A DNA stretch of 64,000 nt, taken from an uncultured Dehalococcoidia bacterium (GTDB taxonomy: Bacteria; Chloroflexota; Dehalococcoidia; Lucifugimonadales; CATOSD01). The translations under genes were made by a program, and so were the position numbers. The notes under the pieces are model-generated. The model made no database searches, had not been told where the DNA came from, and was given only the letters and a program-made list of their open reading frames with translations. Positions 1 to 64,000 of this stretch are shown here, one piece after another. The stretch lies in the NCBI GenBank assembly GCA_951812395.1, contig CATOSD010000001.1:930001-994000 (forward strand). Direction: 5' to 3'. Position 1 is the first letter of the stretch, and each line of letters opens with the position of its first letter.

Positions 1-1106
1 AGCGCGTATAGCGACGCAACCCTTCCCCTGAACTTTTCCGGCGCAAGGCTCTGAATGGTGGCGCTCGCCGTGGAGAAGAACAGCATCGTGGAGGCGCTGA
101 CGAGCATCAACATGGGTATGGCCGTCTGCATGGTGGGGACGCGGGAGAACAGCATCATGGTCACGCCGGTGAGGAACACCGCCAGCACCAGCAGCCGCCC
201 GCGACTGTTGATCGTGGAGAACGACGCCAGCACCAGCGTCCCCAGCGTCGAGCCCGCGCCGATCGACGCCATCAGCAGGCCCAGACCCACGGAGTCGACG
301 AAGAACACCTCCGCCGCGTAGACGGGCATGAGTCCGTTGACAAACGTGAACCCCAGCAGCGGCATGAGCACGCCCATCAGGCATATGCCCAGGATCACCG
401 GCTGGGACCTGACGTAGCGCGCGCCTTCGGCAATGCGGGAGAAGGCGGACTTGAACCGCAAGGGCACCTGCTCCGCGACTGGCAGACTCAGTGCCAGGGC
501 GAATGCGACAGCGACAAGGTGCAGCGCCGCTTCCAGCATGAGCGCGGGCCAGGCGCCCCACAGCGCCAGAACGCCGCCGCCGACCGCGGGCGCGGCGAGT
601 CGCATCACGCTGAAGCCGAGCGAGTTGAGCGCGAATGCGTTAACGATGGTGTTGCTGGGCACCGAGCTCGCGATGATGGTCATGCGAGTCGGGTCGAGTA
701 TGACGAACGCGAACCCCATGGCGATGATGTAGGCGAATATGTGCCACGTCTCCAGTTGTCCGAGCATCACCACGACGCCGAAGACTACCGTGGCCGCGCA
801 CTGGTAGGCGAGCACACCCGCCAGCAGCTTGCGCCTGTCCCACGAGTCCGCGAGCAGCCCGCCAACCGGGCCGACTATGAGTATAGGCAGGGCGTCCAGG
901 CCCATGGCGAGCGTGGTGAGAAAAGCCGACTTGGTGAGATCGTAGGCGATCCAGCCGATGATGACCTGCTGAAGCCAGAATGCGCCGCTGGAGAAGGCCG
1001 TGGCTCCCCACATGAGGCGATAGTTGCGGTACTTGAACGACTCGAAGGTGTGCACCCGCGCGCGGATACTGGACGGCCTGATGCGCGGCATGTGGGGTCG
1101 GGGCAT
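1..1106 (-). CDS. MFS transporter, partial (C-terminus off the left edge)
   Basis: One open minus-strand frame runs off the left edge, leaving about 368 visible residues. It encodes a multi-pass membrane protein of the major facilitator superfamily, closest in style to the MFS_3/EntS-type exporters. The loop 2-3 signature GLLADSWDRR lies near residue 83, between hydrophobic helices, and at least nine membrane segments are visible. The start is uncertain. The ATG at 1106 has no clear ribosome site, another ATG lies at 1091, and the frame stays open upstream through a proline-rich stretch with GTG codons but no ATG. The substrate cannot be told from sequence. The family assignment is firm; the export direction is inference. 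Confidence 0.85.
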   Translation of the reverse strand, partial: MPRPHMPRIRPSSIRARVHTFESFKYRNYRLMWGATAFSSGAFWLQQVIIGWIAYDLTKSAFLTTLAMGLDALPILIVGPVGGLLADSWDRRKLLAGVLAYQCAATVVFGVVVMLGQLETWHIFAYIIAMGFAFVILDPTRMTIIASSVPSNTIVNAFALNSLGFSVMRLAAPAVGGGVLALWGAWPALMLEAALHLVAVAFALALSLPVAEQVPLRFKSAFSRIAEGARYVRSQPVILGICLMGVLMPLLGFTFVNGLMPVYAAEVFFVDSVGLGLLMASIGAGSTLGTLVLASFSTINSRGRLLVLAVFLTGVTMMLFSRVPTMQTAIPMLMLVSASTMLFFSTASATIQSLAPEKFRGRVASLYA

Positions 1107-2022
1107 GTGCGGTCGGGGGATGCGGGAGCCGGAGTCTCGGATGGAGCGCAGCGTGGGGCCGACGCCCCGGGCCGGACGCCGCGAGGGCGGGGATTCGGGC
1201 GTCACGGTCACGGCCGCGTCCGGCGCCTTCCACAGCGTGCCTGACACGTCGACCGGCGCGTGGGGAGACTCGGCCTGTGGCGCGGCGAGCCGGGTGGGGG
1301 AGCTGGAGTCCTGGAGTTCTTGAGTTGGGCCTGTCACTTCTACCTGCAACCGGGCTGTCGGGGCCGCCGGAGGCGGCCAAGGCAGAAACCGAAACTGAAG
1401 ATGTGCGTCGCGGAGGGCGACGATTCGAGCACGGCCGTCCCATGTTCGGGACGCTTTAGAGGCAACTCCTCGCTTTGGACTCTGACTACGGACAAACGTA
1501 GAAACTGATGAGCCACTATTTTAGACCTAGTCTTGTCCGAAAGCGATACTTTTGGGGGCCAGTTTTGGGGGTGATGTGGCGATGCGGGGATGCAGTCTGT
1601 TGACTTTTGTGCATATACACCTTAGACTTAGTCAAACGACATTTCAAGAGCGTAGCTTCCTTCCTTCATTAATGTGTACAACTGTCCACACTAGGACCGG
1701 GAAGTGCTCCCAAGCACCGCTGATGGCCGATAGAGCGATGGGCGAGCCTAGCACGGGATGATTGGTATGATTGCGCATGAGCAAATGAGAATTCCGATAC
1801 AACTCGTCGTGATTCCGCATTCTGCGTAAACAGGGCTGCCTACCGGGCCAAGTGGATACTCGTCGGCGCTGGACCCGAAGAGTTCTTTGCCGCCTTTCGA
1901 AACCTCAACGACCAAGCCGCCGGCGACCCGGCGCGTGCGACAGAGGTGAAGTGTCCAAATGGCACTAGGAAGCCACTACTGGGACTCGGGGGTATATCGG
2001 GGTGCAGAAGGGAGGGTCACAA
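1107..2022. other. Long intergenic region, no intact gene
   Basis: This stretch separates the divergent MFS gene from the lipoprotein gene. Its middle (about 1480-1830) is more AT-rich than the flanks and probably holds promoters, but I cannot fix a clear -35/-10 pair. From about 1829 to 2022 one plus frame without a good start reads like coding sequence (for example RAKWILVGAGPEEFF) and resembles the C-terminal end of cupin-type proteins. It is at most a gene remnant. Confidence 0.4.
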
Positions 2023-3825
2023 ATGAAGGAAGTCCTGACTGGCGTGCTCGTTCTCTTTGCCCTCTTGGCCCTAATGGGCTGCGAATCAGACGCCAAGTCA
2101 ATTCGTGAAGCAAACGAAAGGTCGGCCACCATGACGCCTGAAACCCAGGTGACTGCGACCTATTCACCGCCATCGCCTACGCCGGTGATGACCCCTACTC
2201 TGTCGATGGTGAGCCCGACCTCGCCTGTCCCGACGCCACTCGTATCGACTGCGCCGACGCAGCCGGTAGTGGCCCCGACTGCCGCAGCAGGTGCTGAGAT
2301 TGAATCGGTGGAACTTATCACCGGTGATTGCATCGACTCCACGCTGCCCGAGGACATCAGCATCGAGACCGTAAAGATAGTCTTGTGTTCCGGGCCGTGG
2401 CAGTACAAGGTGTTGGACTCTCTTGAAGTAGAAGACCTCACACGATATCCGGGAGAGGCATACTTTGCTCAACAGGCTTTAGAGCGCTGCGCTCGGCGAT
2501 CTTCAGCGTACCTGTTTCCCACTGAAGATCTTTGGGATTCGGGCAACCGGGCAGTCACTTGCCTACAGGTAAGCTTCGGGCTGTCCGTCGTTGACCCTGC
2601 CAAGTTAGACAGTTTGGTGGGCATCAACTCACTAAGCTCAGGGGAATGTTTCAATGCTGCCACAGAAACTGACGAGAAAATGGTCGAGTTGGTCGACTGC
2701 TCTGGGCCGTGGCAGTATCGGGCGCTGGGCACTATTGAAGTGGAAGACCTCGCACGATATCCCGGAGAAGCATACTTTGCTCAACAGGCTTTAGAGCGCT
2801 GCGACCGAAGATATAGCAATCTCCTCTTTCCTCTTGTTGATGAGACATGGAGTCAAGGGGATCGGCGGGTCATCTGCCTACAGGAGAGCTTCGGCCTGTC
2901 AGTCGTCGACCCTGAAAAACTGGACCGTCTGGTGAGCGTTGATACGCTGAACCCAGGGGAGTGCATAAACGATGCCCCAGAGACTAACTGGACGATGGTC
3001 GAGTTAGTCGACTGCTCTGGGCCGTGGCAGTATCGGGCGCTGGGCACTATTGAAGTGGAAGACCTCGCACGATATCCCGGAGAAGCATACTTTGCTCAAC
3101 AGGCTTTAGAGCGCTGCGACCGAAGATATAGCAATCTCTTTTCACCTCTTGATGAGACATGGAGTCAAGGGGATCGGCGGGTCACCTGCCTACAGGAGAG
3201 CTTCGGCCTGTCAGTCGTCGACCCTGAAAAACTGGACCGTCTGGTGAGCGTTGATACACTGAACCCAGGGGAGTGCATAAACGATGCCCCAGAGACTGAC
3301 TGGACGATGGTCGAGTTAGTCGACTGCTCTGGGCCGTGGAAGTATCGGGCGCTGGGTACTATTGAAGTGGAAGACCTCGCACGATATCCCGGAGAAGCGT
3401 ACTTTGCTCAACAGGCTTTAGAGCGTTGCGACCGAAGATATAGCTATCTCCTTTTTCCTCTTGATGAGACATGGAGTCTAGGGGATCGGCGGGTCACCTG
3501 CCTACAGGAGAGCTTCGGCCTGTCAGTCGTCGACCCTGAAAAACTGGACCGCTTAGTGGGTGTCAGCTCACTGCACAGTGGGGACTGCTTTAACAATGCT
3601 CCGGAAACTAACTGGGTGCTGTTCGAGCTAGCAAGTTGCTCTGCAGGCTGGGAATGGAAGGTCACAAACGTCTTTGATGTACCTTGGGACGGAGAGTATC
3701 CAGGGAGCGGCTACTTCAATACACAAGTAGGACAGAATTGTGGTGAGTCGGACTACTTTATTGAGCCATCCGTCACGACGTGGGAATGGGGTGATCGTCG
3801 CGTGGTCTGTATGAGCCCGCCCTAA
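2023..3825 (+). CDS. Lipoprotein with five septum-formation-like repeats
   Basis: The 600-residue product starts with a lipoprotein signal: hydrophobic residues 5-17 and lipobox LMGC with Cys20. A Ser/Thr/Pro-rich linker (about 30-90) follows, then five tandem domains of about 104 residues. Each domain has four cysteines in the pattern G(D/E)C, (D/S)CS(G/A), a third Cys (ERC in copies 1-4, QNC in copy 5) and (T/I/M)C, and ends with W..G(D/N)R.V. This layout matches the septum-formation domain (Septum_form) found in actinobacterial and Chloroflexota surface proteins, where the role is unclear. The ATG at 2023 is preferred over the one at 2002 because GGGAGGG lies 6 bases upstream and the signal peptide begins there. 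Copies 2-4 are nearly identical at the DNA level, a sign of recent duplication. An extracytoplasmic location is well supported; function is unknown. Confidence 0.75.
   Translation: MKEVLTGVLVLFALLALMGCESDAKSIREANERSATMTPETQVTATYSPPSPTPVMTPTLSMVSPTSPVPTPLVSTAPTQPVVAPTAAAGAEIESVELITGDCIDSTLPEDISIETVKIVLCSGPWQYKVLDSLEVEDLTRYPGEAYFAQQALERCARRSSAYLFPTEDLWDSGNRAVTCLQVSFGLSVVDPAKLDSLVGINSLSSGECFNAATETDEKMVELVDCSGPWQYRALGTIEVEDLARYPGEAYFAQQALERCDRRYSNLLFPLVDETWSQGDRRVICLQESFGLSVVDPEKLDRLVSVDTLNPGECINDAPETNWTMVELVDCSGPWQYRALGTIEVEDLARYPGEAYFAQQALERCDRRYSNLFSPLDETWSQGDRRVTCLQESFGLSVVDPEKLDRLVSVDTLNPGECINDAPETDWTMVELVDCSGPWKYRALGTIEVEDLARYPGEAYFAQQALERCDRRYSYLLFPLDETWSLGDRRVTCLQESFGLSVVDPEKLDRLVGVSSLHSGDCFNNAPETNWVLFELASCSAGWEWKVTNVFDVPWDGEYPGSGYFNTQVGQNCGESDYFIEPSVTTWEWGDRRVVCMSPP
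2641..3579 (+). repeat. Three tandem near-identical ~312-315 bp coding repeats
   Basis: Equivalent GGGGA(A/G)TG positions fall at 2641, 2956, 3268 and 3580, giving periods of 315, 312 and 312 bases. Within these units, stretches such as 2692-2818 recur almost base for base at 3007 and 3319. The first repeat (from about 2320) and the last (from 3580) are more diverged. This suggests expansion from the inside by unequal recombination. Confidence 0.9.
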
Positions 3826-3994
3826 GCGAAGAGTTTTCTGGCGTACCGTGTGGCGTATCCTGCCCAAGCCAAGTGATGGCTGCCGAACGCAGCTTCGCAG
3901 AATCGCCCTGAGGACATTTCGGGGAACTGCTCTGGTGACGTAGTCGGCTCGTCCGTCCTGCCGCCATTGCCACGCGCTGGCATAACCCAGACGG

Positions 3995-4105
3995 TTCCCG
4001 CTTTCGCGGGAAAGACGGTGTTGGGCGCAAGATCCTGTTTCAGAATACTAGGTGACACTCTATTCTACCGCGCGTGCGCGCCTGGGTTTCCCGCTTTCGC
4101 GGGAA
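3995..4105. repeat. Pair of intergenic hairpin repeats (TTCCCGC-TTTC-GCGGGAA)
   Basis: The same 18-base palindrome occurs at 3995-4012 and 4088-4105, each a 7-base stem with a TTTC loop and partly similar flanks. This is the REP-like hairpin often seen between bacterial genes. No gene is visible between 3826 and the ilvB promoter. Confidence 0.75.
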
Positions 4106-4159
4106 TGAAGATTGTGGGCCCGCCTAGTGTAATGAGACAGCTCCGACCGGCTGAGCAGT

Positions 4160-4188
4160 TTGACAGGCACGCGTCCGTTTGGTAGGAT
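4160..4188 (+). promoter_or_regulatory. Sigma-70 type promoter of the ilvB leader
   Basis: TTGACA at 4160-4165 and TAGGAT at 4183-4188 are separated by exactly 17 bases. Transcription would begin near 4195, just ahead of the T-box leader. Confidence 0.75.
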
Positions 4189-4210
4189 GCGATACTCAGT
4201 TGGAATATAG

Positions 4211-4548
4211 CCAGATGCTGAGAAGGGGAGTAGTATCGGAGATACCGGCCCCAGAGAGCCGGCGGCAGTGGGAGCCGGCGCCAGGACCTCCGAGAACTCG
4301 CCCCGGAGCACCCGGCCTGAAGCGCAGAGGAGATTTGACGTTGCAGAGCTTTGGCGTTTTCATCACGCGCTCTGCGCGCTTGGTAATTTAGCTTCCTCCT
4401 CTCCGTATAGGGTCGGGCGGTTGGCCGCCGTTATACAGCCCACAAGTGGCCCCGCGCAGTGTGCCGTCAGGTTGCGTCCGCCGGGGTAAATTGGGTGGTA
4501 CCACGAGACTCCACGTCCCGTCCCTTTGCGCAGGGGCGGTTTTTTTTT
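4211..4548 (+). promoter_or_regulatory. T-box leader riboswitch, probably leucine-specific, upstream of ilvB
   Basis: Three T-box hallmarks appear in order. The Stem I start GGGGAGTAGTA is at 4225-4235. The Stem I distal motif AGAGAGCCGGCGG is at about 4253-4265, with its partner GAGCCGGC at 4272-4279. The antiterminator bulge motif GGGTGGTACCACG is at 4493-4505. A GAA-CTC at 4294-4299 sits where the specifier loop is expected, so CTC would read tRNA-Leu. Uncharged tRNA would bind and stabilise the antiterminator, letting transcription reach ilvB. The T-box call is strong; the specifier reading depends on folding. Confidence 0.88.
4518..4548 (+). terminator. T-box intrinsic terminator
   Basis: CCGTCCCT (4518-4525) pairs with AGGGGCGG (4532-4539) around a 6-base loop, followed by nine T residues (4540-4548). 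It lies directly downstream of the T-box antiterminator sequence and is the regulated terminator of the leader. Confidence 0.88.
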
Positions 4549-4593
4549 GGCGAAACGGTACTACCAAGATAGCCCACGGAGGTATGCTTTCCC

Positions 4594-6284
<1,691 letters not shown>

Positions 6285-6288
<4 letters not shown>

Positions 6289-6851
6289 CGACGACCGATT
6301 CGATGGCCAGACACACCATCACCGCGCTGGTCAACGACAGGCCGGGCGTGCTCAACCGCGTGTCCAGCATGTTCCGGCGGCGCGGTTTCAACATCTCCAG
6401 CCTCGCGGTTGGTCAGAGCGAATTGCCCGAGCTCTCGCGCATGACCTTCGTGGTCGAGGGCGACCAGGCGGTGGTCGAGCAGGTCACCAAGCACCTGCAC
6501 AAGCTCATCGACGTCGTAAAGGTCACCGACATGTCCGACGAGAACACGGTGACGAGGGAGCTTGGCCTGATAAGGGTGCGCTCGAACTTTCAGACGCGCG
6601 GGGAGATCATGCAGATCGCTGACATCTTCCGCGCACACATCGTGGATCTGGCGCCCGACTCGCTGATAGTCGAGGTGACCGGCGACGAGGACAAGATTGA
6701 TTCGCTGCAGCACCTGCTCAGCGCCTTCGGCGTTCTGGAGGTGATGCGGACCGGCAAGATAGCGCTGAGCCGGGGGATGAACATACCGGCAGTGCAGCGC
6801 AACGGCAGCGCCGTACGGGCCCGCAGGCCACTGGAAACGGGGAGCGTGTAA
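6285..6851 (+). CDS. ilvN: Acetolactate synthase, small (regulatory) subunit
   Basis: The 188-residue protein begins at the ATG that overlaps the ilvB stop codon (ATGA at 6285-6288). Residues 9-82 form an ACT domain with the RPGVLNRV motif typical of the valine-binding regulatory subunit. Residues about 90-165 form the second conserved domain (ALS_ss_C). It should bind IlvB, raise its activity and confer feedback inhibition by branched-chain amino acids. A long open frame continues upstream inside ilvB, but similarity to the family begins only after 6285. Confidence 0.96.
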
Positions 6852-6873
6852 ACTGGAGTTTGTCAGTCAATCA

Positions 6874-7297
6874 GTTAGTCAGTTGGTCTGTGTTTGCTGG
6901 CGGGAGTGGTCTTGCAGGATTTCAGGAACCTGAAGGTCTGGGAGAAGAGTCACCAACTTACTTTGGCCATCTGTAGCATAACCGGAACATTCCCGCGGCA
7001 GGAGATGTATGCGTTGACGGGCCAACTCAGGCGGGCTGCCGCGTCGGTTCCCGCGAACATCGCAGAGGGCTGTGGACGAGATACCAATGCGGAGCCGGCA
7101 AGATTCTTGCAGTTAGCCATGGGCTCTGCCAGTGAAACGGAGTACCATCTGCTGTCGGCCCGCGACCTCACCTACATCAACGATAAGGACTATACCAGCG
7201 TCAACGCGCAAGTGGTCCAAGTAAAGAAAATGCTAGCCCCCTTTATCAAAAGCCTGCGAGTCACCAGGAAACGCGGCTAGCCAATAGACTGACTAAC
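6874..7297. repeat. Short inverted repeats flanking the four-helix-bundle gene
   Basis: GTTAGTCAGT at 6874-6883 and its reverse complement ACTGACTAAC at 7288-7297 bracket the inserted gene. Both lie in stretches rich in CAGT/ACTG words. The same 10-mer occurs again at 36507-36516 in an intergenic region. Confidence 0.6.
6912..7280 (+). CDS. Four helix bundle protein (S23/IVP family)
   Basis: This 122-residue helical protein belongs to the S23 intervening-sequence protein family: it opens with [14 protein letters not shown] and has the central motif [14 protein letters not shown]. Family members form pentameric four-helix bundles. Some are encoded inside 23S rRNA intervening sequences, but most lie elsewhere and have no known role. 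I choose the TTG at 6912 because GGGAG precedes it and homologues usually start two or three residues before DFR; TTG 6894 and GTG 6906 are alternatives. It splits ilvN from ilvC and is flanked by short inverted repeats, which suggests it was inserted into the operon. No amino acid biosynthetic role is implied. Confidence 0.85.
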
Positions 7298-7342
7298 CGA
7301 CATACTGAAGAACCGAAGAACTTCCAAGCGGAGCGTACCAAA

Positions 7343-8341
7343 ATGGTAAAGATGTACTACGAAAACGACGCCGACATGTCGCTGCTCGATGGAAAGACGA
7401 TCGGCATAATCGGATACGGAAGCCAGGGCCACGCCCACGCGCTGAATCTGCATGACAGCGGGTTGAGCGTGAAGGTCGGCCTGTACGAGGGCAGCCGCAG
7501 CATCGCCAAGGCGGAGGAGGACGGCCTGGAGGTGGGGCTTGTCGCCGACGTGGCGCGCGATTCCGACATCGTGATGATGCTGATCCCCGACCACCTGCAG
7601 GCCGAGGTGTACCGCGAGTCCGTCGCGCCCCACCTGCTGCCGGGGCAGACGCTGATGTTCGCCCACGGCTTCAACATTCACTACGATACCATCAAGCCCG
7701 CCGACAACGTGGACGTTTCGATGGTCGCGCCCAAGGCGCCGGGCCACCGGATGAGAGAGGTGTTCACCAGGGGCTCCGGCGTTCCGGGTCTGCTGGCGGT
7801 GCACCAGGACGCCACCGGCAACGCGCACGGCGTGAGCCTGGCCTACGCCCGCGGTGTAGGCTGCACACGCGCCGGCGTGCTGGACACGACATTCAAAGAG
7901 GAGACCGAGACGGACCTGTTCGGCGAGCAGGCGGTGCTGTGCGGCGGCGTCACCGCGCTCGTCAAGGCGGCGTACGAGACTCTGGTCGAGGCAGGCTACC
8001 AGCCGGAGTCCGCCTACTTCGAGTGTATGCACGAGCTGAAGCTGATAGTGGACCTGCTCTACCAGGGCGGCATGGGCTACATGCGTTACTCGGTGAGCGA
8101 CACCGCCGAGTACGGCGACTACACCCGCGGCCCTGTGGTGGTGGACGAACGGGTGAAGGACAACATGCGCGAGGTGCTGGCCCGCATCCAGGACGGCAGC
8201 TTCGCCCGCGAGTGGATCGCCGAGAACGACGAGGGCCGCCCGCGGTTCGACCGGCTACGCCGCGAAAACGCCGAGCACCAGATCGAGCGCGTGGGCGAGG
8301 ACCTGCGCGGCATGATGAGCTTCCTGAAGGACGCTGACTAG
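7343..8341 (+). CDS. ilvC: Ketol-acid reductoisomerase (class I)
   Basis: The 332-residue enzyme converts acetolactate to 2,3-dihydroxy-isovalerate with NAD(P)H and two Mg2+. The Rossmann motif GYGSQG is at 24-29, and the general base region has His108. The metal ligands of the knotted C-terminal domain are visible as Asp191 and Glu195 (DLFGE), Glu227 and Glu231. Length fits the short class I type. The ATG at 7343 follows CGGAGC about 8 bases upstream. It lies downstream of ilvBN, separated only by the inserted four-helix-bundle gene, and is probably in the same transcript. Confidence 0.97.
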
Positions 8342-8397
8342 GGCCGAAAACTGGCACATTGCAGGAACACTACGCTTCTGAAGTCTGAGGACGCCAG

Positions 8398-8667
8398 ATG
8401 ACAACCACTCAAGGGTCATCCGACAGCGAGAGACTGTCGAGATTGGAAGTGACCGTGGACTTCCTGGTTCGCGAGGTGGGCGACATCAAATCTGATTTAC
8501 GGCAGATTCGTGTCGAATCCCGTGGAGACAATCGCGCAATGCTGGATGCAATCGACAGGAACCGACAGGAGTCGCGGCGCGACTTCCGTGTACTGGTTGG
8601 CATTCTGGTGGCGACTATGGTGGCCACCTGGGCGCTCATCGGAAGTACGCTGTTAGCCAGCCAGTAG
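8398..8667 (+). CDS. Small coiled-coil membrane protein, copy 1
   Basis: An 89-residue protein of unknown function. Residues 10-60 are charged and heptad-like (RLSRLEVTVDFLVREVGDIK), predicting a coiled coil. Residues about 66-86 form a single C-terminal membrane segment. It shares start, spacing and the phrase DFLVREVGDIKS with the next gene, so the two are tandem paralogues. They sit between ilvC and leuA in the same direction. The arrangement resembles small tail-anchored coiled-coil proteins. Nothing in the sequence ties it to leucine synthesis. Confidence 0.7.
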   Translation: MTTTQGSSDSERLSRLEVTVDFLVREVGDIKSDLRQIRVESRGDNRAMLDAIDRNRQESRRDFRVLVGILVATMVATWALIGSTLLASQ

Positions 8668-8720
8668 CTGCACTTCTGACGGAGGGGCGGCCTCCACATT
8701 GCTGGCTTGGAGAATAAGCA

Positions 8721-9101
8721 GTGACTACTGTTCAAGAGGTTCCAGAAGGTGAAAGACTGGCGAGGCTGGAAGCCACAGTCGACTATCTCGTACGCGAAGT
8801 AGGAGACGTCAAGTCTGAGGTCAGAGACGTTAGGTCCGCCATCCGCGATTTAGACAGCAAGATGCGCACCTACTTTCTTTGGATGCTGGCGACACTGATT
8901 GGGATCTTGGCGCCTTCGCTGATCAGGTTTGATCGTTACACTCATACTCAAGGCGTAGCACGACACTCAGGCCGTGCTGCCAACTGGACTAGTGGCTTCG
9001 GAGATGAAGACATGAACCGTAAGGAGACACCACACGTAGTTCGCCGCAATGGCCGGGTCCTGGCGAGGCTCGGCTCGGCGGACTGCGTTGCCCTTCGATA
9101 G
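8721..9101 (+). CDS. Small coiled-coil membrane protein, copy 2
   Basis: A 126-residue paralogue of the preceding gene, starting at GTG 8721 after GGAGAATAAGCA. Residues 10-50 repeat the coiled-coil pattern ([20 protein letters not shown]), and a membrane segment spans about 54-70. The last ~50 residues are polar and not conserved with copy 1; they may be non-native sequence after loss of an original stop. The frame ends before leuA. Function is unknown, and the tandem duplication is visible directly. Confidence 0.6.
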
Positions 9102-9159
9102 GCGGCATTCGCAGAACCGAAGTCGACCTACCCTAATCAGACCAGCACAGGAGAGACAA

Positions 9160-10713
9160 ATGTCGGATGACCGAGTAATTATCTTCGATACCACGCTGAG
9201 GGACGGCGAGCAGTCCGCCGGAATCGGGCTGACCACACAGGAGAAGCTGGAGATAGCCAGGCAGCTCGACAGGCTGGGCGTGGACGTGATTGAGGCCGGC
9301 TTCGCCGCGAGCTCCCCCGGCGACTTCGAGGCGGTGCGGACCATCGCGCGGGAGGTGCGCAGGCCCGTCATAGCCTCGCTCGCACGCTGCGTGCTGCCGG
9401 ACGTCGACGCCGCCTGGGAGGCCATCAAGGACGCCGAGCGCCCGCGAATACACGTATTCATCTCAAGCTCCGACGTGCAGATCATGCACCAGCTGCGCCG
9501 AAACCCCGAAGAGGTCATGGAGATGGCCATCGCCTCGGTGGAGCGCGCCAAGAGCTACTGCGACGACGTGGAGTTCTCCCCGATGGACGCCACTCGCACG
9601 GACATCGAGTACCTGTACCGGATGCTGGAGGCGGCGATAGACGCCGGCGCCACGACCATCAACATCCCGGACACGGTCGGGTACGTGATGCCGTGGGAGT
9701 TCCGCGAGCGAATACGGATGATAAAGGAGAACGTGCCCAACATCGACAAGGCCGTGCTGAGCGTGCACTGCCACAACGACCTGGGCCAGGCGTCGGGCAA
9801 CAGCCTGGCAGCAGTGGCCGAGGGCGCGAGGCAGGTGGAGGGCTGCATCAATGGCCTGGGCGAGCGGGCTGGCAACGCCGCGCTCGAAGAGGTCATTATG
9901 GCGCTGGAAACGCGCAAGGACCACTACGGCGTGGAAACCGGAATCGACACGCGCCAGATATACCGCACCAGCAAGCTGGTGAGCGACATCACCGGATTCA
10001 TGGTGCAGCCCAACAAGGCCGTCGTCGGCGCCAACGCCTTCCGCCACGCCTCGGGCATTCACCAGGACGGCGTGCTGAAGGAGCGCACCACGTTCGAGAT
10101 CATGGACCCGCAGTCCATCGGCTGGCCCAGCAATGAGTTGGTGCTCGGCAAGCTGAGCGGAAGGGCCGGCCTGCGGGCGCGGCTGGGCGAGCTGGGCTAC
10201 AACCTGGAGCAGGATGAGCTGAACGAGGCGTTCGAGGCGTTCAAGAGCCTGGCCGACCGCAAGCCGGAGGTCACCGACGCCGACTTGAGCGCGCTGATGT
10301 CGAGCCAGCGCAGGATCGCCGACATTCCGTCGGTGTTCAGGCTGGAGCACATCCAGGTGTCGTGCGGCAACCACGAGGTGCCCACCGCCACGGTGACGCT
10401 GACGGACCCGGACGACCGCGAGGTCACGGACGCCGCGACGGGCACCGGTCCCGTGGACGCCGTGTACAAGGCGATCAACCGGCTGGTGAACGTGCCCAAC
10501 AGGCTTACCGAGTACAGAGTCGACGCCGTGACTGAGGGCATCGACGCCCTCGGCGACGTGACCATACGCATTGAGAAGGACGAGAGGACCTACGTGGGTC
10601 GCGGCTCGGACACCGACATCATCGTGGCGAGCGCCAAGGCGTACATGAACGCGCTCAACCGGCTGCTAGCCACCCAGGACACGCGCCCGACGTTCGACGT
10701 GCCAACGTCTTAG
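9160..10713 (+). CDS. leuA: 2-isopropylmalate synthase
   Basis: The 517-residue enzyme condenses 2-ketoisovalerate with acetyl-CoA, the committed step of leucine synthesis. The signature [10 protein letters not shown] is at 10-19 (metal ligand Asp10) and HCHND is at 203-207, with GLGERAGNA after it. The C-terminal ~120 residues match the LeuA allosteric dimerisation domain that senses leucine, so feedback inhibition is expected. The start is ATG 9160 with AGGAGAG 5-11 bases upstream; the frame is open further upstream but lacks family similarity. A strong terminator follows. Related citramalate and homocitrate synthases share the fold, but the neighbours favour LeuA. Confidence 0.93.
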
Positions 10714-10730
10714 TTCCGGTATTCGAGAAC

Positions 10731-10763
10731 GGCGGGGCGCGGAAGCCGCGCCCCGCCCTTTTT
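10731..10763 (+). terminator. Intrinsic terminator after leuA
   Basis: GGCGGGGCGCGG (10731-10742) and CCGCGCCCCGCC (10746-10757) form a perfect 12-base stem around AAG, followed by CTTTTTC. It should end the ilvBN-ilvC-leuA transcript. Confidence 0.92.
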
Positions 10764-10801
10764 CGCCTAAGCGGTCAATCCCGCGATAGGTGGAGGCCGC
10801 C

Positions 10802-11506
10802 ATGAGAAGGAGAGGCAGTTCCAGCGGCATCGTGATAGGGCTGCTAATCGTAGCCGTGGGCGTGCTGTTGCTTTTGGACACCACGGGGCTTGTCGGCATC
10901 GACGGCATAGTGCGCTGGGCGCCCTCACTGGTCATACTGTTCGGACTTTGGCGGCTGATTGCCAACGGCTTCAGGCGCATATTCTGGCCTGTGCTCATAA
11001 TCACCATCGGGTTGCTCGTCCAACTGAGCTGGCTCGGCCTGGACGGTGGCATATTCTGGCCAGTCATCCTGATTGTGATCGGTCTCGCCATAGTCCTGAA
11101 ATGGGCGACTCGCAGCCGTTCGAACCCTGAAGTGATAGACGGAGTCGCGACAAGCCGCTTTGCCACGGATGACGGCGAGGTGGATTCCTTCGAAGTGTTC
11201 GGATCCACCAGGGAAAGGGCCGCCTCCGGGGACTTCAAGGGCGGACGGATTACGGCGGTTATGGGAAACTCCCAGTTGGACCTGCGGGACGCGGTGGTGG
11301 TAGACCGTCCGGCCACGCTGGAGGCGACCGTCGTCATGGGGGAGGCCAGGCTGAGAATCCCGCCCGGTTGGAACGTGCGCTTCGACAACTCTACGGTGAT
11401 GGGCGAATCGAGGGACGAGCGCTCCGCCCGAGAGAGCTTCTCCGACGCGCCGGATTTGGTGATTACCGGCACAGTGACGATGGGAAGCCTGAAGATAGAC
11501 GACTGA
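10802..11506 (+). CDS. LiaF-like membrane protein (transmembrane region plus toastrack)
   Basis: The 234-residue protein has four membrane segments in residues about 8-100, with the repeated hydrophobic pattern PVLIIxIGLL typical of LiaI/LiaF-type membrane domains. A C-terminal domain (about 115-234) is rich in MG-N/E beta repeats (ITAVMGNSQLDL, ATVVMGEARLRI, TVTMGSLKI), as in the LiaF C-terminal toastrack. LiaF-type proteins restrain envelope-stress two-component systems in Firmicutes, but no sensor kinase is nearby here. ATG 10802 is chosen because GGAGG lies 6 bases upstream. It opens a three-gene set with PspC-like and toastrack proteins, inserted between leuA and leuC. Confidence 0.8.
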   Translation: MRRRGSSSGIVIGLLIVAVGVLLLLDTTGLVGIDGIVRWAPSLVILFGLWRLIANGFRRIFWPVLIITIGLLVQLSWLGLDGGIFWPVILIVIGLAIVLKWATRSRSNPEVIDGVATSRFATDDGEVDSFEVFGSTRERAASGDFKGGRITAVMGNSQLDLRDAVVVDRPATLEATVVMGEARLRIPPGWNVRFDNSTVMGESRDERSARESFSDAPDLVITGTVTMGSLKIDD

Positions 11507-11523
11507 ACGCTGAGAGGACAGCT

Positions 11524-11973
11524 ATGAACGTCGAACCAAAGCGGCTCTACAAGAGTACAACCGATTCCATGCTGCTCGGCGTTGCCGGCGGCATGGCCGA
11601 GTACTTCGGCGCCGACCCCACGCTGGTGCGTATCATCTGGGTGCTGGCGGCGCTGGCCTCGGCGGGCCTCGCCCTGATCGCGTATGTTATCCTTGCCATC
11701 ATCGTGCCCCAGCAGAGTTTCGACTCCTCATTGGAGGCGGACTCCGACACGGGTGAGTCAAGTGAGACACAGGACGGCGAACTCTTGCGTAGGTACAAGT
11801 TACGAGGAACGGGACGCCTCAGTATGTTTGGCATTATCCTCATAGCTATTGGCGCGCTACTGCTGTTGAGCAACCTCGGCCTTCTGCACTGGTGGCGGTG
11901 GGACCTGTTTTGGCCGGTGCTCATAATCCTCGCGGGCGTGGCGCTGCTGGCCGGACGTCTGCTAAGAAACTAG
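11524..11973 (+). CDS. PspC-domain membrane protein
   Basis: The 149-residue protein starts with a PspC domain (residues 5-65: KRLYKSTTDSMLLGVAGGMAEYF, then a membrane segment). A charged linker and a LiaI-like hydrophobic pair at about 100-145 follow. PspC proteins take part in phage-shock or envelope-stress responses in many phyla. The start at 11524 follows GAGAGGACAGCT. It ends one base before the next gene and starts 17 bases after the LiaF-like gene, so the three are probably co-transcribed. No PspA or PspF is in the window. Confidence 0.85.
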   Translation: MNVEPKRLYKSTTDSMLLGVAGGMAEYFGADPTLVRIIWVLAALASAGLALIAYVILAIIVPQQSFDSSLEADSDTGESSETQDGELLRRYKLRGTGRLSMFGIILIAIGALLLLSNLGLLHWWRWDLFWPVLIILAGVALLAGRLLRN

Positions 11974-11974
11974 A

Positions 11975-12877
11975 ATGGCTGACGACAGGCGGAGTCGAGG
12001 CTTCCCGATCTTCCCCACGCTCCTCATCGGGCTGGGAGTGCTGCTGCTGCTCCAGACGACGGGGGTCGTAGAATGGACGGCGTGGTGGACCATTTGGCGA
12101 TTGTGGCCCGTGCTCATCATAGTGCTCGGCATAAGCATCGCCTTCGGAAGCCGTATGCCCTGGCTGGCGGGTACGCTCATAGCGCTTGTCTTGATAGCAG
12201 CAGTGGGCATAGGAATTGCCATATCTTATGAGCCTTGGAGCGGCGAGGAAACTGTTACCACCCTGGAAGAACCGCTGGACGGAGTGGAGAGTGTTGATGT
12301 AAACATCGACCTCGGCGCGGGCACACTCGTTGTCGGATCCCTGCCTGCGAATTCGCTCAACTTGGTCGAGGGCGAGCTGCGCAGCTTTAGCGGGTCGGAG
12401 GCGCGGACGCTCCTGAACCGCTCCGGGGACCGCGCCGAGCTTGACTTTTCGACGGGCGGCTTCGACTTCAACCCATTCAGCGGCAACGACCGCCGGTGGG
12501 AGGTCTGGCTGTCGCCGTCTCCCAGTGTCTCCATAGACCTGGACACGGGCGCGTCAGACCTGACCCTTGACCTGACGGATTTGAACGTAGAAAACCTCAC
12601 GGTCACAGCCGGAGCGGCGGACATCGAAATCCTGGCCCCGCGGGATGCGGGACTTGTGAACATCGATATAGACGTGGGCGCGGCGAACGTCGACGTCGTA
12701 ATACCTGAGCTTGTCGGCGCGAGAATAGACGCCGACCTAGGGTTAAGCGGCCTGTCCGTCGACGAGAGCCGCTTTCCCAAGTCCGGAGACGTGTACGTCT
12801 CTAGCAACTTCGACATCTCGGCGAACAGGGTGTACCTGGAAATCGACGCGGGCGCGTCCAGCGTCGACATACGCTGA
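11975..12877 (+). CDS. Toastrack-domain membrane protein (LiaI-like N-terminus)
   Basis: The 300-residue protein has three hydrophobic segments in residues about 10-90, then a beta-helical region (about 95-300) with regularly spaced D-G-A turns ([35 protein letters not shown]) typical of the DUF4097/DUF2154 toastrack fold. Such domains are thought to act as scaffolds outside the membrane in envelope-stress systems. It is the third member of the cluster. Its start codon follows the previous stop by one base. Exact binding partners are unknown. Confidence 0.8.
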
Positions 12878-12909
12878 CCACCCAATCACTCACAATCAAA
12901 GGAGAAGAG

Positions 12910-14310
12910 ATGGCCCCCAAAACGATGTTCGAGAAGATCTGGGACAGCCACGTCGTACACGACGAACCCGGACAGCCCACAATCCTGTATGTGGATCTGC
13001 ACCTGGTGCACGAGGTCACCTCGCCCCAGGCGTTCGACGGACTCCGCATGGCGGGCCGCCCCGTGCGCCGCACCGACCTGACCGTCGCCACAGCTGACCA
13101 CAACACGCCCACCTGGGACCTGGCGCTGCCCATCACCGACCCCATCGCCAAGCAGCAGCTCGACGCGCTCTCCAAGAACTGCGAGGAGTTCGGAGTCACG
13201 CTGTACGACAGGTTCAGCCCGCTGCAGGGCATTGTCCACGTGATCGGCCCCGAGCAGGGCTACACCCAGCCGGGCAAGGTCATCGTGTGCGGCGACAGCC
13301 ACACCTCCACGCACGGCGCGTTCGGCGCGTTCGCCATCGGCATCGGCACGAGCGAGGTGGAGCACGTCCTCGCCACGCAGACGCTGCGGCAGTTCAAGCC
13401 GAAGACCATGGAGGTGCGCGTCGATGGCGCCCTCCACAACGGCGTTACGGCCAAGGACGTAATCCTCAGCATCATCGGCGAAATAGGAGTAGCGGGCGCT
13501 GCGGGCCACGTCATCGAGTACACGGGCGAGGCGATACGCTCGCTCTCGATGGAGGGCCGGATGACCGTCTGCAACATGTCCATCGAGGGCGGCGGACGCG
13601 CGGGCATGGTCGCGCCCGACGACACCACGTTCGAGTACGTGCGCGGCAGGCCGCAGGCGCCCCAGGGCGAGGACTTCGAGGCGGCGGTGGAACAGTGGCG
13701 CGGGCTGTCGACCGACGAGGGCGCGGTCTACGACAAGGTCGTCGAGATCGACGGCACGACACTTGAGCCGCACGTGAGCTGGGGCACGAACCCCGGCATG
13801 GTCGCGCCAATTTCCGGCCGCGTGCCCGACCCCAACTCGTTCGACGACGACGGCGAACAGAGGTCGGCCGAGCGAGCGCTGGAGTACATGGACCTGGAGC
13901 CGGACACCCCTATTCAGAACATCACGCTGGACCGCGTTTTCATAGGATCGTGCACCAACTCCCGCATCGAGGACCTGCGCACCGCGGCCGAAATTGCCAA
14001 GGGTCGCAAGGTGAGCGACAGCGTGTACGCGATGGTAGTACCCGGGTCGGCGGCCATCAAGAAACAGGCGGAAGAAGAGGGCCTGGATGCTGTCTTCAAG
14101 GACGCCGGGTTCGACTGGCGCGTCGCGGGCTGCTCGATGTGCCTCGGCATGAACCCCGACATACTCCAGCCAGGCGAGCGCTGCGCCTCCACGTCCAACC
14201 GCAACTTCGAGGGACGGCAGGGCAAGGGCGGACGCACGCACCTGGTCAGCCCGGCGATGGCGGCGGCGGCGGCAATCGCCGGGCACTTCGTCGACATACG
14301 GGAGTGGTAG
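12910..14310 (+). CDS. leuC: 3-isopropylmalate dehydratase, large subunit
   Basis: The 466-residue aconitase-family enzyme isomerises 2-isopropylmalate to 3-isopropylmalate. The three Cys ligands of the 4Fe-4S cluster are Cys348 ([13 protein letters not shown]), Cys408 and Cys411 ([10 protein letters not shown]). Length matches bacterial LeuC rather than the shorter archaeal type. ATG 12910 follows AAAGGAGAAGAG. The small subunit LeuD, needed for activity, is not adjacent and not in the window, so it must lie elsewhere. The gene is 32 bases after the toastrack gene and may be read with it, which would separate its control from leuA. Confidence 0.96.
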
Positions 14311-14615
14311 GTGAACCGGGGCAGGGCAGACTACTTGGCAAGAGTCTGGACTACTCAGGTCACGCGCGCTTTAGAATGCGACAGAGGAGAATTTCCGCAG
14401 ATGCCGTATACTCGGTTGCCGACACAGGCGAGGTGATTGAAACTTACCCATATGACACTTCACATCCGAGCGAGCTAATCTTGGGTTGGGTAAGTGCTCG
14501 TCCATTGCATATCGTGCTGGGCCACAACGAGGCCGATGACGAGCACATCGTCATAACGGTGTATGACCCGGGCGCGGATCAGTGGAGCACGGACTTCAGG
14601 GAGCGAAGACTATGA
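14304..14615 (+). CDS. DUF4258 protein (putative toxin)
   Basis: About 103 residues with the DUF4258 pattern: [12 protein letters not shown] near residue 17, [14 protein letters not shown], and a C-terminal HIVITVY strand with EY/D. DUF4258 proteins have a RelE-like small fold and often sit beside zinc-finger antitoxins. The start is uncertain. GTG 14304 overlaps the leuC stop; the only ATG (14376) falls inside the conserved core. The stop overlaps the next gene's ATG (ATGA), as in toxin-antitoxin pairs with the toxin first. The toxin role is inference from family and layout. Confidence 0.7.
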
Positions 14616-15187
14616 GCAAGTGCTGTTTCTGCAAGATTGGCAAAATCGCGCCCGGTCTCGTATCCTCGACAACGGTTCTTGACTCGCTGATAGTCCTGAC
14701 GAAGGAAGTGCCCGCAAAAGTTTGTGACAGGTGCGGGGAGGAATACTACGACCAAGAAGTCGTCTCGCGGCTGGAAGAGATTGCCGACGAAGCTAATCGG
14801 TCGGGCGTGGAAACGCTGGTATCAAAGTACGACGATGGCAAGTCAGCGTTACAGCGCGTTCACTCAGAGAACGGCGCTGCGTACGCCCGTAATCGTAAGC
14901 TCTGGCTCAGCGCCTTTCCGGTTAACGAGGAGAAGAATTGCTTCCTGTGCCGAAACGACGAACTGAAGCCTGGAGTTACCAGTACCTCGATTACGCGGGG
15001 TGACGCCGCAGTTATCGTGAAAGGAGTCCCGGCCATGCTCTGCACCAACTGTGGCGAATCTTACCTGACGCCCAAAGTGTCGAAGATGCTGAAGGATCAG
15101 TTCGAGAGCGCCGTAGAATCGGGCGTAGAGTTCATGGTGCGACAGTACACGCCCGCCACAGTTCCCCAGGAAGTGATTGGAACATAG
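14612..15187 (+). CDS. YgiT-type zinc-finger protein with two zinc-finger copies (putative antitoxin)
   Basis: The 191-residue protein contains two copies of a CxxC...CxxC module. Copy one is at about 4-50 (CCFC, then CDRCGEEYYD) and copy two at about 110-155 (CFLC, then CTNCGESYLTP). Each is followed by a short helical tail (VSRLEEIADEA; VSKMLKDQFESA). Usual YgiT/MqsA-like partners have one such finger. No helix-turn-helix domain is obvious. It starts inside the stop of the DUF4258 gene and is likely its antitoxin. The internal duplication is unusual. Confidence 0.75.
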   Translation: MSKCCFCKIGKIAPGLVSSTTVLDSLIVLTKEVPAKVCDRCGEEYYDQEVVSRLEEIADEANRSGVETLVSKYDDGKSALQRVHSENGAAYARNRKLWLSAFPVNEEKNCFLCRNDELKPGVTSTSITRGDAAVIVKGVPAMLCTNCGESYLTPKVSKMLKDQFESAVESGVEFMVRQYTPATVPQEVIGT

Positions 15188-15268
15188 CGGTAGGGACTAT
15201 CTACGCTTCGCGAGTAGTCAGGTCAGCCTACAACCGTAAGTACAGGGACTGAGTAAAGAGCATCTGCA

Positions 15269-15625
15269 ATGCAAGTTCAAGAACACCACCAAACAGCGCT
15301 GGACTTCATCATCGACGCGAACCGAGAGTTTGCGGCAGGCGACCTCGTCCAGGGGTCGGATAAGCTGTGGGGGGCCGCCTCTCACGCAGTGATGGTGGTA
15401 GCCCAACAGCGCGGGTGGAACTACCGCTCGCATCGCTCCCTGAAGAATGCCGCCATACAACTCTCACGCGAGCATATCGACCCTACTATTGAGGCATACT
15501 TCGCAGTCGCTGAAAAGTTCCACAAGAATTTCTACCACGACGACATGGAAGAGTGGGAGCGGGACGCTGACAAGCCTCTCGTCGAACGCTTTGTGACGCG
15601 GGTGCTGTCGCTCTTGGAACAATGA
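15269..15625 (+). CDS. PaREP1-like HEPN-family protein
   Basis: A 118-residue all-helical protein resembling the PaREP1/HEPN group: an N-terminal helix with FAAGDLVQGSDKLWGAASHAV, then RGWNYRSHRSL and a C-terminal helix pair. HEPN proteins are often RNases or nucleotide-binding partners in two-gene modules, but the catalytic RxxxxH is only loosely matched (RSHRSL region) and no nucleotidyltransferase gene is beside it. It follows the DUF4258/zinc-finger pair by 81 bases. Function is unknown. Confidence 0.65.
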   Translation: MQVQEHHQTALDFIIDANREFAAGDLVQGSDKLWGAASHAVMVVAQQRGWNYRSHRSLKNAAIQLSREHIDPTIEAYFAVAEKFHKNFYHDDMEEWERDADKPLVERFVTRVLSLLEQ

Positions 15626-15632
15626 GCAACCG

Positions 15633-15917
15633 GTGGACGCCAATACTGTACTGACCGTCTGGCTGATATTGTCCGGCCTCGGGCACCTGACTCTCATGGC
15701 AGTGGTCTGGAACAACCCGACGCTCAACGGTATGAGATTGCGGCGACTTCTCATCGGAGCGAGTTGCTGGTATCTGGCCGCGCACATGCGATTTTCCGAT
15801 GTCGACGGCCTGTTTGCGTTGTTCGTGGCCGGCGCTTCGTGGTTCATTGCCGTCGCGGGCACATGTACGCTGGTGGGGTCCTACGTGCTGTATCGGATCG
15901 GGAGAGACCTGGACTAG
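15633..15917 (+). CDS. Small membrane protein, unknown
   Basis: A 94-residue protein starting at GTG 15633, 7 bases after the previous stop. It has three hydrophobic segments (about 6-26, 36-55, 62-88) and a basic patch (MRLRRLL) between the first two. No family is recognised. The closely spaced next gene also encodes a membrane protein, so they may work together. Confidence 0.6.
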   Translation: MDANTVLTVWLILSGLGHLTLMAVVWNNPTLNGMRLRRLLIGASCWYLAAHMRFSDVDGLFALFVAGASWFIAVAGTCTLVGSYVLYRIGRDLD

Positions 15918-15923
15918 CCGCTG

Positions 15924-16490
15924 ATGGAAGACCGACCCGGCTTTGCCGTGGCCGCCATCAGGGCGGCCGTACTGGACGGTAGCGTCTATAGGGGCCTTAC
16001 CGAGGCGCCTGAGCACATGCTGCGGGCGCTCGGTGTCGTACTCCTCGTGGCGCTGGCCTTCGGTTTCGGTGTGCGGAACACGTTGCCGGTGTCGGACGAG
16101 GGGCCGTGGTTGCTGGCAGTGCTTATTCCCGCCAGCACAACCGTGATCGGCTGGATAGTCTGGTCGTACACCGCTTTCGGCATAGGCGTGCTGCTTGGCG
16201 CCCAGGCGAGCACCCGGCTGATACAGCGGGGCATTGGGATTGCGCACGCGCCGGGGGTGATGCTGGCCTTTACGGGCGTGCCAATAGCTTTGGGTCTACC
16301 AGAGATTGTATCGTTCATATACCTGTTCGTCACCATGGGCTGGATGCTGCTGGCGGCGATCGTGGCCGTGCGAGAAATCCAGGGCGAGGGCTGGGTGAAG
16401 GCCATCATCCCGACCGCCGTCGGCTGGCTCGTGGGCCAGTTCGCGCTGCGAATAGTGATCTTCAGGCTGCTGACCGACCAGGGGGCGTGA
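15924..16490 (+). CDS. Yip1-like multi-pass membrane protein
   Basis: A 188-residue protein with five to six predicted membrane helices and a soluble N-terminus (GFAVAAIRAAVLDGSVYRGLTEAP). The pattern is similar to bacterial Yip1-domain proteins. It starts 6 bases after the previous gene and is probably translated with it. No transport or catalytic motif is visible, and the role is unknown. Confidence 0.65.
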   Translation: MEDRPGFAVAAIRAAVLDGSVYRGLTEAPEHMLRALGVVLLVALAFGFGVRNTLPVSDEGPWLLAVLIPASTTVIGWIVWSYTAFGIGVLLGAQASTRLIQRGIGIAHAPGVMLAFTGVPIALGLPEIVSFIYLFVTMGWMLLAAIVAVREIQGEGWVKAIIPTAVGWLVGQFALRIVIFRLLTDQGA

Positions 16491-16693
16491 CTCCCGAACA
16501 GCGGCGGCTAACCCATACCCGGGCGGGTCTGAGCGCCGCCACTGCGGACGCCCGGCGGTGTTGCCGCACAGGACAGTGTCAAGAACTCTGAGTCGTCGGC
16601 GCCCCTCGTTCGCGTTGCCAATGGCGGCAAGCGGTGTTAGACTCGATTGACTTCGCCCTTCGGCGGAGTCTTGGCCCCGAATCGGAGGGCGTA

Positions 16694-18040
16694 TTGGCGA
16701 GTTCCCTGCGCAAGAATGGCATCTTCTACGGCTGGTTCGTGCTGGCCGCGACCTTCTTCTCGATGTTCATGGTTACCGGCGCGCGCAACGGTTTCGGCGC
16801 GTTCGTCATTCCCATGGAGAACGAGCTGGAATTGGACAGGGCCACAATTTCGCTCGCCATCGCCATTGGATGGTTTTGTAACGGCATCAGCCAGCCCTTC
16901 ATCGGGCGGCTGTACGACCGCTACGGCGGCCGCGCGGTGATAACCGTCAGCCTGCTGGTGGTCGGCACGTGCACCATGGTGCTGAGCCTGGTCAACGACG
17001 TGTCCGTGTTCGGACTCTTCGTGCTGGACAGGTTCTGGTTCCTGGTTGGAATCTACGGCTTCGTCATCTCCGTCGCGTCCGGCGGCGCGTCTCTCGTGAC
17101 AATCCACGCCGTGCTCGCGAGGTGGTTCTCCCGCAAGCGCGGCCTCGCCATCAGCATCAGCACGGCGGGAGCGTCGGCGGGTTCGCTGCTGCTTGTGCCG
17201 TTCGCCGCATTCATGATCTCGTCGGTTGGCTGGCGCTCGACCTGGACCGTCCTGGGCGCGTTCGTCGTGTTCTTCGCGTTGCCTCTGGCCTGGCTGCTGG
17301 TACGCAACGACCCGACCGAGATGGGCGAGCAGCAGGACGGCGGCCCCGCGCCCGGAGAGGGCGTCGGCGCGGGCAGCAGCAATGCGGCGCGTCGCGGCCC
17401 GCTGGAGGTCGACTACTGGCGCGACGCGCTGAAGTCGGCTCCCATCTGGCAGCTCACTGGCGCATATTTCGTTTGCGGCATGACCACGGCCATCATATCC
17501 GCGCACTACATTCCCTTCGCGGTGGAGCGGGGCGTGGATCCCCGCGTCGCGGCGCTGGCGTTCGGCGTGATGAGCGCCCTCAACATCGCCGGAGTGCTCG
17601 CGGCCGGCATGATTTCTGACAAGTTGGGCCGCAAGAACGTGCTGGCCTTCATTTACGCGGGCCGCGGCGTGGCCTATGTGGCGCTGCTTACGCTTCCCGG
17701 CGCGTGGGGCATCTGGTTCTTCGCCGTGGTGGCGGGATTCTCGTGGATAGCGTCGGCGGCGCTCACCTCGTCGCTCACCGCCGACATCTACGGGCTCCGA
17801 ACCATGGGCACGCTCGGCGGGACCTCGACGTTCGCCCACCAGATAGGCGGAGCGGTCAGCATATACCTGGGCGGCGCGCTGTACGACATGTTCGACTCGT
17901 ACACGGTGCCATTCGCCATAGCGGGCTCGCTGCTCATCGGCGCGACTATCGCGGCGTTCAGCATCCGGGAAAAGCAGTACTCGGCCAAGTTCCAGCAGGC
18001 GCCCTCTCAGCAGCCTTTGCCGACCGCGGCCGGTAGCTGA
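16694..18040 (+). CDS. MFS transporter (OFA/monocarboxylate type)
   Basis: A 448-residue transporter with 12 predicted helices in two halves around a cytoplasmic loop (about 210-240). It opens with NGIFYGWFVLAATFFSMF, characteristic of the oxalate/formate antiporter and monocarboxylate MFS group. The loop 2-3 motif GRLYDRYGGR and its second-half counterpart GMISDKLGRK are clear. TTG 16694 is chosen because GGAGGG lies 4 bases upstream; GTG 16634 is in frame further upstream but lacks a ribosome site. The substrate is probably a small organic acid, by family only. Confidence 0.88.
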   Translation: MASSLRKNGIFYGWFVLAATFFSMFMVTGARNGFGAFVIPMENELELDRATISLAIAIGWFCNGISQPFIGRLYDRYGGRAVITVSLLVVGTCTMVLSLVNDVSVFGLFVLDRFWFLVGIYGFVISVASGGASLVTIHAVLARWFSRKRGLAISISTAGASAGSLLLVPFAAFMISSVGWRSTWTVLGAFVVFFALPLAWLLVRNDPTEMGEQQDGGPAPGEGVGAGSSNAARRGPLEVDYWRDALKSAPIWQLTGAYFVCGMTTAIISAHYIPFAVERGVDPRVAALAFGVMSALNIAGVLAAGMISDKLGRKNVLAFIYAGRGVAYVALLTLPGAWGIWFFAVVAGFSWIASAALTSSLTADIYGLRTMGTLGGTSTFAHQIGGAVSIYLGGALYDMFDSYTVPFAIAGSLLIGATIAAFSIREKQYSAKFQQAPSQQPLPTAAGS

Positions 18041-18050
18041 CGGCAGGCCG

Positions 18051-18257
18051 ATGCCGCCTCTGGCCATTCCATTTCACCACTCGGAGCCTGGCGACCCCGC
18101 GCTGCTCGAGTGGATGCGCGACCAAATAGACGCAATGGTTGGCCTCGGCCCCGCGGCAATAGCGGTGATGCTGGGCATGGTAATCCTGGCAATTCCACTC
18201 GGCATAGCGATCGCGTACTGGGTCACCCGGGCGCGGCAACGCGGCGGGGGAGCCTAG
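18051..18257 (+). CDS. Small single-pass membrane protein, unknown
   Basis: A 68-residue product with a soluble N-terminus and one membrane helix (about 34-58) followed by a basic tail (RARQRGG). It starts 10 bases after the MFS transporter stop, so it may be co-transcribed and accessory to it. No family is recognised. Confidence 0.5.
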   Translation: MPPLAIPFHHSEPGDPALLEWMRDQIDAMVGLGPAAIAVMLGMVILAIPLGIAIAYWVTRARQRGGGA

Positions 18258-18373
18258 CGCACGGGGGCAATCTTGGGAATCTGCGTTTGGTCGTCAACCC
18301 TGACCAGTAGACACGCACTCTCAGGGATGGGTGAAGGTAAAGAGCCTCTGAGTGTCACAAATGGAGGAGAACC

Positions 18374-18633
18374 ATGGGCAAGAGTTGGCCGGTTCAAGAC
18401 GCCAAGTCCAGGTTCGGCGAGCTACTCGACGCGGCGCTCGCCGCAGGGCCGCAAATTGTGACCAAGCACGGGGTGGAGACGGCCGTATTGGTTCCGATCG
18501 ACCACTTCGAAGACTGGAGAATATTGTCCCGCGCAACCTGAAGGAACTTCTACTCGCTCCAGAGGAGCGCACCGACCGATTGACATCACCCCGTAGTCAG
18601 CATCGCCGCAGGGCACCCGTGATCTTGGACTAG
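18374..18633 (+). pseudogene. Phd/YefM-type antitoxin, frameshifted
   Basis: The ATG at 18374 (GGAGGAGAACC upstream) begins a Phd-like N-terminus (WPVQDAKSRFGELLDAAL, VTKHGVETAVLVP) that stops at 18541 after 55 residues. From about 18531 the next plus frame continues with a typical Phd C-terminus (LKELLLAPEERTDRL... RRRAPVILD) and stops at 18633. Joined, they would make about 86 residues, the family's usual size. One indel near 18525-18540 breaks the gene. No toxin follows; the next gene is on the other strand. Confidence 0.8.
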
Positions 18634-18643
18634 CGGGGCTGCG

Positions 18644-19114
18644 CTACCCGGTTAACATCGCGTCGACGTGCTTCAGGACCAGGTTTCCGCGAAAGTGGAT
18701 AGTCTCAACGGCTTCATAGTGCACATCGGACGCCGAGAGTTCCCGCAATCTCGCGCTTACCTGTTCAACCCAATGCGCGTAGCGTTGCCGCCAGTTCTCG
18801 ATCTTGCCGCGGGCGAAGTCGACTCCACGCTCATCGATCAGCCCCCACAACTCGTACCCGAATTCTCTTTCAAGCTCGTCATGGGAATTGTACAGGTCGC
18901 CGTACCAGCCATCCGAATATTCGACTCTCGGCCACTCTCGAGTGAAAGTCCTCCCGATCTCCTGCAAGCGATCATCGACGGTTAGCGAACCTTGAGCCGA
19001 TGCGTCTGAAGACGAAGACACAAGGTCGGATACGCCAATAGCGACCAGCGCACCAACAAGCGCGCCTATTGCGGCCGACATCGCGGCTATCGCAACGATT
19101 CGCCTAGCTATCAA
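18644..19114 (-). CDS. Membrane-anchored protein of unknown function
   Basis: A 156-residue protein with an N-terminal membrane segment (about 5-27, [18 protein letters not shown]) and an exported polar domain rich in W, Y, E and R. No family is recognised. Its ATG overlaps the stop codon of the cyclophilin gene by 4 bases, so it is translated as the second gene of that pair and likely works in the same extracytoplasmic compartment. Confidence 0.6.
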
Positions 19115-19905
19115 TTCTCACTAATGGTGATAGTCGTAATCGCGTCGCCGGGCGTTCTAGCAGTCTGAGGGTCGCGCTCCGAAACTCCCAGCAGCACGTC
19201 CATGCCTTCCACCACCTTGCCGAACACCGCGTGGCAAGACTCGGTCGCGCAGTTCTTCTCGGTGCCGTCGGGGTTGAATCCGTCGAGGAACGGCGTTGGT
19301 ACGAAGGTCAGGAATATCTGGCTCCCGTTCGTGCCGCTTCCATTGCGCACGCCTGCGTTCGCCATGGACACGATACCCGGCGAGTCATGGCGCAGGTCGG
19401 GGTGGAGTTCGTTATCGAATCGGTAGCCCGGGCCGCCCATGCCGGTCCCCGTGGGGTCGCCGGTCTGGGCCATAAAGTTGGGGATCACGCGGTGGAAGGT
19501 CACGCCGTCGTAGTAGCCCTCGCGAGCCAGGAACACGAAGTTGTTGACCGTGACGGGCGCCTTGTCGGCGTAGAGCTCGATAACGATTTCGCCGCCCTTG
19601 TCCAGTACTATGGTGGCAGTGTAGCTCTTGGTGGTATCTATCGCCATCGCGGGCGGGGAATCGTACTGCTTTGGGGTCATCGAGGCCTCCGTTGGCTGTG
19701 GTTGAGGTGGCGCCGCGGTCGCGGCGGCCGCCGTTGGTTGAGGCGGTTGTGGCGTGTCCGTAGGTTCGGCTTCCGAACTGCACGCCACGGCGGCGACTAG
19801 CGCCAGCGCGAACAGCAGTCCCGCGGCCCAAGCTACCGGACGCGCCGCCCGGCTGGCGGCGGCGGTCTGCTTGCGCCCGAATGGCGCGATCTTATGGTCT
19901 AGCAT
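19111..19905 (-). CDS. Peptidyl-prolyl cis-trans isomerase, cyclophilin type, lipoprotein-like
   Basis: A 264-residue protein. A long basic N-terminus leads into a hydrophobic signal with a lipobox-like AVAC (Cys42), then a Pro/Thr/Gln linker and a cyclophilin domain (about 95-262). Family motifs include [39 protein letters not shown] and GSQIFLTF, with the catalytic Arg in FHR. It should catalyse proline isomerisation of exported proteins at the outer face of the membrane. The ATG at 19905 follows GGAGG by 12 bases. It is the first gene of a two-gene unit. Confidence 0.92.
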
Positions 19906-19966
19906 CGGCGTTTGCGTTCCTCCGTGCAATGATTCGAAAGCGGCGGCCGGCATTCGCGCCGCGGCG

Positions 19967-22354
19967 CTATTCGCCCAGGCAAGTGTAGGCGGCCGACATA
20001 ATGCTGTCTACGTCGATCTCGTACTCATTATACAGCTCGGAGCGGCTGCCCGACTGACCAAAGCCGCTGACTCCCAACGGGAGCGACCTGGTGTTGATCG
20101 CGCCGCCCAGCCACGCCAGCGAGTGTGGGTGCGCGTCGACTATCGTCACCAGCGGCGCGGCGCGCTCGGCTAGCGGCACCACGTCGGCCATGAAGGTGGA
20201 CCGGTCGGGGCCGGACTTCATCTCCGCGCGCACGGCCTCCTGGTAGCGCCGATACAGCGGGCCCGGCCCGGTGACGCTCACGACGTTGGCGTACACGCCC
20301 TCCTCCAGCAGCAGCTCGCTCGCACTGACCGCCTCCGGCACCATCGCGCCGCTGGCGACGAGGTGCACCGCATTCTCGCCTGGGTAGTAATCGGTCTCGC
20401 CGCTCCTGTCCAACAGCCGGTGCGCGCCTCCGAGGATCTGCTTGCGCATACGCTCGCGCTCGGGAGTGTGTTCGGCGGGCACGGCGAACAGGCTCTGGTC
20501 CACGCGCTTGCTGGTGAGCCTGAGGTAGGTGGAGTTACGGCGCGTGCGCACGTTCTCCAGGGCGTCGAGCATTATCCACTCCAACTCCTGGCCGAAGCAC
20601 GGCTCGTAAAAGGCCACCTCTGGCATCTCCACGCCGATAGACGGCGTAATCAGGGACTGGTGGGCGCCACCTTCGGGCGCGAGCGTAATGCCGGAAGGGG
20701 TGCCGACGGCGATGAACTTGGAGCCGGAGTAGATGCTGTATACGAACGCATCGAGCCCCCGCCTCACGAATGGATCGTAAAGCGTGCCGATCGGGTACAG
20801 AAGCTCGCCGTCCATCTCGTAGGCGAGACCGAGCTGGCCCAGCATCATGAACAGGTTGTTCTCGGAAATGCCAAGCTCTATGTGCTGGCCGTGGGGCAGC
20901 TCTTCCCACTTGAGCGCCCGGAGAATGCCCTCCTCCGGCAGCGGACCGGATTCGCCACGCGCCCACACTCCGGCCTTGTTTATCCACCCGCCGAGATTGG
21001 TCGAACTGGCTACGTCGGGACTTACGGTGACGATGCGCTCCGACACCTCCGGCAGGTTTCTCGCGATGTCTGTAAGAATCAGCCCGAAAATCTGCTGCGT
21101 GGAGATGTTGCCCCGGTGGGGCCGCTCGAAGTCGGACGGAACAGGAGCCAGGGCCGCGGTTGCCCGCCCTCGCTTCGGGACCTCCAGGCGGCGCATCGTG
21201 TCGGCGCACAGCCTGCCGCCGGGGCTGTTGGGATCCAGCCCCTCCCAGACCTCCCGCTCTCCGACACCCAGATCCTGGCGTAGCTGCTCCATCTGCAGGT
21301 TCGAAAGCGTGACGGTGTGATTCTGGGGGTCGCCCACCGAGGGTAGCCTCCAGCCCTTCAGCGTGTAGGCGAACACAACGTTGGGGCCGCTCTCCACGTC
21401 GGCCTTGGAGAAGGCGTCGCGCAGCGTGCCGAAGTCGTGGCCGCCCAGGTTGTGGAACAGCTCGCGCAACTCGCGGTCGCTCCAACGCCCCAGGAATCGG
21501 CTCATGTCCTTCGGATATCGGCTCGACTGCGGCAGCCACTCGCGCAGCGCCCGCGGCGACAGGCGCAACAGCCGCTGGTAAAGTTCGTTGGGCATCTCGT
21601 CTATACAAACGCGCAGCAACTCGCCGTTGGGTTCCTCGAACGCCGCCTGCAGGCGGCTGCCGTACTTGGCGTCCACCACGTTCCAGCCGTTGGCGGCGAA
21701 CATATCCCGCCAGGCGCGCACGCGTATGCCGGGAATGACCCTGTCCAGGCTCTGGCGGTTCAGGTCCACCACCCACAGCACGTGCGACAGGTCGCTCATG
21801 GCGGGCTCGGCGATCGCCTCCCAGACGGACCCCTCGTCAAGCTCCGCGTCGCCAACCACGCTGATGTAGCGCACCTTGTGCAGGTCCACGCCGTGCATCC
21901 GCGTCTGGGCGTACTCGTGGGTAAGCGCGGCGAAATTGGGGGCGACGGCCCCCAACCCGACGGATCCGGTGGAGAAGTCGACAGGGTCGGGGTCCTTGGT
22001 GCGGCTGGGGTATGCCTGCAGTCCGTGAAAGGCCCGCAACTGCGTCAGGTACTCACGGTCCAGGTTGCCCAGCAGGTACTGGATGGCGTGAAACACCGGC
22101 GAGGCGTGGGGCTTTACCGAGATCCTGTCTCCGGCGCTCATGAAGTCGAAGAACAGCGAGGTCATCAGCGTCACGATGGAGGAACTGGACGCCTGGTGGC
22201 CGCCCACCTTGCCCTCGTCCGGGTTTGGGCGCACGTCGTTGGCGTGGTAGACCATCTGCATAGACAGCCACAACACCTTGTCCTGTATCTCGGTTAGCGC
22301 GCGGTCGCGCTCTTCTATGTCGGCTGGAGCCTCTTGAGTCACCTGTGTCGCCAT
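19967..22354 (-). CDS. Pyruvate dehydrogenase E1-like (AceE/transketolase family) protein
   Basis: A 795-residue ThDP enzyme with the domain order of homodimeric E1/transketolases. The N-terminal ThDP motif is GDAELDEG (168-175) ... Asn199. The pyrimidine-binding domain contains [15 protein letters not shown] (about 500), and a C-terminal TK-C domain follows. Overall it is most like AceE-type 2-oxoacid dehydrogenase E1 but shorter than the usual ~890 residues. No E2 or E3 gene is nearby, so its substrate (pyruvate or another 2-oxoacid) and its partners are not shown here. A transketolase-like activity cannot be excluded. The start is ATG 22354 after AAGGAGGG. Confidence 0.82.
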
Positions 22355-22424
22355 GCGACCCTCCTTATCGCGCTGCCGTTACGTCCGCACGGGCGGGGCG
22401 TTTCCGCCGCTCCGGCCGTACCGG

Positions 22425-23213
22425 TTACGCCCGTCCGAGATACGGCGCGGCCCAGCCCAGCCCCTCGCTCGTGGAGGTCGCGGGCCGATACTCGCAGCCA
22501 ACCCATCCCTGGTAGCCCACTTCGTCCAGCAGGCCGAGCAGGTAGGGGTAGTTTATCTCGCCGGTGCCCGGCTCGTTTCGCCCGGGATTGTCGGCTATCT
22601 GCACGTGGCGGATTATGTCCAGGTTGGCCCGAATCGTCCGCGCGAGATCGCCCTCCATGATCTGCATGTGGTAGATGTCGTGCTGGAGAGCGAGGTTGTC
22701 GGAGCCGACTTGCTGGATTATGGAGCGCGCCTGCGCTGAATAGTTGAGGAAGAAGCCCGGTATGTCGACGGTGTTGTTGATAGGCTCGGTGATCACCAGC
22801 ACCCCTACCTCGGCCATCCTCTCGGCGGCGAAGCGCAGGTTGGCCACGAACGTCTCGCGGAGCGTCTCTTCTGGCACGTCTGGTTCAGCTATGCCGGCCA
22901 GACAGTTCACGCGCTCGCAGCCCAGGGTGGAAGCGTACTCGGCGGCCAGGGCGACGCTCTCCCGGAACTCGCCCACGCGGTCGGGCAGGCACGCAATGCC
23001 CCGGTCCCCGGCATTCCAGTCGCCCCCGGGCATATTGTGGAGCGCGAGCGCCAACCCGTGCTCGCGGAGCCTGTCGGCAATGTCGCGCTTGTCATACTCA
23101 TAGGGAGACTGGAACTCAACGCCCCGGAAGCCCGCATTCGCGGCCGCCTCGAACCGGTCCAGAAAGTCAACTTCGTTGAACAGCATACTCAGGTTTGCGG
23201 CGAGGCGCGGCAT
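22425..23213 (-). CDS. Hydroxypyruvate isomerase-like TIM-barrel protein
   Basis: A 262-residue AP-endonuclease-2/xylose-isomerase-like barrel. It opens with LAANLSMLFNEVDFLDRFEAAANAGFRGVEFQ and contains EPINNTVDIPGFFL and LQHDIYHMQIMEGDL, all typical of hydroxypyruvate isomerase (Hyi/OtnI). The metal ligands expected in these enzymes (Glu in EPINN, Asp and His in HDIYHMQ, Glu in CEYRP near the C-terminus) are present. It would interconvert hydroxypyruvate and tartronate semialdehyde or a related 3-oxo sugar acid. It lies 70 bases upstream of the E1-like gene on the same strand. Confidence 0.85.
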   Translation of the reverse strand: MPRLAANLSMLFNEVDFLDRFEAAANAGFRGVEFQSPYEYDKRDIADRLREHGLALALHNMPGGDWNAGDRGIACLPDRVGEFRESVALAAEYASTLGCERVNCLAGIAEPDVPEETLRETFVANLRFAAERMAEVGVLVITEPINNTVDIPGFFLNYSAQARSIIQQVGSDNLALQHDIYHMQIMEGDLARTIRANLDIIRHVQIADNPGRNEPGTGEINYPYLLGLLDEVGYQGWVGCEYRPATSTSEGLGWAAPYLGRA

Positions 23214-23300
23214 CGCGGGAACCCTCCTCGAGACGGAATGTCGGAACGTGCGAACACCAGAAGAATATAGGGCGCTTGCTCACGGCGTCAAGGCGCGATG

Positions 23301-23419
23301 CTAGCCGAGCGCGGCGGGTTCTCCGACGCAGCGCACGCCGCGAGCGGCCGCGGTTGCTGCGCGGTACAACCTCTCATCGGCGGTCCAAGGCTCACATCAA
23401 CGACGACGCGACCGTTCAC
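23301..23419 (-). pseudogene. VapC/PIN toxin remnant with internal deletion
   Basis: The minus strand shows only the two ends of a PIN-domain toxin. GTG 23419, overlapping the stop of the upstream gene as GTGA, begins NGRVVVDVSL, a classic VapC start. After about 33 bases another frame gives WTADERLYRAATAAARGVR up to TAG 23303-23301, a classic VapC end. Only 119 bases remain of the usual ~390, and the two parts are out of frame. The middle of the gene has been lost. Confidence 0.75.
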
Positions 23420-23694
23420 GAAGTGTTCCTGGACTCACGGGCTTTCCGAATGTACTCAACCGAGTCGCCCTGGAACACTCTATCCGCCAGAATCTCATCA
23501 CGGCTCGCTTCCAGCTTACCGAACGAGAACCTGCCGGATAGTAGACCCTCGGCCTCATCATTCGCCAACTCTCGTTCGATGGCCTTCTGGCAATACAGCC
23601 GCATACTCACGCCTTTGAGCGCGGCCACCGCCTTCAACCGCTGTTGCACCGGAGCGTCGAGGTCTAGGGTGAGCCTCTTCTTCTCTACTTTCAT
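23416..23694 (-). CDS. Ribbon-helix-helix type protein (VapB-like antitoxin)
   Basis: A 92-residue protein with an N-terminal basic strand (KVEKKRLTLDLD) and two helices (APVQQRLKAVAALKGVSMRLYCQKAIEREL) typical of RHH/Arc-like DNA-binding antitoxins. The remainder is acidic, as expected for the toxin-binding tail. It overlaps a decayed VapC start by 4 bases, so it is an orphan antitoxin left after toxin loss. It may still bind its own promoter region (23695-23772). Confidence 0.75.
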   Translation of the reverse strand: MKVEKKRLTLDLDAPVQQRLKAVAALKGVSMRLYCQKAIERELANDEAEGLLSGRFSFGKLEASRDEILADRVFQGDSVEYIRKARESRNTS

Positions 23695-23772
23695 ATCTGA
23701 TATACCCCTTGAGGTGAACTGCCTGGAGTCAGAGTAGCGTAAATACAGAAATACATCAATGCGTCTGTCCCC

Positions 23773-26220
23773 TCACCGCTCCGTCGACACGTGCAGCGCC
23801 TTCCCGTCTGTGACGAAACGCACGTCGCCACGCTCAAGAGTGTTGAACACCATCTCCGGGCGGACGTAGCGGCCCAGCCCCTCCAGCGTCTCGGCGTGAG
23901 GGTGACCGAAGTGGTTGCCGGCGCCCGCGGAAATGACGGCAGCCGCGGGGCGCACGGCGTCCAGAAAAGCCTCCGAGGAAGAGGTCCGGCTACCGTGGTG
24001 GCCCACCTTCAGCACGTCGCTCTCGAAGTTCCCGCCGGCAGCGACGAGCACCGCCTCGGCCTCTCTGAACATGTCGCCCGTGAGCAGAAAGCTCACCCCG
24101 CCGTAGCTCAGCCGCACGACGACTGAAGCGTTGTCCACGTCTGACTCGGTACCGCTGAGAAGGTGCTCGGGCGGCCCCAACACCTGCACGATCGCGCCGT
24201 CCCCCATCTCGATTCGCTGGCCCGGTAAGGCCTCCAGCACCAGCGCGCCCTTCTCTGCCGCCAGTTCGCGCCACGCGACGTAGCCGGGTCCGTCGTAGTC
24301 GACCGGACGCTCCAGCACCGCGCCGACCTCGTAGCGCTCCATCGTCGCCAGCAGACCAGTCAGATGGTCGGCGTGCGGATGCGTCAGCACCACCAGGTCC
24401 AGTGTCCGATCGCCCGGCGGCATGCGCTCGCCGAGAAACCTCACCATGTCCAGCCTGCCCGGGCCGCCGTCCACCACAATCTGGCGATTCAAAGGCGTCG
24501 AGATGTAGGCCGCGTCGCCCTGCCCAACGTCCACGAACACCACCTCCAGCACGTCTCCGGGGCGCAGCAGCGCCGCGGCCCACAGTAGAGCGGCGATCGA
24601 CAAGGTCAACGCAATGGCCCACCACGGCACACGCACGCCGCCGAGGGGACTCGTGCCGCCGGGCGCCGCCGCGGCTACGGCACGTAGCCGCTCCACCAAG
24701 CGTGCGAGCACCCGTCCAGACGCACGACGCGAGACTAGCAGCAACAGCACGCTGTAGTAGCCCCACACCAGTAAGGGCGCGACGCGGCCCACCTCGATTG
24801 ACGCCGCGGGCAGCCGGGCGAACAGACCAACGACGAGGGCGACGTAGTTGCCGACCGCCCAGGACAGCAGTCCGATGATCTGCGCGGGCAGCGACGCCAC
24901 GACGCCGACCACGGCCGTCGCGGCGTACAGGACCAACGCCAGGGGTAGCGCAGGCAGGATTATCGGCGTGGCCAGTATGCCCACCAGCGAAACGCGCTCG
25001 AAATGGAACGCGAGCAGGGGCAGCGTGGCGAGCGTGGCCGCGACCGACACGCCCACCGCGTCCGCGAGCCACGCCAGCGGCCCGCCGGACTCGCCGCGCT
25101 CGTCCTCGTCCCGCGCGCCCAGTGCCCACTCGCCCAGGCGCGGCCTGAGCAGCGCTATGCCAGCGACAGCCCCGAAGCTGAGCTGAAACGATACGCTCCA
25201 GAGCACGCCGGGACTGAGCGCGACCATCACCGCTGCGGCCAATCCCAGCGCCGGCATCACCGTGCCGGGCCTGCCCAGCAGCCGCGCGGCGAGGAACACG
25301 CTTCCCATGGCCGCTGCCCTGATCACGGACGGCGACGCTCCCGCCAGCAGCGCGTACATCCATACCAGCACGAACGGCGCAAGCAGGTAAAGCCGGTGGC
25401 GGCGCCCGAAAAGCCACGCGGATGAGGACATGCTGATGCCGAGCAGAACTCCCACGTGCAACCCCGATATGGCGAGCACATGGGCCGTTCCGGTAACGCG
25501 GAACTCTTCCACCAAGTCGTCCGGCAGGCCGTCGCGCATACCCAGCAGCAGCGCCTGTCCCATTGCGGCCTGCGGTTCGGGCACGGACGCGGCCAGGGAG
25601 CGGGCCAGACGCCAACGGACCGCGTGTAGCGTACGGTAGAAGACCGACCCCTCTCCCTCGCCGAGAAGGTCCACGCCGGGAAATCGCATGACGGTGCGGA
25701 TTCCCTGCCTTGCGAGGTAAGCGGGGTAGTCGAAGTCATCGAACGGCTCGGGCGCTTCCAGTTCGCCCTCGAGCAGCAGCACGTCGCCGTACCGGAAGTA
25801 GGGCCTGTCCCGCAGCTCCACCATGCGTCGGGACTCGCGCAGCGTGACCAGCACGGTCGCCTCCGCGGCCGTCCAACCACCTCCGTCGTCCACGCCGTCT
25901 ACGCGAAGCCTGAGGCGAGTGTTTGCCCCCGACGGCTCCGGCGCGTGCTCCACGGTGCCGCGCACCAGCAGCGTGCCCGCGCCGTGGTACGGGGTGAGGG
26001 CGTCGGCGTCGGCCGGATCGGCGGCGTCGGCCCGGAGCGCACCGAGCACTAGCACGACCGCCAGCAGCCCTGGCAGCAGGGAGCGGCGAGCGGACGCCAG
26101 CAGCGCAGTCGTAAGCACGCCCGCGAGCGCGAACAGCACGAGGGCAGCGGGGGCGGCCTCCCAGCGCGCGCCTATCAGGACTCCCGCCGCGAACGCGACG
26201 GACAGCAGGGGTAGTTTCAT
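23773..26220 (-). CDS. comEC: DNA uptake channel protein ComEC/Rec2
   Basis: An 815-residue protein with the full ComEC layout: N-terminal membrane segments and an OB/DUF4131 region (about 1-190), a central multi-helix Competence domain (about 210-490, with ALLLGMRDGLPDDLVEEFRVTGTAHVLAISGLHVG split across its start), and a C-terminal metallo-beta-lactamase-like domain (about 565-815) with THPHADHLTG near residue 611. ComEC carries single-stranded DNA across the inner membrane during transformation, and the MBL domain is thought to be a nuclease. comEA lies about 6 kb away on the same strand. The start is ATG 26220, which abuts the end of the FAD oxidoreductase gene. Confidence 0.95.
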   Translation of the reverse strand: MKLPLLSVAFAAGVLIGARWEAAPAALVLFALAGVLTTALLASARRSLLPGLLAVVLVLGALRADAADPADADALTPYHGAGTLLVRGTVEHAPEPSGANTRLRLRVDGVDDGGGWTAAEATVLVTLRESRRMVELRDRPYFRYGDVLLLEGELEAPEPFDDFDYPAYLARQGIRTVMRFPGVDLLGEGEGSVFYRTLHAVRWRLARSLAASVPEPQAAMGQALLLGMRDGLPDDLVEEFRVTGTAHVLAISGLHVGVLLGISMSSSAWLFGRRHRLYLLAPFVLVWMYALLAGASPSVIRAAAMGSVFLAARLLGRPGTVMPALGLAAAVMVALSPGVLWSVSFQLSFGAVAGIALLRPRLGEWALGARDEDERGESGGPLAWLADAVGVSVAATLATLPLLAFHFERVSLVGILATPIILPALPLALVLYAATAVVGVVASLPAQIIGLLSWAVGNYVALVVGLFARLPAASIEVGRVAPLLVWGYYSVLLLLVSRRASGRVLARLVERLRAVAAAAPGGTSPLGGVRVPWWAIALTLSIAALLWAAALLRPGDVLEVVFVDVGQGDAAYISTPLNRQIVVDGGPGRLDMVRFLGERMPPGDRTLDLVVLTHPHADHLTGLLATMERYEVGAVLERPVDYDGPGYVAWRELAAEKGALVLEALPGQRIEMGDGAIVQVLGPPEHLLSGTESDVDNASVVVRLSYGGVSFLLTGDMFREAEAVLVAAGGNFESDVLKVGHHGSRTSSSEAFLDAVRPAAAVISAGAGNHFGHPHAETLEGLGRYVRPEMVFNTLERGDVRFVTDGKALHVSTER

Positions 26221-27642
26221 TTAGGTGGGGTCGGTGTAGTGCTCGTACCAGTCGCTGGAAAAGACGTGGTCCGGGTCGCTCCGGCGCTTCGCGTCCACGA
26301 ACCGCGGGAACGCCGGATACCCGCGCAGGAGCTGGTCTCTGGTGGCGAAGCGGTTGTAGGTCAGGAAGTAGCTCCCGCCGAACGACAACGCGGCGTCGAT
26401 CAGGCCTCTCAGCGCATCCGCCACGTCCTCCACGCCGCTCGGCGTGTGCTCGACATGCAGGTTGAAGACGATGCAGGCGTACCGGCGCGTGGCCCAGGCC
26501 AGCAGCGTTTCGGCGTCGGGTTCGATGATGCGGATCGTGCCGTAGATTACGTTCGACCGGTGGGCCACCAGCACCTCCCTCGCGGCGTCCATGAAGCCGG
26601 CGAGCGTCTCCGGGGGCACATACAGTTCCGTGATAGTCTCGGAACCGGGACTGGCGGCGCCGGCCCGCGCGTCCAAGACGCCGTGGTAGCCGTCGATGTA
26701 GGTGCTCATCTGGAAGTCGTCGCTGTCGTAGGTCTGACCGCCCGTGCTCATGTAGAAGCCAGCGTACTCCTCGAAGGCCCTCGCCTTGTCGACGTGGGCC
26801 AGGTGAATGAGCTTCGTCCAGTCCTCGTCGGAGAGCGTCGCGTTCATATCGGGGCCGCCTGTGTGTTTCGCATCGGTGGGCCGGTAGCACGAGAAGACTC
26901 CCTTACGCAGGAAGTCAGGGGACGTTTCGTCGGTCATGTACTGGAAGTCCCCGTAGGTGAGCCCCTCGTCGACTCGCGACTGGAAGGCGCCTGGGAGATT
27001 CTCGATGTCGAAGACTTCGACGTCGCGCTCCAGGCGATGGCGCGGCTGAAGCCGCAGTCGCACCGAGGTGATGACGCCGAACAGTCCGTATCCGCCGATG
27101 GCCGCCCGGAACAGGTCGGAGTTAACCGATCGGCTGCACTCGCGGAGCTCGCCGTCCGCGTCGACGAGGGTGATGGACTCGACGTCCTGGACGATGGGCT
27201 GAAACCGCAGGCCGCGGCCATGACCGTTGGCGGCGAGCGCACCGCCGAGGCTGAGACGGTCCGCGCCCGTCTGTTTCTGCACAATGCTCCAGCCCGCCCC
27301 GTCGCGAACTTGTATGGCGCGCAGCTTCGGCACGAAGTCCGACCACAGCGTGCCCGCCTCCACGTCGGCGATGCCCCGATCGGGGTCCAGGCTCAGGACA
27401 CGATTCATCGACCGTATGTCGAGCAGCATCCCGCCGGTGAGGAACTGCTGGCCGCCCATGGAGTGGCGGCCACCGGCAATCGCCAGACGGCCCCGCCGGT
27501 CCCGCACCCGCCGGACCGCGTCCTGCACTTCGGCGACGGAACGGGGCCGGACAACCTCGGAGACCGCGGTCTCGTTCAGTAGCGAGTGGAAGTCGTTGAC
27601 GACCGTGGGAGGCGGTCCGCCTTGCGGCGGGTTACTCCTCAA
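26221..27642 (-). CDS. FAD-binding oxidoreductase (FAD_binding_4 / BBE-like)
   Basis: A 473-residue flavoprotein of the PCMH/VAO type. The N-terminal FAD domain (about 25-205) has RPRSVAEVQDAVRRV, GGRHSMGGQQF with a His that may carry FAD covalently, and LGGALAANGHGRG. The C-terminal part ends with a BBE-like segment rich in Y and W. Such enzymes oxidise alcohols, lactones or sugars. TTG 27642 overlaps the end of the DUF4387 gene by 11 bases; a GTG start a few codons inside is possible. It is probably co-transcribed with AtuA-like and DUF4387 genes. Confidence 0.82.
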   Translation of the reverse strand: MRSNPPQGGPPPTVVNDFHSLLNETAVSEVVRPRSVAEVQDAVRRVRDRRGRLAIAGGRHSMGGQQFLTGGMLLDIRSMNRVLSLDPDRGIADVEAGTLWSDFVPKLRAIQVRDGAGWSIVQKQTGADRLSLGGALAANGHGRGLRFQPIVQDVESITLVDADGELRECSRSVNSDLFRAAIGGYGLFGVITSVRLRLQPRHRLERDVEVFDIENLPGAFQSRVDEGLTYGDFQYMTDETSPDFLRKGVFSCYRPTDAKHTGGPDMNATLSDEDWTKLIHLAHVDKARAFEEYAGFYMSTGGQTYDSDDFQMSTYIDGYHGVLDARAGAASPGSETITELYVPPETLAGFMDAAREVLVAHRSNVIYGTIRIIEPDAETLLAWATRRYACIVFNLHVEHTPSGVEDVADALRGLIDAALSFGGSYFLTYNRFATRDQLLRGYPAFPRFVDAKRRSDPDHVFSSDWYEHYTDPT

Positions 27643-27949
27643 GCGGCACTTCCACCTCGAGCAGGCCGGCGTACTGCTGGCAGCCGTAGACGTCCATGTC
27701 CTCGAACTCGCCCGCCGCGATCGGCCGAACGAGCGTGCACTTGAATGACCAACCCTTGTCGAACGCGATGAAGTTGCACTGCGACTCCGGTACGTCGTAC
27801 AGCCGGGCGAACAGCTTGGCGTCTATCGCGCCCGTGTCCCTGACGCGGCGGTAGATGGTCTCGTTCTCGAACAGGATGTCGAGAGTGACCTCGAACGGCC
27901 CTGCGTTCTTGCTCCTGATAACGTATGCGAGGTTCTTGAGCTTTGCCAT
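27632..27949 (-). CDS. DUF4387 domain protein
   Basis: A 105-residue protein matching DUF4387 (KLKNLAYVIRSKNAGPFEVTLDILF, YRRVRDTGAI, DVPESQCNFIAFDKGW, ending with CQQYAGLLEVEVP). It is almost always encoded beside AtuA-family (DUF1446) genes and may be its small partner subunit. Its ATG at 27949 follows the AtuA-like stop by 14 bases. The longer open frame upstream is out of context. Enzymatic role is unknown. Confidence 0.85.
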   Translation of the reverse strand: MAKLKNLAYVIRSKNAGPFEVTLDILFENETIYRRVRDTGAIDAKLFARLYDVPESQCNFIAFDKGWSFKCTLVRPIAAGEFEDMDVYGCQQYAGLLEVEVPLEE

Positions 27950-27963
27950 GGGCGCACCCCCTC

Positions 27964-29337
27964 CTAAAGGTCCACAATCTCGATGTCGCAGCACTCCATC
28001 GGGTCGTCCGGCTCCAGCAGGTGCCACACGCTGAACCTGTACACGGGGCCGCACTCGATGTCGGAGGGCGAGTAGGGAAACGCGAAGTTGCCCGTGGTGT
28101 GGATTCGTCCCGGGTAGTTGTAGTGCAAAAGCTGGGCGTGGCACATGTTCATGATAGCGTTCGCCGTCTCCTGGGTCTCCGCAACGCAGTCGGCCACTAT
28201 GCCCACCTCCTTGGGCACGAAGTCCTGGTCGGGGTCCCAGCCGCGCATCACCTCGTTGCGGCCATAGACGCGGAACAACAGCTTGAAGTCGTCCTCGCCT
28301 ATGCCCTGCGCGGCGGCGTGGTCGATGGTGCGGCGCTTGCAGATGTCCAGAAACTCGTCCAGCACGCTTATGAGCACAGGGTCCCTCGTGCCGCCCAGTG
28401 TGATGCTGCGGTACCCGATTCGCTCGGCGCCCTCAAGCTTGATTGTGTAGGGCCGCTCCACGAAGCGGCTGCCTGTCACCTTGATAGTGCGGTCGTCCAA
28501 CTGCTCGTACTGGGAGTCGGAGATGTCGAGCATACCCGGCGGCTCCAGCAGATAGTTGGGGCTGTTGTTCTCGTAGGTGGTGGCGTGGGCGGCCCTGTGC
28601 GCGCTGACCCTGCCGTGCGGGTCGGTCGCCTTGATCAGAAAGTGGTCGTCGGACGCGACGCCTATGACGTGGGTGCTCACCCCCCTGGTAGGCTCGATGT
28701 TGGTGCCGGAGTGGTCGATCACCTTGGCCATGTGCCACGCCTGCTCCGGAGGCACTCCCCGCATGATCGGCACCGCCGCGAACATGGCCGAGTCGCTTAT
28801 GCGCCCGCACAGCACCACGTCGGCCCCGCGCCTGATAGCCTCCTCGACCGGCTCCGTGCCCATCATGCCCACCACGTGGGTGGCCCGATCTATCACGTCC
28901 TCGGTCAGCGGCTCTGACGGCGCCAGCGGCTTGATCTTGCCGGCGCGAAGCCTTCTGCGGAGGTAGTCCTTGTCTTGCTCGGAGTTGATCACGGCCAGCC
29001 GAAAGTTCAGGCCCTTCTCTCGCGCGACCTCTTCGATGATCTCGCGGAAGTGGCCCACGGTCGTCCGGTTGCCGCCCAGTCCCGCCGAGCCGATGATGAA
29101 GGGGATGCCCCTTCCCACTGCCTGCGGAAGTATGTATTCCAGCGACGCCTTGATGCCGCCGCGGTGGGTCATGCCGCGCTCGCCGCCCAGGAAGGCGGGC
29201 CCGGCGTCCGTGCTGCCGGCGTCGGCGGCCAGGAAGTCCGGCGCCAGGTCCAGCGCCTCCTCCGCCGCCTGATTGGGGCCGTTGAACCCGCCGTGCATGA
29301 GGCTGACGGCGGCCTGCATCCCTTTGACCTGGACCAT
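27964..29337 (-). CDS. Acyclic terpene utilization AtuA-family protein (DUF1446)
   Basis: A 457-residue DUF1446 protein with N-terminal GFNGPNQAAEEAL and LAADAGSTDAGPAFLG, a P-loop-like IGSAGLGGNRTT near residue 83, and the ending YSPSDIECGPVYRFSVWHLLEP. AtuA is required for growth on citronellol and geraniol in Pseudomonas, but the family is wider and most members have no proven reaction. Pairing with DUF4387, an FAD oxidoreductase and an amidohydrolase suggests a catabolic operon for an organic acid or terpenoid. The substrate is not visible from sequence. Confidence 0.88.
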   Translation of the reverse strand: MVQVKGMQAAVSLMHGGFNGPNQAAEEALDLAPDFLAADAGSTDAGPAFLGGERGMTHRGGIKASLEYILPQAVGRGIPFIIGSAGLGGNRTTVGHFREIIEEVAREKGLNFRLAVINSEQDKDYLRRRLRAGKIKPLAPSEPLTEDVIDRATHVVGMMGTEPVEEAIRRGADVVLCGRISDSAMFAAVPIMRGVPPEQAWHMAKVIDHSGTNIEPTRGVSTHVIGVASDDHFLIKATDPHGRVSAHRAAHATTYENNSPNYLLEPPGMLDISDSQYEQLDDRTIKVTGSRFVERPYTIKLEGAERIGYRSITLGGTRDPVLISVLDEFLDICKRRTIDHAAAQGIGEDDFKLLFRVYGRNEVMRGWDPDQDFVPKEVGIVADCVAETQETANAIMNMCHAQLLHYNYPGRIHTTGNFAFPYSPSDIECGPVYRFSVWHLLEPDDPMECCDIEIVDL

Positions 29338-29368
29338 GGGTCCTCCTTGCTGAGCGCTTGCAGCACTC

Positions 29369-30601
29369 CTAAAGTCTGTCGATAAGAATCTCGCCCGTCT
29401 TCATGACGAAGGGGATGTGCTCGCCCTGGCCCTGCAGCACCCCCAGGTCTCGCGTGGGATCGCCGTCTACGACGAGTATGTCCGCGAGCGCGCCTGGCTC
29501 AACCACGCCAAGCTGCTCTTCCATGCGCAGTATCCTGGCGTTGGTGACGGTGGCGCTGCGGATTATCTCGGCGGGACTGAAGACCTCGGAGCGGATGAGG
29601 AATTCCCGCGACTGGTGAGGGTGCATCTCGCCCAGAAGGTCGGTTCCGAATCCCATGTTCACGCCGGCACGCTTGCATATCTCAAGCGAGGCCAGCCCAA
29701 TGTCCAGCACCTCGTCGGCCTTGCGCAGGCTTACTTCAGGGAAGCCCATCGCCGGGCCGAACTCCCTGATGGTTTCGTATGTGACCAGCGTGGGCACGAT
29801 GTAGGCGCCGCGGTCCGCCATGAGCCGTGCGGTGGCGTCGTCAATGAGGTTGCCGTGCTCGATGGTGCGCACGCCCGCCTCGACTGCGCGGGTGATGGCC
29901 GCCGGGCTGTAGGCGTGTGCGAAGGCGTAAGTGTGGAACGCGGCCGCCTCCTCGACGATGGCCCGCAGTTCGTCGGTCGAATATTGGGTGTTCCTGATCG
30001 GGTCGGTGGGCGAGGCGACGCCGCCCGACGCCATGATCTTGATGGCGTGCGCGCCCCGGCGCAGTTCCTCCCGCGCGGCCTTACGGACCGCGTCCACGCC
30101 GTCCGCCACGTGCGCCATCCAGGTGGACTTGATCCCGCAAGCGCACAGCTCGGGGTCGTCCGGAATCGGCGACAGGTCGCCGTGGCCGCCGGTCTGACTC
30201 AACGCACGTCCGGCGTAGTAGATCCGCGGGCCGCGAACCAGACCCTTGTCGACGGCCGCCGCCAGGCCCCGGTCAGCCCCTGCCGCGTCGCGTATCGTGG
30301 TGAAGCCCCTGGCCAGCATTCCTCGCAGTATGGCGCCCGCCTCGTGCGCCATCAGCGTCGCGGGCATGTAGGCCATGTTCGCCAGGTTCATGGTTGCTGC
30401 GGTGCAGTGCACGTGCGCGTCTATCATGCCGGGCATGAGTGTCTTGCCGCCAACGTCGACGCGCCTGGCGTTGGGCGCCGAAATCGACGAGTCCGACACC
30501 TCCTCCACGCGGTCGTCCACCACGAGCACGCTGTGCCCCTCCAGCATCTCGCCCGTCGGAGTGTGGAGCAGCGTGCAGTTGTCGAACAGCACCTGTGCCA
30601 A
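29369..30601 (-). CDS. Metal-dependent amidohydrolase
   Basis: A 410-residue enzyme of the imidazolonepropionase/prolidase-like amidohydrolase group. The metal-binding HVH is in MPGMIDAHVHCTA (about 60). Further ligands are in AHAYSPAAI and IEHGNLID, and the last in FGTDLLGEMH. TTG 30601 is chosen because GAGG lies 10 bases upstream and similarity begins there, placing the start just after the MscS stop. It would hydrolyse a C-N bond in a small organic compound. It probably belongs to the same unit as the downstream AtuA-like gene, 31 bases away. Confidence 0.88.
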   Translation of the reverse strand: MAQVLFDNCTLLHTPTGEMLEGHSVLVVDDRVEEVSDSSISAPNARRVDVGGKTLMPGMIDAHVHCTAATMNLANMAYMPATLMAHEAGAILRGMLARGFTTIRDAAGADRGLAAAVDKGLVRGPRIYYAGRALSQTGGHGDLSPIPDDPELCACGIKSTWMAHVADGVDAVRKAAREELRRGAHAIKIMASGGVASPTDPIRNTQYSTDELRAIVEEAAAFHTYAFAHAYSPAAITRAVEAGVRTIEHGNLIDDATARLMADRGAYIVPTLVTYETIREFGPAMGFPEVSLRKADEVLDIGLASLEICKRAGVNMGFGTDLLGEMHPHQSREFLIRSEVFSPAEIIRSATVTNARILRMEEQLGVVEPGALADILVVDGDPTRDLGVLQGQGEHIPFVMKTGEILIDRL

Positions 30602-30606
30602 GTTAG

Positions 30607-31785
30607 CTACGCCTCGCTTTCGGGCCGGGCCCGCGACGATTCCTCGCCGCCGCGCGACGCCTGTTGCGCCGCCCACGCCGCCCCCGGCGGGAGGCCCGCG
30701 TCGTCGGGCGAGTATACCAGCTTGCGCACCGGGTAGTTGATCTCTATGCCCTCCCGCCTGAAGCGGGCGTGCAGGCCCTTCACTATCTCGCCCTGAAGCA
30801 CGAAGCTGCCAATCCGGTCGGACGCCTGCACGAAGACCCAGAAGACGACGTTGGAGTCGCCAAACGAGTCGAATCCGAAGAACGGCTCGACGCTCTTGAC
30901 GGAGTGCCCGGACTGCTCGATCACCTCCGCCGACGCCTCAGTGGCTATGCGCTCCACCATGTCCAGGTCGGTGTCGTAGCTGACGCCGCAATACACGATG
31001 ACGTTTACTGGCGGCTGGGGCTTGTTGAGATTCGTGATGATGCTGTCAACAAGTTTGGCGTTGGGTATGACGACAAAGTTGTTCATGAAACTGCGCAGCT
31101 TGGTGCTACGCCAACCGACGTCGATGACAAAGCCCGAAAATCCGCTCTCGAGCTCGATGAAGTCGCCCTCCTCGAATATGTCCTCGGCGACTATGTAGGT
31201 GCCGGAAAGGAAGTTGTTCAGCGTGGGCTGGATGGCCAGCGCGACGGCCAGGCCGGCTATGCCAAGACCGGCGAGCAGAGGGCTGATGGACACGCCAATG
31301 CTATCGAGCGCCACTAGCAGACCAACAACGTAGATGATCCACGGGATCACGCGCCTCAGCGGGCCTAACAGCCGATCGTCTAGGCTGGTCTCCGTTCGGC
31401 TCATCACGTTGTGGCCGTACCACGCTATCGCCACCTCTACGACCTTCGCCGCCGCGTAGGTCACCATGAGTATGGTGACCACCAGCCAGAAGTTGCCGAC
31501 CCACGACGTCAGTCCAGTGAACGTAGTAAACGGGGGCAGGTCGAGCTGGTCCACAACAACCGTCGCCACGAAGAAACCCAGCGTCACCAGCGCCAGCGCA
31601 GCCGGCCCACGCACCGAAGAGAGCACCTGCGCCGCGTAGCCGCCTGGCGCCCTGCGCTCCGCGCGCCGGATGAGCGCCTTCAGAACGAAGTTGGCAATCA
31701 CCGCGCCGAGCTGTAACGCCACGAACACAGCGACCACCGCCAGCGCGCTGTACAACTGGGAGTCCGTAATCACGTCAGGCAGCAA
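30607..31785 (-). CDS. MscS-family mechanosensitive ion channel
   Basis: A 392-residue protein with four or more N-terminal membrane helices, a pore helix rich in Gly/Ala (PLLAGLGIAGLAVALAIQPTLNNFLSG) and the soluble MscS beta domain (IVAEDIFEEGDFIELESGFSGFVIDVGWRSTKL). It should open under membrane tension and release solutes during osmotic downshock. TTG 31785 is preferred because AAGGAG lies 6 bases upstream; the frame is open back to 31842. The C-terminal tail is Ser/Arg/Glu rich. Confidence 0.9.
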   Translation of the reverse strand: MLPDVITDSQLYSALAVVAVFVALQLGAVIANFVLKALIRRAERRAPGGYAAQVLSSVRGPAALALVTLGFFVATVVVDQLDLPPFTTFTGLTSWVGNFWLVVTILMVTYAAAKVVEVAIAWYGHNVMSRTETSLDDRLLGPLRRVIPWIIYVVGLLVALDSIGVSISPLLAGLGIAGLAVALAIQPTLNNFLSGTYIVAEDIFEEGDFIELESGFSGFVIDVGWRSTKLRSFMNNFVVIPNAKLVDSIITNLNKPQPPVNVIVYCGVSYDTDLDMVERIATEASAEVIEQSGHSVKSVEPFFGFDSFGDSNVVFWVFVQASDRIGSFVLQGEIVKGLHARFRREGIEINYPVRKLVYSPDDAGLPPGAAWAAQQASRGGEESSRARPESEA

Positions 31786-31859
31786 TGTTCGCTCCTTGTA
31801 CCACGCCGCCCCGAACCATCGCGGCAATGACCGCGATGGCAAACCCTTGCATAATGGTC

Positions 31860-31881
31860 ATTCCGGCCACCGAGCCGGAAT
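31860..31881. repeat. Intergenic hairpin repeat (ATTCCGGC-GCCGGAAT)
   Basis: ATTCCGGC (31860-31867) and GCCGGAAT (31874-31881) form a perfect 8-base stem with a 6-base loop, in the sequence context TCATTCCGG...CCGGAATCCAG that is common in REP-like repeats. The 148 bases between comEA and mscS hold nothing else I can identify. Confidence 0.65.
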
Positions 31882-31933
31882 CCAGAGGCGGGACGAGAAC
31901 CGACCAGACGCTGAAGTGTCGAATCAGCGAATG

Positions 31934-32545
31934 TCATCGCGCTTCCACCAGGTCACGCACGGCGTTCAGCGTCGCGGGGCCGATGCCCGGCACGCCCAAC
32001 AGGTCGTCGACGCTCACGAAGTCGCCGTTCTGTTCCCTGTAGCTCACAATCGCGTGGGCCTTCACCTCGCCGATTCCGGGCAGGGACATCAGCGCGTCGA
32101 CCTGCGCGGAGTTGATGTCCAGCCTGGGCGTCGGCTGCGAGTGCGTGCCCCCCGCGGACTGGGCGGCAGGGAACGAGCCGCCGGTCGCGGCAGGCCGCGG
32201 CGCCGCTTCGCCGCCGTCGCTGAGCTGCGGGACGTGCCAGTAGTCCTCGTCCTTCACGCGCAGGGCGAGATTGACGGCTTGCAGATCGGCTCGGTCGGTG
32301 CCGCCGCCGGCCGCTTCGATGGCGTCGGCAAGCCGCGCGCCCTCGTGCAGCGTGTACACTCCGGGAGCGCTCACCGCTCCGGTTACGTACACTTTGATCT
32401 CGGCCGCCGGCGCCGACTCCTGCTCGGACACCACTATCCTCACCGGAGGGTTGTCCCGGGGCAAGCTGCTGACAGCCAGAAACACGCCCCCGGACAGGGC
32501 TAGGACGGCGGCCAGCGCCAGAACTATTTGCGAGGTGGTCTTCAT
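31934..32545 (-). CDS. comEA: ComEA-like DNA-binding competence protein
   Basis: A 203-residue protein. An N-terminal membrane anchor (about 6-27) is followed by an SLBB domain (about 50-115, EIKVYVTGAVSAPGVYTL) and a C-terminal double helix-hairpin-helix (about 145-200, INSAQVDALMSLPGIGEVKA and LLGVPGIGPATLNAV). This is the ComEA layout: it binds incoming double-stranded DNA outside the membrane and passes it to ComEC. The HhH repeats are canonical. Together with comEC in this window it supports natural transformation. Confidence 0.93.
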   Translation of the reverse strand: MKTTSQIVLALAAVLALSGGVFLAVSSLPRDNPPVRIVVSEQESAPAAEIKVYVTGAVSAPGVYTLHEGARLADAIEAAGGGTDRADLQAVNLALRVKDEDYWHVPQLSDGGEAAPRPAATGGSFPAAQSAGGTHSQPTPRLDINSAQVDALMSLPGIGEVKAHAIVSYREQNGDFVSVDDLLGVPGIGPATLNAVRDLVEAR

Positions 32546-32660
32546 ATACGTCCACCACCGTGGTGCTCACGCGCCCGCGGCGGGCGGGCCCCGCCCGGTC
32601 TCCCGCGCATGGAATCGTTGCGCGCGTCGCTACCGGACTGGGCAGGGCCCGGGCTTGTCC

Positions 32661-33629
32661 TCAGCGCGCGGGCCAGTCTCGAATGGGATAGTCGAAATAG
32701 GCGGTGACCAACAGGTCGTGCAGATCGCGACAGTATTCCCGCACACGCTCGAGCAGACCTCGATGGTCGTCCACGTCGGGCCAATCGTAGTGGACCATCG
32801 CGCGCATTCGACCCGTCAGTCGCCGAGCGGCGCCGTTGGACACGCGATCCGGGCCGGCCGCCAGGTGGCCTATCTCCTCCGACACCTTGTCGATGGAACG
32901 ACCAAGCGAGTTTGGCAGCAGCGGATCGGTGGCGAGCAGGTCAAGCACCCGACCCGGCTGCACGTCCACTCCGTAATTGCTGACGTATATCTCGGAAGCG
33001 TGGTAAATTCGCAACAGTCCATTCCAGCCGGCATAGGTGTACTCCAACTCCGGCGCATCCATGCTCATCTGCGCCAGCAGCAGAGACGCCGTTAGCTGGG
33101 AGCGCTCTACGAACTGCCCCAGCTGTAGGAAGCGCCAGCCCTCGTCGCGATACATCGTGGCGCCGGCTACGCCGGTAAACGTATTCACGTCCGCGGCAGT
33201 CTGCGCGTAGAAACTCTCCGGAGACGTGGCCCAGATGTTCTGGATCGACATCTCTCGAAGCCGGAGATAGGGCACGTTCAGCGAAGTCCACATCTCCGCA
33301 CTGATGCGGTGGCGCATCTGGCGGGCGTTCTCCCTGCCCAGGGCGAAACAGCTCCACACCGACGCGGGGTTGGAGCGCTCGAACGTGAGTTCGTCGGCCA
33401 GGGTGTACGAGTCGGCAAGGGTGTAGTCGTCGTCGCCCTCCGGGTTGAACAGGCCTCCGGTCGGTTGCGTGCCCAGGCAGCGGTAAATGCGGCTCCAGCC
33501 GTAATATATCTCCTGGATGGGCCTGTCCACGAGCGCCTCGGTCTGCAGTTGGAGCAGGCGGCACAAGTTCTCGGCCCGCTCCAGGTAGCGGCCCAGCCAG
33601 TACAGGCCTTGAGCGCTGCGGGACAGCAT
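32661..33629 (-). CDS. Alpha-E domain protein (DUF403)
   Basis: A 322-residue all-helical protein opening with MLSRSAQGLYWLGRYLERAE, the signature of the alpha-E (DUF403) family. These proteins nearly always accompany a circularly permuted ATP-grasp enzyme and a transglutaminase-like protein, in an operon proposed to make and modify a small peptide. Here the ATP-grasp partner lies about 6 kb away (39376-40806), separated by amt, NHL and DUF1501/1800 genes. No transglutaminase gene is in the window. Biochemical function is unproven. Confidence 0.9.
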   Translation of the reverse strand: MLSRSAQGLYWLGRYLERAENLCRLLQLQTEALVDRPIQEIYYGWSRIYRCLGTQPTGGLFNPEGDDDYTLADSYTLADELTFERSNPASVWSCFALGRENARQMRHRISAEMWTSLNVPYLRLREMSIQNIWATSPESFYAQTAADVNTFTGVAGATMYRDEGWRFLQLGQFVERSQLTASLLLAQMSMDAPELEYTYAGWNGLLRIYHASEIYVSNYGVDVQPGRVLDLLATDPLLPNSLGRSIDKVSEEIGHLAAGPDRVSNGAARRLTGRMRAMVHYDWPDVDDHRGLLERVREYCRDLHDLLVTAYFDYPIRDWPAR

Positions 33630-33635
33630 GGACCG

Positions 33636-35069
33636 CTACTCCTCGTCGTCCTCTTCGGGCATCAGCACGAACTCGGGGTAGCTCTCCATCCCAAGTTCGG
33701 CGCTGTCCTGGCCCAGCCGCTCGACGTCCGCCGGCACCCGCACCTTCAGTGTCCACTCCAGCACCTGCCAGATGATGTACGAGACCGCGAACACGAGAGC
33801 GCCGATGGCTATCACGCCCACGAACTGCACGCCCAGGTCGCCGCCGCCCGCGATGCTGACGGCAAGCGTACCCCAGATGCCCGCGAACAGGTGCGCCGGA
33901 ATCGCGCCCACCACGTCGTCGAGTTTCACTATCTCCAGAAGCTTGATCCCGAGGGTGCAGATGAGAGAGCCGATAGCGCCAATGACTATGGCCCAGTAGT
34001 GGTCTGTGAAATCGGGTCCCGCGGTTATCGCCACAAGTCCGGCGAGAGCGCCGTTGAGACCGGCAAGCAGATCAATGCGCTTGAAGATGGGCCTGGAGAC
34101 CGCAATTGCCGTTATCACGCCCGCGGCGGCGGCAAGGTTGGTGTTCACCAGAACGTGGCTCATGGTCACCGCGCTCGCGGCGTCTCCCAGCGCGAGCACT
34201 GAGCCGCCGTTGAAGCCGAACCACCCGAACCACAGTATGAACACACCCAAGGTCACTACCAGCACGTTGGAGGGCGGCCTGGCGCGGACGGCGCCGTCGC
34301 GACGGAACCTGCCGAGCCTCGGACCCGCGACGATTATGCCGGCGAGCGCCGCCCAGCCGCCGGTGCTGTGCACTATCGTTGAACCTGCGAAATCCTTGAA
34401 CCCCATCTCGGCCAGCCAGCCGCCGCCCCAGGTCCAGGCGCCCACTACAGGGTACAGTACGGCCGTGAGAATGAGCGTGAAGATGAAGAAGCTGAGCAGC
34501 TTGACGCGCTCTGCGATCGCGCCGGATATGATAGAAGCCGTTGTCGCTACGAACACCATCTGGAAGAACCAGTCGGACATGGTGGCGTGGTCTTGCTCTG
34601 CTACCACCGCCGCGGCCTTGCCCGCGTCGCCACCGACCAGCGCAATCTCGTCCGCCGTGGGGCCGTACAGCAGCTTGAACTCGCCAATGACACCGCCCAG
34701 CAGATCGCCGTACATCAGGTTGTAGCCAATGATGAAGTAGGCCAGACCCGCGATCGAGTACAGGCCGATGTTCTTCAGGCAGATCATCGCGGCGTTCTTG
34801 GTGCGCACCGAGCCCGCTTCGAGCATCGTGAAGCCGGCGCACATCCACATGACCAGCGCGCCCCACACCAGGAATGCGAATGTGTTGAGTACGAACGCGG
34901 TCTCTGCGTCCGTCGCGGCGTTCGCGATGGCCGGCCTGGCCGCGAAAAGCCCCACCGCGCCAAGTGCGACGGCGACGATGGCAAGCGCCCGAAATCCACG
35001 ATTGCCACCCCGCAAGAGGTCGGTGAACAGGGTGGAGCGGAAGTGAAGCGAAATGCCGGGGACGTTCAA
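33636..35069 (-). CDS. amt: Ammonium transporter Amt
   Basis: A 477-residue Amt/Rh family channel. An extra N-terminal hydrophobic segment (about 26-45) that may be a signal peptide precedes 11 membrane helices. Typical motifs are visible: ALVMWMCAGFTMLEAGSVRTKNA near residue 75, STIVHSTGGWAALAG with one pore histidine, and the later HLFAGIWGT with the second. It carries ammonium inward. No GlnK/PII gene is adjacent. The stop lies 6 bases before the alpha-E gene. Confidence 0.95.
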   Translation of the reverse strand: MNVPGISLHFRSTLFTDLLRGGNRGFRALAIVAVALGAVGLFAARPAIANAATDAETAFVLNTFAFLVWGALVMWMCAGFTMLEAGSVRTKNAAMICLKNIGLYSIAGLAYFIIGYNLMYGDLLGGVIGEFKLLYGPTADEIALVGGDAGKAAAVVAEQDHATMSDWFFQMVFVATTASIISGAIAERVKLLSFFIFTLILTAVLYPVVGAWTWGGGWLAEMGFKDFAGSTIVHSTGGWAALAGIIVAGPRLGRFRRDGAVRARPPSNVLVVTLGVFILWFGWFGFNGGSVLALGDAASAVTMSHVLVNTNLAAAAGVITAIAVSRPIFKRIDLLAGLNGALAGLVAITAGPDFTDHYWAIVIGAIGSLICTLGIKLLEIVKLDDVVGAIPAHLFAGIWGTLAVSIAGGGDLGVQFVGVIAIGALVFAVSYIIWQVLEWTLKVRVPADVERLGQDSAELGMESYPEFVLMPEEDDEE

Positions 35070-35343
35070 ACCCTCACCTCGAATCTGGGTTGGGGGGACT
35101 ACGGCGCGACGCGCCCAGGGAGGCGCGCCTGCATGCCCCTTGCCACAACACCACGAACCGCGCCAGTTGGGCCGTGGGAGTACAAACGGGTGCGCGGCGC
35201 AATTCGTGCTGGGCCGCAGACCGTTTCACACAGGGCCGGGCGCGAGTTCAAGCCAAGTATAGGGCAAAGCTGATTCGATGGCAACGCCGCGCATTGTGTC
35301 AAAGGCGACCCGGCGGGGCTGCCGTAAGGGTCTGGCAAACACC

Positions 35344-35374
35344 AAAAGGGGCGGTCCAAAGACCGCCCCCTTTT
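35344..35374. terminator. Bidirectional intrinsic terminator before amt
   Basis: AAAAGGGGCGGTC (35344-35356) and GACCGCCCC with trailing CTTTT (35361-35374) form a 9-base GC stem, with A and T runs on either side, around CAAA. It lies between the NHL gene and amt. Given that both neighbours are on the minus strand, its main use is to keep NHL transcription separate from amt or from an unseen plus-strand read. The rest of 35070-35413 shows no gene. Confidence 0.75.
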
Positions 35375-35413
35375 CCAGGCTGCCAAGCTCGTTTCGAGAT
35401 TTCCAGTCCGCTG

Positions 35414-36427
35414 CTACGTTGTCAGCAGCATCGGGTTGCGCGGCAACGGCGCAATCTGGCTCTCAGTGAGCGGGTAGGCCTCTTTCTTGTAGACCTGCAC
35501 CCGATGTGAACCGTAGTCCGGGATGTACAGCCGCCCCTCGTCGTCCACACGCACGCTTATGGGACCGCGCAGGCGGCGGCCCGCCTCCAGACGGCTCATG
35601 TCCCGTAGCCGCAGCGTAATCTGGTTGGACAGCACGTACTGCAGGCCGGACTTGGACAGGTTGGCGTCACCGATGAACTTCTCCACGTACTGGCCGTGCT
35701 GGTTGAACAACTGCACGCGGTCGTTGCCCCAGTCGGCGACGTACACGTCGCCGTCCGCGTCCACGCAAACGCCGGACGGCCGGTTGAACTGGCCGTCCCC
35801 GCAGCCGGTCTCGCCGATCGAGGACAGGAACTCCCCATCGGCCGTGAACTTCTGCACCCTGTCGTTGCGCCAGTCGGCGACGTACACGTCGCCCAGCTCG
35901 TCGACCGTCACGCCCCACGGCAGGTCGAACTTTCCCTCGGAGCCGCCGTGGCCGCCCCAGCCACCCAGGAACTCGCCGTCCTTCGTGAATTTCTGTACGC
36001 GGTGGTTGAGAGTGTCCGAGACGTACATGTTCTCGTCGGCGTCAAATGCGATGCCGGAAGGTCGGTTCAGTTGGCCCTCACCGCCGCCGTGCTCCCCCCA
36101 GCTCCCCAGGAACTCGCGTTCCCTGCTGAACACCGATATGCGGTGCAGCGCCTCGTCAGACACGTACAGGTTCTCCTCGGCGTCCCGGATCAGGCACGTC
36201 GGCCACGTGAACTGGCCCTCACCCGTTCCCGCGCCACCGATGGTGCCCAGGTTCTCGTCGTCGAAGTTGATGACCCGTATCTCGGTGCCCAGCCCGCCGC
36301 GGCACAGCACGTACACCACGCCGCCGGCGCCCAGCGCCACATCCACGGCGTTCGAGGTTACCCGCCGCATCCCCAGCGTCATGTGGTACGGAAATCCAGA
36401 TCGCAGCAGGGCGAATGGTCTGGCCAT
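35414..36427 (-). CDS. NHL-repeat beta-propeller protein
   Basis: A 337-residue protein made of about six NHL repeats with the phrases GTGEGQFTWPT, GGGEGQLNRPSGIAFD, GGSEGKFDLPWGVTVD and GCGDGQFNRPSGVCVD, each followed by VYVADW-N-R-QKF. These fold as a six-bladed propeller used for binding proteins or ligands. No signal peptide is obvious, so it may be cytoplasmic or released by another route. It lies upstream of amt on the same strand but a terminator separates them. Ligand unknown. Confidence 0.88.
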   Translation of the reverse strand: MARPFALLRSGFPYHMTLGMRRVTSNAVDVALGAGGVVYVLCRGGLGTEIRVINFDDENLGTIGGAGTGEGQFTWPTCLIRDAEENLYVSDEALHRISVFSREREFLGSWGEHGGGEGQLNRPSGIAFDADENMYVSDTLNHRVQKFTKDGEFLGGWGGHGGSEGKFDLPWGVTVDELGDVYVADWRNDRVQKFTADGEFLSSIGETGCGDGQFNRPSGVCVDADGDVYVADWGNDRVQLFNQHGQYVEKFIGDANLSKSGLQYVLSNQITLRLRDMSRLEAGRRLRGPISVRVDDEGRLYIPDYGSHRVQVYKKEAYPLTESQIAPLPRNPMLLTT

Positions 36428-36523
36428 GGAGAACCTCCGGTAGTAGTCTAGTGGTCAGTTCTCAGTAAGTGGTCGATCGGCCACACTGACCACTGACAAA
36501 CTGTTTACTGACTAACTGACCTA

Positions 36524-37657
36524 CTAATTGAACGGATTGATCTGCTCGAACTGGCCGCCGACTATGGGCCCGGACTCCACGCCGAGCCACTGCTCCAGCA
36601 GCGTGCCGTAGATGCCGCGGAAGTCGATGGTGTGGGCGAGGTCCTCGCCGTTCAGCCACTTGTCCGGCTCCAGCGATGGGTACTCGGCGTAGAGGCCGCC
36701 TTCGACCCGCTCTCCGATGATGAAGGCGCCGCCCCCGGAGCCGTGATCCGTGCCGCTTCCGTTGTCGTAGATGCGCCGCCCGAACTCGGTGAAGACGTAC
36801 ATCACCACCTCTTCCGAGGCGTCGTGCTCGCGCAAGTCCTGGAAGAAGTCCATTACAGCGCGGGACAGATCGTCCACCAGCTTGGGGTGAGTGGGCACCT
36901 CGTTGGCATGGGTGTCGTAGCCGCCCTGGCTCGTGTAGAAGATACGCGTTCCCAGGCCCGCCAGGTGCACCCTCGCGACGTCGCGCAGCGCACGCGCTAT
37001 CGGCGTCGCGGCGTACTCCACGTTGGACGAGTAGCTCGCGGGAGCCTCTTTCAACCGGTCCGCGCCCTTCAGCACGTCGATGCCTGTCTGCGCCAGGTAC
37101 TCCATCACCGGCCCCGTGCCTACGGCCGGGCCGTACATGTCCTTAAATATCTGCAGCGCCTGCTCGCGTTGGTCAGTCTCCGATATGCCCGTCATCAGGC
37201 CGTAGTTGTCCAGATCGCTCACCGACGTTACGGGCACGCCGGGCACGGCCATTGCGCGCGGAAGCCCCACGCCGAAGTTCACGCCGGTCAGCACGTTGTC
37301 ACCGCCGGGGTCCAGCTCGCGGATCGTCTTGCCCAGCCAGCCCTCGGTGGCCACGCGCTCCGGCTCGCAGGTGTGCATGATGTCCATGCCGCGGAAGTGC
37401 GAACGGCTGGAGTTGGGGTAGCCGATGCCCTGCACTATGGCCACCTTGCCTTCATCGTACAGCTCCTTAACCGGGCCGAAGTTGGGGTGGAAGCCGAGCG
37501 TGTCGTCGATGGGGATGACCTGATCCTGCGGTATGCCCACCAGCGGCCGGTTGTCGTGGTACACCGGGTTGGTGTAGGGGATGACGGTGTTCATGAAGTC
37601 GTTTCCGCCCGTGAGCTGCACTATCACAAGCACCGGGGGCTTCTTGATTGCTACCAT
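36524..37657 (-). CDS. DUF1501 family protein
   Basis: A 377-residue DUF1501 protein with QLTGGNDFMNTVIPY near the N-terminus, SSRSHFRGMDIMHT and DHGSGGGAFIIGERVEGGLY near the C-terminus. Relatives are alkaline-phosphatase-superfamily-like sulfatase-fold proteins, usually exported by Tat. This one starts directly with MVAIKKPPVLVIVQLTGG and has no signal. It is paired with DUF1800 just upstream, the standard arrangement. Function is unknown. Confidence 0.88.
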   Translation of the reverse strand: MVAIKKPPVLVIVQLTGGNDFMNTVIPYTNPVYHDNRPLVGIPQDQVIPIDDTLGFHPNFGPVKELYDEGKVAIVQGIGYPNSSRSHFRGMDIMHTCEPERVATEGWLGKTIRELDPGGDNVLTGVNFGVGLPRAMAVPGVPVTSVSDLDNYGLMTGISETDQREQALQIFKDMYGPAVGTGPVMEYLAQTGIDVLKGADRLKEAPASYSSNVEYAATPIARALRDVARVHLAGLGTRIFYTSQGGYDTHANEVPTHPKLVDDLSRAVMDFFQDLREHDASEEVVMYVFTEFGRRIYDNGSGTDHGSGGGAFIIGERVEGGLYAEYPSLEPDKWLNGEDLAHTIDFRGIYGTLLEQWLGVESGPIVGGQFEQINPFN

Positions 37658-37796
37658 ATCGGGTGGACCTCCTTACGCGCTGACGTTACCCCCATCCCTT
37701 TGGCAGGCTCAGGGCGGGCTTTGACCTTCCCCCATCGAGAGGGAAGGGATTTCTTACTCTTCACTTGGTGTTCTTCGTGCCCTTCGTGGATAATCC

Positions 37797-39200
37797 CTAC
37801 GCGAACTGGAACTCGCGGGTGGCGGCGATGAGCTGCAACATGCGCCCGACACGAGCCGCGCTGCGCTCGCGCTCCTCGCCGGTGTCGAAACGCAGGTCGC
37901 CGCCATTGTTGGCGAAGTTGAGCAGGCCGGCGCGGGTCTCTTCCCCCGCGTCGACCGGGCCGGCGAGGTCCAGGCAGCGCTCGACGAACCGCTCGGGCGA
38001 TACGGGCCCGCCCTCCGCGGCCAGCCTGTCGATGATGTCACGCACGCCCGGCTTGGACGCGTCGCCGACCTGGTTGACCGCGAAGTTCACGCGCTGGTTG
38101 AGCGTGCCGCCGTCTATCCACTCCTTACCGGTGTGCCATCCCTCCACCGTCGGCGGATTCATCAACTCCTGGCCCATCAGGCCGGGCGCGGCGCCCACCT
38201 GTGTAAGGCCCAGCTCCGGGAACTGGTGGGTGCCTACCAGCTTGATTGTGCCCGCGACCAGCTCGGCCGGGCTCTTCACCTTTGCGGAGCGCGCCCGCTT
38301 GAAGAAGTCGGAATTGAACAGCGTGCGCAGAATCACGCGCATGTCGCCGTCGGACTCGAAGTACGCGTCCACCAGCGCGTCGATCGCCGCCGGGTCCTGC
38401 GGCGGCTCTAGCTCCCAGGCCGACACCTGCGGCTCGTCGGCGACGAAGAAGTTGTACAGGTGGCGCGAAATGAAACGCGCCGCGGCGGGCTGCTTGACGA
38501 TGATGTCGATTATGTCCTCGCCGTTGAAGTTGCCCACTTCGCCCAGGAACGTCTTCTCACTGTCGTCGTGGTCCTCCTCGAGGTACACGAACTCCGTCTG
38601 GTGGTGACCGTAGGGGTACAGCGGTATGGGCTGGGTGAACGTCCAGCCGGTGAAGGCGCGGGCGGCGTTCTTGATGTCGTCCTCGGTGTAGTTGCCCACA
38701 CCCATCGAGAACAACTCCAGCAACTCACGGCCCCAGTTCTCGTTGGGCTGCGAGCTGTGATTCTCGCAGTTGTCCAGCCAGTAGTTCATCGACGGGTCCC
38801 TGGCCAGCTCCAACAGGATGGTGCGGACGTTGGAGAGGCCCAACTCCCGGAACATGTCGATCTGCCTGATGTTGCTGGGCGTGTGCTCGCCCTTGTACCA
38901 GGCGGTGGCGAAGACGTGATGCCAGAACAGGGCGATCTTCTCCTCCAAGGGACTCTGGCTGTTGATCATGCGGTACATCCAGCGGCCCACCCAGATGGGG
39001 AGTGAGTCGGGATACGTGAGCTCGGGGTAGTACCGCTTCAGCACGTCCTCGTCTACGTCCGGTGCGTCTTCTGGATGAAGAAGCTGCTCGACGACGGCCT
39101 CGTAGCCCTTCGCGTCCAACCGTTCGAGCTCGCCGCGAGTCGCGCCGAACCCCGCGCGACGCATGAGATGAGCGATGAGAGCGATGTTATCCTGGGGCAT
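37797..39200 (-). CDS. DUF1800 family protein
   Basis: A 467-residue DUF1800 protein with LMRRAGFGATRGELERL at the N-terminus, FWHHVFAT, NENWGRELLELFSMGVGNYTEDD and ARAFTGWTF in the middle, and FNNPPTVEGW-type PPTVEGWHTG towards the end. ATG 39200 is chosen because ACGGAGGTGCC precedes it; the frame is open upstream without similarity. The family is nearly always beside DUF1501, as here, and is thought to act outside the cytoplasm, though no signal peptide is seen here. Activity is unknown. Confidence 0.88.
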   Translation of the reverse strand: MPQDNIALIAHLMRRAGFGATRGELERLDAKGYEAVVEQLLHPEDAPDVDEDVLKRYYPELTYPDSLPIWVGRWMYRMINSQSPLEEKIALFWHHVFATAWYKGEHTPSNIRQIDMFRELGLSNVRTILLELARDPSMNYWLDNCENHSSQPNENWGRELLELFSMGVGNYTEDDIKNAARAFTGWTFTQPIPLYPYGHHQTEFVYLEEDHDDSEKTFLGEVGNFNGEDIIDIIVKQPAAARFISRHLYNFFVADEPQVSAWELEPPQDPAAIDALVDAYFESDGDMRVILRTLFNSDFFKRARSAKVKSPAELVAGTIKLVGTHQFPELGLTQVGAAPGLMGQELMNPPTVEGWHTGKEWIDGGTLNQRVNFAVNQVGDASKPGVRDIIDRLAAEGGPVSPERFVERCLDLAGPVDAGEETRAGLLNFANNGGDLRFDTGEERERSAARVGRMLQLIAATREFQFA

Positions 39201-39316
39201 TGCGGCACCTCCGTCGCTGGTCGAAAGCCTAATCTTGCGGCGAACGCCGCACGTTGGCATTTTAGCGCACAATTCGCGGCAACGGCAACGTGTATGAGCG
39301 TCTTCCGAATTGTCCC

Positions 39317-39335
39317 TTCCCCCTCGAAGGGGGAA
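39317..39335. repeat. Intergenic hairpin repeat (TTCCCCC-GGGGGAA)
   Basis: TTCCCCC (39317-39323) pairs with GGGGGAA (39329-39335) around TCGAA. It belongs to the same intergenic family as 40936-40957, 47681-47699 and 59796-59815. Confidence 0.65.
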
Positions 39336-39375
39336 AGTTTGGACGGGGGTGCATCGGCTCCCGGCCGCCTACGCC

Positions 39376-40806
39376 CTACTCCAGCACCCACAGGTCCTTG
39401 CCGCCGCCGCCCTGGCTCGAGTTCACCACCAGGCTGCCCCTGCGCAGGGCGACCCGGCAGAACGCGCCAGGCACAATGCGCGTCTCGCGTCCGTGCAGCA
39501 CGAACGGGCGCAGATCCACGTGGCGCGGCTCGAACTGGCCGTCGATAAGGCACGGCGACCGGGACAGCGACAGCACCGGCTGCGAGATGAAGTCCGCCGG
39601 GTCCGCCAAGATCCCCTTCGCGTACTCCTCCCGCTCCTCCGGCGTGGCGTGGGGGCCAATCAGCATTCCGTAACCGCCCGACTCGCCCACGCGCTTGACG
39701 ACCAGGTTCGCCAGGTTGTCCAGCGTGTACTCGAGATCTTCGGGACGCCGGCACAGATAGGTCTCGACGCTGGCCAGCAGCGGCTCCTCCGACAGGTAGT
39801 AGCGGATCATGTCCGGCACGTAGGCGTACACGCTCTTGTCGTCCGCCACGCCCGTGCCAGGGGCGTTGACCAGGGTCACGTTGCCCTGCTTGTAGGCGTG
39901 CATCAGGCCGGGCACTCCCAGCAGCGAGTCCGGACGGAACACCAGCGGGTCGATGAAGTCGTCGTCGACGCGGCGATAGATCACGTCCACCCGCCTCAGC
40001 CCGGAAGTGGTGCGCATGTACACGAACCCGTCGTTCACCAGAAGGTCGCGTCCCTCCACCAGCTCCGCCCCAAGCTCGTGCGCCAGAAACATGTGCTCGT
40101 AGAAGGCGGAGTTGTACACGCCCGGCGTCAGCAGCGCAATCGAAGGGTTCGTGAGACCGCGCGGTGCAAGCTCCCGCAGCGTGTCCACGAGCATCCGGCC
40201 GTAGTGTTCCACCTCTCGCACGCGGGAGCTGCGGTACAGCCGCCGCAGGCTCGCCTTGGCGGCCTTGCGGTTGGCGAGCATGTAGGACACGCCGGAGGGC
40301 ACCCGCAGGTTGTCCTCCAACACCATGAATCCATCGTTGGTACGCACTATGTCGGTGCCGCAAATGGCCACCCATGTGCCGTGAAGCGCCGAGAAGCCGC
40401 GCATCTCGACGCGGTACTGGGGACAGCCCCTCACGACGTCCAGGGGGATGACGCCATCCTCGATTATGCGCGCCGGACCGTACACGTCTTCCAGGAACAT
40501 GTTCAGCGCCTTGAGCCGCTGGGTGAGGCCGGCCTCCAGCCCGGTCCACTCCTCGCCCGACAGCACTCGCGGCACGCAGTCGATGGGAATGATTCGCTCG
40601 TCGGCCTCGTCGTCGCCGTACACCGTGAAGGTTATCCCCTCGGTGGAAAACGAGCGCGTAACCCTGTCCTGGATGCTCTCCAGGTTTTCCACCGACAAGC
40701 CCAGTAACTCGTCGTGCAGCAAGCGGAGATGCTGGCGCGGCTCGCCACCGGGCAGGAACATCTCGTCATATATGGTGGGATCGTGTTCGTAGGCGTTAAA
40801 GTCCAT
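39376..40806 (-). CDS. Circularly permuted ATP-grasp protein (type 2)
   Basis: A 476-residue protein of the circularly permuted ATP-grasp family (DUF404/DUF407). Motifs are EDVYGPARIIEDGVIP near residue 110, VLEDNLRVPSGVSYML (about 170), GLRRVDVIYRRVDDDFIDPL and VKRVGESGGYGMLIG. The last two carry the acidic and basic ATP ligands. It starts at ATG 40806. It is expected to form amide bonds and to work with the alpha-E protein, whose gene here is 6 kb away. No transglutaminase-like partner is seen. Confidence 0.9.
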   Translation of the reverse strand: MDFNAYEHDPTIYDEMFLPGGEPRQHLRLLHDELLGLSVENLESIQDRVTRSFSTEGITFTVYGDDEADERIIPIDCVPRVLSGEEWTGLEAGLTQRLKALNMFLEDVYGPARIIEDGVIPLDVVRGCPQYRVEMRGFSALHGTWVAICGTDIVRTNDGFMVLEDNLRVPSGVSYMLANRKAAKASLRRLYRSSRVREVEHYGRMLVDTLRELAPRGLTNPSIALLTPGVYNSAFYEHMFLAHELGAELVEGRDLLVNDGFVYMRTTSGLRRVDVIYRRVDDDFIDPLVFRPDSLLGVPGLMHAYKQGNVTLVNAPGTGVADDKSVYAYVPDMIRYYLSEEPLLASVETYLCRRPEDLEYTLDNLANLVVKRVGESGGYGMLIGPHATPEEREEYAKGILADPADFISQPVLSLSRSPCLIDGQFEPRHVDLRPFVLHGRETRIVPGAFCRVALRRGSLVVNSSQGGGGKDLWVLE

Positions 40807-40935
40807 GGCTGCGCCTCGTCGGTGCTCCGACACCCTCCCAATCGTAGGCGCGGGGCCGACGGAGCGACTGTGGCGTAGTGTACAACAGCGCGGCTCGTAT
40901 GGGAAACTGGCAGGAGTCCGGCGGGCTGGGCCGTT

Positions 40936-40957
40936 CCCTCTCCCTCAAGGGAGAGGG
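40936..40957. repeat. Intergenic hairpin repeat (CCCTCTCCCT-AGGGAGAGGG)
   Basis: A perfect 10-base inverted repeat with a 2-base loop, followed by GGGTGAGGGGGT near 40985. It resembles the hairpin repeats at 39317 and 47681 and lies in the 330-base gap between the ATP-grasp gene and the next gene, which otherwise shows nothing. Confidence 0.65.
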
Positions 40958-41138
40958 CTAGAGCCTGCCTTGCGCCTGTCGAAAGGGTGAGGGGGTAAGC
41001 CCCGACCGCCACGGTCACTTACACTGCTCCGGCCCATCCCTCTGTTCTGACAAACTAAGCCCCGGTCCGCCTACGCTCCTGTCCGGCGCGCATGTTAGGC
41101 TGCCCCTCACCACGAGCGAACGCCTGTCGAGGAGCGCC

Positions 41139-41582
41139 ATGAACCAGTCCGATTTGAAGAAAGATTGGCTCGCCGGCAACAGCGTAGTCGCCCTCGGCGG
41201 CGCGCTGCTGCTGGCCCAGTCGTGGAGGCTGTCCGGCGGCGTCGTAGAGCTACCGTTCGGTCGCACCATCCCCGACGTGCTCGACGTATTTTACGTCGCG
41301 GTAGTTAGCTTCCTGCTGGCGTCGTCCCTGGCGCTGGCGGCGGCCTCGGTGCTTTCGCCGCTCCGAAACTGGGCAGTGCGCAAGGCGGCGCCGTTCGTGC
41401 CGGCGCTGGGATTCTTCGTCTGGGTCTCGTTCGTGCTGAGCCTGTTGTCGGCCAACGCGGCGCTCCCGGACGACCAGGCATGGGCGAAGGCGCTATCTGC
41501 GGGCGGCGCGGTCATGTCGGCGTTCATCGCCTTCACGATGGTCGTCAACCCACTGCTGCGCATGATTCTGGGGCGGCGCTAG
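41139..41582 (+). CDS. Four-helix membrane protein, unknown
   Basis: A 147-residue protein with four predicted membrane segments (about 15-32, 48-70, 84-106, 118-140) and no recognised family. It starts at ATG 41139 and stands alone on the plus strand between minus-strand genes. Position and composition suggest a genuine gene, but its role cannot be told. Confidence 0.6.
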   Translation: MNQSDLKKDWLAGNSVVALGGALLLAQSWRLSGGVVELPFGRTIPDVLDVFYVAVVSFLLASSLALAAASVLSPLRNWAVRKAAPFVPALGFFVWVSFVLSLLSANAALPDDQAWAKALSAGGAVMSAFIAFTMVVNPLLRMILGRR

Positions 41583-41671
41583 CCGTTCCGTTACGGTCAG
41601 CCACTGGCGAAGGCACGTCTGAGGCCTGTCCCCGCCAATCGCGCAACGTCCCAACGCTTACACGCGACGTC

Positions 41672-42724
41672 CTACCGGAAGGCGAGCGCCTCCTTGGGAT
41701 TGTCGACGAGTATCTTGTCGATAGCCTCGCCGGAGAAGCCGCGGTCTCTCATCCTGGGCACTATGTGATTCAGGATGTAGAAGTACCCGTGGCCGCCGTA
41801 CTTCACCAGCCGGTGGTTCTGGCAAATGTCGTGGGCCACCACCACCTTGTCTCCGTAGCCGTGCGAGCTTATCCAGGCGATGTCGTCCATCCGCTTGGCG
41901 TCGCTTGGCATATCGATATTGGTGTTGGCCGTATAGTACGACTGTTCCTGACCGAACAGGTCCCATTCCAGGTAGCAGCCGCTCTCGGCCAGCATCTTCA
42001 GGGTGCGGCGCTCGAAGATGGTGCGATCCAGGTGGCCGACGATGGTGTTGCCCAGGTCGGCGCCCGCCTCGCTCAACACCTCGACTATCTCCAGCGGGGC
42101 GACCTCGTCGCGGCCCGGGTGTATCAGTATGGGCGCGCCGGTGGCCTGCTGGGCGCGGGCCGACGCGCGCAGCACCTTGCGCTCGTTGTCTGTGAGCGGC
42201 CAGGTGCAGCCCACCTCGCCGATGATGCCGCACTTTATGCCGGTGCCGTCGACGCCCACCGTCACGTCCTCGACGATCTTTCCGAAGATTTCGTCCTCCG
42301 AGTGCTCGTCCATGTCCTCGGGGTGGGCCTGGTCCACGTAGTGCGAGCCGCCCATGATGACGTTTACGCCTGTGGCCCGCGAGATGCGCGCCAGCCCCAC
42401 CGGGTCGCGGCCTATGCCCAGGCTGGTGGCGTCGACAATGGTGTCGCCCCCGTACTGCTTGTACAGCATCGTCTCGGCGATGGCGGTCTCCACGCTGTTG
42501 ACGCGGAAGTTGTTGATGTTGGGCGCCGCGTGGTGCCGTATGTAGCCCATAATCTCCATAGACAGGGGCCGGTTGTAGAACTCCCTCGCGCTCGCCTCCA
42601 CCGGTTGCTCGGACATGTGCGTGCCGTCCACCAGCAGGTGCTCGTGCGTGAGAGTGACGCCAAGCTCGCCGGGGTCGATGGGACCGGTAACCGTCTGTGC
42701 CAAGCCGGTCATTTCACTGGCCAT
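41672..42724 (-). CDS. Phosphotriesterase-family metal-dependent hydrolase
   Basis: A 350-residue TIM-barrel enzyme of the PTE/PHP-lactonase family. The N-terminal HxH motif is TLTHEHLLVDG (His27, His29). The lysine-carboxylate region is around GIKCGIIGEVG (about 188), and later His/Asp ligands are in NTIVGHLDRTIF and VVAHDICQNHRL. Members act as lactonases or hydrolyse phosphoesters; organophosphate activity is rare. The start is ATG 42724 with AGGAGGC upstream. It is the last minus-strand gene before the insertion sequence. Confidence 0.88.
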   Translation of the reverse strand: MASEMTGLAQTVTGPIDPGELGVTLTHEHLLVDGTHMSEQPVEASAREFYNRPLSMEIMGYIRHHAAPNINNFRVNSVETAIAETMLYKQYGGDTIVDATSLGIGRDPVGLARISRATGVNVIMGGSHYVDQAHPEDMDEHSEDEIFGKIVEDVTVGVDGTGIKCGIIGEVGCTWPLTDNERKVLRASARAQQATGAPILIHPGRDEVAPLEIVEVLSEAGADLGNTIVGHLDRTIFERRTLKMLAESGCYLEWDLFGQEQSYYTANTNIDMPSDAKRMDDIAWISSHGYGDKVVVAHDICQNHRLVKYGGHGYFYILNHIVPRMRDRGFSGEAIDKILVDNPKEALAFR

Positions 42725-43118
42725 TTTGAAAGCCTCCTAATGTTGCGACTGCGAACACCGCGAGATGTGGGCGAGTGTAAGGCGGCGCTCCGCGCGGTGT
42801 CAACGCGCCCTCTCGTCTCGGTGCGTGCACACCGGACACCAGTAGACGCATCGACGCCGCAACTGTTCACTTGGTGCCGCCCCAATAGGATTCACCGGCA
42901 GCACAAACTGCTCTTCGCAGGGCTATCGCAAATTGACTTCTCGACCCCAAATCAGGTGTGCCCTCACATTTGTGGACTCAAAATCTGTCCCGAAACAGCG
43001 CAATCGACTACTACTTGGGGCATGTAAGTCCCCTGAACTGGCTCATAGACGCGAAAACCAGTGCCTGATCCGTGTCAGCGCGAAGGACTGTGAAGTAGTA
43101 CCCGATTGCCCTGCGGGA
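42725..43118. other. Intergenic region left of the IS, no gene seen
   Basis: No frame here has recognisable similarity or a convincing start. Before the insertion this sequence was continuous with 44991 onward. Some short frames exist on both strands, but their composition is not gene-like. Confidence 0.5.
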
Positions 43119-43123
43119 TTTCG

Positions 43124-43140
43124 CCCAAATCCACCGCCTA
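43124..43140 (+). repeat. Left terminal inverted repeat of the IS
   Basis: 17 bases identical to the reverse complement of 44969-44985, preceded by the TTTCG target duplication. Confidence 0.9.
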
Positions 43141-43349
43141 ACCGCGGCGGGGGGGGGTGTGGTGGGTTGGCGAGGGTGAATGTGCGTTTTGGGGCCGGTC
43201 AGTTGGCGTGGGGAAGGTCGATGCGACGGTCTGGGGGCGTGAGGCGGTTCCTGAGAGGGTAGTTGGAGGGTTTTGGGCGAGTTTCGGACACGGCGAAGCC
43301 GACGACTTCGGTTCAGTCGCCTCGAGTGTGGGTGGATTCCTGAGGAGAA

Positions 43350-44876
43350 TCAGGCCCGGAGCGGCGTGTTTGCCAGAGCGTGTATCCTGCGTTGCGCACT
43401 CACGAGCAGGTCATGGGTTGGGTGTCCTCTCGCGAGACGGATGATGAGCCTCCTTGCGTGTCTGACCACTCGCCCCGCAACGCAGATTACGCCGAAGCGC
43501 ACCGCCTTCAGACGCTTGCTCGCCCACTCTTCCCCCAACACCAGCCGCTTCATCGCTGAGTTCAGATTGAACGCCAACACCACTATAGCCCACCACGCCG
43601 CGTTCGACCCGAACTTCCCCGACGGCAGCCTGCCCCCCGCAAGGTCCTCCTTCAGCACCGAATGCACCTCCTCACCCTTGCCACACCTCTGCCTGTACCA
43701 CCGGACCAACTCATCCCCAGGCAACTCTCGGTTCGTCACCATCCCTGTCACTTTGTACAATTTGCCATCTCCCATCTCCATAATGGGAACCGACAACTTC
43801 TCCCCATCCATGTCGAACAGCGGCGGGTTCGGCATACGCTCCCTTATCGCGATGAACCTGTAGTCGGGACTGTTCTTGCTGTATCCCGTCCAACTGGTCA
43901 CGTAGCACACCTCGGCGTACTGCTGTCTTGTGGCCTCTCGATGCTCACCCTCTGTCCTGTACAGGTCGTGCCATCCTTCCTCCTCTACCTCACTCACCGC
44001 CGCCCTGAACTCGGCCATCACGTTCACTCCCACACAGAACTCGATCACTCCGAACCGCTCATCCCGCCCCTCGGCGCAGTACTTCAACAGCTCCTTCTGG
44101 TAGCCCGCCGAGTCAGACCTCATCATCACCTTGCTCACCCCTGGGGGCAGACACTCCAGCGACTCCTTCAACACCCTGAGCTGTTCGTAGCCCGCGTTCA
44201 CGTTGCCGTCTCTGAACTCGGAGTGCACCACAAGGTCCGCCTCATACCAGTAGGTGGTCAGCGGCTGGTACGCCTTGTGCTTTTTGTAGCAGAAGCACGC
44301 CTGCCGCTTGTGCGTCCCTATCAGCGTGGCGTCCATGTCCAATGTCGCTTCGGTGTGTCCTGAATGGCCTCCCGCGAACCTCACCAGGTCCGCGTTGACC
44401 TTCCCAAGCCCTCTCAGCGCGTCGTTGGCCGCCGGTATGAACGCCTTGCGAGACCGTCTCCCGGCCTCCTCAGCCTCGTCGTGGAAACGGTCCAGATACC
44501 TGAACACCGCCGTGGGCGACGGCACAGTGCGGCTACGCTCCTTACGCCACCTTCTGAGCTGCGCCCTGCGCTCTGCCCGCCGCACCCCGTGAGTCTCCGC
44601 GGTGAGCAGCGCCCTGCCCAGCCCCTCGTCCTTCTCCAGCAGCCGCAGGTCATCCACCGACTCACCACCGGCCAGGTTGAGCATCACAAGCGCCGTCACA
44701 TTCTGGGCGTCCGTCCACCCCTGTGTGCCCTCTCTCACTCCCACGTGACGGCGCACCGACTGCCCCAGTCGCGCAACAAACGCCAGGTCCAGGTATGCCG
44801 GCAACCCCGACAACGCCGTCATACCAGTAGACTCGGTCTCCTCTGCGTAGTGGAAAGGAAGCGTTGCTTGCTGCAT
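43350..44876 (-). CDS. IS1380-family transposase
   Basis: A 508-residue DDE transposase. An N-terminal region (TALSGLPAYLDLAFVARLGQSV) is followed by the catalytic core, with the first Asp in LDMDATLIG (about 180), the second in MMRSDSAGYQKELL (about 250) and a later Glu in GKGEEVHSVLKEDLAGGRLP (about 410), and the ending NSAMKRLVLGEEWASKRLKAVRF. It is typical of IS1380-like DDE_Tnp_1 enzymes. The frame is intact. Its ribosome site (GAGG, 44890-44887) lies 10 bases before the ATG and is inside an inverted repeat that could hide it. Confidence 0.92.
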   Translation of the reverse strand: MQQATLPFHYAEETESTGMTALSGLPAYLDLAFVARLGQSVRRHVGVREGTQGWTDAQNVTALVMLNLAGGESVDDLRLLEKDEGLGRALLTAETHGVRRAERRAQLRRWRKERSRTVPSPTAVFRYLDRFHDEAEEAGRRSRKAFIPAANDALRGLGKVNADLVRFAGGHSGHTEATLDMDATLIGTHKRQACFCYKKHKAYQPLTTYWYEADLVVHSEFRDGNVNAGYEQLRVLKESLECLPPGVSKVMMRSDSAGYQKELLKYCAEGRDERFGVIEFCVGVNVMAEFRAAVSEVEEEGWHDLYRTEGEHREATRQQYAEVCYVTSWTGYSKNSPDYRFIAIRERMPNPPLFDMDGEKLSVPIMEMGDGKLYKVTGMVTNRELPGDELVRWYRQRCGKGEEVHSVLKEDLAGGRLPSGKFGSNAAWWAIVVLAFNLNSAMKRLVLGEEWASKRLKAVRFGVICVAGRVVRHARRLIIRLARGHPTHDLLVSAQRRIHALANTPLRA

Positions 44877-44886
44877 AATAGTCGCA

Positions 44887-44954
44887 CCTCGTTGGTGATG
44901 GGTTGTTGTTGTTACCTACCATCATAGCCGGCTTTACAGCCGGCTCCAACGAGG
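44887..44954 (-). promoter_or_regulatory. Stem-loop hiding the transposase ribosome site
   Basis: CCTCGTTGG (44887-44895) is exactly complementary to CCAACGAGG (44946-44954). On the transposase strand the second arm contains the GAGG ribosome site. Between them, GCCGGCT (44927-44933) and AGCCGGC (44938-44944) form another hairpin. RNA read in from outside the element would fold so that translation is blocked, as known for IS10 and IS50. Where the native promoter starts is not visible. Confidence 0.6.
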
Positions 44955-44968
44955 CCTTCCTTTGCAAC

Positions 44969-44985
44969 TAGGCGGTGGATTTGGG
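44969..44985 (-). repeat. Right terminal inverted repeat of the IS
   Basis: Exact reverse complement of 43124-43140, followed by the TTTCG target duplication at 44986-44990. Confidence 0.9.
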
Positions 44986-44990
44986 TTTCG

Positions 44991-45389
44991 CTAGCGCTCT
45001 TGATGTGGGCGTACATCCGTGCTAGTCTTCTTCCATGATGCGCCTACACTTCTATTCGCCGACCGTCAACGCCTCCGCTGGCGCCTACCGCCCGATGTCC
45101 CATTTCCGCCATGCATCGTGCGATTCGTTCCTCAAGTCGCCCCCGGCAAGCCCCCAAACGGCCCGAAACGGCAACCCCTCCAGCTATGAAGTGGAACGAA
45201 ATGGAACAAAATGGAACACATTTCGCCAACATCCCCTCTCTCGGGCTGGCTGTTGCCTTCCAATCATCGCACTCTTGCTCCCGCGACCTCAATCCGCTAG
45301 CCTGAACTACGCGATGACCGGCATGAACAAGCGATGCGAAGCAACAATGACACAGAGCTTCATTGCCACCTTCAAGACATAAGGCGGTT
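44991..45389. other. Intergenic region right of the IS; short decamer repeats
   Basis: No convincing gene. A plus frame from 45035 to 45382 is open, but its composition is not protein-like. TGGAAC occurs three times at exact 10-base spacing (45192, 45202, 45212). The region leads into the kinase/NUDIX pair and should hold its promoter. Confidence 0.5.
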
Positions 45390-46115
45390 ATGAACCCCAC
45401 CGCAGACCAGATGGAAGAACTTCATTCTCAAGCTGAGGCGACGCTTAGTCTTCTAAAAGGATATCCGTCGTGCCGCCCATTGTTCGTCGAGTTCGCTGGC
45501 ACTCCAAAGAGTGGCAAGAGCACCTGCATCGATACCGTCAACCACTTCTTCAGGAGGATAGGGTACAAGGTGCTCGCGCCTACTGAAGGGGCCTCCAAAA
45601 GAACGCCCTATTATCTCAAGGATGATTACGTCGCTTTCAACGCATGGTCCGCGACTTATGCTCTTACCCATATCCTGGAGGGCCGCTATGGGGCGGACGA
45701 TTATCACATAGTGATACTGGACCGTGGCCTCTTCGATGCGTTGGCTTGGTTTGAACTCTTGAAGGGAAATGGCGACATCACCTCAGAAGATTGTTCTGCC
45801 ATTCACCAGTTTTTGCTCATCGGCCACTGGCGCGAGCTTGTGGACTTGGTTTTCTTGTTCGAGACCGACCCGGACACATCGCTGGAACGCGAAAATCGGA
45901 ATAAGCTGATAGAAGAGCCGGGACGAGCGATGAACCCCGACTTCCTCGCCAACCTGAACACGGCATACGAGACAACGAGAGAGCAATACGCCGACAAGTT
46001 CAAGTCTTTCTTCACCATCGATACCGGTAAGGGGAAGTCAACCGAGCAATCGACGGCCTTCGAGGTCGCGCAAGCCATCGTTGACCGACTAGCGCAATCT
46101 CAGGCTGACAGGTGA
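45390..46115 (+). CDS. P-loop nucleoside/nucleotide kinase-like protein
   Basis: A 241-residue P-loop protein with Walker A GTPKSGKST at 37-45, a DRG motif (ILDRGLFDALAW, Asp111-Arg112) as in thymidylate and deoxynucleoside kinases, and a lid-like ERENRNKLIEEPGR region (about 170). This layout suggests phosphorylation of a nucleoside or nucleotide. The start is ATG 45390. Its stop overlaps the NUDIX gene (GTGA), so the two are coupled. Substrate unknown; a dNMP kinase is the simplest reading. The base composition is slightly less GC-rich than that of its neighbours, in line with recent gain. Confidence 0.75.
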   Translation: MNPTADQMEELHSQAEATLSLLKGYPSCRPLFVEFAGTPKSGKSTCIDTVNHFFRRIGYKVLAPTEGASKRTPYYLKDDYVAFNAWSATYALTHILEGRYGADDYHIVILDRGLFDALAWFELLKGNGDITSEDCSAIHQFLLIGHWRELVDLVFLFETDPDTSLERENRNKLIEEPGRAMNPDFLANLNTAYETTREQYADKFKSFFTIDTGKGKSTEQSTAFEVAQAIVDRLAQSQADR

Positions 46116-46762
46116 CCGCTATGCAAGCAACCGAAGTCCTGGTCTTTCCCAGAACCGTGTTCGGTTCCGCCTTTTCGTTGCTGCCCTGGGAGTCCGTCCA
46201 GTCCAAAATCGCCGAGATAGAGGACTCCTTTTCTTGGCTGCACAGGCCAGACGCCGAGCAGTCCGAGGACATGGTGCAGGCCATCCCGTGCACGATCGTC
46301 AAAGACAGCGAAGACCGATATTGCTTGTTTCGGAGAGTCAAAGAGGGCCGCAAAGACCTGAGCAAGAAGTTGAGCTTGATCATTGGCGGACATATCGATG
46401 AGACTGATGATCAGGACTGCTTTCTAACCACTCTGTCGCGCAACTTGATTCGGGAAATCGACGAGGAAATTGGAGTTCGCCTGGAGGAGCCTCCTCGGCC
46501 GGTCGGGGTGATCATAGACGGCTCGTCGATGGCCGCTTCTCGGCACGTCGCCTTTCTGCACGAGATAATCGCAGAGCGTGTCTCAGCACAAGCTCTGGAG
46601 GAGTTCAGCATCAAACATTCGAAGTACACCGGAAAGTTCGCATCCGCATCTAGACTAGGAGAATTGCGCGATGAATTCGACCCGTGGTCGCGGCTCGTGA
46701 TAGAAGAGTATGCGTGCCCGGCTGGGGTTGAACCCAAGCCGCGTCAAGGTTTGTTCCTATAG
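46112..46762 (+). CDS. NUDIX-family phosphoesterase-like protein
   Basis: A 216-residue protein resembling the predicted NUDIX phosphoesterases of the COG4112 type. The Nudix helix REIDEEIGV is at 114-122, preceded by LIIGGHIDETDD in place of the first glycine-rich part, so the box is complete at its catalytic end. It would cleave a nucleoside diphosphate-linked compound. GTG 46112 overlaps the kinase stop; ATG 46121 is an alternative. It is paired with the kinase and lies beside a recent IS, an accessory setting. Confidence 0.75.
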   Translation: MTAMQATEVLVFPRTVFGSAFSLLPWESVQSKIAEIEDSFSWLHRPDAEQSEDMVQAIPCTIVKDSEDRYCLFRRVKEGRKDLSKKLSLIIGGHIDETDDQDCFLTTLSRNLIREIDEEIGVRLEEPPRPVGVIIDGSSMAASRHVAFLHEIIAERVSAQALEEFSIKHSKYTGKFASASRLGELRDEFDPWSRLVIEEYACPAGVEPKPRQGLFL

Positions 46763-46795
46763 GTAGCAAAAGGAGTGCTCCAACGGCAGTTTAAT

Positions 46796-46825
46796 TTGAC
46801 GCTCGCACGCCAAAATTGCTACACT
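46796..46825 (+). promoter_or_regulatory. Putative sigma-70 promoter of the dienelactone hydrolase gene
   Basis: TTGACG at 46796-46801 and TACACT at 46820-46825 with an 18-base spacer, about 75 bases upstream of the start at 46899. Confidence 0.55.
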
Positions 46826-46898
46826 CGCCACTAGCTCAACACACGCGAATACACTGGCGCACACGCGCCGCAACTCACACCCCAACCAGGAGGCTACT

Positions 46899-47660
46899 GT
46901 GACCTACACCACCGACATGTACGAGGGGATGATCGCTGAGACCATCTCCATCAACGGCCACGGCGGCGACGCCGTCAACACCTACTTCGCCAGGCCGCTC
47001 GGGCCCGGTCCCTACCCGGCAGTGGTGCTGATTCACCACCTGCCGGGCTGGGACGAGCTCTACCGCGAGTTCGCGCGCCGATACGCGCACCACGGCTACC
47101 TCGCAATCTCCCCGGACCTGTACCACCGTTCGGGCCAAGGCACTCCCGACGACGTCGCCGCCAAGGTGCGCGCCGAGGGCGGCGCGCCCGACGACCAGGT
47201 CGTTGGCGACATTGCCGCCGCCGCCGACTACATACGCTCACTGCCATACAGCAACGGCAAGGTCGGCGTGTTCGGCACCTGCTCCGGCGGACGCCACGTC
47301 TTCCTCGCCGCCTGCCGCACCACGGCCTTCGACGCCGCCATCGAGTGCTGGGGCGGCAACGTGGTGATGTCACAGGAGCAGCTCTCAGCCGCCCAGCCGG
47401 TTGCCCCCATAGACTACACCGCGGACCTCTCATGCCCTCTGCTGGGACTGTTCGGCGCCGACGACATGAGCCCAACGCCGGCGCAGGTCGACCAGCACGA
47501 GCAGGCCCTCAAGGACCACGGCAAAGACTACGAGTTCCACATGTACGAAGGCACGGGCCACGGCTTCTTCTACCACGACCGGGGCGCCTACAGGCAGGAA
47601 CAGGCCGTGGACGGCTGGAACAAGATCTGGGACTTCCTGGGACGACACCTCAGCGGCTAG
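46899..47660 (+). CDS. Dienelactone hydrolase family protein
   Basis: A 253-residue alpha/beta hydrolase of the dienelactone hydrolase type. The nucleophile is Cys128 in FGTCSGG. The acid is Asp188 or Asp189 in FGADDMSPT and the base is His221 in GTGHGFFY. These are the Cys-Asp-His triad residues of this family. Typical substrates are dienelactones from aromatic ring cleavage, but many members act on other esters. The start is GTG 46899 (AGGAGGC 7-13 bases upstream). No other ring-cleavage genes are in the window, so the pathway is open. Confidence 0.88.
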   Translation: MTYTTDMYEGMIAETISINGHGGDAVNTYFARPLGPGPYPAVVLIHHLPGWDELYREFARRYAHHGYLAISPDLYHRSGQGTPDDVAAKVRAEGGAPDDQVVGDIAAAADYIRSLPYSNGKVGVFGTCSGGRHVFLAACRTTAFDAAIECWGGNVVMSQEQLSAAQPVAPIDYTADLSCPLLGLFGADDMSPTPAQVDQHEQALKDHGKDYEFHMYEGTGHGFFYHDRGAYRQEQAVDGWNKIWDFLGRHLSG

Positions 47661-47680
47661 CGGCCTGTCCAAGAAATCTC

Positions 47681-47699
47681 TTCCCCCTCGCAGGGGGAA
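47681..47699. repeat. Intergenic hairpin repeat (TTCCCCCT-AGGGGGAA)
   Basis: TTCCCCCT (47681-47688) and AGGGGGAA (47692-47699) form an 8-base stem around CGC, followed by GGTTAGGATGGGGGTGA. The same block, with a few changes, occurs at 59796-59832. A second imperfect inverted copy (CCCCCATTTCACCCTAAC) follows at about 47731-47750. Confidence 0.75.
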
Positions 47700-47827
47700 G
47701 GTTAGGATGGGGGTGAGGTCAGAGTAGCCTCCCCCATTTCACCCTAACCCTCTCCTGTCGAGGGAGTGGGGATGCCAGAGACTATGCGCCAGGCAGAACA
47801 GAAAACATCGACTAAGGGGGTCTTCGT

Positions 47828-48964
47828 ATGACTTGGAGCGGCGAGTCTCCGGACTTTTATCGCAGCATCGGGGTGAACTCGATAATCTCGGCGTCAGGCT
47901 CTACCACCGCCTACGGAGGCAGCAAGCTGCGGCCGGAAGTGATGGACGCCATGAATCGCGCGTCCAACGCCATGGTGAACATGGACGAGCTCAACAGAGC
48001 CGCGGGCCGGGTGCTCGCCGACATCACCGGCGCTGAGGCCGGCTTCGTTTGCAGCGGCGCCGCCGGTGGCCTGGTGCTTCAGGCGGCCGCGGTTGTAGCG
48101 GGGTCGGACCCGGCCAAGATGGCCCGGCTGCCCAACACCGACGGCATGAAGAACGAGATCATAATTCACAAGAGCCACCGCTTCCCCTACGACCAGTGCT
48201 ACCTCTCGGTTGGCGCCAAGTTCGTGGAGATAGGCGACGGCCGGCGCTGCCAGCCGTGGCAGCTCGAGGCCGCGTTCACCGATAACACCGCCGCGGTTGC
48301 ATACCTCTTTTCCCCGTTCGTCTCCCGCCGCGCCATCCCGTTCCCACAGGTCTGCGAGATAGCCCACGCCCGCGGCGTGCCCGTCATCGTGGACGCCGCG
48401 TCGTTCATCCCGCCCCGCAGCAACCTGCGCCGGTTCACCGCCGAGGGCGCCGACATGGTGGTCTACAGCGGCGGCAAGGCCGTGCGCGGGCCGCAGGGCA
48501 CGGGCATCCTCGCCGGACGCGCCGACCTGATCGAGGCGGCCTTCGCCAACGGCAGCCCGCACCAGTTCTTCGGACGCGGCATGAAAGTCGCCAAAGAAGA
48601 GATTATCGGACTGGTCAGCGCCCTGCAGATTTTCGTCGAAGAGGACGAAGACGCCGAGAACGAACGCTACCGCCAGATGTGCCAGCAGGCCGTGGACGCC
48701 CTCATCGAGGTTCCCGGGATAGAGGTCTCGGTGGAACACGACGAGTACAATTTCCTGATTCCTCATGCCGTGGCGCGCCTCTCCAGGGAGTGGAACGGCC
48801 GCAGCCGTGACGAGATATGGAACTCGCTCGCCGAGGGCGATCCCGCCATCTACATGCACAACATCGGCGATCCCGACGCGCTTGTGCTGGACCCCTTCAA
48901 CCTCAACGACGAAGAGCTTGGAATCGTTATCCAGAGGCTCAACGAAGAGTTGCTCAAGCAGTAG
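47828..48964 (+). CDS. SelA-like PLP-dependent enzyme
   Basis: A 378-residue fold-type I PLP enzyme of the SelA-like group. The PLP lysine is Lys217 in VVYSGGKAVRGPQGTG and the cofactor Asp is Asp189 (VIVDAAS). The N-terminal SASGSTTAYGGSKLRPEVMDAM is like that of D-glucosaminate/aminotransferase-type SelA homologues. True selenocysteine synthase (SelA) is about 460 residues with an N-terminal extension, which is absent here, so this is more likely a sugar-acid or amino-acid lyase. The proximity to a UGA-containing gene is therefore probably coincidental, but deserves testing. Confidence 0.8.
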   Translation: MTWSGESPDFYRSIGVNSIISASGSTTAYGGSKLRPEVMDAMNRASNAMVNMDELNRAAGRVLADITGAEAGFVCSGAAGGLVLQAAAVVAGSDPAKMARLPNTDGMKNEIIIHKSHRFPYDQCYLSVGAKFVEIGDGRRCQPWQLEAAFTDNTAAVAYLFSPFVSRRAIPFPQVCEIAHARGVPVIVDAASFIPPRSNLRRFTAEGADMVVYSGGKAVRGPQGTGILAGRADLIEAAFANGSPHQFFGRGMKVAKEEIIGLVSALQIFVEEDEDAENERYRQMCQQAVDALIEVPGIEVSVEHDEYNFLIPHAVARLSREWNGRSRDEIWNSLAEGDPAIYMHNIGDPDALVLDPFNLNDEELGIVIQRLNEELLKQ

Positions 48965-48967
48965 CGA

Positions 48968-50626
48968 TTGGCGCCTTGCCCGATTCGCCTGGCCGTAGTT
49001 TTGGCCGTCGCCGCATTCGCGGTGGCGGCCTATGGCTGTGGCGGCGAGACCACCGCGCCACCCTCGCCTACCGTGCCGGCTGTGCAGACTGCCGCAGTGG
49101 CGCCACCCGCGCCCACGGCCCCGCCCACGCTCGGCGGATCGCCCGCGCCCACGGTCCCGCCCGCGCCGACTTCCGCCGTTGGGCCGGCCGCATCGCCGGC
49201 GTCCGTGGCCCCACCCGCGCCCCTCGCGACGACTGCCCCCTCGCCGCCGGCATCTCCCGACCCGTCCTACGATCCGACCGCCACCATGTACAGGCTGTTT
49301 CCGGAGCTTGGCTACAACAAGCCGGACGCCGAACAGGCGCTGGCAGATATCCTGCGCGAGCGCGACACTTCCCAGGTCCCCGTCCTCATCGAGGCGCTCC
49401 GCTTCTACTTCGACGCCGAGAGGCAGGAACTGGCCGCGTCGGCCCTGCGTTCGCTTACCGGACAGGACTTCGACCGGCGCGAGTGGGACAAGTGGATGGA
49501 GTGGTACGGCCCCAACCGCGAGTTCTTCCGTCCGCCCGACGGCTACGCCGCCTGGAAGACCAACCTGCTGTCCGGAATCGACGAGGACTACATCGACCTG
49601 CTCGCCGACGCCGGGGAGACGTCCCGGATCGACCTGACCGAGGTTACCTGGGGCGGCGTGGTCATAGACGGCATACCCGACCTGCAGAACCCCGACGTGC
49701 TGCCCGCGGACGAAGCCCGGTACCTGCTATCGCGCGACAGGGTGTTCGGCGTATCCATCAACGGCGAGCACCGCGCCTACCCGCTGAGAATCACCAACCC
49801 GCACGAGATGGTGAACGACGTGCTCGGAGGCGAGCCAATCGCGCTCGCGTGGTGAACGCTCTGCGGCGCCGGAATCGTGTATTCCGCGAAGATTGAGGGC
49901 AAGCCGACAACCTTCGGCACGTCGGGCCTGCTGTACCGCAGCAACAAGCTGATGTATGACAGAACAACCCGTAGCATTTGGAGCCAACTCCTGGGCGAGC
50001 CGGTGATAGGCACGCTGGCCGACAGCGGGATCAAGCTCGACTTCTTCCCCGTCAACCTCACCACCTGGCAGGAGTGGCGCGAGCAGCACCCCGACACCAC
50101 GGTGCTGTCGCGCAATACAGGCGTCTACCCATCCGAGGTGTACGAGCCTGAGACAGCTCCCTCGTCATTCTATTTCGAGTATCGCAACAGCCCCCGTACG
50201 ATGTTCCCCATATGGCAGCGCGACGACAGCCTGGACACCAAGGACTACGTCCTCATCGTGCGCGCGGGCGGCGTCAGCAAAGCCTATTCGCTGCAGGCGC
50301 TACAGACCGAGCGCGTGGTCAACGACCAGGTCGGCGGCGTCAACGTCGTGCTGGTATCCGGCTCCGTCTCCACGCTGGGCGCGGCGGTGTACGAGCGCGG
50401 AGACGAGGTGTTCGCCCCACCGCCCGGCTACATCGTGAGCGACCCCAACGGCCCACCGCCACAGGAGCTCCGCGACTCCGCCGGGGGCGTGTGGCGCGTC
50501 CGCGAGCACGGTCTGGTGAGCGCGGGCGAGCCATCCCAAGTGTTGTCCCGTGTCCCCTCGCACGAGGCCTACTGGTTCGGCTGGTACGCGTTCCACCCCG
50601 ACACCGAGCTCTACACCGGACAGTAG
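48968..50626 (+). CDS. DUF3179 protein, likely selenoprotein (in-frame UGA at 49853)
   Basis: Reading through one TGA (49853-49855) gives a 552-residue protein. A lipoprotein-like signal with Cys24 (AAYGC) comes first, then a Pro/Ala linker, a helical region (about 95-195), and the DUF3179 domain (about 205-545). The TGA falls at residue 296, inside GEPIALAW-U-TLCGAGIVYSA. In DUF3179 proteins this site is normally the first Cys of a CxxC (CPLCG-like) motif, so the gene would encode U296-T-L-C299. The frame is otherwise open to 50626 with family similarity on both sides. A hairpin lies 14 bases downstream. DUF3179 selenoproteins are known in other genomes. The start is TTG 48968. A nonsense mutation is the alternative. 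Confidence 0.88.
49867..49888 (+). promoter_or_regulatory. Possible bacterial SECIS hairpin after the UGA
   Basis: CGGAAT (49870-49875) and ATTCCG (49881-49886) form a 6-base stem with loop CGTGT (49876-49880). With a one-base bulge, the pairs 49867-49888 and 49868-49887 extend it. The loop begins 20 bases after the UGA and has a G at its second position, within the range reported for bacterial SECIS elements. It is inside the coding sequence, as bacterial ones are. Confidence 0.6.
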
Positions 50627-50731
50627 CATCCTTGCTACTCGAGCCGAACATCCGGGCGCGCGAAAACTGGTACAATCCGCCCAAGGACAAAGTGCTCTCT
50701 TGACTCTACAAGACCCACAGGGGGGAACGCC

Positions 50732-51823
50732 ATGCTCGAACGTTTCAAGCCGCGTGAGGAAGACCTGGTACGCATAACCGAACCATCGCTGCGGCAGTCC
50801 GTCGCGGCCATATTCGAGAAGATGGGCGTCTCGCCGGAAGACGCCGCCGAGGGCGCGAATACGCTCGTGATGGCCGACCTGCGCGGCGTCGAAACGCACG
50901 GCGTCTCCAACATGCTGCGCTCCTACGTGCAGCAGTACAATGAGGGCAACCTCAACCCGCGCCCTAACTGGCGCATTTTGCGCGAGTCTCCCGCCACCGC
51001 CACCATCGACGCCGACAAGGGACTGGCCGTCATCCTCGGGCCCAAGGCCATGCGCATGGCAATCGACAAGGCGCGCGTGGTGGGCATGGGCGTCGTGTCC
51101 ATGCACAACGCCGGCCACTCCGGCGGCATCGGCCACCACGCCATGCTGGCGGCCGAGCAGGACATGGTCGGCATGTGCATGACCGCCGGCGGCGTGATGG
51201 TGTTGCCCACCTTCGCCGCCGAGCCCCGGTTGGGCACCAACCCCATCGCCATCGCCGCGCCCGCCGCCACCGAGCCGCCGCTGCTCTTCGACGCGGCGAC
51301 GTCCGCTATCGCCGGCAACAAGCAGGGCCTCGCCATGCGCGTTGGCGCCGACCTGCTGCCCGGCTGGATATCCGACTCCGACGGCGTGCCCATCATGGAG
51401 GAGACACCCGTGCGTCCGCGCGGGGAGTACTATCACCTGCCGCTGGGCGGCACCCGCGAGCAGGGCTCGCACAAGGGCTACGGATTCGGCCTCATGCCCG
51501 AAGTGCTCGCCACGATGCTGTCCGGCGTCGCGCCCACCATGGTGGACCCGTCAACCACCGGCTCCAAGCACTACTTCGCCGCCTACAACATAGCTGCCTT
51601 CACCGACGTCGACCAGTTCAAGCGCGACATGGACCGGATGCTCAAGACGCTGCGCGAGACGCCGCCCGCGCCAGGCCATGAGCGCGTGCTCTATCCCGGA
51701 CTCTCGGAGTACGAAGAAGAGCAGGATCGCCGCGCCAACGGCATCCCCCTGCACAACGAAGTCGTCGAATGGTTCGAGGACATTACCAACGAATTGGCCG
51801 TGCCTGGGCTCAGCATGGTATAA
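50732..51823 (+). CDS. Ldh_2 family NAD(P)-dependent oxidoreductase
   Basis: A 363-residue protein of the malate/L-lactate dehydrogenase (Ldh_2) family. It has the N-terminal helices GVSPEDAAEGANTLVMADLRGVETHGVSNM, the central VSMHNAGHSGGIGHHAMLA, PRLGTNPIAIAAP with TEPPLLFD, and the catalytic-site segment GGTREQGSHKGYGFGLMPEVL. Members reduce 2-oxo acids, ureidoglycolate or imino acids. The family, unlike classic malate dehydrogenases, uses a Lys-His pair, visible as His in NAGHSG and Lys in SHKGYG. The exact substrate is not shown. It is followed by the divergent ABC permease gene. Confidence 0.9.
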   Translation: MLERFKPREEDLVRITEPSLRQSVAAIFEKMGVSPEDAAEGANTLVMADLRGVETHGVSNMLRSYVQQYNEGNLNPRPNWRILRESPATATIDADKGLAVILGPKAMRMAIDKARVVGMGVVSMHNAGHSGGIGHHAMLAAEQDMVGMCMTAGGVMVLPTFAAEPRLGTNPIAIAAPAATEPPLLFDAATSAIAGNKQGLAMRVGADLLPGWISDSDGVPIMEETPVRPRGEYYHLPLGGTREQGSHKGYGFGLMPEVLATMLSGVAPTMVDPSTTGSKHYFAAYNIAAFTDVDQFKRDMDRMLKTLRETPPAPGHERVLYPGLSEYEEEQDRRANGIPLHNEVVEWFEDITNELAVPGLSMV

Positions 51824-51845
51824 GGACGCTCGCGCCAAGCGCGTC

Positions 51846-53165
51846 TCACTCGTAGCGCAGCGCCTCGATCGGGTGCATCCTGGAGGCCCGCATCGCCGGG
51901 TAGATGCCGGCGCACAGGCCGATGGTCGCCGACACCAGCAACGCCACCGTGGCGATTCCGGGGTCGAAACCCACGCCCGGCGGCGCCGCCGCGGAACTCG
52001 AGTCCCCCTCCGTCACGATAAACTCGACAAGCAGGTTGATGGGCGGCGTAAGAGCGAGGCTCACCAGCATCCCGATGGCTCCTCCGCCTATCGTGAGCAG
52101 TATGGCCTCCGCTACGAACTGAAACAGCACGTCTCGACGCTTCGCACCCATCGCCTTCCGTATGCCTATCTCCCTCGTCCTCTCCGTAACCGAGACCAGC
52201 ATAATGTTCATAACCCCGATGCCGCCTACCAGCAGGGAGATTCCGGCTATGGTGCCCAGGAACAGCACGAACACCGCGATGATCTGGTTCAGGGATTCGA
52301 TCAACTCCTGCAGCGTCTCTGTTCTGAAGTCGTCTCTCCCGGTGAGACGGTGGCGCAGTCGCAGGATGACGCGAATCTCCTCCTTCGCATCGTCTACCGC
52401 GTCCGGGCTCACCGCCTCAGCGTAGATGGTGTCGATGGCCAACTGCCCCCAAGGCGACGGCTCGTTCAGCCGGTTCAGAGCCGTCGTTATGGGCACGAAA
52501 ACGGCGTCCTCGCCACCCCCGAAGAAGCTGATGCCGCCGCTCTCCATCACTCCAATAATCGTGAACAGGCGCCCGTTGATCCTCACCGGTTGGCCCACGG
52601 GATTTCGCGTGGTGAACAACCGCTCCGCCATGGACTCGTCTATAACCGCAACCAGCGCGCTGTTGCTCAGGTGGACGTTGTTGATGAACTCCCCCTGCTC
52701 CATCCGCACGTTCCGCATCTGCGCGTACTCCGGCGTTACGCCCGACACCTGGGCGTTGGCCGAGTTGGACGCGTGCGCTTCGTTGGCCGGCACTATCTGG
52801 GCGCCAATGGACTTGTGCGGCACGCTGGCCTTCACCGATGGCGCGAGCACCGGGTCCACCAGCGCGTAGGCGTCGTCCAGCGTGAGAGGACTGGGCAACA
52901 CCGATGGGGAGTATGAGAATGAGCCACGGGCATCACGCGCGGGCGGTTCCTCGAACGGTCCTCCATAAGTGGCGGAAACGAAGAGCAGGTTGGTTCCCTG
53001 CGACTCGATCTGCGCCGTGATGCCGCGCTGGACGCCCCTGCCTATGGTCATGAGAACGGTCACCGCGGTTATGCCGATGATTATGCCCAGCAGCGTCAGC
53101 ACGGACCTGAGCTTGTTGCTTCTCAGGGACCCCAGGGCTGTTCTCAGAACGTCTATCGGACTCAA
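51846..53165 (-). CDS. MacB/FtsX-type ABC transporter permease
   Basis: A 439-residue permease with an N-terminal helix (about 20-44, LLGIIIGITAVTVLMTIGRGV), a large periplasmic MacB_PCD domain (about 45-290) and three C-terminal helices (about 300-435) with IGGIGVMNIMLVSVTERTREIGIRKAMGA, the standard MacB/LolE signature. It starts 24 bases after the end of the adaptor gene. No ATP-binding subunit is encoded next to it, unlike most MacAB-type operons. It should work with an ATPase from elsewhere to drive export or envelope signalling. Confidence 0.9.
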   Translation of the reverse strand: MSPIDVLRTALGSLRSNKLRSVLTLLGIIIGITAVTVLMTIGRGVQRGITAQIESQGTNLLFVSATYGGPFEEPPARDARGSFSYSPSVLPSPLTLDDAYALVDPVLAPSVKASVPHKSIGAQIVPANEAHASNSANAQVSGVTPEYAQMRNVRMEQGEFINNVHLSNSALVAVIDESMAERLFTTRNPVGQPVRINGRLFTIIGVMESGGISFFGGGEDAVFVPITTALNRLNEPSPWGQLAIDTIYAEAVSPDAVDDAKEEIRVILRLRHRLTGRDDFRTETLQELIESLNQIIAVFVLFLGTIAGISLLVGGIGVMNIMLVSVTERTREIGIRKAMGAKRRDVLFQFVAEAILLTIGGGAIGMLVSLALTPPINLLVEFIVTEGDSSSAAAPPGVGFDPGIATVALLVSATIGLCAGIYPAMRASRMHPIEALRYE

Positions 53166-53189
53166 GGCTAGCTCGCTTCTGTGAGCGCT

Positions 53190-55466
53190 TTACGGCTCCT
53201 CGACTACTATCGTCTCAGCTTCCTCATACTCCTGGTCTCCCACGGTTACGGAGCCGCGAAACCCTCTAGCGTCTTGGAGCGAAACCTCGAACACAATCCG
53301 CTCGTTCTCCGAGAGTCCCTTTTTCACCACCGTCCAGAAGCCGTCGCTGCTCCCCAGCACCACGGCGCGCTCCTCGACCTCGTCGCCATTGACCACCAGG
53401 ACGACGGGGTTGTCGTAATCGCCACGTATGGCCGGGTTGGGGACCAGCAGGCCGTGCTCCTCTCCCAGCGACACCCTTGCCGTCGCGCGCAGACCCTCCT
53501 GCAGGCGCAGCCCTTCCGGAAGCACCACCTTCACGGCGGCGCTGAAGGTCGCCGAGCCCTGCTCGCGGGTCGTGTCTGAGCTTATCTCGGTAACTACGCC
53601 TTCCAACGTCTGGTCGGGGAGCGAGTCCAATGTCACCGCCGCTACCGCGCCGCGCTCCAAGGAGAGCACCTCGAACTCGTCCACTCGACCGTCCACTTCA
53701 ACCACGCCGTAGTCTATCACTTCGAGTATAGGGTCTACGGCGTTAATCTCTTCGTTCTCTTCGACCACGATCTTGGAGACGTAGCCGTCCCAGGGAGCCT
53801 TCAGCGTGGAATTGTCGAGCCTGGACACGGCACCGTCCAGGTTCGCCTGCGCCGCGATCACCGCGGTCTCCCGCAGGGTAACCTCCAGCCCTTGGCGAGC
53901 GGTCAGCCTCGCCAGCTCCGCCTCCGCCGCGGACAGGTCTGCCTCGGCGACCGCCACCTGGCGGCGCTTGGGCTCCACTTCGTCGGCGCCCGGCGTCGTC
54001 AGCTTCGCCAGGTCCACCTCGGCCTGCGCCAGATTCGCTTCGGCGAGGGCCACCCGGCCGCGCCTGCGATCCAATTCGACCGGATCCGGGGTCATCAGCC
54101 GGGCCAGCTCCGCGTCCGCCTGCGCCAGGTTGGCCTCCGCGAGAGCGAACTGCCCCCTCAGCAACTCAGCCCTGGGACCGCCGTGGAGGCTGGCCAGGGC
54201 GGTCTCGGCCTCTGCCAACGACCTCTCGGTGCGGATGACGCCGGCCTCCGCCTCCGCCAGGCCCGTCGCGTGCTGGACCAGCAGACCGTCGAGGTGACCT
54301 CTCGCCTCGTCCAGGCGCTCCCATGCCTCGTCGAGGTCTCCTTGGACACACAACAGCTCATCACTGCGGACGCCCACCGGCGGCGGCTCCGAATCGTCGC
54401 ACGTAACGCGTATGGCGTCGGCGCCGGGGTACAGAGACGTCCACGCGTACACCGTAAGCTCGTTCCACCTGGTGGCGGGATCGTCCAGCGGCGTGCCTCC
54501 CGGGAGCGGGTCGTACCCCTGGCCGTAGACCGCCGCGGGGTCGAACTGCCAGCCTTCGAAGAGGGCGCCAGGAGATATGGCCAGCTCATCCGCCGTAAGC
54601 TCCGCGCCCGTCCACTTGCGAACGGCGTCAGCGTAAGCCCGTTCCGCGTCGGCGATGGCCTTCCGATGTTCCAGGTGGCCGCTGGTGTCGCCGGCCTCCT
54701 GAAGGCGACGGCGGGCAACGTCCAGGTCCTTCCGCGCGGCGTCGACCTGTGCACCGGCGCTCTCCCGTTCGCTGGTCGGCCTGTCCCGGGCATCCTCGAG
54801 CGCCGCCTCGGCGTCGACGACCGCGCCCCTCGCCTGTGCGAGCGCGTAAGCGGACGGGGCCAGCAGTACGTCGAGCTCGCGCCGGGCAACCCGAAGCGCG
54901 TCCCTGGCGTCTGCCACCGCGCTTCTTGCCAGCACGAGCGCGCGAGCCGGAGGGTCGAGCAGAGTGTCCAGTTCGCGCCGGGCGTCCTGAAGCGCTGCCT
55001 TGGCATCGGCCACCGCCCTCCTGGATTCGGCGAACAGCAGCGCTGGGTTTTCAGCGACTGTGAGATCGTCCTGGGCCGTCGACAGGTCCAGCTCTGCCTG
55101 GGCAGCCGCCTGGCGCAGCGCGGCTATGCTCTCGGCGTCCAGCCTCGCGAGCGGTTGCCCCTCCTTCACCTCTTCCCCTTCGCTCACCAGGATTTCATCG
55201 ACGAAACCGCGGGACGCAAACGTGAGAGTCTCCTTGTCGGGAAACACGATGCCGCCATCGACCGAGACCTCCTTGGTCAGCACTCCCATCCGCACGGGGA
55301 GCACCCGCTGGCTTTCTTCCAACGCGGTCTGTGAAGAGGCGCCCAGCAACGTGCACGCCCCATATGCCACCACGGCGACAACCAGCACCAGGGCGACCGC
55401 CATCGCGATGCGCCCCCAGCGGAGCCTTTTCAGCGCGCCCAGCGCCCTACTAACGAAGCTGCTCAT
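53190..55466 (-). CDS. HlyD/MacA-type periplasmic adaptor, unusually large
   Basis: A 758-residue membrane-fusion protein. A single N-terminal helix (about 18-42) is followed by a lipoyl-like segment (about 63-112), a very long coiled-coil hairpin (about 113-575) and the beta-barrel and C-terminal parts (about 580-745). MacA-type adaptors are usually 370-500 residues. The extra length comes from several AL-rich repeats (LAEANLAQA-like) and a non-helical insert at the hairpin tip (about 286-376, with two Cys) that is not seen in the common family. It precedes the permease in one transcript. Confidence 0.85.
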   Translation of the reverse strand: MSSFVSRALGALKRLRWGRIAMAVALVLVVAVVAYGACTLLGASSQTALEESQRVLPVRMGVLTKEVSVDGGIVFPDKETLTFASRGFVDEILVSEGEEVKEGQPLARLDAESIAALRQAAAQAELDLSTAQDDLTVAENPALLFAESRRAVADAKAALQDARRELDTLLDPPARALVLARSAVADARDALRVARRELDVLLAPSAYALAQARGAVVDAEAALEDARDRPTSERESAGAQVDAARKDLDVARRRLQEAGDTSGHLEHRKAIADAERAYADAVRKWTGAELTADELAISPGALFEGWQFDPAAVYGQGYDPLPGGTPLDDPATRWNELTVYAWTSLYPGADAIRVTCDDSEPPPVGVRSDELLCVQGDLDEAWERLDEARGHLDGLLVQHATGLAEAEAGVIRTERSLAEAETALASLHGGPRAELLRGQFALAEANLAQADAELARLMTPDPVELDRRRGRVALAEANLAQAEVDLAKLTTPGADEVEPKRRQVAVAEADLSAAEAELARLTARQGLEVTLRETAVIAAQANLDGAVSRLDNSTLKAPWDGYVSKIVVEENEEINAVDPILEVIDYGVVEVDGRVDEFEVLSLERGAVAAVTLDSLPDQTLEGVVTEISSDTTREQGSATFSAAVKVVLPEGLRLQEGLRATARVSLGEEHGLLVPNPAIRGDYDNPVVLVVNGDEVEERAVVLGSSDGFWTVVKKGLSENERIVFEVSLQDARGFRGSVTVGDQEYEEAETIVVEEP

Positions 55467-56437
55467 ACATTTCCTGCTCGAATTGACGAAAACCGCCGTC
55501 CGAAGCGTGCGCTTCAGTGGGCATTCGCCCGAGGAGTCTACGGACTACTCTTTCAACGCTATCACACAACTGTCTAGGAAACATGAACTTGCCGTGAGCG
55601 CGTTTCAGATTACCATGCGCCCCCAATGCCGTTGCTCCCGCGAAAAGAGGAAGGCGAAATCTGCTCAATTCTGCGACATTCTGTTGTGTTCGTAGCTGAG
55701 CGTGTCGCCGGTCCTGCCCAATTCTGTAATGCCCAGCGGGTGAATTCTGAGCACAAGTGTCTCGCCGCGTGGCAGAACAGGACAGGGGTCGACGGGCCGA
55801 CCGCCCGTGTCTTCGTTGGCACTGGGCGCCCACAAGGGACGCCCCAACGGATGCCTGGGGCATAATCCCTACTGGGGGTAGGGATTCCGGGCCGCGGGGT
55901 CTGTCCCTCGCCTGGGCGAGGGTAGCACGTATGTACGCATATTGCAAGAGGGGGTGGCGAGACTGCGGGATTGGGCCGCAACGGTGGGGAGAGACTGCGC
56001 AGACGTGGGCCAGTGGTTGGGCGCCTGTTGGACGTTTGGGTGGCAGGGCTAGAGCACGGGCGGCGCAGGAGAGTGACGGTTTTTTCGGGGCGCCGGGGAA
56101 CGAAAGGGTCGGGTTTGGGCGAGGGGGCGTGGCTGGGGTATGCGTTGGGGAGTCGGCAGGGGGACATTGGCTCGACAACGTCAAGGCGATGGCCGTAGGT
56201 TCAGAGTTGGGCGCCGGGGCAGGCTGTTGGCGAGGGAAACGATTGTGGGCACGCCTAGTAACCTGAGACAGGCTCCCGCCGCATCGCCAACTTGCCTTGA
56301 TTCGCGTGGTGCGATACAGTGTCAAGTTACACGACGGGGGTCTCTTCTTCCTTCTCGGTGGCGGTCCGCCCGCCATCGTCGAGCGGCCCTTGTGTCGGCA
56401 TCTCGATTGTACGCATAGGCTCAGCAAGGAGTACGTC
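55467..56437. other. Intergenic region with repeats; no gene seen
   Basis: This 970-base gap between divergent genes shows no convincing coding frame. Two small hairpins are visible: GGGCG...CGCCC around 55826-55848 and CTCGCC-TGG-GCGAGG near 55907-55922. The 55940-56250 part is strongly G-biased on the plus strand. The promoter of the CoxL-like gene lies at its right end. Confidence 0.45.
56292..56320 (+). promoter_or_regulatory. Putative promoter of the CoxL-like gene
   Basis: TTGCCT (56292-56297) and TACAGT (56315-56320) with a 17-base spacer, leading to a leader of about 110 bases before ATG 56438. The -35 box is only a partial match. Confidence 0.45.
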
Positions 56438-58780
56438 ATGACTACTTCGACCACTTCCCCTTTCGGCGCGAGCATCAAGCGGCGCGAAGACCCCAGGCTC
56501 ATATCCGGCCAGGGCACCTACGTCGACGACATCAAGATGGTGGGCATGCTGCACCTCGCGCTGGTGCGAAGCCCCTACGCGCACGCAAAAATCAATAGCG
56601 TAGACACCTCCGCCGCGGAAGCCGCCGAGGGCGTCGTGGCCGTCTACACCGGCGAACAACTCGCCGACCAGCTCGGCAGCCTAATCTGCGGCTGGGTGGT
56701 GCCGGACACCAAGGAGGTGCCGCATCCGCCGCTCGCCATCGGCAAGGTGCGCTGCGTGGGCGACGCGGTGGCCGCGGTGGTCGCCACAGACCCGTCGATC
56801 GCCGCCGACGCCGCCTCGCTCGTGGACGTGGACTATGAGCCGCTGGACGCCGTGGCGAACGCCGAGGAGGCCACCAGGGACGGCGCGCCGCTGGTACACG
56901 ACGAGGTGACCAACAATAAGGGCTTCGAGTGGGAGGTCGGCGGCGGTGACGTCGACCAGGCCGCGAGCGAGTCCGAGGTGCGCGTATCGCAGCGCATCGT
57001 CAACCAGCGCCTCATTCCCAACTCCATGGAGGGCAGGGCGGTCATCGCCGACTACAACCCGGGCACCAACCATGTCACCCTCTGGACCTCGTCGCAGATT
57101 CCGCACCTCGTGCGGCTGCTGCTCGCGCTGGTCACGGGCCACCCCGAGCACCAGATCCGCGTAATCTCGCCCGACGTGGGCGGCGGCTTCGGCAGCAAGC
57201 TATACCTGTACGCCGAAGAGGTGATCGCCTTCACCATTGCCAAGGACCTCGCTAAGCCCATCAAGTGGATCGAGGGCCGCCAGGAGAACTACCTCGCCAC
57301 CACCCACGGACGCGACCACATCGGCGACTGGGAGATAACGGGCAACCGCGACGGCACGATTACCGGGCTGCAGGGAACGGTGTACGCAAACATGGGCGCC
57401 TACCTGTCCACGTTCGCGCCGGCGATACCCACATACCTGTTCGGCCTTATGCTAGTGGGCCCGTACACAATCCCGAACATACGCTGCAAGGTCATCGGCG
57501 TGTTCACGCACACCACGCCGGTGGACGCCTACCGCGGCGCGGGCCGCCCCGAGGCGACCTATGTGGTCGAGCGGATGCTGGACCTGTTCGCAGCCGAGAT
57601 AGGCATGGACCCGGCGGAGGTCCGCCGCAAGAACCTGATTCCCGCCTTTGAGGACGGCTACGACGTCGCCACCGGCGTAACCTACGACAGCGGCGACTAC
57701 GAGGCCGCGCTGGACAAGGCGCTGGGCATGATCGGCTACGACGACTTCCGCAAGGAGCAGGAAGAGGCCCGCACGCAAGGCCGCTACCTGGGCGTCGGCC
57801 TGTCCACCTACGTGGAGATATGCGGCATGGCCCCCTCCGCGGTCGCCTACGCGCTGGGCGCCAGGGCCGGCGTGTGGGAGAGCGCGCTCGTGCGCGTGCA
57901 CCCCACCGGCAAGGTGACCGTGTACAGCGGTTCGTCCGGACACGGCCAGGGCCACGAGACGACGTTCGCACAGCTCGCCGCGGCCGAGTTCGGCATACCG
58001 GTTGAGGACGTCGAGGTGGTCGAGAGCGACACGGCTCAGGTGCAGCAGGGCACGGGCACGTTCGGCAGCCGCAGCGCGGTGGTCGGCGGCACGGCCATCC
58101 ACATGAGCGCTTCCAAGATCAAGGACAAGGCACGGCGCATAGCCGCCCACATGCTGGAGGCAGCGCCCGAGGACGTTGTCTACGAGGACGGCAAGCTGTT
58201 CGTGCAGGGCGCGCCCGCCGAGGCGAAGACGTTCCAGGAGATCGCCCTGGCGTCTTACTGGTACGACGGCCTGCCCGAGGGACTGGAGCCTGGCCTCGAA
58301 GCCACCAGCATATTCGACCCGCAGAACTTCACCTGGCCGTTCGGCACTCACATCTGCATGGTGGAAGTTGACCCCGACACGGGCGACACCCAGGTGCTGC
58401 GCTACGTGGCGGTGGACGACGTGGGCAACGTGATCAACCCGATGATAGTGGACGGCATGGTGCACGGCGGCGTTGCCCAGGGCATCGGCCAGGCGCTGCT
58501 GGAGGAAGGCATCTACGATGCCGACGCCCAGCTCATCACCGGCAGCATGCTGGACTACGCCATCCCCAAGGCCGAAAACGTGCCCTCTTTCGAGACCGCG
58601 CGCACCGTTACGCCGTCGCCCGCCAACCCGCTTGGCGTCAAAGGCGCGGGCGAGACCGGCACCATCGCCGCGTCCCCCGCGGTGATCAACGCCGTGGTCG
58701 ACGCGCTGTCGCCGTTCGGCGTGCGCCACCTGGACATGCCCGCCAAGCCCGAAAAGGTGTGGCGGCTCATCAACGGCTAG
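56438..58780 (+). CDS. Xanthine dehydrogenase-family molybdopterin subunit (CoxL-like, form II)
   Basis: A 780-residue molybdenum hydroxylase large subunit. The first domain begins GASIKRREDPRLISGQGTYVDD, and the molybdopterin motif GGGFGSK is near residue 248. The active-site loop is AYRGAGR at 364-370, the form II/XDH-like sequence rather than the CO dehydrogenase form I AYxCSFR. The C-terminal GVKGAGETGTIAASPAVINAV holds the catalytic Glu. It would hydroxylate an aldehyde or heterocycle, or possibly oxidise CO. The FAD and Fe-S subunits are not adjacent. ATG 56438 has AAGGAG 7-12 bases upstream. Confidence 0.93.
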   Translation: MTTSTTSPFGASIKRREDPRLISGQGTYVDDIKMVGMLHLALVRSPYAHAKINSVDTSAAEAAEGVVAVYTGEQLADQLGSLICGWVVPDTKEVPHPPLAIGKVRCVGDAVAAVVATDPSIAADAASLVDVDYEPLDAVANAEEATRDGAPLVHDEVTNNKGFEWEVGGGDVDQAASESEVRVSQRIVNQRLIPNSMEGRAVIADYNPGTNHVTLWTSSQIPHLVRLLLALVTGHPEHQIRVISPDVGGGFGSKLYLYAEEVIAFTIAKDLAKPIKWIEGRQENYLATTHGRDHIGDWEITGNRDGTITGLQGTVYANMGAYLSTFAPAIPTYLFGLMLVGPYTIPNIRCKVIGVFTHTTPVDAYRGAGRPEATYVVERMLDLFAAEIGMDPAEVRRKNLIPAFEDGYDVATGVTYDSGDYEAALDKALGMIGYDDFRKEQEEARTQGRYLGVGLSTYVEICGMAPSAVAYALGARAGVWESALVRVHPTGKVTVYSGSSGHGQGHETTFAQLAAAEFGIPVEDVEVVESDTAQVQQGTGTFGSRSAVVGGTAIHMSASKIKDKARRIAAHMLEAAPEDVVYEDGKLFVQGAPAEAKTFQEIALASYWYDGLPEGLEPGLEATSIFDPQNFTWPFGTHICMVEVDPDTGDTQVLRYVAVDDVGNVINPMIVDGMVHGGVAQGIGQALLEEGIYDADAQLITGSMLDYAIPKAENVPSFETARTVTPSPANPLGVKGAGETGTIAASPAVINAVVDALSPFGVRHLDMPAKPEKVWRLING

Positions 58781-58804
58781 GTTTGGTGGGGCGCCTGCCT
58801 CAAA

Positions 58805-58918
58805 TGTCATTCTGAGCGGAGCCGAAGAATCTAAAGCGGCAGTTTTGAAGTGCGGCGGAGCTTGCCAACGGGTTTGGGAAGCGAGAGCTTTAGATTTCTC
58901 GGCAAGCTCGAAATGACA
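58805..58918. repeat. MITE-like inverted repeat element (114 bases)
   Basis: The ends TGTCATTCTGAGC at 58805 and its imperfect complement ending AATGACA at 58918 are about 32-base inverted arms. Reversed, the right arm reads TGTCATTTCGAGC...GAAATCTAAAGC against TGTCATTCTGAGC...GAATCTAAAGC. A short spacer (about 50 bases) lies between. It matches a widespread non-coding repeat pattern. No transposase remnant is inside. Confidence 0.8.
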
Positions 58919-58945
58919 TGTGCGCAGGGGCGCTGCGCTCTGCAC

Positions 58946-59001
58946 GAAGTGGCAGCGGCCCTGGAGCGTGTGAGAAGTGGCAGCGTCCCCGGAGCGTGTG
59001 A
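58946..59001 (+). repeat. Two 28-base direct repeats
   Basis: GAAGTGGCAGCG...GGAGCGTGTGA occurs at 58946-58973 and again at 58974-59001 with 26 of 28 bases the same. The second copy ends 4 bases before the ATG of the next gene and includes the only GGAG near it. Confidence 0.75.
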
Positions 59002-59005
59002 ACAG

Positions 59006-59317
59006 ATGCTTGTTCGACTCGAACCCAAAGACTGGCTGATGCACGCCGTCTACCTCTTCTTCGACGAAGAGACGCCGGATCCCGAGGACCGGGAGGTACG
59101 CGACTACCTCGCCGCGCACAAGCTGGAGCCCAAGCGCGACACCACAACGACGTGGGACGGGCGCGAGTGGTACGTCATGTACTTCGGCGGCTGCTACCTG
59201 GGCCGGCACCTTCGGGTGCTCTCCGACATACAGCGCCGCGCCGCCGCCGAGCAGCATCAGGAAGCCGATACCGACGTTCCCGCGCAGGCGGGGACCGGCG
59301 AGCGGAACGCAACTTGA
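59006..59317 (+). CDS. Protein of unknown function upstream of coxG-like gene
   Basis: A 103-residue acidic protein with no recognised domain (LFFDEETPDPEDREVRDYL, GREWYVMYFGGCYLGRHLRVLSDIQRR). The start is uncertain: ATG 59006 or an internal ATG at 59039. It overlaps the coxG-like start by 4 bases (TTGA), so it is translated with it. It may be an accessory factor of the molybdoenzyme upstream, which is inference from position only. Confidence 0.55.
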   Translation: MLVRLEPKDWLMHAVYLFFDEETPDPEDREVRDYLAAHKLEPKRDTTTTWDGREWYVMYFGGCYLGRHLRVLSDIQRRAAAEQHQEADTDVPAQAGTGERNAT

Positions 59318-59748
59318 AGATCGAGGGGGCCTTTACGTTCGCGGCGGACGTCGAGACCGTCTGGGACCACATGCTCGATCCCGGCGCGCTATCGGCGTGC
59401 CTGCCGGGCTGCGAGAGCTTCGTGCCGGCGGGCGACGACACCTACGACGTGGTGATGCGCGTTGGCGTAGCCGGCATTTCGGGGCGCTACACCGGCAAGG
59501 TTACCGTCGCGGACAAGCGGCACGCAGAGTCGTACAAGATGATAGTTCAGGGACGCGGCAGGGGAGGCGGCATCAGGGGCGAGGGCGTGCTCACCTTCGC
59601 GCCGGATGGCGACGGCGCCCGCGTAACGGTGAAAGGCGACGCCCGCGTCACCGGCGTCGTCGCCAGAGTGGGCCAGCGCCTGCTCGGCACCGTATCCAAG
59701 ACGCTGATGACGCAGTTCTTCGCCTGCATGGGCGCAGAGGCGACGTAG
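59314..59748 (+). CDS. CoxG-like SRPBCC protein
   Basis: A 144-residue START/SRPBCC-fold protein of the CO dehydrogenase subunit G type (EGAFTFAADVETVWDHMLDPGALSACLPGCESF, TGKVTVADKRHAESY, GDARVTGVVARVGQRLLGTV). CoxG helps attach or mature form I CO dehydrogenase in Oligotropha, and homologues accompany many xanthine dehydrogenase-type operons. The start is TTG 59314, overlapping the stop of the previous gene. It supports the view that the CoxL-like enzyme is made into a membrane-associated complex. Confidence 0.88.
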   Translation: MKIEGAFTFAADVETVWDHMLDPGALSACLPGCESFVPAGDDTYDVVMRVGVAGISGRYTGKVTVADKRHAESYKMIVQGRGRGGGIRGEGVLTFAPDGDGARVTVKGDARVTGVVARVGQRLLGTVSKTLMTQFFACMGAEAT

Positions 59749-59795
59749 GGGCGGTTTGCGAACCGCCCGCTTAGCGCGGCCCTTCGGTCAGTCCC

Positions 59796-59832
59796 TTCCC
59801 GCTCGCAGGCGGAAGGTTAGGAAGGGGGTGAA
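59796..59832. repeat. Intergenic hairpin repeat, copy of 47681 family
   Basis: TTCCCGCTCGCAGGCGGAAG at 59796-59815 followed by GTTAGGAAGGGGGTGA corresponds base for base, with a few changes, to 47681-47716. The right end overlaps the end of the next gene's coding sequence by about 16 bases. Confidence 0.7.
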
Positions 59833-60659
59833 TCCAGCCCTTCCAGGAACCACCTCACCGCCCCCTCGAAATCGCTCGGCTGCTCCTGGTAGAACCAGTG
59901 GGCGCCGCCTTCCAATTCGGCGAGCCGCGCGCCCGGCACCGCCTCCCGCATCCGCACCGCCACCTCGTGCGTCAGCAGCTCGCTCTGGCGTCCGCGCAGC
60001 ACCAGCGTCGGGCAGCGCAGGCGCGACCACTCCGCCCACAGGTCGGGCCGCTCGTAGGCCGCCAGCAGCGCGCGGTCGCGCTTCCACGCCCGCCGTCCGC
60101 CGGCAACCTCCGACGTCATGTGCAGCGCCTGGTGCGCCAGCATCTCCTCCGTAGAGTTCGGTTGACGGGTCCGCAGCCGCTCTACCACCGCGTCCAGAGA
60201 CTCCCACTCGTCCGACTCGGTGTTGTAGCGGTCGAACATCTGGCGCGAGTCGGGATTCACCGCGTCCGGGTCGATGTCCACTATCACCAGCGCACGCACC
60301 AACTCCGGACGGTCCAGCGCGAACATGAACGCGTTGCGCCCTCCCGCCGAGTGGCCGACCAGCGTTATCGACCTCAGGCCCAGGTGATCGACCAGCGCGT
60401 GTACGTCCGACACGTAGTCCCGCAGGCCGTAGGTCTCCGCCGTCGCCCTGCCGCTGTCGCCGTGGCCGCGATGGTCCAGCGCCACGACGCGGTAGTCCGC
60501 GCTCATGCTCGCCGCGAAAAAGTCCCAGCTACGCGCGCAGTCCTGGAGGCCGTGCAGCAGCACCATGGCTGGCGCGTCATGGTTGCCCCAGTCCAGGTAG
60601 TGCAGGCGCACGCCGCCCGCGTCCACGTGGCCGCTGGTGGGCGCCGGGCCGCCGCTCAC
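59817..60659 (-). CDS. Alpha/beta hydrolase
   Basis: A 280-residue hydrolase with VLLHGLQDCARSWDFF (oxyanion HG), nucleophile Ser in LVGHSAGGRNAF (about 105), and a C-terminal His in GGAHWFYQEQP. The layout is that of the haloalkane dehalogenase/epoxide hydrolase/esterase type. GTG 60659 overlaps the acetamidase stop by 4 bases (GTGA), so the two genes are coupled. The long frame upstream inside the acetamidase gene is an antisense-frame artefact. The substrate is not shown; an ester made or released by the acetamidase pathway is possible. Confidence 0.87.
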   Translation of the reverse strand: MSGGPAPTSGHVDAGGVRLHYLDWGNHDAPAMVLLHGLQDCARSWDFFAASMSADYRVVALDHRGHGDSGRATAETYGLRDYVSDVHALVDHLGLRSITLVGHSAGGRNAFMFALDRPELVRALVIVDIDPDAVNPDSRQMFDRYNTESDEWESLDAVVERLRTRQPNSTEEMLAHQALHMTSEVAGGRRAWKRDRALLAAYERPDLWAEWSRLRCPTLVLRGRQSELLTHEVAVRMREAVPGARLAELEGGAHWFYQEQPSDFEGAVRWFLEGLDSPPS

Positions 60660-61591
60660 GCCGCCACCCGGGGCAGGTAGCGCCTGGGGAACTTGGCGAC
60701 CACCGAGTACAGGATGTCCACCATGTTCGCCAGCCGCACGCGCGCAACCTGCGAACAGAGCTGGTAGGCCATGAGCCGCTCGATGCCGTAGTCCGCCTCC
60801 AGCCACATCACCAGCTCGTAGAACGCGATGCGCGCCGCGTCCTCCATGGGCCGTGCGCTGCCAATCGTCATGATGAAGTCGTCGGACTCGACCCTCGGTG
60901 TGGCGATGGGTCGACCCTTTATCAGGTCTACGGTGAAGACGCCGCGTGTGGGTATCTCGGTGGCCACGCCGCACACCTCGGCGTCGCCCTGCGCCGCGTG
61001 GCCGTCGCCGACGTGCAGCATCGCGCCCGGCACGTTCACCGGCAGGTGCACAGTGTTGCCCGGCGCGACGTCCGCGGCGTCCATGTTGCCGCCGTGAAAG
61101 CCGGGCGAAAGCGACGACACCGCCTCCAGCTCCGGGGCGGTGCCTATCGTGCCGTAGAAGGGCTCGTAAGGTATCGTGGGGATGTCGAGTTGCTCGGAGA
61201 AGGTGACTTCGCCGTCGCTGATTGGGTGCAGCATCACCCGCGGGGGCAGCGGCGGGTTCAGCGTGCGCGTGAAGACGGTGCCGCACAGGCCGCCGAACTC
61301 GGGGATGAGCGCGCTCACGCCGTAGTCGCGGGTCACGTCGATCGAGTGAATCGTCACGGCGAGCGTGTCGCCCTTTTCGGCGCCGTCAACGTAGATCGGC
61401 CCCGCGAGCGGGTTGACGAACGGCATCACGATCAGCTTGGTGATGTCGGCGTCGGGCGAATCTATCCTGTTCTCGAAGGCGTCAGCGGTCTCGACGGCGA
61501 ACGTCTCGCCCGGCTGCACCGTGGCCACCGGCTCCCGGTACGGCCCTATGACATAGGCCCAGTTGCCCGGGCCGTTGGCGATAGTCTGCAT
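60656..61591 (-). CDS. Acetamidase/formamidase family protein
   Basis: A 311-residue protein of the FmdA/AmdA family: N-terminal GPYREPVATVQPGETFAVET, central GTVFTRTLNP, GGNMDAADVAPGNTVHLPVNVPGAMLHVGDGHAAQGDAEVCG and C-terminal GSARPMEDAARIAFYELVMW. Family enzymes hydrolyse formamide or acetamide to ammonia and the acid. The phrase HVGDGHAAQGDGE carries metal or active-site residues. An FmdB-type gene is about 540 bases upstream on the same strand, which supports the formamidase reading. It is the first gene of a pair with the hydrolase. Confidence 0.9.
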   Translation of the reverse strand: MQTIANGPGNWAYVIGPYREPVATVQPGETFAVETADAFENRIDSPDADITKLIVMPFVNPLAGPIYVDGAEKGDTLAVTIHSIDVTRDYGVSALIPEFGGLCGTVFTRTLNPPLPPRVMLHPISDGEVTFSEQLDIPTIPYEPFYGTIGTAPELEAVSSLSPGFHGGNMDAADVAPGNTVHLPVNVPGAMLHVGDGHAAQGDAEVCGVATEIPTRGVFTVDLIKGRPIATPRVESDDFIMTIGSARPMEDAARIAFYELVMWLEADYGIERLMAYQLCSQVARVRLANMVDILYSVVAKFPRRYLPRVAA

Positions 61592-61667
61592 TAGCGGGGC
61601 CTCCTGTGCTTCGCGGCGCGCGGAAATGTTCGGGCTTTGCTGCGGCAGGGGTCGGCGGCGCCAGTGG

Positions 61668-62015
61668 CTACGGCACGTCCACCTTCACGACGATCGCCGC
61701 GTTCGCCATGATGGTGCGGTCGCCGGAGCCTTCGCGCGGCTCGACCTCGAGGCCGCCGACCACGGCATTAAGCACTCCCTTGCCGTGGGGCAGCATGCTG
61801 AGCACCGCCTCCTCGTCGACTTCCTCCGGCTTCGGGATTCCGAGGGTCACCTCTACGATCATCTCGCGGCTCGTGTCGGGGCCTAGCAGCCCGAGAAACA
61901 TCAGGCTGCTCTGGTGAACGGCGTTCCAGACGGCGCGCTGCGCGGCCTTGGTGTAGTCTCCGCCGTGCAGATCGATCCCCATCCCCATTTCCAGAATTGC
62001 GGGTGTAAGTGGCAT
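61668..62015 (-). CDS. Lin0512 family protein
   Basis: A 115-residue protein with EMGMGIDLHGGDYTKAAQRAVWNAVHQSSL and MIVEVTLGIPKPEEVDEEAVL, typical of the Lin0512 family. The family has a ferredoxin-like fold but no proven function. ATG 62015 is chosen for GAGAGG upstream and for similarity; the frame is open back to 62117. It lies between the acetamidase and FmdB-like genes. Confidence 0.8.
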   Translation of the reverse strand: MPLTPAILEMGMGIDLHGGDYTKAAQRAVWNAVHQSSLMFLGLLGPDTSREMIVEVTLGIPKPEEVDEEAVLSMLPHGKGVLNAVVGGLEVEPREGSGDRTIMANAAIVVKVDVP

Positions 62016-62132
62016 GTCGTGGTACCTCTCGTGTGGGTTCGGACTTGAGTCCTGCGGATGTGCGGCGAGAGCGCGCCGCCGCAAAGAGTATGCCACATCG
62101 AAGGCGGCCTGTGCCACAGGAGAGAGGGCGGA

Positions 62133-62429
62133 CTACCCGGAGGGCGGCTCCGGGGCCTCGCTCATGCGCTGGATGTCGCGGCCAAGGAAGCGGTTGGGGT
62201 CGGCCTCGGCGGTGCTGGCCGCCGCGGCGTCGACCATCTTGTCGTAGCGGGGGTCGAGCTCCCCCAGCCGCGTGGACAGCGACTTGTGGAAGGCGACGGA
62301 CGATATGACGCGCGTGGTGTCGCCGTCGCCGCAGTGCTCGCAGTGGATGGACTCCGGCGGCGAGAAGTTGCGCCACAGCTTGCTGGACTTGTGCTGGCAG
62401 CTCCGGCATCGGTACTCGTAGATGGGCAT
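62133..62429 (-). CDS. FmdB-family zinc ribbon protein
   Basis: A 98-residue protein with an FmdB/CxxC zinc ribbon (MPIYEYRCRSCQHKSSKLW, then CEHCGDGDTTRVIS). The FmdB family takes its name from the formamidase regulator of Methylophilus; here it is close to an FmdA-like gene. ATG 62429 follows AAGGAAG. A direct regulatory role is plausible but not shown. Confidence 0.88.
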   Translation of the reverse strand: MPIYEYRCRSCQHKSSKLWRNFSPPESIHCEHCGDGDTTRVISSVAFHKSLSTRLGELDPRYDKMVDAAAASTAEADPNRFLGRDIQRMSEAPEPPSG

Positions 62430-62491
62430 GTCGACTTCCTTGGTGGGATGTTCCGCCCGCGACTTGTCACGAGGCGGCTGGGCGGAACGCT

Positions 62492-62941
62492 TTACGCCTG
62501 CACTCCCGGAATTGGGAAGGTGGTCTCGACTTCCGCGGCGGCGTCGAAGAAGGCCTGCAGCGTGAGGTGGTAGCGCAAAAAGCCGTTGCGCCTGTACTCG
62601 TCCGACGACCTGGCTATGCCGCCGGGCAGGGCGAGGTCGAGCCGGTTGAGGCTGTGCTCGGCGTCGGCGCGACCATTGTCGCGGATGCAGCGAACAAGCC
62701 CGGTCCAATTGTCGAGCGGCATGTCGAGGTAGAAGTCCGCGTACATGAGCGAATCAGCCTCGATGCGCTCTACGGCGGTGCATTCGAATCCCTCGAAGCT
62801 GAGCAGGTAGGCGCAGTCCCCCACCTTCGCGCCCACGCTGGCGTTGCAGGAGCCGAGCCGGCGCAGCACGCCGCCGGCGTTGGCGGCGATGCGAACGTCC
62901 TCGAACCACTCAAGCGAAGGAAATGCCGACACCTGCGTCAC
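62492..62941 (-). CDS. SCP2-like protein, copy 2
   Basis: A 149-residue protein: SAFPSLEWFEDVRIAAN, ASVGAKVGDCAYLLSFEGFECTAV, YLDMPLDNWTGLV, and a C-terminal helix. It is clearly a paralogue of the next upstream gene (shared FPS-EWFD, LxFEGFEC and F-LDL pattern). It starts at GTG 62941, overlapping that gene's stop by 4 bases. The pattern is similar to sterol-carrier-protein-2-like lipid-binding domains. Function is unknown. Confidence 0.65.
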   Translation of the reverse strand: MTQVSAFPSLEWFEDVRIAANAGGVLRRLGSCNASVGAKVGDCAYLLSFEGFECTAVERIEADSLMYADFYLDMPLDNWTGLVRCIRDNGRADAEHSLNRLDLALPGGIARSSDEYRRNGFLRYHLTLQAFFDAAAEVETTFPIPGVQA

Positions 62942-63375
62942 TCCCCCGCCGTGGTCTCTATCCTGGCGCTGGCATCGAAGAAGAACTGGAAGGTCTGGTT
63001 GTATCTGAAGAACAGGTCCTGCCTGTACTGGTCGCCGGTAGCGGAGTGGGCGAGGCCGTCCTCGAGCGTCAGGTCCAGCGTGTTCAGCGTATGTTCGAAG
63101 TCGGCGGCGCCGTTCTGGCCGATGTTGGCGACCATATCCCGCCAAGCCTCCGGGCTCAGGTCGAGGTAGAAGTCCGTCTCCTCAAGCTGGGACTCGCCTA
63201 TCTCGCTGGCGCCGGAGCACTCGAACCCCTCGAACACGAGCTTGAAGAGCCGATCCCCGAACTTGATGCCCACCAGCGCGTCGCAGATTCCTCCGCCGGC
63301 GCCACGGTAGGCGTCGTCGGAGTTGTAGACCTCGCGCACCGCGTCGAACCACTCCACGGAAGGGAACACCGGCAC
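62938..63375 (-). CDS. SCP2-like protein, copy 1
   Basis: A 145-residue paralogue of the preceding entry: VFPSVEWFDAVREVYN, VGIKFGDRLFKLVFEGFECSG, FYLDLSPEAWRDMV and QYRQDLFFRYNQTFQFFFDASA. GTG 63375 is chosen because GGAGG lies 7 bases upstream. It begins within the three-gene overlapping string of ferritin-like, SCP2-like 1 and SCP2-like 2. The role is likely lipid or hydrophobic-ligand binding by fold only. Confidence 0.65.
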   Translation of the reverse strand: MPVFPSVEWFDAVREVYNSDDAYRGAGGGICDALVGIKFGDRLFKLVFEGFECSGASEIGESQLEETDFYLDLSPEAWRDMVANIGQNGAADFEHTLNTLDLTLEDGLAHSATGDQYRQDLFFRYNQTFQFFFDASARIETTAGE

Positions 63376-63377
63376 AG

Positions 63378-64000
63378 CTACGCCTCCAGGTACCGCGCCA
63401 GACCGGCGGGGAACGCCGGGCCGCGGTGTACGCCGAGCCAATCGAGGTGCGCCAGGTACTGCCGCACGTAGTCGCCCATCAGCCGGGTGTAACGCTCCGT
63501 GCCCACGCGGGCGCCTTCGATTCCCCCGCCCAGGATGATGGCCAGGGACTCCCTGAACGCCGGGTCCTCGAGCTCGCGTTCGAGCACGCGTTCGCCGATG
63601 TTGAGTAGACGCTGGAGGACGAGTTCCTTGTCCGGCTGGTGCGACAGCGCGTACCGCAGGTGCATCAGGCCGTAGGCTACGTGGCGGGCCTTGTCCTGCA
63701 TGCAGCGGGCGAAGATGACGCGCTCGGCGTCGTTGTGGGCGAACTGCTCGCCGTAGCGGTACACCGTCATTGTGAGGTCGCCGCGCAGCAGGTGCAGGAA
63801 CAGGACCGTCTCGGTCCAGCCGCCCCTGCTCTCCAGGATCATGCGGTTGACGTCGCCCTTGCTCTCCAGGCCCATGCCGCCGCCGTTGGAGAGCGCCCGC
63901 TTGCGGAACACCTCGCAGTGGCGCGCCGCGTCGAACATCTGGGTCGCGAGAAAGTTCTTGACCTCGTGGTAGCCGTAGGACATCTGGTGGAGCCAGCCAC
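63378..64000 (-). CDS. Ferritin-like domain protein, partial (N-terminus off the right edge)
   Basis: At least 207 residues are visible; the frame is open to the right edge. The helical core has HEVKNFLATQMFDAARHCEVFRKRAL near the N-terminus and CMQDKARHVAYGLMHLRYAL later, giving an E..H..E / E..H pattern partly met by Glu/His residues as in diiron ferritin-like proteins (EARH in relatives is DAARH here). Such proteins include fatty-acid or amine oxygenases. It heads the string with two SCP2-like genes, so the set may handle a hydrophobic substrate. Full length is unknown. Confidence 0.75.
   Translation of the reverse strand, partial: GWLHQMSYGYHEVKNFLATQMFDAARHCEVFRKRALSNGGGMGLESKGDVNRMILESRGGWTETVLFLHLLRGDLTMTVYRYGEQFAHNDAERVIFARCMQDKARHVAYGLMHLRYALSHQPDKELVLQRLLNIGERVLERELEDPAFRESLAIILGGGIEGARVGTERYTRLMGDYVRQYLAHLDWLGVHRGPAFPAGLARYLEA

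Follow-up and report, generated by a model that had tools for sequence, protein, structure and literature searches.

An in-frame TGA at a conserved cysteine of a Dehalococcoidia DUF3179 gene: a probable selenoprotein with a predicted tandem Rieske-like fold and a proposed redox role

The closest described systems are the DUF3179 selenoproteins that PMC9312934 and PMC13188914 tabulate as a UxxC/T family, with MBW1804167.1 and MDJ0986319.1, respectively, as one example accession per table. As tabulated, these proteins belong to the same Pfam family (PF11376) as the gene described here and have selenocysteine (Sec) in place of the first Cys of CxxC. In PMC9230427 a DUF3179 gene appears only as a table entry, and one NCBI protein (P0208) is named 'DUF3179 domain-containing (seleno)protein'. 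The first-pass annotation thus rightly treated DUF3179 selenoproteins as already recognised. In their main texts, PMC9312934 does not contain the word 'Chloroflexi', nor PMC13188914 the strings 'Chloroflex' or 'Dehalococc'. Compared with the tabulated proteins, the present set is a large Dehalococcoidia group, accompanied by evidence on the SECIS element, an internal repeat and the fold. A search of the open-licence literature for DUF3179 or PF11376 found no work on its fold, its function or its presence in Dehalococcoidia; the tandem repeat with its predicted Rieske-like fold and the TlpA/CcdA-like gene links of a sister branch were likewise not met in the papers searched.

Two further groups of proteins invite comparison. 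DUF3179 differs from Rieske-fold proteins (ferredoxins, NirD and the Rieske domains of oxygenases) in lacking their C-x-H ... C-x-x-H ligands, and no sequence match was found when it was compared with the Rieske ferredoxin of the host. Extracytoplasmic thioredoxins of the TlpA/ResA type are fed by CcdA/DsbD. Like them, DUF3179 would be an exported CxxC/UxxC redox protein, and in the sister branch the two kinds of gene are linked or fused. Unlike them, it is not matched by thioredoxin profiles, the matches to its predicted fold were Rieske-like, and such linkage was not found at the loci of the window's own branch. For a large and widespread family, the analysis yields a testable proposal for its fold, its active-site pair, its likely cell location and its likely electron donor.

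The in-frame TGA and the hairpin that follows it

The window, a 64,000-nucleotide stretch of DNA from an uncultured Dehalococcoidia bacterium, carries a DUF3179 gene whose features are collected in Table 1. The frame that opens at 48968 meets a single TGA in 552 codons and is otherwise open to 50626, just as the first-pass annotation had read it. Similarity to the family also runs across the stop without a gap: one uninterrupted match to the Pfam profile covers residues 234–546 with 256 bits against a curated cut-off of 27, which places the protein in the family. An alignment with 21 relatives revealed that C296 and C299 are conserved at 90% or more; among 90 aligned sequences, with TGA counted as Cys, Cys is found at position 296 in 88 and at position 299 in 89. 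The TGA therefore replaces the first Cys of the family's CxxC motif, and the DNA loci inspected have only Cys or TGA at this site. The GC content by codon position is 0.617/0.477/0.863 after the TGA versus 0.695/0.546/0.854 before it, and the region 3' of the TGA is thus coding-like in composition.

Table 1 Annotated features of the DUF3179 locus, in window coordinates
Feature	Position	Strand	Remarks
DgaE-like PLP enzyme	47828..48964	+	3 bases upstream of DUF3179; beside DUF3179 in 5/121 loci
DUF3179 gene, predicted 552-residue selenoprotein	48968..50626	+	one in-frame TGA read through; TTG start (48968) uncertain
Predicted signal peptide and lipid-anchor Cys (residues 1–24)	48968..49039	+	hydrophobic N-terminus ending ...AAYGC; lipobox imperfect here
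Alpha-helical N-terminal domain (about residues 100–220)	49265..49627	+	predicted model
DUF3179 unit 1 (about residues 258–373)	49739..50086	+	Rieske-like predicted fold; carries U296-x-x-C299
In-frame TGA, codon 296, predicted Sec	49853..49855	+	context ALAW-U-TLCG
Cys299 codon	49862..49864	+	resolving partner of U296 in the proposed reading
Predicted SECIS hairpin	49870..49886	+	CGGAAU (49870–49875), loop CGUGU (49876–49880), AUUCCG (49881–49886); UGA-to-loop 20 nt
DUF3179 unit 2 (about residues 427–549)	50246..50614	+	same predicted fold as unit 1; no conserved Cys

According to the bSECIS rule (PMC13188914, section 5), a bacterial element has a loop of 3–9 nt, a stem of 4–16 bp, a G in the first two loop positions, a distance of 16–37 nt from the UGA and an MFE of −7.5 or lower. 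The window copy fits this rule with a 6-bp stem, the loop CGUGU and a distance of 20 nt, the 45 nt after the UGA folding at −12.5 kcal/mol. Of the SECIS element that the first-pass annotation suggested looking for downstream of the TGA, the comparative side held up and the single-sequence side did not: folded alone against shuffles, the window region had no extra stability (z of +0.4 to +0.7). As single-sequence folding gave no support, the test was made comparative, with columns 17–23 set against 29–35, numbered from the U of the UGA. Among 32 distinct Sec sequences, pairing occurs in 86.2% of the cells, versus 69.8% in shuffled alignments (0/500 as high), and the covariation score is 0.393 versus 0.116 (0/500), or 0.03–0.15 (at most 0.154) when the columns are slid. 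Of the five measures used, two give weaker results, namely pair changes on both sides (5 versus 3.3; 21/500) and further pair types (10 versus 8.1; 46/500). In the same columns of 35 Cys genes, 39.6% of the cells pair versus 39.0% shuffled, with a score of 0.097 versus 0.080 (64/500); one measure is high there, the cells changed on both sides (12 versus 7.6; 11/500). RNAalifold independently recovers six of these pairs. The hairpin after the UGA thus covaries in Sec genes and hardly in Cys genes.

Counts and recoding point the same way. Hairpins in agreement with the first four points of the rule occur in 91 of 92 Sec genes versus 44 of 56 Cys genes, and those with a stem of at least 6 bp in 79/92 versus 14/56. 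These counts, like the tree described below, set aside L081 (TGA elsewhere), L061 and L095 (duplicates of L060 and L001), L117 (duplicate of L092) and the partial L094; the hairpin counts also set aside L159, which contains N bases. The hairpin of L090 has 6 bp, but neither of its first two loop positions is a G. Against synonymous recoding, the mean hairpin score of the Sec genes is 15.5 versus 7.5 ± 0.5 (0/300 as high), and that of the Cys genes 9.6 versus 8.3 ± 0.8 (10/300). The mean z of the folding energy against such recoding is −1.2 for 34 Sec genes and −0.2 for 35 Cys genes.

Selection, relatives and the Sec machinery of the host

As the first-pass annotation had supposed, the part of the gene behind the TGA has not decayed. 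In 49 pairs of Sec genes with 72–97% identity, TGA lies opposite TGA in all 49; for the 47 pairs with defined values, the median dN/dS is 0.167 after the TGA versus 0.192 before it, and 46 of the 47 lie below 0.3 after the TGA. The region 3' of the TGA is thus under purifying selection. A quick, unrooted tree of 149 rows (92 Sec and 57 Cys), built with the trait column masked and flagged with a long-branch warning, needs six changes of the Sec/Cys label, of which its well-supported branches force at least three; since loci L061–L093 were chosen as TGA-bearing, the ratio of 92 to 57 does not reflect how frequent either type is. A group of 65 rows that is otherwise Sec includes five Cys genes, which suggests changes from Sec to Cys. 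Four of these five (L112, L113, L120 and L158), which form one branch, are without the GGAAU-CGUGU-AUUCC hairpin, although a different hairpin, overlapping this position and consistent with the bSECIS rule, is present in L112 and L120.

The class was sampled through 393 genomes, at least 144 of which have DUF3179. Among the class matches listed, 34 have one TGA, one has a TAG and none has a TAA. Together with the window copy, 34 of the resulting 35 single-TGA genes carry the TGA at the first Cys of CxxC, far more than chance would give and in keeping with the earlier argument that a chance nonsense mutation would rarely fall exactly on a conserved Cys. The remaining gene, L081 on the minus strand, has an intact CPLC and its TGA near the end (GSK-TGA-NYAG), with a run of N codons upstream in frame; this TGA is likely a mutation or an assembly error. 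A similarity search with the window protein in a collection of named genomes gave 440 stretches that encode a relative. Within the best 80 of these 440 loci, whose titles are mostly Dehalococcoidia, Chloroflexi or SAR202 cluster bacteria, 59 of 82 DUF3179 genes have one TGA, every one at UTLC, and the other 23 have Cys. Altogether, 92 of the DUF3179 genes examined have a TGA at this Cys, two of them in the host genome. In contrast to the 59 of 82 genes with TGA at these best 80 loci, CxxC is found in 232 of the 235 database proteins listed as covering the site; two have Asp and one has Trp. The Trp protein, P0101, reads AYWTLCG and could be a code-4 translation of a TGA. Dehalococcoidia thus carry many selenoprotein genes, each of which appears as two ORFs under table 11.

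The genome search called for in the first-pass annotation found the full set of Sec genes in the window assembly (3.69 Mb in two contigs, C1 and C2, with a contamination estimate of 6.4%). The DUF3179 gene shares C1 with selA (541 bits, cut-off 268), selB (313 bits, or 337 over the whole frame with its C-terminal piece; cut-off 242) and selD (396 bits, cut-off 125), and the tRNA-Sec, with the anticodon tca, lies on C2 (69 bits by Rfam; also called by ARAGORN). A second DUF3179 gene of the host has a TGA at the same site, in VTW-U-PLCF. Across the class, SelA was found in 32 of the 33 genomes for which a TGA copy is listed versus 19 of 31 without one (Fisher p = 0.0004); the 31 are genomes with all DUF3179 matches listed and none of them TGA, and 80 of the 144 DUF3179 genomes, whose matches are listed in part, stand outside this comparison. 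G011, which is 69% complete, has a TGA copy, and SelA was not found in it. Taken together, these comparative grounds make it nearly certain that the TGA at 49853–49855 is decoded as Sec.

Other host genes carry comparable codons. The selD gene (C1:1530968–1531885) has an in-frame TGA near the N-terminus (...SCAGUASK...), at what is presumably the catalytic Cys site of other SelD proteins, and SelD is therefore likely a selenoprotein too. A lipoprotein-like, TlpA-type thioredoxin (L229, C1:1864431–1864859) has a TGA as the U codon of its UxxC, in TTW-U-PSC, and a thioredoxin-like frame (L228, C2:717872–718231) has one in YC-U-VNC; by their motifs, both are likely further UxxC selenoproteins. 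The host also encodes a heme-copper oxidase of the COX1 family (533 bits), a family that includes nitric oxide reductases, and is accordingly likely able to respire oxygen. A 2026 review (PMC13188914, section 10) states that aerobic bacteria rarely keep selenoproteins.

Predicted fold and redox-linked neighbours

A predicted model of residues 100–552 has a mean pLDDT of 95.3. In this model, DUF3179 appears as a tandem repeat of two units with a Rieske-like beta fold but without iron–sulfur ligands, the CxxC/UxxC motif being confined to the first unit. The Foldseek matches to Rieske-like structures reach E = 0.019 at best, with none at 0.001. C-x-H and C-x-x-H are the ligands of the Rieske [2Fe-2S] cluster, and this set was not found in the conserved columns of DUF3179: in 90 aligned sequences, only columns 296 and 299 exceed 50% Cys and only columns 279 and 374 exceed 50% His. 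H279 is present in all 90, and E280 is conserved. Comparison by hhalign with a Rieske ferredoxin of the host gave probabilities of 0.3 and 0.1 and no sequence link, a single template sequence making this a test of low power. A sequence search of the PDB returned two matches, to which we attach no meaning (E = 0.31 and 1.1); Pfam on the separated units returned DUF3179 plus a non-significant Agd3_C, and PADLOC gave nothing significant (best E 0.58). We also considered a placement of U296 and C299 in a Rieske cluster loop, which the H-x16-U-x2-C spacing fits, but regard it as less likely, as the end points of the structural matches to the model argue for another register. Among relatives that start with Met and exceed 380 residues, a simple lipoprotein-like pattern is found in 107 of 119 and in 101 of 106; the AYGC of the window copy differs from the textbook lipobox.

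Three database proteins (P0196, P0199 and P0227) have DUF3179 fused with thioredoxin-family domains. At three loci (L061, L064 and L065), a thioredoxin-like gene and a membrane-protein gene precede a Sec-type DUF3179 gene on the same strand. For L064 and L065, the product of the membrane-protein gene reaches the DsbD_TM cut-off; that of L061 has no Pfam match, and we take it to be CcdA-like by its NPCG stretch. The neighbour search then took in same-strand genes up to 1600 bases away, at E 1e-5 or better, with L092 and L117 both counted. A thioredoxin-like or CcdA-like gene lies nearby in 16 of 77 loci of the CPLC/UPLC sister branch (12/46 with Cys and 4/31 with Sec), versus none of the 83 loci in the branch to which the window gene belongs (UTLC/CTLC/CVLC), a comparison in which all six queries come from the sister branch, so that sensitivity in the window's branch may suffer. 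The difference between the branches has p = 3e-6; without the three loci that supplied the queries it is 13/74 versus 0/83 (p = 3e-5). Pfam finds a thioredoxin-like or DsbD_TM domain in six of eight further neighbours, and the membrane proteins of L193 and L196 are without a match. In the host genome itself, the L061 membrane protein has a homologue (269 bits, below the DsbD_TM cut-off) and the L061 thioredoxin has six matches, two of which are the TGA-bearing L228 and L229.

Proposed role, competing readings and adjoining genes

Our preferred reading, which we consider probable, is that the gene encodes a likely exported lipoprotein whose Sec-decoded TGA supplies a U296-x-x-C299 pair and which would act as a selenol/thiol oxidoreductase. 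The exported redox role, taken by itself, is somewhat less secure and still rather likely; the UxxC motif and the gene links are what point to redox activity. From the fusions, the sister-branch neighbours and the host homologues, we infer an extracytoplasmic oxidoreductase that would draw its electrons from a CcdA–TlpA relay. The selenol of U296 would attack an oxidised substrate outside the cytoplasmic membrane, and a Se–S bond would then form between U296 and C299. A TlpA-type thioredoxin would re-reduce DUF3179 with electrons that come through a CcdA-like membrane protein. The donor in this scheme is borrowed from the sister branch, since none of the 83 own-branch loci has such genes close by.

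Two readings would deny the gene its Sec. If the TGA were an ordinary stop, whether a recent nonsense mutation or the true end of a 295-residue protein, the downstream part would be decaying or would be a separate gene starting at GTG 49877. Annotation with table 11 would indeed give two ORFs, 48968–49855 and 49877–50626, and L081 offers a DUF3179 gene with a TGA elsewhere; the recurrence of the TGA at the same Cys in 92 genes, the purifying selection behind it, the covarying hairpin and the Sec machinery of the genome together make this reading scarcely credible. That the host reads UGA as another amino acid, Trp or Cys, is equally far-fetched, as TGA serves as the stop codon in 7 of the 25 long, non-overlapping ORFs that the window contains, the MacB gene among them, and the genome has a tRNA-Sec (tca) together with selA, selB and selD. 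Such decoding would account for the Trp of P0101, as a code-4 translation would give it, but the DNA loci without TGA have Cys, not Trp, at the site, and the hairpin would be left unexplained.

A weightier alternative accepts the selenoprotein and takes UxxC/CxxC, invariant H279 and conserved E280 as a metal site with a structural or transport role, not as a catalytic redox pair. Rieske proteins bind iron–sulfur through Cys and His, the fold predicted here resembles theirs, His stands at 279 without exception, and by eye the H279-x16-U296-x2-C299 spacing equals the His-x16-Cys-x2-His of a Rieske protein of the host. The thioredoxin-like and CcdA-like neighbours and the fusions point instead to dithiol chemistry, and the end points of the structural matches would put UxxC at a turn rather than in the cluster loops. 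Furthermore, many bacterial selenoproteins, above all thiol oxidoreductases, arose by replacement of a catalytic Cys with Sec (PMC13188914, section 10). We therefore judge a metal site unlikely, though a good deal less so than either reading without Sec.

Beyond the selenol/thiol oxidoreductase preferred here, a fuller picture can be drawn only tentatively, and we hold it to be more doubtful than not. DUF3179 may be a doubled Rieske fold that gave up its cluster for a dithiol, in Dehalococcoidia a selenenyl-sulfide, and may serve as the lipid-anchored reductase at the end of a CcdA–TlpA relay outside the cytoplasm, in bacteria with the equipment for oxygen respiration, with a TlpA partner that can itself be a selenoprotein.

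In a search for a shared neighbourhood in the window's own branch, the most frequent cluster of neighbours was present at 10 of 121 loci, in varied positions. The gene upstream of DUF3179, which resembles SelA distantly, was tried as SelA and rejected, scoring 38 bits against a cut-off of 268; it is closer to DgaE (225 bits, below the cut-off of 385). A DgaE-like gene lies near DUF3179 also in L104, L109, L118 and L127. Downstream of DUF3179, at 50732–51823, is a gene of the malate/lactate dehydrogenase family, which recurs in L127. Elsewhere in the window, a T-box leader occupies 4211–4523 (106.9 bits, above the gathering score of 93).
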